Shown here: in pieces, positions 1-31,619 of the stretch
Position numbering within the stretch: position 1 is the first letter of the stretch
Layout of the letters: every line of letters begins with the position of its first letter
IMG/VR virus record: IMGVR_UViG_3300021085_000127
Span: 1-31,619 of that record
DNA from: a virus
Direction: 5' to 3' (one strand)
Length of the DNA stretch: 31,619 nucleotides
Notes under the pieces: model-generated
Databases searched by the model: none
What the model was told of the DNA's origin: nothing
The model's input: only the letters and a program-made list of their open reading frames with translations
Program-made: the position numbers and the translations under genes

Positions 1-569
1 TTTTCGCACAGGCAGATAAGAAGAATAGAAACGGACGTGTCTACCCCAAACCAATTATGGAGAAGGCGGTAGGTAAGTACGTAAAAGAACAAGTATCTAA
101 GAAACGGGCAGTAGGGGAACTAAACCATCCCGAAGGGCCGACAGTTAACTTAGACAAAGTTTCACACCTCATCACAGACCTCAAGTTTGAGGGAAATGAT
201 GTGGTAGGAAAGGCACAAATATTGGATACTCCAATGGGTAAGATTGTAAAAGGTCTTCTTGAAGGTGGTGTTCAACTAGGCGTGTCAACTCGTGGTATGG
301 GTAGCCTTGAGAACCGAAATGGCGCAATGGTCGTCAAAGACGACTTTATTCTTAGTACGGTTGACATCGTACAAGACCCTAGCGCACCTGAAGCTTTCGT
401 TAATGGTATAATGGAAGGTGTAGACTGGGTTTGGAATAACGGTGTTTTGTGTCCTCAAGTAATTGAAAAAATGGAGACTGAAATTAAAACTGCTCCGAAA
501 ACTGTCTTATATGAGACAAGTGTTCGAGAGTTCAAAAATTTCCTCTCGTTAATTAAATCTAATATGTAA
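1..569 (+). CDS. 21: Prohead core protease gp21 (5' partial)
   Basis: Serine protease of the T4 gp21 (phage prohead protease) family; it sits in the prohead core and cleaves scaffold and capsid proteins before DNA packaging. The reading frame is open to the left edge: codons from base 3 carry NRNGRVYP (bases 27-50), a hallmark near the family N-terminus, so the ATG at 57 is internal and only a few residues are missing. Further along, ELNHP holds the presumed catalytic His and GVSTRGMGS the presumed catalytic Ser, in the spacing of T4 gp21. The last ~40 residues look like a divergent tail. It is followed 10 bases later by the scaffold gene and then the capsid gene, the T4 21-22-23 order. Family assignment is firm; the active-site assignment rests on similarity to T4. 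Confidence 0.93.
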   Translation, partial: FAQADKKNRNGRVYPKPIMEKAVGKYVKEQVSKKRAVGELNHPEGPTVNLDKVSHLITDLKFEGNDVVGKAQILDTPMGKIVKGLLEGGVQLGVSTRGMGSLENRNGAMVVKDDFILSTVDIVQDPSAPEAFVNGIMEGVDWVWNNGVLCPQVIEKMETEIKTAPKTVLYETSVREFKNFLSLIKSNM

Positions 570-579
570 GGAGTCAATT

Positions 580-1635
580 ATGACTGAAGAAAGTAAAGTC
601 GAAGTTGAACTTCACGATGAAGACATTAACGACATTGTGGAAGAAACTCTCGAAGAAGGAAGCGCTCCTGCTCCTAAAGGGAAACCTGATACAAATGCAA
701 CTGACGAAGAAGAGTCTATTGCATCTGTAGATAAAGCAGCGGACGCAACCAAAGCAAAACAAGCTCCTGCACCGAAAACAAAAGCGGGCATGATTAATGC
801 AATGAGCATGAAGTTACATTCTATGAAAAAAGATGAACTGACTGCATCATACGGTAAGATGATGGGCGAAGATGTTGAAGTATCAGAAGATGCAATCGTG
901 GAAACACAGATTGACACTTCTGCTGAACTAGACGCATTAGTCGAGTCTGAAGCTACTCTCAGTGATGAGTTTAAAGCTAAAACCGCAGTAATTTTCGAAG
1001 CAGCTGTAAAATCAAAACTGTCTGAAGAAGTAGACAGAATTGAAGCACAGTATAAGGAAGAATTAGCAGAAGAAATCTCTTCTACTAAGGCAGACCTTGT
1101 AGAGAAAGTAGACAGCTACCTTAACTATGTAGTTGAATCTTGGATGGAAGAAAATCAAGTTGCAATCCAGAGCGGACTCCGCACTGAAATTGCCGAGACT
1201 TTCATGGACAAAATGAAAGACCTGTTTACAGAGTCTTACATTGACGTACCTGAATCCAAAGTTGACCTAGTTGACGAACTTGCTGAGTCAGTAGAAGAAC
1301 TAGAGACTCGTCTCAACGAAACTACTCAGAAAGTAATTGATACTACTGGTGAACTGGAAGCTTACAAGCGTGAATCTGTTATCAGAGAAGCGTCACGTGA
1401 CCTTGCAGAAACACAAGTAGTTAAATTGAAGTCGCTCGTAGAAGACATTGACTTTGAAGACGAAGACCAATTCGCCTCTAAAGTTAAAATTGTTGTCGAG
1501 TCCCACTTCGCAAAAGAAATCACAAATAGTGATGAGGTAGAACAAGTTGTAGAAGATGCTGACCAAGAAGTTGAAGTATCATCTGTAATGGAACAATACC
1601 TTGCAACTATTCGTAAAACAACACCTAAAAGATAA
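580..1635 (+). CDS. 22: Prohead scaffolding core protein gp22
   Basis: Major scaffold of the T4-type prohead core, degraded by gp21 during maturation. The 351-residue product is very acidic (runs of Glu/Asp), largely predicted helical/coiled coil, with no cysteines seen, and it contains several I/L-x-E tripeptides of the kind cut by gp21. A clear AAGGAG ribosome site precedes the ATG by a normal spacing. It lies between the protease and capsid genes exactly as in T4. It is longer than T4 gp22 (about 270 residues); the extra length is mainly an N-terminal Ala/Pro/Lys-rich linker around residues 25-70. Sequence identity in this family is low, so position and composition carry much of the call. 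Confidence 0.88.
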   Translation: MTEESKVEVELHDEDINDIVEETLEEGSAPAPKGKPDTNATDEEESIASVDKAADATKAKQAPAPKTKAGMINAMSMKLHSMKKDELTASYGKMMGEDVEVSEDAIVETQIDTSAELDALVESEATLSDEFKAKTAVIFEAAVKSKLSEEVDRIEAQYKEELAEEISSTKADLVEKVDSYLNYVVESWMEENQVAIQSGLRTEIAETFMDKMKDLFTESYIDVPESKVDLVDELAESVEELETRLNETTQKVIDTTGELEAYKRESVIREASRDLAETQVVKLKSLVEDIDFEDEDQFASKVKIVVESHFAKEITNSDEVEQVVEDADQEVEVSSVMEQYLATIRKTTPKR

Positions 1636-1646
1636 GGATAATTAAA

Positions 1647-2960
1647 ATGCAATCTTACGATAGTTTAATCGAAAAATGGGCTCCCGTTCTAAACGAAGAG
1701 TCTGCTGGCGTGATTCAAGACAATCACCGCCGTGCAGTTACCGCTGCAATCTTGGAGAACCAAGAAAAAGCAATCGCTGAAGAGCGTTCTGCTTCTCAAG
1801 GTTTTCTTTCTGAAAACGCTGCTGCTGGTGCGAACAACACTGGTTCAGTAAACAACTTTGACCCTGTGTTAATCTCATTGGTCAGACGTGCTATGCCTAA
1901 CCTCATCGCTTATGATGTGTGTGGTGTACAACCTATGAATGGCCCAACTGGTCTCATCTTTGCGATGAAATCACGTTACCAAGGTGGTTCTACTTCTAAC
2001 CGTGAAGCACTATTCAACGAAGCTGAAACTCAGTTCTCTGGTGATAGTTCTGGTACTCACGATTCAGATAACGCATCTGGTTGGAACGGAATTGATTCAG
2101 AAGGCGCTCGTCTTACTGGTCTTGCTGCTGGCGGAATGCCAACTGAAGACGCAGAAGCACTTGGTCGTACTGGTGGTTCATCTTTCAACGAAATGGGTTT
2201 CACCATTGAAAGACAAACTGTTACTGCTAAGTCACGTGCTCTGAAAGCAGAATACACTCTTGAACTTGCTCAAGACCTTAAAGCAATCCACGGTTTGGAT
2301 GCTGAAACTGAATTGGCAAACATCTTGTCAACTGAGATTCTTGCAGAAATCAACCGTGAAGTAATCAGAACTGTTAACAGCCAAGCTAAAACTGGTGCTC
2401 AACAGTCTAACGTTACTGCTAAAGGTATTTTCAACATGTCATCTGATACAGATGGTCGTTGGTCTGCTGAGAAGTTCAAAGGTCTAACTGTACAGATTGA
2501 CCGTGAATGTAACGTTATTGCTAAAGAGACTCGTAGAGGTAAAGGTAACGTAGTAATCTGTTCTTCAGATGTTGCTACTGCTCTTGCAGCTGCTGGTTCT
2601 TTGGACTATAGTCCTGCTATCAGCAACAACCTACAGGTTGACGATACTGGTAATACTTTTGCTGGTGTATTAAACGGACGTATCCGTGTATACATCGACC
2701 CATATGCTAACACTGATTACATCACTGTTGGTTACAAAGGTCAGAACCCATATGACAGTGGTGTATTCTACTGCCCATACGTTCCTTTGCAAATGGTTAA
2801 AGCAGTTGGTGAAGATGACTTCCAACCACGTATCGGGTTTAAAACTCGTTACGGTATGGCTTCAAACCCATTCGTTGGTTCTACACCTTCTGACGGTCTT
2901 GCTACTGCTAAGACTAACCAGTACTACAGAATCTTCAAGGTTACTAACATCTTGACATAA
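1647..2960 (+). CDS. 23: Major capsid protein gp23
   Basis: HK97-fold major head protein of T4-like phages. The 437-residue product begins with the usual helical pro-sequence; an L-S-E tripeptide at residues 54-56 fits the (L/I)-x-E rule for gp21 cleavage and would leave a mature start at N57-A58. The body has typical gp23 segments such as PNLIAYDVCGVQPM and GPTGLIFAMKSRY, with a Gly/Ser-rich loop at about residues 110-180. It is shorter than T4 gp23 (521 residues), as is common in marine T4-like phages. The ribosome site is AAGGATAA before the ATG. Codon use is strongly biased and GC-richer at third positions, as expected for a highly expressed gene. A strong terminator follows. Confidence 0.96.
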   Translation: MQSYDSLIEKWAPVLNEESAGVIQDNHRRAVTAAILENQEKAIAEERSASQGFLSENAAAGANNTGSVNNFDPVLISLVRRAMPNLIAYDVCGVQPMNGPTGLIFAMKSRYQGGSTSNREALFNEAETQFSGDSSGTHDSDNASGWNGIDSEGARLTGLAAGGMPTEDAEALGRTGGSSFNEMGFTIERQTVTAKSRALKAEYTLELAQDLKAIHGLDAETELANILSTEILAEINREVIRTVNSQAKTGAQQSNVTAKGIFNMSSDTDGRWSAEKFKGLTVQIDRECNVIAKETRRGKGNVVICSSDVATALAAAGSLDYSPAISNNLQVDDTGNTFAGVLNGRIRVYIDPYANTDYITVGYKGQNPYDSGVFYCPYVPLQMVKAVGEDDFQPRIGFKTRYGMASNPFVGSTPSDGLATAKTNQYYRIFKVTNILT

Positions 2961-2998
2961 GTCTGTAATAAGAAGAGTGAGGTTAACTCACCATTCTT

Positions 2999-3028
2999 TA
3001 AAGGGTCTCTTCGGAGACCCTTTTTTTT
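2999..3028 (+). terminator. Rho-independent terminator after gp23
   Basis: A 7-bp G/C-rich stem, GGGTCTC (3003-3009) pairing with GAGACCC (3014-3020), is closed by a TTCG tetraloop and followed by eight Ts (3021-3028). Three flanking A-T pairs can lengthen the stem. The UUCG loop is among the most stable known. It ends head-gene transcription just before a new late promoter. Confidence 0.95.
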
Positions 3029-3032
3029 GTCT

Positions 3033-3040
3033 TATAAATA
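3033..3040 (+). promoter_or_regulatory. T4-type late promoter TATAAATA
   Basis: An exact TATAAATA octamer, the -10 element recognised by gp55-RNA polymerase activated by the gp45 clamp in T4. It starts five bases after the terminator T-run and no -35 element is visible. It would start transcription near 3046 and read the small lipoprotein gene after a leader of about 90 bases. gp55 and gp45 are both encoded in this window, which supports the mechanism. Confidence 0.8.
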
Positions 3041-3077
3041 AGTGTGTTCACGAACTGAACAAAGTAGTAAGGTCGGT

Positions 3078-3119
3078 ATTACTGCACGGTATTATCGGGG
3101 TATCTGGTTATCCAGTAAT
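3078..3119 (+). other. Possible stem-loop in lipoprotein leader
   Basis: Between the late promoter and the lipoprotein start, ATTACTG (3078-3084) is exactly complementary to CAGTAAT (3113-3119), and a small CTGG-TTAT-CCAG hairpin lies inside. It ends about 20 bases before the start codon, close to the GGAGAG ribosome site, so it could affect translation or mRNA stability. A 7-bp match could be chance. Confidence 0.35.
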
Positions 3120-3138
3120 CTAGAAACAGGAGAGTACT

Positions 3139-3345
3139 ATGCGTATCATTGCAATTGCATTCGCATTAGTTTTGTCTGCTTGTTCCACCGTTGATGCAAC
3201 CATTGACGGTACTGGTGGTGTTATTAAAGGTGTCGGTTCAGATGTCTTTGGTGTTACCGCAGGCGTATTGGATGTAACATCTAATCTTATTAAAGATGTT
3301 GCAGACAAGACTGGAACTGCCGCAACTAAGCCAGAAGAAGAATAA
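3139..3345 (+). CDS. Small late-expressed lipoprotein
   Basis: A 68-residue predicted lipoprotein. It has a signal peptide with a hydrophobic core (IIAIAFALV) and a lipobox L-S-A-C, so signal peptidase II should cut before Cys15; the mature part would be about 54 residues, Gly/Val/Thr/Asp-rich with a Lys/Glu tail. Residues +2/+3 after the Cys are Ser-Thr, which in enteric-type bacteria favours the outer membrane. GGAGAG precedes the ATG. The gene forms its own unit between a TATAAATA late promoter and a terminator. Function is not known; phage lipoproteins of this kind can block receptors (superinfection exclusion) or help at lysis, but that is inference. Composition vaguely recalls entericidin-like peptides. 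Confidence 0.8.
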   Translation: MRIIAIAFALVLSACSTVDATIDGTGGVIKGVGSDVFGVTAGVLDVTSNLIKDVADKTGTAATKPEEE

Positions 3346-3349
3346 AGGA

Positions 3350-3375
3350 AAGGGGACGTTAAGTCCCCTTTTTTT
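3350..3375. terminator. Bidirectional terminator between lipoprotein and tRNA
   Basis: Stem GGGGAC (3352-3357) pairs with GTCCCC (3363-3368), extended by flanking A-T pairs, with loop GTTAA. On the + strand it ends in a run of seven Ts (3369-3375). On the - strand the stem is followed by a T-rich tract, so it can also stop leftward transcription of the tRNA-Gly that ends at 3381. Confidence 0.88.
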
Positions 3376-3380
3376 GTGAT

Positions 3381-3455
3381 TGGAGCGGAGAGGTAGAATT
3401 GCACTACCACCTCTAGGTTGGAAACCTAATGTTCTACTCGTTGAACTATCTCCGC
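3381..3455 (-). tRNA. tRNA-Gly (anticodon UCC), CCA encoded
   Basis: Read on the - strand, a complete 75-nt cloverleaf can be drawn. The acceptor stem is GCGGAGA with TCTCCGC, the D stem GTTC with GAAC, and the anticodon stem TTAGG with CCTAG around loop TTTCCAA, giving anticodon TCC (glycine, GGA/GGG codons). The T stem is GGTAG with CTACC, the discriminator is T, and the CCA end is encoded. The T loop is TGCAATT rather than the usual TTC-type; C56 and A58 are kept. A dedicated sigma70-like promoter lies immediately upstream and a bidirectional terminator immediately downstream, so it looks like a stand-alone transcription unit. Confidence 0.93.
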
Positions 3456-3466
3456 ATTGTTTGTAT

Positions 3467-3495
3467 ATAGTACCAGACTATACAGTTAAAGTCAA
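3467..3495 (-). promoter_or_regulatory. Sigma70-type promoter for tRNA-Gly
   Basis: On the - strand TTGACT (3495-3490) and TACTAT (3472-3467) are separated by exactly 17 bp. The expected transcription start, near 3460, is only about five bases before the mature 5' end of the tRNA. The TGA inside TTGACT is the stop codon of the ParB-like gene. Confidence 0.8.
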
Positions 3496-4478
3496 GCCGC
3501 TTTTACCAATTCTTTTAAACTTTCTTTTCCACGTTCTTGTGGTAGAAACCCAATCATGTTCAAAGGAAAGATTTTTAGTCCACACTGTTGCAAGTCACGT
3601 CTGTGTTGTTCCAACTGTTTCATGAACTTTTTTCTTTTAGTTTCTAGAGTCGCCTTTGCAGTTGGAGCACCCACGTGTCCAACCAAATCGGTATATTTAC
3701 CCGTTTCCACGTAACGTGTGATAGCTTGCATGATAACACGATACTGGTAACCTTCACCAATACACACACCATAGGTATCGGCTTCTGGGTTAAACTCACC
3801 ACCGATTTTATGTTCTACCGATGAGTGGTTATCAATCCAGTCCTGTATCTTAGGAACGGATGTGTATATAATGTATGGTTGAGGCGTCCCCGTCTCTTCC
3901 ATAACCATCTTCACAACACGATTCCTAACAGACTTATCACGGGTCTTACCGTAGATACGAATGAACTCATCGCTGATTGACTTCTCAGAGTTTTTAATAA
4001 GTCCTCTAGAAACTTTAGAACTTAGGTATTTACGCATATCAACTTCTTTGTTGAGACGTTTTACATATCCTTCGTTTTCTCTTGCTTGGACATCTTTCAT
4101 CTGTTCTAGTGTACCAGAAAACAAAGTAAATATCCACGACTTCGTTCCAAGTGCTCGAATCGCTTCGGAACGACCATATCCATATACCAAGACATATCTT
4201 TTGTCATGTCCTTCACCACGGTCATATACCGCTGGAGGAAACTCCATTGTGTCAACTCCACCAGCAAAAGATAAACGAAGTTGTTCAATCTCTTGTGCGG
4301 TGTGTGTTTCCACTTTGGTGTACTGACCATCAATATCATCAATATGAATATCTTTGAAGTCGAGTTTTATATTTTTTACAGATGTTACACCAAGGTCGGT
4401 GTAGTCGGGTAACGCAATTGCGTCAGGGTGGGTGTTATGAAAATCACTGTATGTGACATAACGTGTAGGCATAGCCAT
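3492..4478 (-). CDS. ParB-box domain protein
   Basis: A 328-residue protein carrying what looks like an N-terminal ParB/sulfiredoxin-type domain. YGYGRSEAIRALG (residues 99-111) matches the ParB box pattern G-x-x-R-x-x-A-x-x-x-L-G, and EN-x(5)-RLNKE (134-145) matches the downstream EN...R element. The tail (about 275-328) is basic and helical. ParB-like domains bind CTP in chromosome segregation proteins, but in phages related domains occur in nucleases, ATPase-like regulators and DNA-modification islands; no specific role can be assigned. The ATG has AGGAG upstream. It follows the DruA-like gene 81 bases downstream on the same strand, so the two are probably cotranscribed, and they form the only leftward protein genes in the window. 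Confidence 0.6.
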   Translation of the reverse strand: MAMPTRYVTYSDFHNTHPDAIALPDYTDLGVTSVKNIKLDFKDIHIDDIDGQYTKVETHTAQEIEQLRLSFAGGVDTMEFPPAVYDRGEGHDKRYVLVYGYGRSEAIRALGTKSWIFTLFSGTLEQMKDVQARENEGYVKRLNKEVDMRKYLSSKVSRGLIKNSEKSISDEFIRIYGKTRDKSVRNRVVKMVMEETGTPQPYIIYTSVPKIQDWIDNHSSVEHKIGGEFNPEADTYGVCIGEGYQYRVIMQAITRYVETGKYTDLVGHVGAPTAKATLETKRKKFMKQLEQHRRDLQQCGLKIFPLNMIGFLPQERGKESLKELVKAA

Positions 4479-4559
4479 AGTATTTCTCCTATTGGATTAA
4501 ATTAAGTGAAGTAGAAGACTCATAGAGAATTTCTAAAACACAATAGTATATATAAGACT

Positions 4560-5699
4560 TTATCTTATAATATCAATATCGTCTGCGTTTGTATTCCAAG
4601 TCTCTATAACAGAACGCAAACGTCCATCTGCTTTTAGAGTTTCGTAGCGATTGGTCGCCTTCTTACGCCACCAATCTGTCACACCCTCAAGACTGAACCT
4701 ATCAAAGTTATCTGCTTTGACAATGGTATCCGACTCAAGGTTGAGATACTTCTTCACACTCTCACGGTCATATCCCATGCAAGAGTAGTATGAATTCTTT
4801 TGTTGTGTTAGTCCCTTTGCATCAATAAAGGTTTGACAGAACTTGCTGTATGCATTCATGTCATATTCCTTCAGAGAGTTCTTAATGATAGACACCATCT
4901 TCTGTTGTGTCTTCAACTTACGGGATGATGCATCCTTTGGTACAAGAGACTCACCGTTGTTACGTTGTATGAACCAGTCACTCAATGTACGATAGTTGTT
5001 ATCATTGATGAGTGGTGCAAAGTTAGAGTCAGTCTGACCATTACCAATCAGTAACGGTTTCATACCTGAGTACATAGACACACCACCCTTGGCATTACCG
5101 TATAAGGATGTTGTCTCGAACATACAGATGTTTGCATCATACTTCTTATTGAGTGCATCACGTACAGTATGTGAGGTACATATAGATGCAAGTAACTTAC
5201 CACCGAGGTAGTTGAATCCGAATGGTTGTACTGGTACGATATTGAATCCCATGATACAGGACTCGTTGAATCGTTTCATGACCTCTGCATTCATTGTGTC
5301 TAGAGGTTTACCTAACCATTCATTACGTGGTCTACTATTAATAGTGGGTGACCCGAATCGAATCATACCAATGACCATACCTGTGTTCTTCTCACGTACT
5401 ACCCAATTCATCATCTTGCCTGGAATTGACGCTTCTACGGGTGCGGATGTTGTGATATCCATATAGGACATGAATTGGTCACGTTTCGCTTCTGCGATAG
5501 TGAACTCCATATCTTGGGGGTGCATGTCAAACTTATTGAACAGGTCTTCCTCTGGGCCCATGCCAGGCAGAGTGAACGGCATAGAGTCCATCCGTTCTAG
5601 TTTAATCTGTCTCATATAGTCATCAATACGGTCAAAGTTCGCAAAGAACTCTGTAAAGATGTTTGCAGCGTATTCTGCATCTGTTTTGGATAAAATCAT
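4560..5699 (-). CDS. DruA-like (DUF4338-type) protein
   Basis: A 379-residue protein whose middle matches the layout of the DUF4338 family that includes DruA of the Druantia defence system. In order: VIGMIRFGSP (109-118), PRNEWLG (124-130, compare R-D-x-W-I-G-W), IVPVQPFG (154-161, compare L-P-W-V), GGKLLASI (166-173, compare LASH), and FETTSLYG (194-201, compare ETFV...F-x-G). The C-terminal half is basic with many Lys/Arg and Trp. No signal peptide or membrane segment is seen. DruA's biochemistry is unsettled, and no helicase partner such as DruE is adjacent, so a complete Druantia system is not present. It may act with the ParB-like protein. The - strand promoter at 5724-5752 gives a leader of about 17 bases. 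Homology was read by eye and is not confirmed. Confidence 0.6.
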   Translation of the reverse strand: MILSKTDAEYAANIFTEFFANFDRIDDYMRQIKLERMDSMPFTLPGMGPEEDLFNKFDMHPQDMEFTIAEAKRDQFMSYMDITTSAPVEASIPGKMMNWVVREKNTGMVIGMIRFGSPTINSRPRNEWLGKPLDTMNAEVMKRFNESCIMGFNIVPVQPFGFNYLGGKLLASICTSHTVRDALNKKYDANICMFETTSLYGNAKGGVSMYSGMKPLLIGNGQTDSNFAPLINDNNYRTLSDWFIQRNNGESLVPKDASSRKLKTQQKMVSIIKNSLKEYDMNAYSKFCQTFIDAKGLTQQKNSYYSCMGYDRESVKKYLNLESDTIVKADNFDRFSLEGVTDWWRKKATNRYETLKADGRLRSVIETWNTNADDIDIIR

Positions 5700-5723
5700 G
5701 TATATCTCTCAGTTATGTGTACC

Positions 5724-5752
5724 ACTATACAGTATATAGCAATTAATGTCAA
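5724..5752 (-). promoter_or_regulatory. Sigma70-type promoter for leftward island
   Basis: On the - strand TTGACA (5752-5747), a 17-bp spacer, then TATAGT (5729-5724). It reads into the DruA-like gene at 5699. It stands back to back with the + strand promoter at 5778, leaving 25 bp between the two -35 boxes, room for a shared regulator. Confidence 0.85.
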
Positions 5753-5777
5753 GCGGTAAATTAATTGAAAAAAAGTG

Positions 5778-5806
5778 TTGCCAAAACCTGTTTCTGTTGT
5801 TATAAT
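5778..5806 (+). promoter_or_regulatory. Sigma70-type promoter, TTGCCA class
   Basis: TTGCCA (5778-5783), exactly 17 bp, then TATAAT (5801-5806). The -35 region is embedded in a 12-mer, TGTTGCCAAAAC (5776-5787), repeated exactly at the promoter at 6351. It drives the small-gene cluster starting at 5841. Confidence 0.87.
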
Positions 5807-5840
5807 AACAAGGTAAAGTCAAAAAACAAGAGAGAAAATT

Positions 5841-6173
5841 ATGACCGCATTTAATAAAGAAGAGTTCACGTGGGACGGTATGTACTTGATGTACCGTGGT
5901 AGACACACTGAGAGTGTGAACATGGAGGTCGCAAGACCAAACTGTCACCCATCTTGGGTTGGTTTACCACAACCCGCCTTCATCGCAAGGTTCAAGTATG
6001 GTTACAAACCTTGGAAGGCATGGGTCAACTTCCTAGTGAAGAACGTGACCGTTGAGAAGTATCTTGAACTGTCTAACCATGACAACAAGTTCTACTCTGA
6101 GAAGTACGGTTACGAAGTTAGTGGTTCTCCTGTCTATGCAATGGAAGCCCTTGGTTACAAGGGTAAGAAATAA
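5841..6173 (+). CDS. Small hypothetical protein, first of early-type cluster
   Basis: 110 residues, not recognised. It is rich in aromatic and basic residues (several Trp, Tyr, Phe, Lys), mildly basic and apparently soluble. GAGAGA lies upstream of the ATG, and a consensus promoter ends 34 bases before it. The stop overlaps the next ATG (TAATG), so translation may be coupled. Position right behind a near-perfect host-type promoter suggests early expression and possibly host takeover, which is inference only. Confidence 0.75.
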   Translation: MTAFNKEEFTWDGMYLMYRGRHTESVNMEVARPNCHPSWVGLPQPAFIARFKYGYKPWKAWVNFLVKNVTVEKYLELSNHDNKFYSEKYGYEVSGSPVYAMEALGYKGKK

Positions 6174-6367
6174 TGGAGTACTTACAAGAGGTCACTGATT
6201 GGGGAGATACAAAAGTCTCCAATCACACCTACATCGTGAACAAACAGGGTCAACTAGCTGGGTATATCAAGGTAGGTACTACCGAAGAAATCTGGTTCAA
6301 GAAACCCATGAAACAGTGGTCAAAGGCGAGAAGAAAGTTTAAAAAACTTGTTGCCAAAACTAGTTAA
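6173..6367 (+). CDS. Small hypothetical basic protein
   Basis: 64 residues, unrecognised. The N-terminal half reads as a beta-rich segment (NHTYIVNKQGQLAGYIKVGT) and the C-terminus is a Lys/Arg-rich helix, so nucleic-acid binding is possible. It is translationally coupled to the gene before it through TAATG. Its last codons overlap the -35 box of the next promoter (6351). Confidence 0.7.
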   Translation: MEYLQEVTDWGDTKVSNHTYIVNKQGQLAGYIKVGTTEEIWFKKPMKQWSKARRKFKKLVAKTS

Positions 6368-6379
6368 GTATAGTATAAT
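6351..6379 (+). promoter_or_regulatory. Sigma70-type promoter, TTGCCA class
   Basis: TTGCCA (6351-6356), 17-bp spacer, TATAAT (6374-6379). It shares the exact 12-mer TGTTGCCAAAAC with the promoter at 5778. Predicted start is near 6386, giving a 20-base leader with GAGGA before the gene at 6406. Confidence 0.87.
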
Positions 6380-6405
6380 ACTTGTATTGATAATGAGGAA
6401 TGGTT

Positions 6406-6573
6406 ATGAGAATTATTGAAGTGAATATCAACGAAGTCAAAAACTTCCGTGCGGGTTTCGAGTTAGTCGAATACGAGAACGGTACTGACCCAATGGACGG
6501 TTTTGTCCTGTTAGGTTTTGACGAAGTCGGTCAATTTTGTAAAGAACCCAAATACGCATTTATCGGAGAGTAA
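6406..6573 (+). CDS. Small acidic hypothetical protein
   Basis: 55 residues, unrecognised, starting MRIIEVNINEV. Acidic, probably a small alpha/beta fold. The start is supported by GAGGA eight to ten bases upstream and a promoter 27 bases upstream; the stop lies one base before the next ATG. Typical of small phage early proteins; no motif was found. Confidence 0.68.
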   Translation: MRIIEVNINEVKNFRAGFELVEYENGTDPMDGFVLLGFDEVGQFCKEPKYAFIGE

Positions 6574-6574
6574 T

Positions 6575-7093
6575 ATGAAGATTGTAATCCAAACCCAAAT
6601 CCTTGAGAACTATGCCGCTCATTATGAGAACTATTCTCATGGGGTCGATGAGGCATACTGGAAGGCCAAGGGTGGTAACACCTACGTGGTCGAGGGTGTA
6701 TCTATTGAGGACGCACAGTCCGAGGGTTACTACGATACCATCTTCGATTTAATCACCGAGAACAACGAGTCGTTCCAAGAGTACATCTTGGGTTCCGACT
6801 TGATTGATGACGTGGACTTCGTTGAGTCTGACCACAAACAACCGTGGGAATCAATCACCTATATCACCCAAGAGGGTGAACAGTTCAGTGCAACCAAGAC
6901 CGTGGAGAACGGTGAGTATGGTTACATGAGGAAGGAAATCGCAAAAGTGGTCGAGTCCTATGTAATGAAAGATAGGGACTTTGATGGTGCGAATTCTTTC
7001 TTCGAGAACGGAACATTCCGTAAACAGTTCCATCTCGTTGATGGTACGGTTTGTAATAACAGTAGTGAATTTTTAAATGTGATAGGAGCATAG
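6575..7093 (+). CDS. Acidic hypothetical protein
   Basis: 172 residues, starting MKIVIQTQILENYAAHY. Strongly acidic, with many Glu/Asp, Tyr and Asn. GGAGAG overlaps the end of the preceding gene and lies four bases before this ATG, which decides this start over the upstream in-frame codon at 6518 that would overlap gene 6406-6573. No catalytic motif is visible. Acidic phage proteins of this size can be DNA mimics that inhibit restriction or RNA polymerase; that is a guess based on charge alone. Confidence 0.72.
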   Translation: MKIVIQTQILENYAAHYENYSHGVDEAYWKAKGGNTYVVEGVSIEDAQSEGYYDTIFDLITENNESFQEYILGSDLIDDVDFVESDHKQPWESITYITQEGEQFSATKTVENGEYGYMRKEIAKVVESYVMKDRDFDGANSFFENGTFRKQFHLVDGTVCNNSSEFLNVIGA

Positions 7094-7094
7094 T

Positions 7095-7292
7095 ATGGAA
7101 AAGTTTGAAGTAAGATTAGCGAACACGGGTCAAGCGTGTTTCAAGTGGTACAGGTTTGATACCGCTAAAGAGGCAGTGAAGTTTGTTTTGAAACAACTGC
7201 ATGAAGTTGGGTTTACCGTTGATGGTAAAACCTATGAAGAGAAGTTCGAGGAAATCGAATGGGTAGGAAAAGGGAGAATAGTCAATGTATGA
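7095..7292 (+). CDS. Small hypothetical protein
   Basis: 65 residues, unrecognised, starting MEKFEVRLANTG; a compact alpha/beta protein with alternating Lys/Glu. It starts one base after the previous stop, with GGAGCAT as ribosome site. It belongs to the same tight cluster and overlaps the next small gene by eight bases. Confidence 0.68.
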   Translation: MEKFEVRLANTGQACFKWYRFDTAKEAVKFVLKQLHEVGFTVDGKTYEEKFEEIEWVGKGRIVNV

Positions 7293-7422
7293 TTATCATA
7301 GATTAATTGCAGCAGCCATGGTTGCACAACAACGTGGCAAGTCTGACTGGTGTAAAAAGTATTGGGGTGAGGTCGTTGACAAACTCGTAAAAAATATGCG
7401 TGAACAGGACACTGTACACTAA
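7285..7422 (+). CDS. Very small hypothetical protein
   Basis: 45 residues, starting MYDYHRLIAAAMVAQQ, basic and helical, with no membrane segment. AGGGAGAAT lies about nine bases upstream of the ATG at 7285. It ends eight bases before the late promoter at 7431. Its placement in a continuous train of overlapping genes is the main support. Confidence 0.58.
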   Translation: MYDYHRLIAAAMVAQQRGKSDWCKKYWGEVVDKLVKNMREQDTVH

Positions 7423-7430
7423 AAATCTCT

Positions 7431-7438
7431 TATAAATA
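7431..7438 (+). promoter_or_regulatory. T4-type late promoter TATAAATA
   Basis: An exact TATAAATA, with transcription expected to begin near 7444, about 18 bases before the structural gene at 7462. An 8-bp inverted repeat, CTCTTATA (7427-7434) with TATAAGAG (7448-7455), brackets it. Confidence 0.8.
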
Positions 7439-7461
7439 GAAGTATAATATAAGAGGTAGTT

Positions 7462-7989
7462 ATGCCAGTAAATAGTAAAGTTCAGATATCCGATGAGGAA
7501 CTGACAACCAATCTAAACTACTTACAACCCACAGGGTTTAAGGTAGTTATCGACAGAACGAAGTATCCTAATATGGAATACTTTGTTCAATCCGTATCAC
7601 ATCCAGGCGCTTCACTGGCACCTGTCGAACTTCCTGTACGCAGAATAACATCCGTCCCATTAGCTGGTGACAAGATGACTTTCACCGAAGTCTCGTTCTC
7701 AATTATCTTGGACGAAAACATGAAGTCATATAAAGAGATGTTTAACTGGATGACCCGAATTGTTAATGACGGTCAAGTCAGTGGATTGGAGAGAGGTACG
7801 GGAACACCTACCTATGCAGACATAACGTTGCATGTTCTGTCCAGTCACAACAACACTACTCAGAAGGTTAGGTATCTAGATTGTGTACCTACGTCTCTGG
7901 GTAATATTGAATTTACTTCTACAACAGGAGATGTTACCTATCTGACATTTGATGCGTCATTTAGGTTCTCACAATTCGAGATAGTTTAA
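7462..7989 (+). CDS. Tail-tube-fold virion structural protein
   Basis: 175 residues. The pattern (N-terminal beta strand TGFKVVIDRTKYP, a 'SVSHPGASLAPVELPVRR' stretch, PLAGDKMTFTEVSFSIILDENM, then KEMFNWM) resembles the T4 gp19 tail-tube family and related baseplate-tube caps (gp48/gp54), where F/W-based strands and 'aGD..F...V...DE......F..W' recur. It has its own late promoter, as expected for a virion protein. Length is near T4 gp19 (163). It stands away from the tail gene block, before uvsY, so it may be a second tube-like or baseplate protein rather than the main tube. Confidence 0.6.
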   Translation: MPVNSKVQISDEELTTNLNYLQPTGFKVVIDRTKYPNMEYFVQSVSHPGASLAPVELPVRRITSVPLAGDKMTFTEVSFSIILDENMKSYKEMFNWMTRIVNDGQVSGLERGTGTPTYADITLHVLSSHNNTTQKVRYLDCVPTSLGNIEFTSTTGDVTYLTFDASFRFSQFEIV

Positions 7990-8022
7990 CCCTATATAAT
8001 TTTACAGTATGGAGAATATATT

Positions 8023-8472
8023 ATGATTGACTTGGAAAGTATCCTTGCAGAATGGAAAGAAGACTGTGAGATATCCAAACATCAATTGGATGAAACATCA
8101 CGTGTGACCCCAGCGTTACACTCAAAATACCTTGAGTACCTTTCGTTGACTAAGTTGCGTCTTAAACAGGCGGAGTTTAAACAGAAAGTTTTACTCAAAG
8201 ACAAATACCTCTATTACGAAGGCAAGATGTCACAAGAAGACATCGAGTCTCGTGGGTGGGCGTATGACCCATACGAAGGTCTTAGTGCGACCACCAAAAA
8301 CTTCAAAGAGTACTACTACGATTCGGATAAGGAAATCCAAGACTCTGAAATGAAGATACAGTATCTAAAAACAATTATAGATACACTTACGGAGATAGTC
8401 AATAATCTTAATTGGCGTCACCAAACAATTGGAAACATGATTCGTTGGAGGGCCTTTGAAGCAGGTCAATAA
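8023..8472 (+). CDS. uvsY: UvsY recombination mediator
   Basis: 149 residues (T4 UvsY is 137). UvsY loads UvsX recombinase onto gp32-coated single-stranded DNA and acts as a ring oligomer. Recognised by the N-terminal LESILAEWKEDCEIS, then P-A-LHSKYLEYL and KLRLKQAEFKQK, typical of the family; the rest is helical and basic-aromatic. The ATG has GGAGAAT upstream. It lies directly before a small membrane gene and uvsW, the same neighbourhood as in T4 (uvsY, uvsY.-1/-2, uvsW). Partner UvsX is encoded at 27731. Confidence 0.92.
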   Translation: MIDLESILAEWKEDCEISKHQLDETSRVTPALHSKYLEYLSLTKLRLKQAEFKQKVLLKDKYLYYEGKMSQEDIESRGWAYDPYEGLSATTKNFKEYYYDSDKEIQDSEMKIQYLKTIIDTLTEIVNNLNWRHQTIGNMIRWRAFEAGQ

Positions 8473-8477
8473 ACCAT

Positions 8478-8612
8478 ATGTTAAAAGAAATGAAAGAAAC
8501 GTTTACGGTTAATAAAATTTACCAATCCCGATGGGTGTGGTATCATACCATCCTTGCGTTTGAAATTTTCCTAACCAATATTCTACTGATAGCTATTCTC
8601 GTTAAAATATGA
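8478..8612 (+). CDS. Small membrane protein between uvsY and uvsW
   Basis: 44 residues: a basic N-terminal part (MLKEMKETFTVNKIYQSR) followed by one transmembrane helix over about residues 22-42, ending in Lys. It starts five bases after the uvsY stop and overlaps the uvsW start as ATGA. T4 also has tiny genes at this place (uvsY.-1, uvsY.-2); sequence relation is not shown. Function unknown. Confidence 0.65.
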   Translation: MLKEMKETFTVNKIYQSRWVWYHTILAFEIFLTNILLIAILVKI

Positions 8613-10096
8613 GTCTACCTAATACCATACGTGTGGGTTTGAAAGATAACTCCATGATGTTGATTGATGCGGAAGCACACCAGATTCCTGAGTTGCGAGA
8701 TTACTTCTCGTTTTATGTTCCTGGCCATAAATTTATGCCCGCATTCAAATCCCGCAAATGGGATGGGAAGATAAAGTTATTCAACCAAATCACACGTGAA
8801 CTCAATGTAGGTCTTTATGCACATCTGAAGAAATTCTGTGCAAACAGAATGTACCCTATTGAGTTGATTGATAATGATGAGTACGGACACCCCGAAGAAA
8901 AGAACCATGTCCAACACCAGAACCTTGTTAAGTTCCAGAGTGGACTGGAGATGCCATTCCCTTTACGTGATTATCAGTATGATGCGGTAACACACGGTAT
9001 CGAAAAGAAACGGGCAATACTGTTGTCACCGACAGGTAGTGGTAAGTCGTTCATCATCTACAATCTAATGCGTTGGTATATGGACAACTTTGATAAACAG
9101 ATACTCGTTGTTGTTCCGACAACAAGTCTGGTAGAACAGATGTATAAGGACTTCGAGGACTATGGTTATGATGTACAGAATAATGTACATCGTATCTACA
9201 GTGGTAAGGACAAGACAACCGACAAATCCATTATCATCTCTACATGGCAGTCTATCTACAAGTTTCCGAAGGAGTGGTTCGAGCAGTTTGGTTGTGTGTT
9301 CGGTGACGAGGTACATCTATTCAAGGCAAAGTCACTGTCTGGTATTATGAATAAGTGTACAAAAGCACCATATAGATTTGGTACAACTGGTACTTTAGAT
9401 GGCACCGAGACCAACAAACTGGTACTAGAAGGATTGTTTGGCCCGACATATAAAGTGACCGCAACTCGTGACCTACAGGAGAAGGGTACACTTGCGAAGA
9501 TAGACATCTCTGTCTTGTTACTGCGTTACCATAATGATGTGTGTCATATGCTGAAGGACGCAACCTATCAAGAAGAACTGGACTACATCGTTACCAATGA
9601 GAAACGCAATAAGTTAATCACGAACCTTGCATTAGACCAGAAGGGTAATACTCTGGTATTGTTTCAGTTCGTAGAGAAACACGGTAAGATTCTCTTTGAT
9701 ATGATGAGAGATAAAGCAAAGGATGGCCGCAAAATATTCTATGTGTCGGGGGAAGTAGACGCCGCTGACCGTGAACAAATTCGTGGCATCGTGGAGGGTC
9801 AAAATGATGCAATTATTGTTGCTAGTTTGGGTACTTTCAGTACTGGTATTAATATTAGGAATCTTCATAACATAGTATTCGCATCACCTAGTAAGAGTCA
9901 GGTTAAGGTACTACAGTCCATAGGGCGTGGTCTGAGACAGTCTGATGACGGCTCTGTGACTAAGTTATACGATATTGCGGATGATTTACATATCCGCAGT
10001 CATAAAAACTTTACACTGCGTCACAGTGCAGAAAGAATTAAGATATATACTAAAGAACAATTCCCTTATAAGATACATCAATTGGATTTAAAATGA
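8609..10096 (+). CDS. uvsW: UvsW DNA/RNA helicase
   Basis: Superfamily 2 helicase, 495 residues (T4 UvsW 503). It unwinds R-loops and branched DNA and drives the switch from origin-dependent to recombination-dependent replication. Motifs in order: an N-terminal UvsW-type domain with RKWDGKIKLFN (49-59); DYQYDAV Q-like motif (121-127); Walker A PTGSGKS (141-147); DEVH (233-236); GTTGTLDGT (258-266); and motif VI QSIGRGLRQ (436-444). The start overlaps the small membrane gene, and its stop overlaps the next ATG. In T4 it is a late gene; no late promoter is visible directly upstream here. Confidence 0.95.
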   Translation: MSLPNTIRVGLKDNSMMLIDAEAHQIPELRDYFSFYVPGHKFMPAFKSRKWDGKIKLFNQITRELNVGLYAHLKKFCANRMYPIELIDNDEYGHPEEKNHVQHQNLVKFQSGLEMPFPLRDYQYDAVTHGIEKKRAILLSPTGSGKSFIIYNLMRWYMDNFDKQILVVVPTTSLVEQMYKDFEDYGYDVQNNVHRIYSGKDKTTDKSIIISTWQSIYKFPKEWFEQFGCVFGDEVHLFKAKSLSGIMNKCTKAPYRFGTTGTLDGTETNKLVLEGLFGPTYKVTATRDLQEKGTLAKIDISVLLLRYHNDVCHMLKDATYQEELDYIVTNEKRNKLITNLALDQKGNTLVLFQFVEKHGKILFDMMRDKAKDGRKIFYVSGEVDAADREQIRGIVEGQNDAIIVASLGTFSTGINIRNLHNIVFASPSKSQVKVLQSIGRGLRQSDDGSVTKLYDIADDLHIRSHKNFTLRHSAERIKIYTKEQFPYKIHQLDLK

Positions 10097-10536
10097 CAAA
10101 AAACATAGACGTAGACGTTCGACAATTTAAACTTGCTAACGGAGAAGAGATACTGTGTGAGGTTGTCCAGTGGAGTGAACACATGGAGGAGATTGAAATC
10201 CTAACACGTAAAGCGATGCGATTAATCATGCAAGAGAATGGTGATGGATTTAAGTATTATGCTTTTCGACCTTGGATGGTTTACCAAGAATCCGATGAGG
10301 ATTTAATCATCCTCAATTCAAATCATGTTGTAGGTATTGCATTCCCAACCCGTACACTCTTGTTACAATACTACGAAGCTGTAGCCGACATGAGTGATAT
10401 GCACAGAGTGAGAGAAAGTGAATACGAAGAAGAACATGTCCGACCAACCAAGGGGGACAAGATTGATGACTATCTAAGTCGTATGGATAGTGGTTCAAAT
10501 GTTATTGATATGTTTTCGGATAAAAAGTTGCACTGA
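10093..10536 (+). CDS. Hypothetical protein with LSm/SH3-like barrel
   Basis: 147 residues. The first ~95 (FKLANGEEILCEV, EILTRKAMRLIMQ, YYAFRPWMVYQES, LIILNSNHVVGIAFP) show the strand-turn pattern of an Sm/LSm-like small barrel: a 'NGEEI' turn, a middle strand pair, and a hydrophobic 'I.LN...V' strand. The remaining third is an acidic, probably disordered tail. Such barrels often bind RNA or make rings, but RNA binding is not demonstrated here. Overlaps uvsW and the next gene by a few bases, so it is in the same operon. Fold assignment is by eye. Confidence 0.7.
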   Translation: MTKNIDVDVRQFKLANGEEILCEVVQWSEHMEEIEILTRKAMRLIMQENGDGFKYYAFRPWMVYQESDEDLIILNSNHVVGIAFPTRTLLLQYYEAVADMSDMHRVRESEYEEEHVRPTKGDKIDDYLSRMDSGSNVIDMFSDKKLH

Positions 10537-11129
10537 TGAACAATTTTGAAACGAAGATTAGAACTCGTGAAACTATGGACGAGTATATCTTCACTAAATA
10601 TATTGATGACGAGGAAATGAATGAAGGCATCATACGAGGTATCCGTGAGACGGGTGATGAAACAAATCATCTCAGTAATCTAAAACACGATACTACTCTG
10701 GGATTCATGCATATGAAGTATCCAGATTCGTTTGGTAAGTTGGTAACGTATATCGAAGACTTCTGTAAGTCTTCTTCTTTACAGAGGAACTACGAAAACC
10801 CCCATCACGCACATAGACCAGATATTCCGATGTGGAAGGAAGCATACATAGATAATCAGAGAGTCAATGTAATGTGGGGTGCAAGGGCAGAGAGTGGACA
10901 AATTGCGACACCGCACGACCACTGGCCCACGATATGGACTTTTTGTTATTACATCCAACCGCCCGAAGGATGTTCAGGATTATATTTTAGAAATTCGGAT
11001 TATGAATTACCTGTTGAACATGGACTATTGGTTATATTTAATAGTAACCTTATACACGAAACACTTTCTAGAGAATTTACAGGTGAACGATTTTGTGTGT
11101 CAGGAACAGTAGTATCCAACCCTCTCTGA
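10536..11129 (+). CDS. 2OG-Fe(II) oxygenase-like protein
   Basis: 197 residues with a likely double-stranded beta-helix oxygenase core. ATPHDHW (125-130) can supply the first metal ligands, YYIQPPEGCSGLYF (138-151) is the usual strand after them, and IFNSNLIHET (167-176) gives the distal His (H174), followed by a strand with R185, which could bind 2-oxoglutarate. T4-like marine phages carry several such proteins of unknown substrate. The exact ligand set is odd, with H-D-H rather than a clear H-x-D. It ends the uvsY-uvsW run; a - strand promoter lies right behind it. Confidence 0.68.
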   Translation: MNNFETKIRTRETMDEYIFTKYIDDEEMNEGIIRGIRETGDETNHLSNLKHDTTLGFMHMKYPDSFGKLVTYIEDFCKSSSLQRNYENPHHAHRPDIPMWKEAYIDNQRVNVMWGARAESGQIATPHDHWPTIWTFCYYIQPPEGCSGLYFRNSDYELPVEHGLLVIFNSNLIHETLSREFTGERFCVSGTVVSNPL

Positions 11130-11140
11130 CCGCAAAGCTA

Positions 11141-11169
11141 ATTATACAGTCGGTTACAACTTTTGTCAA
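11141..11169 (-). promoter_or_regulatory. Consensus sigma70 promoter, antisense
   Basis: On the - strand TTGACA (11169-11164), exactly 17 bp, then TATAAT (11146-11141): both hexamers are perfect. It lies in a 60-base gap and points left into the 3' end of the oxygenase-like gene, on the strand that has no gene there. It could make an antisense RNA or be the relic of a lost leftward gene. Confidence 0.7.
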
Positions 11170-11189
11170 GCCCTAATTTGAGAAATATT

Positions 11190-11618
11190 ATGAAAATACA
11201 TACCAAAGGATTTACTTGTTCCGCATTCGATTTGTTCCATGCGGGGCATGTCGCAATGTTAAAGGAAGCAAAACAACAGTGTGATTACCTTATCGTGGGT
11301 CTACAGACTGACCCGTCTTTTGACCGACCTGAGAAGAACAAACCATTACAGTCTATATCAGAAAGATATATACAACTGAATGCCTGTAAGTATGTAGATG
11401 AGATTATTCCCTACGAGTCAGAAGAGGACTTGCTGAGGCTTATGCAGTTGATTGACTTCGATGTACGTATCATTGGTGAAGAGTATGAAGAAAAAGATTT
11501 CACGGGCAAGGATTATGCTCTTGCCAATTTCATCCAAGTATACTATAATAAAAGACATCACAACCTCTCAACCAGTAATTTGAGATATAAAATGGAAAAT
11601 GAAAATGGCAAAGATTAA
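11190..11618 (+). CDS. Cytidylyltransferase-like nucleotidyltransferase
   Basis: 142 residues of the glycerol-3-phosphate cytidylyltransferase/TagD-like family, which joins CTP to a phosphorylated alcohol or sugar. The N-terminal strand and F-D-L-F-HAGH (13-20) give the HxGH nucleotide-binding motif; KEAKQQCDYLIVGLQTDP is the next strand-helix unit; SERYIQLNACKYVDEII is the conserved middle. The usual C-terminal ISSTxLR-type motif is replaced by LSTSNLRYK. I start at the ATG at 11190; an upstream TTG in frame would read through the antisense promoter. The stop overlaps the gp55 start. The product may feed surface or DNA modification, which is inference. Confidence 0.85.
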   Translation: MKIHTKGFTCSAFDLFHAGHVAMLKEAKQQCDYLIVGLQTDPSFDRPEKNKPLQSISERYIQLNACKYVDEIIPYESEEDLLRLMQLIDFDVRIIGEEYEEKDFTGKDYALANFIQVYYNKRHHNLSTSNLRYKMENENGKD

Positions 11619-12201
11619 ACCAAAAGACAAACCACACTATGTGAACAATGCACAGTTTTCACAAGCAGTGGTTGATTATGTTACCGACCTCAATGGTGCG
11701 AGAGAAGCAATGGTCAAGTTACCAAAAGTACCCGACTATATTGCAATGTGTTTCTTAAAGATTTGTGAGGGTCTATCCCACAAGTCCAACTTCGTTCGTT
11801 ACACCTATCGGGAAGAGATGGTGATGGATGCAGTAGAGAACTGTCTAAAAGCAATTGAGAACTATAACCTAGAAGCCGCAACCCGTACAGGTAAACCTAA
11901 TGCGTTTGCATACTTCACACAGATTTCATGGTTCGCATTCTTACGTAGAATTGAGAAAGAGAAGAAACAACAAGATATCAAGATGCGTTATATGGAACAG
12001 TCTGGTATTGAAACCTTCCTTGACCAAGAACTAGGTGACGCACAATCTAGGGCAGTTGCCTCTGCGTTTGTTGACCAACTCCGTATGCGTATTGATGAAA
12101 TCAAAGACAAAGATACTGAGTGGAAAGCAATCGTTAAGAAAGAACGTAAGAGACGTACTGTCAAGGCAGACTCAGACCTAACTGATTTTATAGTTGACTA
12201 A
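11605..12201 (+). CDS. 55: Late sigma factor gp55
   Basis: RNA polymerase sigma-like subunit that recognises the TATAAATA late promoters, with coactivation by the gp45 clamp. 198 residues (T4 gp55 185). The core YREEMVMDAVENCLKAIENYN followed by NAFAYFTQISWFAFLRRIEKEKK is the strongly conserved sigma region-2-like segment of the family; the tail is basic and ends hydrophobic-acidic (LTDFIVD), where T4 gp55 carries its clamp-binding epitope. Start: ATG at 11605 (MAKIK) has a weak GGA upstream; ATG at 11599 is also in frame. It overlaps the previous gene by 14 bases. Confidence 0.95.
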   Translation: MAKIKPKDKPHYVNNAQFSQAVVDYVTDLNGAREAMVKLPKVPDYIAMCFLKICEGLSHKSNFVRYTYREEMVMDAVENCLKAIENYNLEAATRTGKPNAFAYFTQISWFAFLRRIEKEKKQQDIKMRYMEQSGIETFLDQELGDAQSRAVASAFVDQLRMRIDEIKDKDTEWKAIVKKERKRRTVKADSDLTDFIVD

Positions 12202-12222
12202 TCCTGTGGAGTAATGTATAAT
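12194..12222 (+). promoter_or_regulatory. Sigma70-type promoter upstream of gp47
   Basis: TTGACT (12194-12199), 17 bp, TATAAT (12217-12222), at the 3' end of gene 55. The -10 box overlaps the ATG of the 48-residue ORF at 12221, so transcripts starting near 12229 would lack that start codon and mainly serve gp47. Confidence 0.82.
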
Positions 12223-12367
12223 GGACAAGTATAAAGAAAGAAAAAGTGAAATGAAACGGCTTCGTAAGAAGGCAATTAAAATGCAAAACAATTCTGCGGG
12301 TAAACTACCTATGGCAGATGCAATGAGATTGGTAAGAAAAGATAATGAAAATAGCAATATTAAATGA
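12221..12367 (+). CDS. Very small basic protein
   Basis: 48 residues, highly Lys/Arg-rich and helical (MDKYKERKSEMKRLRKKAIK). It overlaps the gp47 start by 23 bases. GGAGT lies nine bases upstream of the ATG, so it can be translated from gp55 readthrough RNA; the internal promoter would remove this start, leaving an in-frame ATG at 12251. Function unknown; a short basic helix could bind nucleic acid or polymerase. Confidence 0.55.
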   Translation: MDKYKERKSEMKRLRKKAIKMQNNSAGKLPMADAMRLVRKDNENSNIK

Positions 12368-13403
12368 CACCCATGCGGGTTGTCGAAACTCATCTGACAT
12401 TTTCATGGATTATCAAGAACAGTTCTATCGGGACGTGTTCTTTCCGTATTTGTTAGAACATGATATCAAACAGATTGTACACTTGGGTGATTACTACGAT
12501 AACCGCAAGACTATCAACTTCAAGGCACTGCAACACAACCGTAAGATATTCCTTGAACCTATGCGTAAACATGGTATCACTATGGATATCATTCCTGGCA
12601 ACCATGACGTGTACTATAAGAACACCAATGAGTTGAACGCACTGAAGGAACTACAAGGTCACTACATGAATGAAGTGAATCTTATTATGGAACCAACAGT
12701 GATGAACTATGGTGGCACCGAAGTTGCAATGGTTCCTTGGATTAATCCAGAGAACGAGAAAGACACACTGGAGTTTCTGAAGAACACTAGTGCGGAGATT
12801 GTGGGCGCTCACTTGGAACTACAAGGTTTCGAGATGTCTAAGGGCCAAGTGTGTATGGAAGGTATGAGTAGAAAACACTTCGATAGATTCGATATGGTGT
12901 TGACTGGTCATTTCCATGCAAAGTCTAGTATGGATAACATTCACTACTTGGGTAGTCAGATGGAGTTCTTCTGGAACGATTGTGATGACCCCAAACATTT
13001 CCATATCCTTGATACCGAAACAAGAGAACTGACTGCGGTTCAGAATCCTATTCGTATCTACGAGAAGATTTATTACGACCACGAGAACATGAACAAGTTC
13101 AAAGACCTCAAGTATCTGGACAGTAAGTTCGTCAAGGTTATTGTTACCAACAAGGGTGACCCATATGAATTCGAACGATTCATTGACCGTGTACAGGCAC
13201 AGAAGATTCACGAACTAAAGATTGCGGAAGACTTCGCAGAGTTTATCGGTTCTAATGTCAACGATGACAACATATCGGTTGACGATACCGAGACACTTGT
13301 ATACGACTATGTTGACAACGTTATTACAGACCTAGATAAAGGACGTATCAAGAAAGAGATTTCTCACTTGATGAAAGAAGCACAAAGTATGGAGATTGTC
13401 TAA
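12345..13403 (+). CDS. 47: Recombination nuclease subunit gp47 (SbcD/Mre11-like)
   Basis: Metallophosphatase subunit of the gp46/gp47 exonuclease that resects DNA ends for recombination-dependent replication and host DNA breakdown. 352 residues (T4 gp47 339). All phosphoesterase motifs are present: NDTHAG (D8, H10), HLGDYYDNR (D49), PGNHD (84-88), GAHLEL (H156) and TGHFHAKS (187-194). The C-terminal part is the capping domain. Its stop overlaps the next ATG. Unlike T4, two extra genes separate it from partner gp46. Confidence 0.95.
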   Translation: MKIAILNDTHAGCRNSSDIFMDYQEQFYRDVFFPYLLEHDIKQIVHLGDYYDNRKTINFKALQHNRKIFLEPMRKHGITMDIIPGNHDVYYKNTNELNALKELQGHYMNEVNLIMEPTVMNYGGTEVAMVPWINPENEKDTLEFLKNTSAEIVGAHLELQGFEMSKGQVCMEGMSRKHFDRFDMVLTGHFHAKSSMDNIHYLGSQMEFFWNDCDDPKHFHILDTETRELTAVQNPIRIYEKIYYDHENMNKFKDLKYLDSKFVKVIVTNKGDPYEFERFIDRVQAQKIHELKIAEDFAEFIGSNVNDDNISVDDTETLVYDYVDNVITDLDKGRIKKEISHLMKEAQSMEIV

Positions 13404-13720
13404 TGGCAACCAAGAACGATATAACTGGTGACTCCATCCAGACCAAACATGGTGGTAAAGACTACTCTGATGGCTGGGATAGAATTTTTGGTGATAAGGG
13501 TGATAAGAATCAGAAACACAAACAACAGGACTTGACCGAACTAAATGGTGACGGTAATCGTGACCGTGGACGTTATGGTGAAGACTTGATTAAGGCAACA
13601 CCAGAGGATTTGGCAAGAGAAAATCCTTTCCCTTTTTGGGAACACTACTGCACCGTTGAATCTAGTTTGATAGGTGTGGCAAAAGGTGAACCTTGTAATT
13701 GGTGTGGACTTGAAGAGTGA
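13403..13720 (+). CDS. Hypothetical protein with C-terminal CxxC
   Basis: 105 residues, not recognised. The first two thirds are hydrophilic and probably disordered (Asp/Gly/Lys-rich, HGGKDYSDGWDRIFG). The C-terminus holds ENPFPFWEHYC and then CNWCG, three cysteines plus a His that could bind a metal. It starts on the last base of the gp47 stop and overlaps the Mom-like gene. Its place directly before the Mom-like gene hints at a shared role (inference). Confidence 0.7.
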   Translation: MATKNDITGDSIQTKHGGKDYSDGWDRIFGDKGDKNQKHKQQDLTELNGDGNRDRGRYGEDLIKATPEDLARENPFPFWEHYCTVESSLIGVAKGEPCNWCGLEE

Positions 13721-14237
13721 CTTTACTGTAGCTGAGATTGGATATAACGATGCGAAATCTATAATTGTATCCAATCATTATCTTGGTAAAATATATGATG
13801 AACATAATGAGTTTGTTCATGACTACAAATATTATGGATTATTTGAGAGAGGAAATCTAACAGGTGCAATTCAATATACGTCTTATTGCCCAAAGAAATG
13901 TAACCGACACTGGTTACGATTCTACTACGGGTGTGAACTCACCGACTATTCCAAATTCTATGAAATATCCAGACTGGCGGTAGACAGTAAGGAGTATAAT
14001 ATCACCTCGTGGTTTGTATCCAGAACCATGAAGATGATTGACGCTGATTACATCTGCACGTCCACTGATAGTAGAATGCACGATGGTACAATCTATTCTG
14101 CATGTAATATGAACTATCACGGGACAATGACAGATAGGGCGAAAGGTTATATGGATATACCATTTAACGTTTTCTCTAGGATATACCGAGATGATATTGA
14201 ACAATACTGGGAGAAGAAACGGCTTGACTTTTATTGA
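13704..14237 (+). CDS. Mom-like DNA modification enzyme (GNAT fold)
   Basis: About 177 residues resembling the Mom protein of phage Mu, which converts adenine in DNA to N6-carbamoylmethyladenine and so blocks restriction. The key HY pair is present in SNHYLGK (Mu H48-Y49), followed by YYGLFERGNLTGAIQYTS, then FYEISRLAVDS (the Arg of the acetyl-CoA site), SWFVSRTMKMI, and CTSTDSRMHDGTIYSACNMNYHG-like elements containing the late Ser/Asp residues. No ATG is available near the right N-terminus: GTG 13704, TTG 13710 or GTG 13686 are candidates, all overlapping the previous gene. It lies between gp47 and gp46. The gp46 promoter overlaps its last codons. Confidence 0.72.
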   Translation: MDLKSDFTVAEIGYNDAKSIIVSNHYLGKIYDEHNEFVHDYKYYGLFERGNLTGAIQYTSYCPKKCNRHWLRFYYGCELTDYSKFYEISRLAVDSKEYNITSWFVSRTMKMIDADYICTSTDSRMHDGTIYSACNMNYHGTMTDRAKGYMDIPFNVFSRIYRDDIEQYWEKKRLDFY

Positions 14238-14252
14238 TGAGAATGGTATTAT
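14224..14252 (+). promoter_or_regulatory. Sigma70-type promoter for gp46 (leaderless)
   Basis: TTGACT (14224-14229), 17 bp, TATTAT (14247-14252). The expected start, six to seven bases later, coincides with the ATG of gp46 at 14259, and no ribosome site lies in front of that ATG. Confidence 0.75.
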
Positions 14253-14258
14253 TACACG

Positions 14259-15974
14259 ATGATAAATTTTAGAAAACTACGGTTTAAAAACTTCCTGTCT
14301 ACAGGAAACAATTTTACAGAGATAGCATTCGACACAACTCCGACCACATTGGTGGTGGGTCATAACGGTGCGGGTAAGTCAACTATGTTGGATGCCCTGT
14401 CGTTTGGTCTATTCGGTAAACCACATCGAAAGATATCTAAAAACCAACTAATCAACACAATCAATGCCAAGGGTACTTTGGTAGAGGTTGAGTTCTCTAT
14501 TGGTAAACAGAACTATAAAGTTATCCGTGGTATCAAGCCTAATAAGTTTGAAATCTGGGTCAACGGTAATATGGTTAACCAAGACTCTCATGCAAAAGAA
14601 TATCAGTCTATGCTTGAGAAAAACATTCTTATGTTGTCTCACAAATCATTCCACCAGATTGTGGTACTGGGGTCATCATCCTTTGTACCGTTCATGCAGT
14701 TGGCGGGTGGTTCTAGACGTGAGGTGATTGAGGACTTACTTGATATCAACATGTTCTCTAAGATGAACGGACTTCTCAAAGAGAAGATGTCTATTCTTAA
14801 AGACCAGATTGGTAACAACGTTCATCAACTAAATTTGGTTGACACTAAGATTAATTCACAGAAGAAGTATCTGCGTGACCTGAGTGAGATTACTGCGTAT
14901 CAGAAGAACGAGAAACTGGCGAGTATCAAAAGTCTACAGAGTGACATCCGTGAACTGAACGAGGCGAACCAAAAAGTTTCACTGGATGTTGCGGAGTCTA
15001 AGTCGGTCACTACTGATATGGTTACGACACAGAAGGAACTGAGTTCTCTGAATGAGTTCGCTGCGGGATTCAAGGCACAACAGAAGGACGTGGTCAAACA
15101 GGCAAAGTTCTTTGAAGATAATGATACCTGTCCTACATGTGACCAACAGATTGATACCAAACTCAAAGAGTGGCACCTGAACAAATGTAAGACCAAAGCG
15201 GGTACTATCGCAAACGCACTAACGTTACACAAGACACGTTCCGAAACTTTAGAAGCCAAGGTTGAGGAACTGGGTAGGGAACTTGAACAGGTTCGTAACT
15301 GGCAATCCAAGGTGGACGCAAACACTCAAGAGATTAGTCGTATCAATCGTAACATTGATAAGTTAAATGATGAAATCTCTCGTATTGATAATGAGAGTGG
15401 TGACATGTCAGAAGCAAACTCTGCACTAGAAGAATTACGTGCAGAGAAAGAAACCCTACAGGAAACGAAGTATAAACTCAACGAACAACATTCTTATAAC
15501 CAAGTGTATGCAGAGTTACTAAAAGACACTGGTATCAAGACCAAGATTATTAAACAGTACTTACCAGTCATCAATCAATTGACTAACAAGTACCTACAGA
15601 TTCTAGACTTCTTTGTACACTTTGATTTGGATGAAAGTTTCGTAGAGACTATTCGTTCAAGACATCGTGATAACTTTTCGTATGACTCATTCTCTGAGGG
15701 TGAGAAACAACGGATTGACCTGTCCCTACTATTCACGTGGAGACAGATTGCAAAGATGAAGAATAGTGTGGCCACTAATCTACTAGTCCTTGATGAGACA
15801 TTTGACTCGTCACTGGATGAAGAGGGTATCGAAAACCTCATGAAGATTATCTCTACACTAGGTGAGGATACAAACGTGTTTGTTATCTCACACAAGAGTG
15901 AACTCGAAGATGCACATTTCCATCGTAAGATTGAGTTCGTAAAAGAAAAGAACTTTAGTAAAATAAAAGCTTGA
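14259..15974 (+). CDS. 46: Recombination nuclease subunit gp46 (SbcC/Rad50-like)
   Basis: SMC-like ATPase partner of gp47. 571 residues (T4 gp46 560). Walker A GHNGAGKS at 34-41; Q-loop region near 130; long coiled coils at about 165-285 and 320-415 separated by a zinc hook CPTC (291-294) that dimerises the complex; ABC signature FSEGEKQR (478-485); Walker B LLVLDE (508-513); and a final switch His in VISHKSE. The ATG has no Shine-Dalgarno sequence and sits at the predicted transcription start of the promoter just upstream. The stop codon TGA lies inside the -35 box of the gp45 promoter. Confidence 0.96.
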   Translation: MINFRKLRFKNFLSTGNNFTEIAFDTTPTTLVVGHNGAGKSTMLDALSFGLFGKPHRKISKNQLINTINAKGTLVEVEFSIGKQNYKVIRGIKPNKFEIWVNGNMVNQDSHAKEYQSMLEKNILMLSHKSFHQIVVLGSSSFVPFMQLAGGSRREVIEDLLDINMFSKMNGLLKEKMSILKDQIGNNVHQLNLVDTKINSQKKYLRDLSEITAYQKNEKLASIKSLQSDIRELNEANQKVSLDVAESKSVTTDMVTTQKELSSLNEFAAGFKAQQKDVVKQAKFFEDNDTCPTCDQQIDTKLKEWHLNKCKTKAGTIANALTLHKTRSETLEAKVEELGRELEQVRNWQSKVDANTQEISRINRNIDKLNDEISRIDNESGDMSEANSALEELRAEKETLQETKYKLNEQHSYNQVYAELLKDTGIKTKIIKQYLPVINQLTNKYLQILDFFVHFDLDESFVETIRSRHRDNFSYDSFSEGEKQRIDLSLLFTWRQIAKMKNSVATNLLVLDETFDSSLDEEGIENLMKIISTLGEDTNVFVISHKSELEDAHFHRKIEFVKEKNFSKIKA

Positions 15975-15999
15975 CTTTAAATGAAACCTGTGTTATCAT
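15971..15999 (+). promoter_or_regulatory. Sigma70-type promoter for gp45
   Basis: TTGACT (15971-15976), 17 bp, TATCAT (15994-15999). The TGA within the -35 hexamer is the stop codon of gp46. The leader of about 30 bases carries GAGAGGA before the clamp gene. Confidence 0.8.
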
Positions 16000-16035
16000 A
16001 CACTTTATAAATTAGAAAACCGAGAGGAATATATT

Positions 16036-16713
16036 ATGGAATTATCCGATACAACGTTGAACGTTCTCAAGAACTATTCAACAATTAACCCCAACATTGT
16101 TATCACTGAAGGTAGCACTGTGAAGACAATCTCCGTTGCACGGAACGTCTTATCTAAAGCTGAACTCACCGAAGAGTTCCCTGCCTCATTTGGCATCTAT
16201 GACCTGACAGAGTTTCTAAACGTTCTGTCATTGGTTGACTCACCACGACTCAAGTTCGAGAAGGACTATGTGACTGTGGGTGATTCTACTGGTCGTTCCT
16301 CAGTGAAGTACTTCTTCTCTGACCCTGAGATGTTGACATCGCCAGGCAAGGATATCAATATGCCAGATGCGGAAGTTAAGTTTACCCTAGATACTGATAC
16401 GTTGGGTAAAGTAAAACGTGCAGCTGCCGCCCTTGGTCATGATGAGATTTCTATCTCTCCGACTACTGGTGCAGTTCGTCTGTCTGTCATTGATAGTAAA
16501 GACGCAACGTCTAATGCATTCTCTATTGACGTAGAGGGTACATACCCCGATGGAGTTGATTTCAACTTTATCATGAATGTTGCCAACTTAAAGGTTGTCA
16601 ACGAGGACTTTGAGGTAGGTATCAGTTCGAAACTCATCTCACAGTTTACAAGTAAACAATCAGCGATTGAATACTTTATTGCGCTTGAAAAATCATCGAC
16701 ATACGGAGCATAA
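16036..16713 (+). CDS. 45: Sliding clamp gp45
   Basis: DNA polymerase processivity clamp, a trimer ring in T4 that also activates gp55-dependent late transcription. 225 residues (T4 gp45 228). Recognised by the N-terminal MELSDTTLNVLKNYSTINPNIVI, the DLTEFLNVLSL segment, SSVKYFFSDPEML, the interdomain stretch and the C-terminal IEYFIALEKSS, together with its position before gp44. GAGAGGA precedes the ATG. Partners gp44/gp62 (loader), gp43 (polymerase) and gp55 are all in the window. Confidence 0.96.
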   Translation: MELSDTTLNVLKNYSTINPNIVITEGSTVKTISVARNVLSKAELTEEFPASFGIYDLTEFLNVLSLVDSPRLKFEKDYVTVGDSTGRSSVKYFFSDPEMLTSPGKDINMPDAEVKFTLDTDTLGKVKRAAAALGHDEISISPTTGAVRLSVIDSKDATSNAFSIDVEGTYPDGVDFNFIMNVANLKVVNEDFEVGISSKLISQFTSKQSAIEYFIALEKSSTYGA

Positions 16714-16715
16714 CA

Positions 16716-16931
16716 ATGGCAAAACCACAAGCAAACCAAAAAGACCACTCATCAATCTACGAACTCGGTAATAGAGTTTCCCGAAGTACAGTTGCAGTAA
16801 TTGATACTGTTGTACAACGTGGTGGATTTAAGGGTGAAGAACTATCAACCATTGGTCAACTAAGAGACCAAGCAGTTCAGATTATTCAACTCTGTGAAGA
16901 GTATCAGTCTGAACAAGGCGTTGAAGAGTAA
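16716..16931 (+). CDS. Small conserved-type protein between gp45 and gp44
   Basis: 71 residues, starting two bases after the clamp stop, so probably cotranscribed and coupled. Largely helical: STVAVIDTVVQRGGFKGEEL and LRDQAVQIIQLCEEYQ. No catalytic motif. I do not recognise a named family with certainty, although similar short genes occur beside gp45 in marine T4-like phages. In T4 a polymerase-binding protein gene (rpbA) lies near gp45, but no sequence relation is evident. It is the last gene before a terminator. Confidence 0.72.
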   Translation: MAKPQANQKDHSSIYELGNRVSRSTVAVIDTVVQRGGFKGEELSTIGQLRDQAVQIIQLCEEYQSEQGVEE

Positions 16932-16952
16932 ACGTTACGTTCCTCGTGACGT
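16932..16952 (+). other. Hairpin directly after stop codon
   Basis: ACGTTAC (16932-16938) pairs with GTGACGT (16946-16952), allowing one G-U, around a 7-base loop. It touches the stop codon on one side and the terminator stem on the other, so it may protect the 3' end of the gp45 mRNA or assist termination. Confidence 0.5.
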
Positions 16953-16993
16953 GGGGGTGTGAGAGTTCCTTTCCTCTCCACCCCCGAATTTTT
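16953..16993 (+). terminator. Rho-independent terminator after gp45 unit
   Basis: A 12-bp stem, GGGGGTG plus GAGAG (one bulged T) with CTCTC plus CACCCCC (16953-16985), around an 8-base pyrimidine-rich loop, followed by AATTTTT. It separates the gp45 transcript from the gp44 promoter three bases later. Confidence 0.87.
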
Positions 16994-16995
16994 AC

Positions 16996-17024
16996 TTGAC
17001 TTTTTGTTTCATATAATGTACAAT
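16996..17024 (+). promoter_or_regulatory. Sigma70-type promoter for gp44
   Basis: TTGACT (16996-17001), 17 bp, TACAAT (17019-17024), directly after the terminator. A TATAAT at 17012 is also present but only 10 bp from the -35 box. The leader to gp44 at 17063 carries TGGAGA. Confidence 0.8.
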
Positions 17025-17062
17025 GTACAACTTATGAAACACTTTTTAATTATGGAGACTAT

Positions 17063-18001
17063 ATGTCTAACGAATTCCTCTGGGTGGAGAAGTATCGCCC
17101 ACACCTAGTCCAAGACACTATTCTTAGTGAGGACGCAAAGACTACATTCCAATCTATTGTAGACTCTGGAGAAATCCCAAACATGATGTTCACTGGTACT
17201 GCGGGTACTGGTAAAACCACAATCGCTCGTGCGATATGTGACGAACTAGGACTTGACTATATTGTCATCAACGGTTCGGAAGAAGGGAACATCGACACCC
17301 TACGTGGTAAAATCAAACAGTTCGCCTCATCCGTTTCTCTCTCAGGCGGTTACAAGGTTGTTATCCTTGATGAGGCGGACTACCTTAATGCACAGTCAAC
17401 CCAACCCGCACTGCGTGGTTTTATCGAAGAGTTCTCTCAGAACTGTCGATTCATTCTGACTTGCAACTTTAAGAACAAAGTAATCGAACCCCTACACTCT
17501 CGTTGTAGTGTGTATGAGTTCAACACGTCCAAGAAAATCATGGCAAGTTTGTGTGGTCAGTTCATGACCCGACTACAAACTATCCTTGATGGTGAGGGTG
17601 TGACCTATAACAATGATGTCATTGCTGGACTGATTGGTAAGTATGCACCAGACTGGAGACGTGTACTCAACGAGGCACAACGTCATTCTATCTCTGGTAA
17701 ATTGGAAACTGGAGTACTCATTAATGATAGTAATGGTAACTACAGTGGTCTTTTCCAATCATTAAAGAACAAGGACTTCAAGAAGATGCGTAGTTGGGTG
17801 GTCAACAATATGGACACCGAACCAGCCGCAGTCTTCCGTGGCATCTATGATGCGATGGAAGGTAATGTACAACCCCAATCCATCCCCCAACTGGTATTGA
17901 TTCTCGCTGATTATCAATACAAGAATGCCTTCGTTGCAGACCACGAACTAAACCTCGTTGCTTGTCTGACCGAGTGTATGGCAAATGTGGAGTTTTTATA
18001 A
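17063..18001 (+). CDS. 44: Clamp loader large subunit gp44
   Basis: AAA+ ATPase that, as a gp44(4):gp62(1) complex, opens and loads the gp45 clamp. 312 residues (T4 gp44 319). Walker A GTAGTGKTT at 45-53, Walker B/DEAD box LDEADYLN (102-109), sensor 1 around LTCNFKNK, and the arginine-finger motif SRC at 146-148. The N-terminal LWVEKYRPHLVQD is typical of replication factor C-like small subunits. It has its own promoter and TGGAGA ribosome site. The usual partner gp62 is not next to it but four genes downstream. Confidence 0.96.
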   Translation: MSNEFLWVEKYRPHLVQDTILSEDAKTTFQSIVDSGEIPNMMFTGTAGTGKTTIARAICDELGLDYIVINGSEEGNIDTLRGKIKQFASSVSLSGGYKVVILDEADYLNAQSTQPALRGFIEEFSQNCRFILTCNFKNKVIEPLHSRCSVYEFNTSKKIMASLCGQFMTRLQTILDGEGVTYNNDVIAGLIGKYAPDWRRVLNEAQRHSISGKLETGVLINDSNGNYSGLFQSLKNKDFKKMRSWVVNNMDTEPAAVFRGIYDAMEGNVQPQSIPQLVLILADYQYKNAFVADHELNLVACLTECMANVEFL

Positions 18002-18004
18002 ATA
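17997..18004 (+). promoter_or_regulatory. Possible late promoter TATAAATA at end of gp44
   Basis: An exact late-promoter octamer overlaps the gp44 stop codon and precedes the 58-residue membrane gene by about 24 bases. One or two chance copies are expected on one strand of a window this size, so it needs a transcript end to prove it. Confidence 0.4.
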
Positions 18005-18027
18005 CCTTTGTCGAAACTGGAGACAAG

Positions 18028-18204
18028 ATGTTGAAGAAATGGTGGAGGATTTGGGCTAAAAGTCTTGGTGAGAAAGTCGGTGAGACTGACCAACAAGCAA
18101 ACACCATAGCAGTCATTCGGACTGTTTGGTGGTTAACACACATGGCAACATGTATTTTTATTATTTTAAATGCGATAGCAAATCACGGTTGGAACTTATT
18201 ATGA
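18028..18204 (+). CDS. Small membrane protein
   Basis: 58 residues starting MLKKWWRIWAKSLGEKVGE: an amphipathic Trp/Lys-rich N-terminus, a polar middle, and one transmembrane helix (about residues 29-51). The ATG at 18028 has CTGGAGA upstream; the longer frame from 17962 would overlap gp44. Its stop overlaps the next start as ATGA. Function unknown. Confidence 0.72.
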   Translation: MLKKWWRIWAKSLGEKVGETDQQANTIAVIRTVWWLTHMATCIFIILNAIANHGWNLL

Positions 18205-18569
18205 GTGGATTTTATCAAGAACAAGTAGAACAGTTCATGATGCAAGGGGAACAGACGTTCCCCCAAGATATCAAATCGGACATGGCAGACCTGTACATGT
18301 CTTTAATCACAGAAGAATACAACGAGACATGGGAAGCGTTCCATAAACGAGACATCGTAGAAGTTGCGGATGGTCTTGCGGATATGGTATGGGTCATCAT
18401 GGGTATGGCTTCGGTACTGAATATTCCGTTCGATGCCGTCTGGAACGAAGTCCGTGCATCCAATATGTCTAAGTTTGTTGATGGTAAAGTTGTCAAGGAT
18501 GACAACGGTAAAATTATGAAACCTGACGGATACTTCCGTCCAAACATTGCGAAGGTGTTAAATGATTAA
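18201..18569 (+). CDS. MazG-like NTP pyrophosphohydrolase
   Basis: 122 residues of the all-alpha NTP-pyrophosphatase superfamily (MazG/HisE/dUTPase-2 like), which hydrolyses nucleoside triphosphates to monophosphates. The metal motif is clear: ITEEYNETWEAF gives E38, E39 and E42, and EVADGLADMVWVIMG gives E54, D57 and D61, the E-x-x-E...E-x-x-D pattern. GYFRPNIAKVL ends the domain. I start at ATG 18201, overlapping the previous stop. It neighbours dCMP deaminase, pointing to nucleotide-pool control; phage MazG proteins have also been linked to alarmone handling, not shown here. Confidence 0.85.
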   Translation: MSGFYQEQVEQFMMQGEQTFPQDIKSDMADLYMSLITEEYNETWEAFHKRDIVEVADGLADMVWVIMGMASVLNIPFDAVWNEVRASNMSKFVDGKVVKDDNGKIMKPDGYFRPNIAKVLND

Positions 18570-18762
18570 ATATATCAGACACACTGACACTCTTGAAGAG
18601 TGCCTCAGTACAGACGAATATGGTAACAAGATTCACAAAGCAAGTGGTGAGTATGTTATTGTTGTTGAACCAAGTAAAGAACTCCCTGAGTATAAACCTA
18701 TGTCATTGACCAAGTTCGGTGGTGAGTGGGTTCCTATGCAGATGGAATTCGATTTTGGATAA
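18562..18762 (+). CDS. Small hypothetical protein
   Basis: 66 residues, unrecognised, with two clusters of alternating hydrophobic residues (EYVIVVEPS) suggesting a small beta fold and an acidic, aromatic tail (MQMEFDFG). The C-terminal M-Q-M-E-F-D-F resembles a clamp-binding peptide (Q-x-x-h-x-x-F-F), which is speculative. It overlaps the MazG-like gene by eight bases and dCMP deaminase by eight. Confidence 0.65.
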   Translation: MIKYIRHTDTLEECLSTDEYGNKIHKASGEYVIVVEPSKELPEYKPMSLTKFGGEWVPMQMEFDFG

Positions 18763-19234
18763 GTGGGATAACGCACATCTAGAAACTGCAAAGGTCTATG
18801 CCGAGTTATCATCTGCTCGAAGGATGAAGGTAGGGTGTGTAATTGTAAAGGATAACCGTATAATCTCTATTGGATACAACGGTATGCCAGCTGGATGGGA
18901 TAATAACTGCGAACACGAAATAAAATCTGGTAACACTGGATACGGTAGACAACTCAAAACTAAGGAAGAGGTAATACATGCGGAATCGAATGCAATCACG
19001 AAGGTTGCAAAATCAACGGAATCGGCGGAGGGTGCAGTTCTATACTCAACGTGTGCTCCCTGTATCGACTGTGCCAAACTCATCCACCAAAGTGGAATCA
19101 CACGAGTTGTTTACGGACATAACTACAAATCAGAAGAAGGATTGACTTTCCTTGATAAGTGTGGTATAGTACTGGAAACAACCGAAGATACTGACCCTAG
19201 TGACTTACCTTGGAAACGGAGAATATTTCCCTAA
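18755..19234 (+). CDS. cd: dCMP deaminase
   Basis: Zinc-dependent deoxycytidylate deaminase, converting dCMP to dUMP for thymidylate synthesis. About 159 residues from the TTG at 18755 (MDKWDNAHLETAKVYAELS). Catalytic HAE at 75-77 and CAPCIDC at 100-106 supply the zinc ligands and proton-shuttle Glu; VGCVIVKDNRIISIGYNGMPAGWDN is the classic dCMP-deaminase N-terminal signature. No ATG fits; the TTG overlaps the previous stop codon. The dUMP formed can be methylated by ThyX, whose gene starts at 31473. Its stop overlaps the gp62 start. Confidence 0.92.
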   Translation: MDKWDNAHLETAKVYAELSSARRMKVGCVIVKDNRIISIGYNGMPAGWDNNCEHEIKSGNTGYGRQLKTKEEVIHAESNAITKVAKSTESAEGAVLYSTCAPCIDCAKLIHQSGITRVVYGHNYKSEEGLTFLDKCGIVLETTEDTDPSDLPWKRRIFP

Positions 19235-19611
19235 TGAACCCTTTTGATTATGTAAATGCGATTAACTATTCCAAGAAAGATATCATGGTGACCCGTGAAG
19301 ATGAGAAGGCTTATGCCTCTTTCATGGTCAATCGTTCACTATCTTATTTCTCGGACACGGTAGCTATCGCCAATGAGATGAACAAGAACCACCACATAGA
19401 CTCCCGTCTACAATTCTCGTTTCTTATAAATATAATTAGGAAACGAAAACGTTTCTCTAAATGGGTAAAACCTGAAATAGAAAATGACCTTGAGTCGGTG
19501 AAAACATATTATGGATATAGTAATGAAAAGGCACGCCAAATACTATCCCTTTTATCACCTTCCCAAATCAAAACAATAAAGGAAAAGGTGAATAAAGGTG
19601 GAAGAAAATAA
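19234..19611 (+). CDS. 62: Clamp loader small subunit gp62
   Basis: 125 residues, the single gp62 chain of the gp44/gp62 clamp loader; it lacks ATPase motifs. Recognised by MNPFDYVNAINYSKKD, ASFMVNRSLSYFSDTVAIANEMN, KRFSKW and the C-terminal LLSPSQIKTIKE, as in marine T4-like gp62 proteins, which are shorter than T4's 187 residues. The start overlaps the dCMP deaminase stop. It is immediately before regA as in T4, but separated from gp44 by four genes. A TATAAATA occurs inside its coding sequence. Confidence 0.88.
   Translation: MNPFDYVNAINYSKKDIMVTREDEKAYASFMVNRSLSYFSDTVAIANEMNKNHHIDSRLQFSFLINIIRKRKRFSKWVKPEIENDLESVKTYYGYSNEKARQILSLLSPSQIKTIKEKVNKGGRK
19425..19432 (+). promoter_or_regulatory. 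Possible internal late promoter TATAAATA in gp62
   Basis: An exact octamer inside the gp62 coding sequence (codons for L-I-N-I), 205 bases before regA. It may be chance, since Leu-Ile-Asn-Ile codons favour it. Confidence 0.25.
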
Positions 19612-19636
19612 TTTAGTTGCATGGAGTCCGTTGAAT

Positions 19637-20008
19637 ATGCTAGAGATAACTCTAGCTGAACCTGATGACTTCCTCAAAGTTCGTGAAACTCTGACCCGTA
19701 TCGGTGTCGCATCACGTAAAGAAAACAAACTGTTTCAATCATGTCACATCTTGCATAAGCAGGGACGATACTATGTTGTCCATTTTAAAGAACTGTTTAT
19801 CCTTGATGGCAAGAAAGCAAACCTAGAACAATCAGATATCGAAAGACGTAATACTATTGCGACTCTATTATCTGACTGGGGTTTGGTCGAGATTCAAAAC
19901 AAAGAAGTTGCACAAGACTGTGCGCCTCTCAGACAAATTAAAATTATCGGTTATAAAGAGAAGGAAGAGTGGGAACTCTGTCCTAAGTATAATATAGGTA
20001 ATAAATGA
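19637..20008 (+). CDS. regA: Translational repressor RegA
   Basis: RNA-binding repressor that covers the start regions of several early replication mRNAs in T4, including gp44, gp45 and its own. 123 residues from the ATG at 19637 (T4 RegA 122): MLEITLAEPDDFLKVRETLTRIGVAS parallels T4's MIEITLKKPEDFLKVKETLTRMGIA. KLFQSCHILHKQGRYYVVHFKELF and the C-terminal WELCPKYNIGN also match. GGAG sits ten bases upstream of this ATG. A GTG at 19598 would add 13 residues and overlap gp62 but has no support from the family. Confidence 0.95.
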   Translation: MLEITLAEPDDFLKVRETLTRIGVASRKENKLFQSCHILHKQGRYYVVHFKELFILDGKKANLEQSDIERRNTIATLLSDWGLVEIQNKEVAQDCAPLRQIKIIGYKEKEEWELCPKYNIGNK

Positions 20009-20169
20009 GTCAGTGGATATTTGATAAGTTGTCGCCTTATGCTATTCGATTTAGAGAATGGTCTAAGGGTAAGACATGGATACAAATACCGTTGTGGATT
20101 CTTATTGCGTGGATGTTGGGATTCGCTAATCCTTACTGGTGTGTATATCCTGTTTGTTGGATTCAATAA
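20005..20169 (+). CDS. Small membrane protein after regA
   Basis: 54 residues, very rich in Trp (seven). A polar N-terminus (MSQWIFDKLSPYAIRFREWSKGK) leads into one hydrophobic helix, IQIPLWILIAWMLGFA, and a Cys-containing tail. It overlaps regA as ATGA and its last base overlaps the next ATG, so it is translationally coupled on both sides. Function unknown. Confidence 0.65.
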   Translation: MSQWIFDKLSPYAIRFREWSKGKTWIQIPLWILIAWMLGFANPYWCVYPVCWIQ

Positions 20170-20726
20170 TGTTTGAAGAACATAGGGAAGAGATTCGCAA
20201 TAAGAAACACTGGTGGTCTAAGGTAGATATCAACATGTCTTGGAATGATATCATGCCTATGGTCGATACTCATCCAGAGAAACTTTACGATTGGAATCGT
20301 GAGAAACAAAGACTGGGGATGAACTCGTTTCATGAACGAGGTTCTGCACCAACCCTTGCGAAAGACATTGTAAAAGAGATGCGGGAGTTTTTTGTAGACC
20401 CCGCACCAAAGAAGTTTGAATACGAGAAGGGAGCTCCCCAAATCACTAACATTGCGTTTTGTGGGTTTGGTCAGTTCTCTGGTTCGTATCCAAGACATAA
20501 GGACAGTATGGATGTATTTCTTGTCCAAGTAATCAGTGAGTGTAAAATCACTATTGGTTATACGGAAGAACCAACGAATGCAGACCAGATTGTTGTTATG
20601 AAACCAGGCGATTGTGTATATATCCCAAGGGGTACATGGCATCAACTGGAACCATCTGTGTCAAGAGTTACCTTCTCGTTTGGTTTTGAGAGTGACCCTG
20701 ATACAGACCCAAAATACTTTATATAA
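20169..20726 (+). CDS. Cupin/JmjC-like oxygenase-fold protein
   Basis: 185 residues with a double-stranded beta-helix core like JmjC/cupin-8 dioxygenases. RHKDSMDVFLVQV gives an H-x-D pair (H110, D112), followed by a KITIGYTEEP strand, the loop MKPGDCVYIPRGTWHQLEP with distal H158, and a final strand ending in SFGFE. The two His and one Asp would hold Fe(II). Many such proteins hydroxylate protein or small-molecule substrates; nothing shows the substrate here. ATG overlaps the stop of the previous membrane gene. No operon partner is evident downstream; hsp20 has its own long leader. Confidence 0.78.
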   Translation: MFEEHREEIRNKKHWWSKVDINMSWNDIMPMVDTHPEKLYDWNREKQRLGMNSFHERGSAPTLAKDIVKEMREFFVDPAPKKFEYEKGAPQITNIAFCGFGQFSGSYPRHKDSMDVFLVQVISECKITIGYTEEPTNADQIVVMKPGDCVYIPRGTWHQLEPSVSRVTFSFGFESDPDTDPKYFI

Positions 20727-20763
20727 AGCTTGATTTATAGAAATTAATTCTTATATATAGTAG

Positions 20764-20811
20764 CGTGAGAATAATTCTCACGTATGTGAATGCCGTTAAT
20801 CGGGTTCACAT
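20764..20811 (+). promoter_or_regulatory. Twin palindromes in hsp20 leader
   Basis: Two adjacent inverted repeats lie 36-83 bases before the hsp20 start. CGTGAGAAT-A-ATTCTCACG (20764-20782) is a perfect 9-1-9 palindrome. ATGTGAA (20784-20790) with TTCACAT (20805-20811), enclosing CCG-TTAAT-CGG, is a strong hairpin. TTGATT (20730) and TATATA/TATAGT-like sequence just upstream give a poor promoter. The first could be a repressor site, the second an RNA thermometer-like element, but the AGGAGA ribosome site is outside both stems. Confidence 0.55.
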
Positions 20812-20846
20812 CCATCTTGCTAAATTAATATAGGAGATAAAGCAAC

Positions 20847-21263
20847 ATGACAAATCTAAAAGTAGGTAAACAACTTTTTCCACGTTCAGCATTCATTGGT
20901 TTCGACCATCTATTTAACGAACTGGAATACGCAACCAAACACGCTAACGACCATTACCCACCTCACAACATTGTGAAGGTAGGTGAAGACGAGTTCGTTA
21001 TTGAGGTAGCCGTTGCGGGATTCAAACAGGACGAAATAGCTGTTGAACAAAAAGAACGTTCATTGACCATTAGTGGTTCACATGAATCTAGAGACCGTGA
21101 AGTAATTCACAGAGGTATCTCTACAAAAGCGTTCAGGAGACAATTCAGACTTTCTGAGTATGTTCTAGTAACTGGTGCTTCCCTCAAAGACGGTATCCTT
21201 GCAGTTACATTGAAGACTGAAATCCCAAAAGAGAAGCAGCCTCGTAAAATTAAAATCTCTTAA
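20847..21263 (+). CDS. hsp20: Small heat shock protein Hsp20 (IbpA-like)
   Basis: 138-residue alpha-crystallin domain chaperone that holds unfolded proteins. The domain spans about residues 38-130: PPHNIVKVGEDEFVIEVAVAGFKQDEIAVE, then LTISGSHESRD, GISTKAFRRQFRLSEYV, SLKDGILAVTLKTEIP, ending in basic KQPRKIKIS with the I-x-I tail that mediates oligomers. The close likeness to bacterial IbpA is expected; T4-like cyanophages commonly carry this gene. AGGAGA precedes the ATG. The preceding leader has two palindromes, suggesting its own control. It probably helps folding or assembly of virion proteins. Confidence 0.95.
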   Translation: MTNLKVGKQLFPRSAFIGFDHLFNELEYATKHANDHYPPHNIVKVGEDEFVIEVAVAGFKQDEIAVEQKERSLTISGSHESRDREVIHRGISTKAFRRQFRLSEYVLVTGASLKDGILAVTLKTEIPKEKQPRKIKIS

Positions 21264-21279
21264 TTTAAACGAGGAAAAA

Positions 21280-21369
21280 ATGAAAATGACAACCGAAGCC
21301 AAAATGGAGTTGGGGTTGTTTGTAGGAACCATGATGCTCATGGTGATTGCATTGCAACCACTACTCTAG
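21280..21369 (+). CDS. 29-residue membrane peptide
   Basis: A very short frame, MKMTTEAKMELGLFVG..., with one hydrophobic helix (residues 11-27) ending LQPLL. GAGGAAA lies close before the ATG. It sits 17 bases after hsp20 and before a weak hairpin. A good ribosome site and a clean transmembrane helix support translation, but a frame this short can be chance. Confidence 0.45.
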   Translation: MKMTTEAKMELGLFVGTMMLMVIALQPLL

Positions 21370-21376
21370 AAGAGAG

Positions 21377-21400
21377 AAGGGGGTGGGTAACTGCCCCTTT
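21377..21400 (+). terminator. Weak terminator-like hairpin
   Basis: AAGGGG (21377-21382) pairs with CCCCTT (21394-21399) around a 11-base loop, followed only by TTTCATT. It would close the hsp20 unit before the glycosyltransferase-like gene; the poor T-run makes it doubtful. Confidence 0.35.
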
Positions 21401-21409
21401 CATTACAGT

Positions 21410-22156
21410 ATGAAAGCATATATGATTGCAGACCTGAACAATCCTGTCTCTGTGAAGTATACAGAGATTGCATTGGAATCATGGTCAAAACAAAACCTTC
21501 TTGACATTGAAGTCGTTCAGTGTTATACTCCCGATACTATTTCAGAATTAGAACCCCAATACAATTGGCGGGCGTTACTTCATGGAATGCAGAAGAATAA
21601 ACAAAGCACCAAGAGTGAACGTGCGGGTGATATCACCCATTGGCAGTTCATAAAGAAACGTGCAGAGAGTAGAGAAAGATTCTTCGTGATGGAACATGAT
21701 TCATATCTCGAAGACCCCCAAGAGTTTGAACGACAATTCGACTTCACTATGGAACATGGACTTGACTATGCCAACCTTGGTTTATTCATGTCTTGTTATT
21801 CATTCTCTCGCAGAGCTGCGTTGTGTATGAATGACTTGTTGTTAAAGCATGAGTTTCCATTAAATGGTGGGCCTTATGGTTGTGTAGAACGACTAGTAAA
21901 GACCTATCTGAGTGGTGAGGGTAAAGGACAGAATCGTCAGTATACATTCATGACCCATCACCCTAACACCGAGTGTGTCAGTGTTGGTAAGACCGCAAAA
22001 GAATTGTATGAAGTATACAACTTTCATGGTACGAATTGTAGTTTCACTAGGTCAACAACTCAAGTCATCTCTAAGTCTCTGGGTATCACCCAAGAACATG
22101 ATGGAATGAAAAAAAGACCTGAAGATAGACATAACGGTTTTAAAATTATTCCTTGA
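21410..22156 (+). CDS. Glycosyltransferase-like protein
   Basis: 248 residues with a GT-A-like opening: MKAYMIADLNNPVSVKYTEIALESW (strand, then a 'multiple nominal sugars' helix), then IEVVQCYTPDT, and FFVMEHDSYLEDP (about 108-120), in which M-E-H-D-S takes the place of the D-x-D metal site. Later, DYANLGLFMSCYSFSRRAAL and a LNGGPYGCVERLV helix fit the acceptor side. The donor and the acceptor are unknown; the sugar epimerase/dehydrogenase pair at 25922-27801 could serve the same pathway. I start at ATG 21410; an earlier in-frame codon at 21347 would overlap the preceding peptide. The TGA stop lies inside the -35 box for gp43. Confidence 0.6.
   Translation: MKAYMIADLNNPVSVKYTEIALESWSKQNLLDIEVVQCYTPDTISELEPQYNWRALLHGMQKNKQSTKSERAGDITHWQFIKKRAESRERFFVMEHDSYLEDPQEFERQFDFTMEHGLDYANLGLFMSCYSFSRRAALCMNDLLLKHEFPLNGGPYGCVERLVKTYLSGEGKGQNRQYTFMTHHPNTECVSVGKTAKELYEVYNFHGTNCSFTRSTTQVISKSLGITQEHDGMKKRPEDRHNGFKIIP
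21501..21529 (+). promoter_or_regulatory. Possible internal sigma70-type promoter
   Basis: TTGACA (21501-21506), exactly 17 bp, TATACT (21524-21529), inside the glycosyltransferase-like coding region. It fits the spacer rule of the other promoters but has no gene start right after it, so it may be chance. Confidence 0.35.
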
Positions 22157-22181
22157 CATTCTCCACAAGTGCCTGTATAAT
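22153..22181 (+). promoter_or_regulatory. Perfect consensus sigma70 promoter for gp43
   Basis: TTGACA (22153-22158), 17 bp, TATAAT (22176-22181), all twelve consensus bases. The TGA in the -35 box is the stop codon of the upstream gene. The short leader carries GAGGAG before the polymerase ATG at 22205. Confidence 0.92.
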
Positions 22182-22204
22182 GAAATTAATCATGAGGAGA
22201 ACCA

Positions 22205-24676
22205 ATGGATTTCTATACATCAATTGACCGATACGGTTCCACGCTTTTATATCGTGGATACTCTGGCGGTCAACGAGTTAAAAAACGCATCCCATTCAAA
22301 CCGACTATGTACGTCAATGCAAAGTCGCCATCACAAGGTACATGGAAGACCCTTGATGGTAGACCTGTTGCACCCATAGAGTTTGAAACAATGAAGGAAG
22401 CTACCGAGTTTACCAAACGGTATCAACACGTAGATAACTTCAAGGTCTACGGACAGAACAATTTCATCTCACAGTTTATTGCACAGAAGTTCCCCCACGA
22501 CATTAAGTTTGACCGTGAACTACCTGTAATCACCACCATTGATATTGAGGTTGCATCTGACGAGGGTTTCCCCGAACCCGATAAGGCAGACTATCCTGTT
22601 ATCTCTATATGCACCAAGTCCAGTAAGGAAGACTTCTTCCGTGTCTGGGGTCTGGGTGACTATGAGACCAACGGTGAGAAATCAATCTATGTCAAGTGTG
22701 ATTCAGAGTTGCAGTTATTGGATAAGTTCCTTGACTACTGGCAGAATCATGGGTCACCTGACATCGTGACTGGTTGGAACTCAAAACAGTTTGATATCCC
22801 CTATCTTGTTAACAGAACAAGAAAGGTAATCGGTGAGGAATCCGTCAAGAGATATTCCCCGTGGGGTGTAGTGTCCTCTCGTACCGTTCGTGGTAAGATG
22901 GGTATGAAAGATGTTGATACCTATGACCTAATGGGTATTGCACAGTTGGATTACTATGACCTGTTTCGTAAGTTCACTTACAACACACTGGGTCAACAAG
23001 AGTCATATCGACTAGACCATATCGCACACGTGGTACTGGGTGAACGCAAACTATCCTATGAAGAACACGGTAATCTACACACACTATACAAGGAAGACCA
23101 CCAGAAGTTTATTGACTACAACATTCGTGACGTAGAACTGGTTGACCTCTTGGAAGAGAAACTAGGATTGATTACTCTTGCAATGACCATGGCTTATCGT
23201 GGTGGTACTAACTACGAGGAAGTATTTGGTACGACTACTATATGGGATACCATCATCTATCGTATTCTAAATCTCAAGAAGATTGCGGTGCCATCCAAAG
23301 AAGAGAAACCCAAGGGTGATTTTGCGGGTGGGTATGTGAAGGAACCCCAAGTTGGTTCTCATGAGTGGGTGACATCCTTTGACTTGAACTCACTGTATCC
23401 TATGATTATTGTACAATACAATATGTCACCTGAGACTGTAGTGGATGGTTTGGTTGATACTGACGTACAACGTATGTTGCACGGGGTAACCAATACATCT
23501 GGCCCCTATACCGTTGCACCCTCTGGTGTTCGATTCACCAAAGAGAAAGAGGGTATCATCCCTAGTGTGATTCGACAGTATTATGCCGAACGTAAAGACA
23601 TCAAGAGAAAGATGTTGGATGCACAACAGGAGTATGAACAGACTCCGACCAAGGCATTGTCCAACACAATCGCAACACTGAACAATCAACAGATGTCTAT
23701 CAAGATTCTTATGAACAGTCTCTATGGTGCATTGGGTAACCGATGGTTCAGATACTTTGACCAACGTGTTGCGGAGTCTATTACTCTTGCGGGTCAGTTG
23801 TCTATCCTATGGGCAGAACGAGCAGTCAATCGTGAGATGAATACTCTACTCAATACGGAAGAGGACTATGTTATTGCAATTGATACTGACTCGGTTTATA
23901 TGCGTATGTCTTCTCTTGTAGATAAGTTTTCCCCCAAAGACCCTGTTAAGTTTCTGGACAAGATATGTTCTGAACACTTCGAACCTGTACTGACCAAGGC
24001 ATATGCTGACCTTGCTGACTATACAAATGCGTATGTCAATCGTATGGAGATGGGACGTGAGGTAATCGCTGACCGTGGTATCTGGGTTGCAAAGAAACGA
24101 TACATTCTCAATGTACACAACAACGAGGGTGTCCAATACAAAGAACCCAAACTCAAGATGATGGGTATCGAGGCGGTCAAGTCATCGACCCCACAGGTTG
24201 TGCGTGACAAGTTCAAAGAAGTATTCGGTGTTATCATCAACGGGACTGAGAATGAGACCCAAGGATATATTCGTGACTTCCGTAATAAGTTTACCAGTCT
24301 ACCCGCAGAAGATGTATCATTCCCACGTGGGGTGAGTGACATCAAGAAGTGGTCAGACCGCAAGACCATCTACAAGAAGGCTTGTCCTATTCATGTGCGT
24401 GGTGCTTTGTTATACAACAAGCATACCAAAGGAATGCGTCATGAGGAAATCAAGAATGGTGAGAAGATTAAGTTTGTCTATCTCAAGACACCTAATCCTA
24501 TCAAAGAAAATGTAATCTCGTATCCACAGAACTTGCCTCGTGAGTTGCAACTGGAGAAGTATGTGGACTATGATAAGATGTTCTCCAAGACATTCCTTGA
24601 CCCACTCGAACCAATACTGGATGCGGTAGGGTGGACTGCTGAACCCCAAGCTTCATTGGAAGACTTTTTCTCTTGA
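22205..24676 (+). CDS. 43: DNA polymerase gp43 (family B)
   Basis: Replicative DNA polymerase with 3'-5' proofreading. 823 residues (T4 gp43 898). Exonuclease motifs: TIDIEVAS (D113, E115), [11 protein letters not shown] (190-200), YNIRD (305-309). Polymerase motifs: A DLNSLYP (393-399), [10 protein letters not shown] (500-508), C DTDS (560-563), then WVAKKRY. The C-terminal ASLEDFFS is a gp45-clamp binding peptide like T4's. GAGGAG and a perfect promoter precede it. In T4, gp43 represses its own translation through a leader hairpin; no obvious hairpin is seen in the short leader here. Its TGA stop lies in the -35 box of the next promoter. Confidence 0.98.
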
Positions 24677-24701
24677 CATTAACTGGCCACTGTGGTACTA
24701 T
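24673..24701 (+). promoter_or_regulatory. Sigma70-type promoter, leaderless output
   Basis: TTGACA (24673-24678), 17 bp, TACTAT (24696-24701). The expected start falls on the ATG at 24708, and no ribosome site is present, so this promoter should make a leaderless mRNA. The TGA inside the -35 box is the gp43 stop codon. Confidence 0.78.
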
Positions 24702-24707
24702 TACATA

Positions 24708-25664
24708 ATGAAATATTCTCTTACTATATTTAAGAATACGTATGATAACCAGACCCACCGTGGTATGGACATCAAGACGTGGTCAGAGTTTGAGGAATTA
24801 CTATATTATATGTTCGATAAGGAGGGTAGTAAAGGTGGTAGAGATTCTAGTGTGCTCATTAGTCCTGCTCGGTATTATGTGGATACTACGAGGAGTAATA
24901 AAAATGTTTCTAGTTGGGGTGGTTGGGCTGCTCTTGATGTGGATGATTTTGTACTACGTCCTGATTCCAATGTCAATCCTGCTGACTCATTAAAAGAACA
25001 ACTTGCAGAGAGGTATGGTCGTTTTCATTATATATGTTACAACACTGCATCATCTACTGTAGAACAACCCAAGTTTCGACTGGTGTTTCCGTTGACCCGA
25101 ATCGTGGATAGGAAAGAACTGCCACACTTCTGGTTTGCTATGCAGAAACAATTCGATGGTGTGGGTGACGAACAAACAAAAGATTTATCACGGATGTACT
25201 ATGTCCCCGCACAGTATCCGAATGCATACAGTTTCATATTCAAAAACACGGGTGTACATCTAGACCCTGATATGTTGATGAATAAGTACTCGTTTGTCGA
25301 ACCACAAGGTAAGACATTCATGGATAGACTGCCTCCAGAGTTACAACAAGCCGTGATGCAACATCGTAAGAATTCACTGGACAATACAGATATCACATGG
25401 ACATCATATCGTGACTGTCCGTTCTTCCCTCGTAGATTGGAGAACGAGTATCGTGCAATTACTGGTACGGGTTGGTATCACAAGATGTATCAGATTATGA
25501 TTGCTCTTGCTGGTAATGCAATTGCAAAGGGTTATCCTATCTCTCCGAATCAGATTGCACAGATGTGTACTGAGTTGGATATGGAGACTGGTAACTGGTA
25601 TGAGAACAGACCTCTAGATAAAGAGGCAGACAGAGCATTGGAGTATATTTACAGAAATGGTTAA
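24708..25664 (+). CDS. Archaeo-eukaryotic primase-like protein
   Basis: 318 residues. WAALDVDDF (73-81) fits the metal-binding h-h-D-h-D motif of AEP-superfamily primases (as in primase-polymerases), and ICYNTASSTVEQPKFRLVFPLTR (109-131) fits the 's-T-x-S...p-R-x-R-h-v-h-P-L' strand found in plasmid and phage AEP proteins; DLSRMYYVPAQYPN (about 178-192) fits the final strand pair. The C-terminal ~90 residues look like a helical PriCT-type tail. A T4-type gp61 primase was not found in the window, so this could act in priming, but that is inference. Early codons are unusually T/G-rich compared with neighbours, hinting at separate origin. The start is predicted leaderless. Confidence 0.55.
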   Translation: MKYSLTIFKNTYDNQTHRGMDIKTWSEFEELLYYMFDKEGSKGGRDSSVLISPARYYVDTTRSNKNVSSWGGWAALDVDDFVLRPDSNVNPADSLKEQLAERYGRFHYICYNTASSTVEQPKFRLVFPLTRIVDRKELPHFWFAMQKQFDGVGDEQTKDLSRMYYVPAQYPNAYSFIFKNTGVHLDPDMLMNKYSFVEPQGKTFMDRLPPELQQAVMQHRKNSLDNTDITWTSYRDCPFFPRRLENEYRAITGTGWYHKMYQIMIALAGNAIAKGYPISPNQIAQMCTELDMETGNWYENRPLDKEADRALEYIYRNG

Positions 25665-25929
25665 GAAGTTTGAAATGGTTCAAGGTCGTAAGTCTGAGAA
25701 AGACAAGATTCTTTTATTTTATGGCCATGCAATTGCGTTTGAAGACGTAGCTAAAATATGCATCTTCTTTATGGGTAATGAAGATAATCTGTATCCACCA
25801 TCCAAGGGATTGAAAGGTGCGGAGATGTTTAAAGACTATATAAAGGAAGTCCTAGAGACTAGGAGAGTTCCTACCGATAGTAAATACGCTATCAGAAAAA
25901 ATCACGGTGTGGTGAAAGTAAATGGGTAA
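25657..25929 (+). CDS. Small hypothetical protein
   Basis: 90 residues, basic, unrecognised. Hydrophobic stretches (ILLFYGHAIAFEDVAKICIFFMG) look like a buried helix pair rather than a transmembrane segment. It overlaps the primase-like gene by eight bases and the epimerase gene by eight, so it is part of that operon; its start is close to the upstream stop. Confidence 0.68.
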   Translation: MVKKFEMVQGRKSEKDKILLFYGHAIAFEDVAKICIFFMGNEDNLYPPSKGLKGAEMFKDYIKEVLETRRVPTDSKYAIRKNHGVVKVNG

Positions 25930-26869
25930 TAGAAAAATATTAATTACGGGTGCGGCTGGATTCATTGGGTCTCATCTTGCAGATTCATTGTTGGAAGACG
26001 GGTTTGACGTTGTCGGTGTTGATAACTATAATAACTACTATGACCCCCAACTCAAACTAGACAGAGTGGAATACTTTGGTCATCGTGTTATTAGGTGTGA
26101 CCTGAAGGACTTCGACCAGTTGGATATGGTGTTCAACAAAGAAATGCCAGATATCGTCATGCACTTGGCCGCACGTGCGGGTGTACGTGACTCTGTTGGT
26201 AATGAACAACTATACCACAATGACAACATCATCGCTACACAGAATCTTATTCAAGTGTGTAAGATGTATGATGTACCCAAGGTAGTCTATGCATCTACCA
26301 GTTCGGTCTATGGTGGTACACCTATCCCTGAGACTGGATGGACTGAGGACGAGGTTACTGGTCACCAGTTGAATCCATATGCATATACAAAATACTGTAA
26401 CGAATGTCAGTTCAAAATCTCTGGACTAAACAATGTAGGACTAAGGTTCTTCACTGTCTATGGGCCATGGGGTAGACCTGATATGGCATTGTATCAGTTC
26501 ACAGACAAGATTTCTCATGGACATCCTATCGAAGCATTTAACTACGGTAAGATGAAAAGAGACTTTACCTACATTGGTGATATCATTGAAGGTATAAAGA
26601 TTGCACTATTCTCCGATATAGATTCGAATGAAATTTATAATATCGGTAGAGGAAAGCAAGTAGACCTTATGCATTTTATTGATTGCATAAGTAAAGAACT
26701 GGAGACAGAGGCAGATGTATTTCTCGCCCCTAGACATCCAGCGGACACTCTAGAGACTTGGAGTGACACATATAAGTTGAGGCAATTGGGGTACAAACCC
26801 AAGGTGAATATCGAAGTGGGTGTGAAAGCATTTGTTCGATGGTTTAAAGGATATTACGGAGTAAAGTAA
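25922..26869 (+). CDS. NAD-dependent sugar epimerase/dehydratase
   Basis: 315-residue extended short-chain dehydrogenase, closest in feel to UDP-glucuronate 4-epimerases. Rossmann motif GAAGFIGSHL at 10-19, VDNYNNYYDPQLK (37-49), LAARAGVRDS, catalytic S-T/S in YASTSSVYGG and the Y-x-x-x-K pair in NPYAYTKYCNE; GRGKQVDLMHFI is the sugar-binding part. The next gene is a UDP-glucose dehydrogenase-like protein whose product, UDP-glucuronate, would be a natural substrate, and the two overlap by one base. Likely a cytoplasmic sugar-nucleotide route for glycosylation of virion, DNA or cell surface; the target is unknown. Confidence 0.9.
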   Translation: MGNRKILITGAAGFIGSHLADSLLEDGFDVVGVDNYNNYYDPQLKLDRVEYFGHRVIRCDLKDFDQLDMVFNKEMPDIVMHLAARAGVRDSVGNEQLYHNDNIIATQNLIQVCKMYDVPKVVYASTSSVYGGTPIPETGWTEDEVTGHQLNPYAYTKYCNECQFKISGLNNVGLRFFTVYGPWGRPDMALYQFTDKISHGHPIEAFNYGKMKRDFTYIGDIIEGIKIALFSDIDSNEIYNIGRGKQVDLMHFIDCISKELETEADVFLAPRHPADTLETWSDTYKLRQLGYKPKVNIEVGVKAFVRWFKGYYGVK

Positions 26870-27801
26870 TGAGTGAAGAAGTAACAAATATTAGGCCCGA
26901 AGAGGGTTACCCCAAGATGCGTATCGGTATCGTGGGACATGGTTTCGTTGGGGGTGCAGTGGACTATGCATTTACCCATCCAGACATCGTAAAGTTTTAT
27001 GTAGACCCAAAGCACGATACTACTATTGATGACTTGGTAGAGTGGCAACCCCACGTATCATTTATCTGCGCCCCGACTCCAATGTCGGAGAATGGGTTTG
27101 TGGATGCATCTATTGTAGAAGACGCTGCCTTGAAACTACTGGAACATACTGAGGGTGGAGTTGTTATCAAATCAACAATCACACCTGATATCGTTGACCG
27201 ATTGTATCAATCAATCTTTGAAGATGACGTAAAACGTCTGACTATCAACCCTGAGTTTTTGACTGAGTCAAATGCAAAGGAACAGTTCGTCAATGCTGAG
27301 TATCATGTTATCGGTGGCCACCCTGACGCATGTCAAGGTCTTGCACAACTGTATGAGGTGTATAGTCTATGTATCGCTAGTGAGTTCTTATTCTGTAGTG
27401 GTTCTGAGGCTGCATTCGTTAAGTATGGGGTTAACTCATATCTTGCGACCAAGGTAACATTCTTTAACCAGTTATACGATTCCATTCAGAAGTTTGGTTG
27501 TAACTATCCTACTGTTGTGAACGCAATTGGTAAAGATAAAAGAATTGGTCTGGGTCACACTCGTGTGCCTGGCTATGATGGTAAACGTGGTTTTGGTGGT
27601 GCATGTTTCCCTAAAGACACAAAAGCCTTCACTTTATTCGATGAAGACTTGACTTTAATTGATAAGTGTGTTAATATTAACAACAATTACAGAAATGAAT
27701 ATGAATTAGACGAACGTGAGGAGTCAAATAATGTCAAGTATAATGGACAAACTGAAGAAGAACAGCAAAATCAAGACAACGGAGATTCTGAGTCAGAGTA
27801 A
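26869..27801 (+). CDS. UDP-glucose/GDP-mannose dehydrogenase-like, short form
   Basis: 310 residues. N-terminal NAD domain MRIGIVGHGFVGGAVDYAF (17-35), ICAPTPMSENGFVDAS (66-81), STITPDIV and NPEFLTESNA (127-136); central helix SEAAFVKYGVNSYLATKVTFFNQL (179-202) with the catalytic Lys, and GFGGACFPKD (241-250) with nucleophile C246. Full-length enzymes have about 390-450 residues; here the C-terminal UDP-binding Rossmann domain is absent and replaced by an acidic low-complexity tail (EEQQNQDNGDSESE). That tail is encoded in the 71 bases overlapping uvsX. It may still oxidise a nucleotide sugar, or need a partner. Paired with the epimerase upstream. Confidence 0.85.
   Translation: MSEEVTNIRPEEGYPKMRIGIVGHGFVGGAVDYAFTHPDIVKFYVDPKHDTTIDDLVEWQPHVSFICAPTPMSENGFVDASIVEDAALKLLEHTEGGVVIKSTITPDIVDRLYQSIFEDDVKRLTINPEFLTESNAKEQFVNAEYHVIGGHPDACQGLAQLYEVYSLCIASEFLFCSGSEAAFVKYGVNSYLATKVTFFNQLYDSIQKFGCNYPTVVNAIGKDKRIGLGHTRVPGYDGKRGFGGACFPKDTKAFTLFDEDLTLIDKCVNINNNYRNEYELDEREESNNVKYNGQTEEEQQNQDNGDSESE
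27649..27677 (+). promoter_or_regulatory. Possible sigma70-type promoter for uvsX
   Basis: TTGACT (27649-27654), 17 bp, TAATAT (27672-27677), inside the 3' part of the dehydrogenase gene and 54 bases before uvsX. The -10 matches four of six consensus bases; the exact spacer matches the other promoters. Confidence 0.5.
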
Positions 27802-28783
27802 ATTTTTTACCGAATCAGACATGGTGCCAACCAATGTTCCAATGGTGAACGTTGCGTTGAGTGGAAGTATTGACGGTGGTGTCACGCCAGGATTAACAGT
27901 CCTCGCAGGCCCTTCTAAGCACTTCAAAACCTCTTTCGCACTGCTTATGGCAGGGGCGTATCTAGAGGCAAAGAAGGACGCAGTACTGCTCTTTTACGAT
28001 AGTGAGTTTGGTAGTCCCCAATCTTACTTCGAGCAGTTCGGGGTAGACACCTCACGGGTGTTACACACACCCATCGCCAATGTCGAAGAACTCAAGTTCG
28101 ACTTAATTGCACAACTTGAGAATATCGACAGAAAAGATGACGTGATTATCGTTATTGATTCAATTGGCAATCTCGCATCCAAGAAAGAGTTGGAGGATGC
28201 AATTAACGAGAAGTCGGTGGCAGATATGTCCCGTGCCAAAGCATTGAAGGGTCTCTTTAGGATGTGTACTCCATATCTGACTATGAAGAATATCCCTATG
28301 CTTGCCGTCAACCACACATATAAAGAGATTGGACTATTCCCTAAAGACATCGTAGGTGGTGGTACTGGTATTTACTACAGTGCAGATAACATCTGGATTC
28401 TGGGAAGACAACAGGATAAACAAGGAACTGAGATTAAGGGTTACAGGTTTATCATTAATGTGGATAAATCAAGATATGTTAAAGAAAAATCTAAAATCCC
28501 TATCACAGTATCTTGGGAAGGTGGCATCGCAGCTTACAGCGGTTTGTTGGATGTTGCTCTCGCTGGTGGTTATGTCGCTAAGCCTTCTAACGGTTGGTAT
28601 TGTCCTGTCGATAGGAATACTGGCGAACTATCTGCTCCTAAAGTTCGAGAGAAGGACACTCTTCAGAAAGAGTTCTGGGAACCAATCTTCGAAACAACAG
28701 ACTTCGCAGAGTTCATCAAGTCCCAGTATTCTATCGGGTTGGCGCAGAAAGTAGACATGGAAGAGATTGTCAATGCAGAATGA
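27731..28783 (+). CDS. uvsX: UvsX RecA-like recombinase
   Basis: Strand-exchange recombinase, 350 residues (T4 UvsX 391). Walker A is the T4-like variant GPSKHFKTS at 60-68, not the RecA consensus; Walker B VIIVID at 138-143; the catalytic Glu region is LFYDSEFGSP (87-96); MLAVNHTYKE holds the sensor. FRFIINVDKSRYVKEKSK-like and KIPITVSWEGG complete the core. I use ATG 27731 (MSSIMDKLKK) because GAGGAGT sits ten bases before it; a GTG/ATG frame upstream at 27716 lacks one. It overlaps the preceding gene by 71 bases. Mediator UvsY is at 8023 and helicase gp41 follows, as in T4. Confidence 0.95.
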   Translation: MSSIMDKLKKNSKIKTTEILSQSKFFTESDMVPTNVPMVNVALSGSIDGGVTPGLTVLAGPSKHFKTSFALLMAGAYLEAKKDAVLLFYDSEFGSPQSYFEQFGVDTSRVLHTPIANVEELKFDLIAQLENIDRKDDVIIVIDSIGNLASKKELEDAINEKSVADMSRAKALKGLFRMCTPYLTMKNIPMLAVNHTYKEIGLFPKDIVGGGTGIYYSADNIWILGRQQDKQGTEIKGYRFIINVDKSRYVKEKSKIPITVSWEGGIAAYSGLLDVALAGGYVAKPSNGWYCPVDRNTGELSAPKVREKDTLQKEFWEPIFETTDFAEFIKSQYSIGLAQKVDMEEIVNAE

Positions 28784-29180
28784 GATTGAATCCAAACTAA
28801 GTGAGAATGTCCATTACGAGATTATTCCATCCGATGATAAACACGGGTGGAATATTCGTCTCATGGAGGAATTCCCTGAGACGGTGCTTTCGTTTGACGT
28901 GATTGAACTTGTTGAAGATGAGGAACAGATTAGTTTTAACTTTACAATTGTTTACACTCCAGACACAGATTTATCTGTAGAGAGCTTGCCATTACAGGAG
29001 TATACTGGTAGAATACTTACTAGTTTACTGGAAGTTGCTGTATCAGACGGTACTCTTGTAGCACAAGACAAGAAGACTGGTGACGTTTTGGCATCAAATG
29101 AATTACAAGATGAAATGGAGGAAATATATAATGAATATCAATCTGGAACAAACGATTCTGAGGAATCTACTAACGAATGA
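28773..29180 (+). CDS. Acidic hypothetical protein between uvsX and gp41
   Basis: 135 residues, unrecognised as a named family. The first ~90 look like an alpha/beta domain (VHYEIIPSDDKHGWNIRLMEE, VLSFDVIELVEDEEQISFNFTIVYTP), and the tail is a strongly acidic helix plus Ser/Glu disorder. ATG 28773 overlaps uvsX by 11 bases, and its tail overlaps the gp41 start by 50 bases. Acidic partner-binding role for UvsX or gp41 is possible but not shown. In T4, a small gene (40) lies between uvsX and 41; no clear similarity to gp40, which is a membrane-linked head protein. Confidence 0.72.
   Translation: MQNEIESKLSENVHYEIIPSDDKHGWNIRLMEEFPETVLSFDVIELVEDEEQISFNFTIVYTPDTDLSVESLPLQEYTGRILTSLLEVAVSDGTLVAQDKKTGDVLASNELQDEMEEIYNEYQSGTNDSEESTNE
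28986..29014 (+). promoter_or_regulatory. Possible weak promoter before gp41
   Basis: TTGCCA (28986-28991), 17 bp, TAGAAT (29009-29014), inside the preceding gene and about 115 bases before gp41. The -35 matches the TTGCCA class, but the flanking 12-mer is not shared; it may be chance. Confidence 0.3.
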
Positions 29181-30540
29181 TGAGTACATGCGAAAGGTTG
29201 GCGCCTTTCTTGCACCTGACTATTTCCAAGGGCCCTACAAAGGACTATTCAAAGAAGTAACCAAGTTCGTTGCCAAATACAACAAACTCCCATCTCTCGA
29301 AGCATTTAAGATTGAGATTGATGAGAACAATACAATGGGTGAAGATGACTACCGTCAAGGTGTTGACCTTCTTCCTGACCTTTTTACACCAGAACCCGAA
29401 AACCTTGATTGGTTAATTGAACGCACCGAGAAGTGGTGTCAAGACCGTGCTGTGTTCAATGCAGTGATGGAGTCTATCTCTATCATTGATGGTAAACACG
29501 CAACCATGCAAAAGAACGCAATCCCTGATGTCTTATCTAAGGCATTGGGTGTTTCGTTTGACACTAACATTGGTCACGACTATCTAGAGAACGTGGATGG
29601 TCGTTATGATTTCTACCACGAACAAGAAGAGAGGATACCCTTTGACCTTGATTACTTTAACCAGATTACTAAAGGCGGTTTGCCGAACAAGACTCTTAAC
29701 ATCGCCTTGGCTGGTACTGGTGTTGGTAAGTCTCTGTTTATGTGTCATGTCGCTGCCAGTGCATTAAGTCAAGGACGCAATGCCCTGTACATCACAATGG
29801 AGATGGCAGAAGAACGTATCGCAGAACGTATTGACGCAAACTTATTGAACGTACCGATTGACCAGTTGGAGAATCTATCTAAGGATATGTTCACCGACAA
29901 GGTTCAACAGATTGCAGCTAAGACTCAAGGTAAACTTATTATTAAAGAGTATCCGACTGGACAGGCAAACACTAGTCACTTCCGTGCATTGTTGAATGAA
30001 CTGAAACTCAAGAAGAACTTTGTACCTGAGATTATCTTTATTGATTATCTAAATATCTGTGCGTCAAGTAGAATGAAAGGAATGGGTGGTGCTATCAACT
30101 CTTATTCTTATATCAAGAGTATCGCAGAAGAACTACGTGGTCTTGCGGTTGAGTTCAATGTACCTATCATGTCTGCTACCCAGACTACTCGTTCTGGTTA
30201 CAGTAATGATGATGTTGGTCTGGAGGACACATCCGAATCCTTTGGTCTACCCGCAACTGCTGACTTGATGTTCGCATTGATATCTAATGATGAACTAAAT
30301 AACCTTGGTAAGATAATGGTTAAACAGTTGAAGAATCGTTACAATGACCCGACACGTCACAACCGATTCACTGTCAAGGTTGACCGTAGTAAGATGCGTC
30401 TGACCGATGATGATGATGAAGAGATGATACCTAGTGCTGACCCCGATAAGGGATGGGATGACAAACCAATCTTTGATAACAGTTCTGCTGGTCAGAGAAT
30501 GAGTCAAGAACAAAAATTTAAAAACTTTAGGATGGAATGA
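29131..30540 (+). CDS. 41: Replicative DNA helicase gp41 (DnaB-like)
   Basis: Hexameric 5'-3' helicase of the replisome. 469 residues (T4 gp41 475). N-terminal domain MNINLEQTILRNLLTNDEYM; RecA-like core with Walker A GTGVGKS at 195-201, TMEMAEERIAERID (catalytic Glu region), Walker B IIFIDYLN at 301-308, and ATQTTRSGYSN (DnaB H4-type). The acidic Asp-rich tail near 420-445 is typical. ATG 29131 has GGAGGAAAT upstream and matches the family N-terminus; the longer frame from 29080 is not supported. Last bases overlap the next start. Confidence 0.96.
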   Translation: MNINLEQTILRNLLTNDEYMRKVGAFLAPDYFQGPYKGLFKEVTKFVAKYNKLPSLEAFKIEIDENNTMGEDDYRQGVDLLPDLFTPEPENLDWLIERTEKWCQDRAVFNAVMESISIIDGKHATMQKNAIPDVLSKALGVSFDTNIGHDYLENVDGRYDFYHEQEERIPFDLDYFNQITKGGLPNKTLNIALAGTGVGKSLFMCHVAASALSQGRNALYITMEMAEERIAERIDANLLNVPIDQLENLSKDMFTDKVQQIAAKTQGKLIIKEYPTGQANTSHFRALLNELKLKKNFVPEIIFIDYLNICASSRMKGMGGAINSYSYIKSIAEELRGLAVEFNVPIMSATQTTRSGYSNDDVGLEDTSESFGLPATADLMFALISNDELNNLGKIMVKQLKNRYNDPTRHNRFTVKVDRSKMRLTDDDDEEMIPSADPDKGWDDKPIFDNSSAGQRMSQEQKFKNFRME

Positions 30541-30785
30541 TGGAAAATTACGTATGGCCTCTAGTCACTACACTGTTGATGTTCGTATCATTCTGGGTGG
30601 GTAAAATTACATCCTTTGCTGATGGGTTTGACGAAGGTCATGATGAAGGTGTCATGGTTGGCAGTAAAGCAACTGCAAGAGTCGTTATGGAATATATGAG
30701 AGACAAATACGATTTGAAGGTAAGTGACCCTGAGATTCGTAATGTGATTGATAACATTAGTATAGATTTTGTAGAAAAAGAATGA
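30540..30785 (+). CDS. Small single-pass membrane protein
   Basis: 81 residues (82 if the ATG at 30537 is used). One N-terminal transmembrane helix (about residues 4-23, VWPLVTTLLMFVSFWVGKIT), then a soluble acidic Asp/Glu-Gly segment and a C-terminal helix. GGA lies close upstream; the start overlaps the gp41 stop (ATGATG). Orientation with the N-terminus outside is likely. Function unknown. Confidence 0.65.
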   Translation: MENYVWPLVTTLLMFVSFWVGKITSFADGFDEGHDEGVMVGSKATARVVMEYMRDKYDLKVSDPEIRNVIDNISIDFVEKE

Positions 30786-31480
30786 TATACGCAAAGGAAA
30801 TAACTACCCCCGACACTTTTTGTGTCGAGATTAGGAAGACGTGTCTACAATGGGCAAAAGAAGTTCTTGAAGAACCATCTCTTGAACACCCACATTTAAA
30901 ACGAAGAGCCTTGAAACATAGTATTATCAACTCCACCCCTTGGTCGGATTGGGATAAGATTATTGAATTGGTTGGTAGTGAAGAAGCAAGAGAAATAAAA
31001 CGCAGACAAATAAAAATGTTGCGTAAGTATGGTGAGGTGGATAGGATTGTTATACAACAGTACGATTTACCTGAAGATGTATCTAAAGTGATACAGGATG
31101 AGGTCTTTGAACATTGGGGTATCCCACATTCAGAGACAATGCCAATCTTACAAATACAACACGGAGGTGAGTTACTGCACCCCCATAAAGGTCACGCAAG
31201 AAAGTCAAGTATGTTCTGTTTATTATCTGGAGAGGGAGAAGTTACTAAGTGGTATGATTGTAAAGAAGACTTAAACATACCGAAGTCATTTCACATTCCT
31301 GATATGGATAAACTAACCGTAGTTGAGGAACACGCCTTGAGAGAAGATAAGTGGACACTATTCAACCATGAAGCATGGCATAGTGTTCATAGGAACAGTA
31401 CAGTAGGAACTAGAATTAACATTGGTGTTGATTTTAAAACAATGAATATTAACGAGTGCATGGAGTATTTTAATGAGTGA
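30782..31480 (+). CDS. Cupin/2OG-oxygenase-like protein
   Basis: 232 residues. The C-terminal half shows a beta-helix oxygenase pattern: LQIQHGGELLHPHKGHARKSSMF (123-145) with H133/H135 or H138 as metal ligands, FCLLSGEGEVTKWYD strand, then WTLFNHEAWHSVHRNSTVGTRINIGVDF (191-218) with H196/H200 and R211. This is reminiscent of aspartyl-hydroxylase-like phage proteins. The N-terminal half is helical and unmatched. ATG overlaps the preceding stop. Which His residues act cannot be decided by eye. Confidence 0.6.
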   Translation: MIYAKEITTPDTFCVEIRKTCLQWAKEVLEEPSLEHPHLKRRALKHSIINSTPWSDWDKIIELVGSEEAREIKRRQIKMLRKYGEVDRIVIQQYDLPEDVSKVIQDEVFEHWGIPHSETMPILQIQHGGELLHPHKGHARKSSMFCLLSGEGEVTKWYDCKEDLNIPKSFHIPDMDKLTVVEEHALREDKWTLFNHEAWHSVHRNSTVGTRINIGVDFKTMNINECMEYFNE

Positions 31481-31619
31481 AGTAAATTTGGTCGCAATTT
31501 CAAAACCAAGTGCTACAACGGATTGTTACACTGCGAGCGAGTTGGTCGCATATACGGCTAGGGTGAGTAATCCTGCTAACCAGAGTAACACGAAGACTGC
31601 ACCCAAGTTGTTAAACTAT
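31473..31619 (+). CDS. thyX: Flavin-dependent thymidylate synthase ThyX (3' partial)
   Basis: The first 49 residues of a ThyX-type protein: ELVAYTARVSNPANQSNT followed by APKLLNY matches the conserved N-terminus (A-x-x-A-R-V-S-N-P-x-N-Q...A-x-x-L-L-x-Y). ThyX methylates dUMP to dTMP with FAD and methylenetetrahydrofolate. The catalytic RHRxxS-type motif lies beyond the window end. ATG overlaps the previous gene by eight bases. It would use dUMP made by the dCMP deaminase at 18755. Confidence 0.88.
   Translation, partial: MSEVNLVAISKPSATTDCYTASELVAYTARVSNPANQSNTKTAPKLLNY

What the first reader, a model, noticed from the sequence alone, without database searches (positions are those of the whole stretch)
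4560..5699. Orphan DruA-like (DUF4338-type) protein carried by a T4-like phage
The order of motifs (FGSP, PRNEWLG, VPVQPFG, GGKLLASI, FETTSLYG) resembles DruA of the Druantia anti-phage system, but no DruE-type helicase is adjacent. A phage-borne single DruA-like protein could be a counter-defence decoy, an inter-phage exclusion factor, or the ancestral enzyme from which the defence protein was built. Seen: motif order. Known: DruA is DUF4338. Inferred: any role.
Basis: partly seen in the sequence, partly recalled or inferred. Interest (0 to 1): 0.75.

Follow-up and report, generated by a model that had tools for sequence, protein, structure and literature searches.

The report
DruA-family acyltransferase in marine phages
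A T4-like marine virus carries, without the rest of that bacterial defence system, a relative of the defence protein DruA; it has the fold of an acyl-group-transferring enzyme, is distantly related to the phage enzyme Mom that marks viral DNA, and most likely modifies the virus's own DNA as it is copied.

Summary
Confirmed: window 4560-5699 (-) is a real 379-aa gene under strong purifying selection. It passes Pfam's cut-off for PF14236/DruA (40.3 bits, cut-off 27), and no DruE helicase is near it. The presence of DruA-like proteins in cyanophages is already published (Phold, NAR 2026), including a homologue 47% identical to this one.

New here:
(1) The confident model (pLDDT 90) has the GNAT acyltransferase fold.
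(2) The phage family is a separate clade, sister to non-Druantia orphans and outside Druantia DruA.
(3) A transposon-associated DUF4338 branch is a clear profile-level homologue of the Mom DNA-modification family (hhalign E 7e-10), so DUF4338/DruA and Mom are related GNATs. The phage clade itself lacks Mom's conserved HY, ELNR and SFAD residues and keeps only the Tyr, so it is not a Mom.
(4) The gene usually sits in the replisome operon (gp44-X-gp62, or next to gp43). In the window's clade it forms a two-gene cassette with a ParB-fold protein, and this pair recurs at several genomic locations.

Best explanation: a CoA-dependent acyltransferase acting on phage DNA, coupled to replication. Fold and homology are shown; substrate and chemistry are inferred. 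The decoy, exclusion and 'ancestor of DruA' ideas have no support.

The parts
4560..5699 (-). DUF4338 (PF14236)-family protein, 379 aa, orphan DruA-like GNAT; PHROG 19197
   Evidence: dN/dS 0.03-0.10
5010..5519 (-). GNAT-fold core, residues 61-230, with Q158-PFG-FNYL-GGK168 (candidate CoA pyrophosphate loop) and TTS198...S208-x-Y210
   Evidence: AF2 model pLDDT 90; Foldseek to GNATs; conservation
4563..5009 (-). C-terminal helical extension, residues 231-379, basic (25 K+R / 21 D+E, pI 9.0), conserved SSRKLK..Q.KM..IIK.SL and WWRKKA..RYE.L
   Evidence: secondary structure
3492..4478 (-). Partner gene: ParB-fold protein, 328 aa, 81 nt downstream of the DUF4338 gene on the same strand; recurrent co-mobile neighbour
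   Evidence: Foldseek ranks 1-28 all ParB/Noc/KorB, best E=2.8e-4 (model pLDDT 76); linkage in 30 of 35 informative loci
4479..4559 (-). 81-nt intergenic gap with a strong Shine-Dalgarno-like sequence (AGGAGAA) before the ParB-fold gene
   Evidence: sequence

Best explanation
The protein is a GNAT-fold, CoA-dependent acyltransferase of the DUF4338 superfamily. It most likely acts on phage DNA: while the replisome (gp45/gp44/gp62/gp43) copies the genome, the enzyme attaches a small acyl-type group to a base, as Mom does in phage Mu, and so shields the new DNA from host nucleases. In the window's clade a co-inherited ParB-fold DNA-binding protein probably helps load or direct it on DNA. Shown: family membership, GNAT fold, clade, homology of the wider DUF4338 family to Mom, replisome-operon placement, ParB-fold partner. 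Inferred: CoA use, DNA as substrate, protection as purpose, role of the partner. The exact chemistry is probably not Mom's, because Mom's signature residues other than the Tyr are missing.
For: Fold: AF2 pLDDT 90.2, pTM 0.85. Foldseek PDB hits are predominantly GNATs (2wpx E=3e-3, prob 1.0); the best functionally named viral hit is Mom of Salmonella phage FSL SP-031 (E=5e-4). A published analysis independently calls DUF4338 a GNAT (PMC10853773). Homology to Mom: transposon-associated DUF4338 vs Mom hhalign Prob 96.6, E=6.6e-10, score 68 against a shuffle maximum of 18 and unrelated families 11-20; the same branch matches DruA and orphans at Prob 95-97.5. Placement: 32 of 61 non-redundant homologues lie beside gp43/gp44/gp62, 9 in the gp23/tail-tube island, 20 undetermined; direct operon maps. 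Partner: ParB fold, directly downstream (gap 122 nt or less) in 27 and within 1.5 kb in 3 of 35 informative loci, at three kinds of location; the one isolate phage with the partner also has a DUF4338 gene 5 kb away. ParB-like genes also neighbour Mom in phages Appa and LeeroyJ. Patchy distribution, about 26 of 437 T4-like Synechococcus phages/cyanophages and 0 of 24 Prochlorococcus phages, suits an anti-restriction accessory.
Against: Direct profile comparison of the phage family with Mom is at noise level (Prob 1.9, score 23.7; unrelated gp62 gives 21), so the Mom link is transitive only. Mom's HY, ELNR and SFAD motifs are kept in the transposon branch but lost in the phage and DruA branches. 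Foldseek separates Mom only weakly from other GNATs. Replisome placement would also fit a protein substrate. I found no base-modification data for any carrier phage. The ParB-fold partner is missing from most homologues and from 5 informative loci.
Confidence: 0.5

Rival explanations
1. Protein acyltransferase: it acylates a host or phage protein (RNA polymerase, clamp loader, or the ParB-fold partner) to redirect replication or transcription, like the phage phiKMV GNAT Rac.
For: GNAT fold; operon with gp44/gp62, itself a protein complex; phage GNATs acting on RNA polymerase are known (PMC7824862).
Against: The wider DUF4338 family is profile-homologous to the DNA modifier Mom, occurs fused to a Tn5-type transposase and in Druantia, which are DNA-centred settings; the conserved basic C-terminal helices suggest nucleic-acid binding.
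Confidence: 0.25
2. A non-catalytic or otherwise CoA-independent DNA-binding relative that senses or bridges DNA for replication, having lost enzymatic activity along with Mom's active-site residues.
For: Loss of Mom's HY, R and D residues in both the phage and DruA clades.
Against: The phage clade has its own dense set of invariant polar residues in the GNAT domain (R125, Q158, K168, T196-T197-S198, S208, Y210) and dN/dS 0.03-0.10, which look catalytic.
Confidence: 0.13
3. Counter-defence decoy against Druantia, or a superinfection-exclusion factor built from a DruA homologue.
For: True homology to Druantia DruA (hhalign Prob 98.5, E=2.4e-15).
Against: The phage clade groups with non-Druantia orphans, not with DruA (97/98); it lacks the PPYxxLLGGKL and SSxYNRLK variants of DruA; conserved replisome placement and active-site-like conservation are not expected of a decoy. 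Whether Synechococcus or Pelagibacter hosts carry Druantia was not tested.
Confidence: 0.07
4. RNA (for example tRNA) acetyltransferase used for phage translation.
For: GNAT fold; TmcA appears among the PDB Foldseek hits (2zpa, E=1e-2).
Against: No helicase or recognised tRNA-binding domain; the TmcA alignment has rmsd 21; placement is with replication genes.
Confidence: 0.05

Closest known systems
Druantia type I DruA (PF14236/DUF4338), e.g. Meiothermus pMtWR-220, Nitrosococcus pNWAT01, P. putida pKF715A
   Same: Homologous domain (Pfam over cut-off; hhalign Prob 98.5); shares R125, GGKL, TTS..G, S-x-Y and G-x-T positions
   Different: No DruB-E; separate clade; QPFGFN instead of PPYxxL; different N- and C-terminal parts; phage replisome operon instead of a defence locus
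DruA-like CDS of six Synechococcus phages reported by Phold (NAR 2026, PMC12774648; example S-PRM1)
   Same: Same family: the S-PRM1 protein is 47% identical to this one over its whole length
   Different: That report gives structural similarity only; no GNAT/Mom relation, operon, ParB partner or phylogeny in the passages found
Mom family (PF25680), phage Mu Mom DNA methylcarbamoylase
   Same: GNAT fold; homologous to the transposon branch of DUF4338; encoded by phages; sometimes next to a ParB-like gene
   Different: Phage clade lacks the HY, ELNR and SFAD residues; no direct significant sequence match; has extra helical N- and C-terminal parts
Orphan DUF4338 of bacterial integrative elements and pelagiphage Mosig
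   Same: IVPxQPFGxN, TTTSLYG, SxYD motifs; sister clade (97/98)
   Different: RDxxIGW instead of PRNxxLG; about 21-26% identity; beside an integrase, and in L120 beside a YunG-family gene

Membership tests
DUF4338 / DruA (PF14236) | Pfam score above gathering cut-off | tested here: met
   40.3 bits vs 27; relatives 35-80 bits
DUF4338 / DruA (PF14236) | Profile homology to DruA of bona fide Druantia loci | tested here: met
   hhalign Prob 98.5, E=2.4e-15
Druantia DruA proper | Groups with DruA of DruE-bearing loci | tested here: not met
   Phage and orphan clade separate, 97/98
Druantia system | DruE YprA-type helicase nearby | tested here: not met
   None in window; none in any Kyanoviridae record
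GNAT superfamily | GNAT fold | tested here: met
   Model pLDDT 90; Foldseek PDB hits predominantly GNATs, prob up to 1.0 though E only about 3e-3; literature agrees
GNAT superfamily | Acyl-CoA binding and acyl transfer | not testable with these tools
   Q158..G161..G166-G167-K168 loop resembles the pyrophosphate-binding motif (inference)
Mom (PF25680) | Pfam Mom hit | tested here: not met
   PF25680 is in the library but is not listed for this protein at E up to 1
Mom (PF25680) | Direct profile similarity | tested here: not met
   Prob 1.9, score 23.7, near noise
Mom (PF25680) | Conserved HY, ELNR, SFAD, G..(V/I)YQA motifs | tested here: not met
   Only the Tyr (Y210) is kept; counterparts of all four are present in the transposon DUF4338 branch
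Mom (PF25680) | Transfers a methylcarbamoyl group to adenine in DNA | not testable with these tools
   Needs DNA mass spectrometry
ParB family (partner gene 3492-4478) | ParB N-domain fold | tested here: met
   Foldseek ranks 1-28 ParB/Noc/KorB, best E=2.8e-4
ParB family (partner gene 3492-4478) | Pfam ParB match | tested here: not met
   No ParB model at E up to 1

The most novel reading that the evidence does not exclude
Marine T4-like phages of Synechococcus, Pelagibacter and uncultured hosts carry an unrecognised DNA hypermodification system: a DUF4338 acyltransferase with chemistry different from Mom, run with the replisome and in one lineage directed by a ParB-fold protein. By homology, Druantia DruA would also be a DNA-modifying or DNA-marking enzyme, giving Druantia type I a modification component.
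Probability: 0.25. Interest if true: 0.82.

Novelty: new variant of a known kind. Interest (0 to 1): 0.52.

Why it matters
I found no described biochemical role for DruA in Druantia. A link DruA - transposon DUF4338 - Mom gives a concrete, testable hypothesis for it (a GNAT acyltransferase acting on DNA) and predicts a new base modification in cultured cyanophages such as S-SSM7, S-PRM1 and S-CAM9, which mass spectrometry of virion DNA could check directly. It also suggests that annotating these phage genes as 'anti-phage defence' is misleading.

Tried and rejected
phmmer and hmmsearch against PDB sequences: no relative (the single 3nz3 hit at E=0.02 is taken as chance). NCBIfam: nothing. Direct hhalign of the phage family, DruA, orphans, or all DUF4338 combined against Mom: not significant; only the transposon branch gives the link. 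Pfam on the partner gene: nothing; its ParB identity rests on the fold. I looked for a replacement enzyme upstream of the partner gene in the five loci without DUF4338: none obvious. ParB next to Mom is not general: 2 of 5 Mom loci whose flanks I read. Papers on DruA function, on DUF4338 plus Mom, and on DNA modification in T4-like cyanophages: none found in the held library; the key Mom papers are not held, so I did not rely on recalled Mom mutagenesis. The 'ancestor of DruA' reading was rejected on the tree.

Full report
OBSERVATION. The window is a 31.6-kb IMG/VR fragment of a T4-like phage: prohead protease, scaffold and gp23 at the left, then an accessory island, tail tube, a phage DNA helicase, SbcD/SbcC-type subunits (gp47/gp46), gp45, gp44, gp62, regA, gp43 and uvsX. 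The 379-codon ORF at 4560-5699 (-) lies in the island between gp23 and the tail tube. Synonymous changes far outnumber replacements against five relatives (dN/dS 0.03-0.10).

FAMILY. PF14236 matches at 40.3 bits (cut-off 27) and PADLOC DruA1 at 3e-7. hhalign against DruA from four loci that also carry the large DEAD/DEAH helicase gives Prob 98.5, E 2.4e-15. tblastn finds 31 phage records: 26 Synechococcus phages/cyanophages, 3 pelagiphages and 2 single-cell marine viruses. A gp43 search gives the denominators: 376 Synechococcus, 61 'Cyanophage' and 24 Prochlorococcus records, so the gene is a patchy accessory and absent from the Prochlorococcus isolates. IMG/VR holds at least 594 relatives. 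The Phold paper (PMC12774648) already reported DruA-like proteins in six Synechococcus phages, S-PRM1 among them, which is 47% identical to ours. One depositor calls a homologue 'methylcarbamoylase mom' and another 'iron-binding protein'.

FOLD. An AlphaFold2 model on 54 sequences has pLDDT 90.2 and pTM 0.85. PDB Foldseek hits are predominantly GNAT acyltransferases, individually weak in E-value (best about 3e-3) but with high probability. In the viral library the best hits are uncharacterised giant-virus proteins (Faunusvirus E 2e-15), followed by a phage fragment and a phage Mom (E 5e-4). A published analysis of Dnd systems also describes DUF4338 as a GNAT domain (PMC10853773).

LINK TO MOM. 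The phage family does not match Mom above noise. A DUF4338 branch on transposons, once fused to a Tn5-type transposase, does: Prob 96.6, E 6.6e-10, score 68 against shuffles of at most 18. It carries the Mom-like motifs HYLG, NNSRF, NLASR and ETFVDPxRFxGTxYRAANW, corresponding to Mom's HYS, ELNR, NSESR and SFADxxxGxxGxVYQASNF. The same branch matches DruA and the orphans at Prob 95-97.5 (and the phage family alone at Prob 69). I conclude that DUF4338 and Mom are homologous GNATs. In the phage and DruA branches HY, the Arg and the Asp are gone; the Tyr (Y210) remains, with a different invariant set R125, GGK168, TTS198, S208. So: related to Mom, not a Mom, probably different chemistry.

PHYLOGENY. 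In an IQ-TREE tree of 33 proteins the phage family is one clade (100/99), joined to bacterial and pelagiphage orphans (97/98), with Druantia DruA outside. The split from DruA assumes that the root lies towards the transposon branch, which the Mom homology supports. The transposon branch is long and its rows are under half filled, so deep placement is uncertain.

GENOMIC CONTEXT. In Kyanoviridae isolates read here the gene is in the replisome operon, between gp44 and gp62 with stop/start overlaps or overlapping the end of gp43. Among 61 non-redundant homologues, 32 adjoin gp43/gp44/gp62 and 9 sit in the gp23/tail-tube island as here; the rest are undetermined, many cut by contig ends.

PARTNER. 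Directly downstream (3492-4478, -) is a 328-aa protein with no Pfam hit but a ParB fold (Foldseek ranks 1-28; model confidence moderate, pLDDT 76). Of 37 IMG/VR loci with a relative of it, 27 have the DUF4338 gene directly upstream and 3 within 1.5 kb, 5 lack it despite at least 5.9 kb of upstream sequence, and 2 are cut. The pair occurs at the gp23 island, between regA and gp43, and after gp43, so it is linked across rearrangements. These loci are partly redundant. Among 50,697 phage records only pelagiphage Mosig has the partner, and it also has a divergent DUF4338 gene 5 kb upstream. ParB-like genes lie near Mom in phages Appa and LeeroyJ, but not in three other Mom phages read.

INTERPRETATION. 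Best supported is an acyltransferase on phage DNA working alongside replication, as set out under Best explanation, with a protein substrate as the main rival. The decoy and exclusion readings have no positive evidence beyond homology to DruA. No experiment or base-modification data found here bear on this yet, so substrate, cofactor and function stay inferred.

Noticed in passing
L228/L210 (genome G242), L228:1415-3694 (-): DUF4338 domain fused to a Tn5-type transposase (Tnp_DNA_bind, DDE_Tnp_1, Dimer_Tnp_Tn5); related DUF4338 copies lie in transposase-rich regions and one is annotated as an ISAs1 transposase. A Mom-like GNAT riding on transposases is unexplained.
   Followed up: partly
BFVD hits A0A3G4ZXG3 (Faunusvirus), A0A5K0UAJ3 (Yasminevirus), A0A3G4ZRA1 (Dasosvirus): The best structural matches of the phage protein are uncharacterised proteins of giant DNA viruses (E down to 2e-15), one about 470 aa, two over 1100 aa.
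   Followed up: no
L116:9065-9565 (+) and L120:7188-7544 (-): Two distant loci carrying DUF4338 outside Druantia share a neighbouring YunG-like gene (over Pfam cut-off in L120, just below in L116) and an integrase-like gene, hinting at a conserved mobile cassette.
   Followed up: partly
window 3139-3346 (+): Small lipoprotein-like ORF (MRIIAIAFALVLSACS...) between gp23 and the tRNA gene, resembling an entericidin-type lipoprotein.
   Followed up: no
window 3381-3455 (-): tRNA-Gly (TCC) at the edge of the gp23/tail-tube accessory island next to the ParB-fold gene.
   Followed up: no
L206 (Pelagibacter phage Mosig), about 1-11000: The divergent DUF4338 gene lies in a run of several 2OG-Fe(II) oxygenases, a phytanoyl-CoA dioxygenase, peptide deformylase, MazG and an SMC-like gene, possibly a larger modification cluster.
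   Followed up: no
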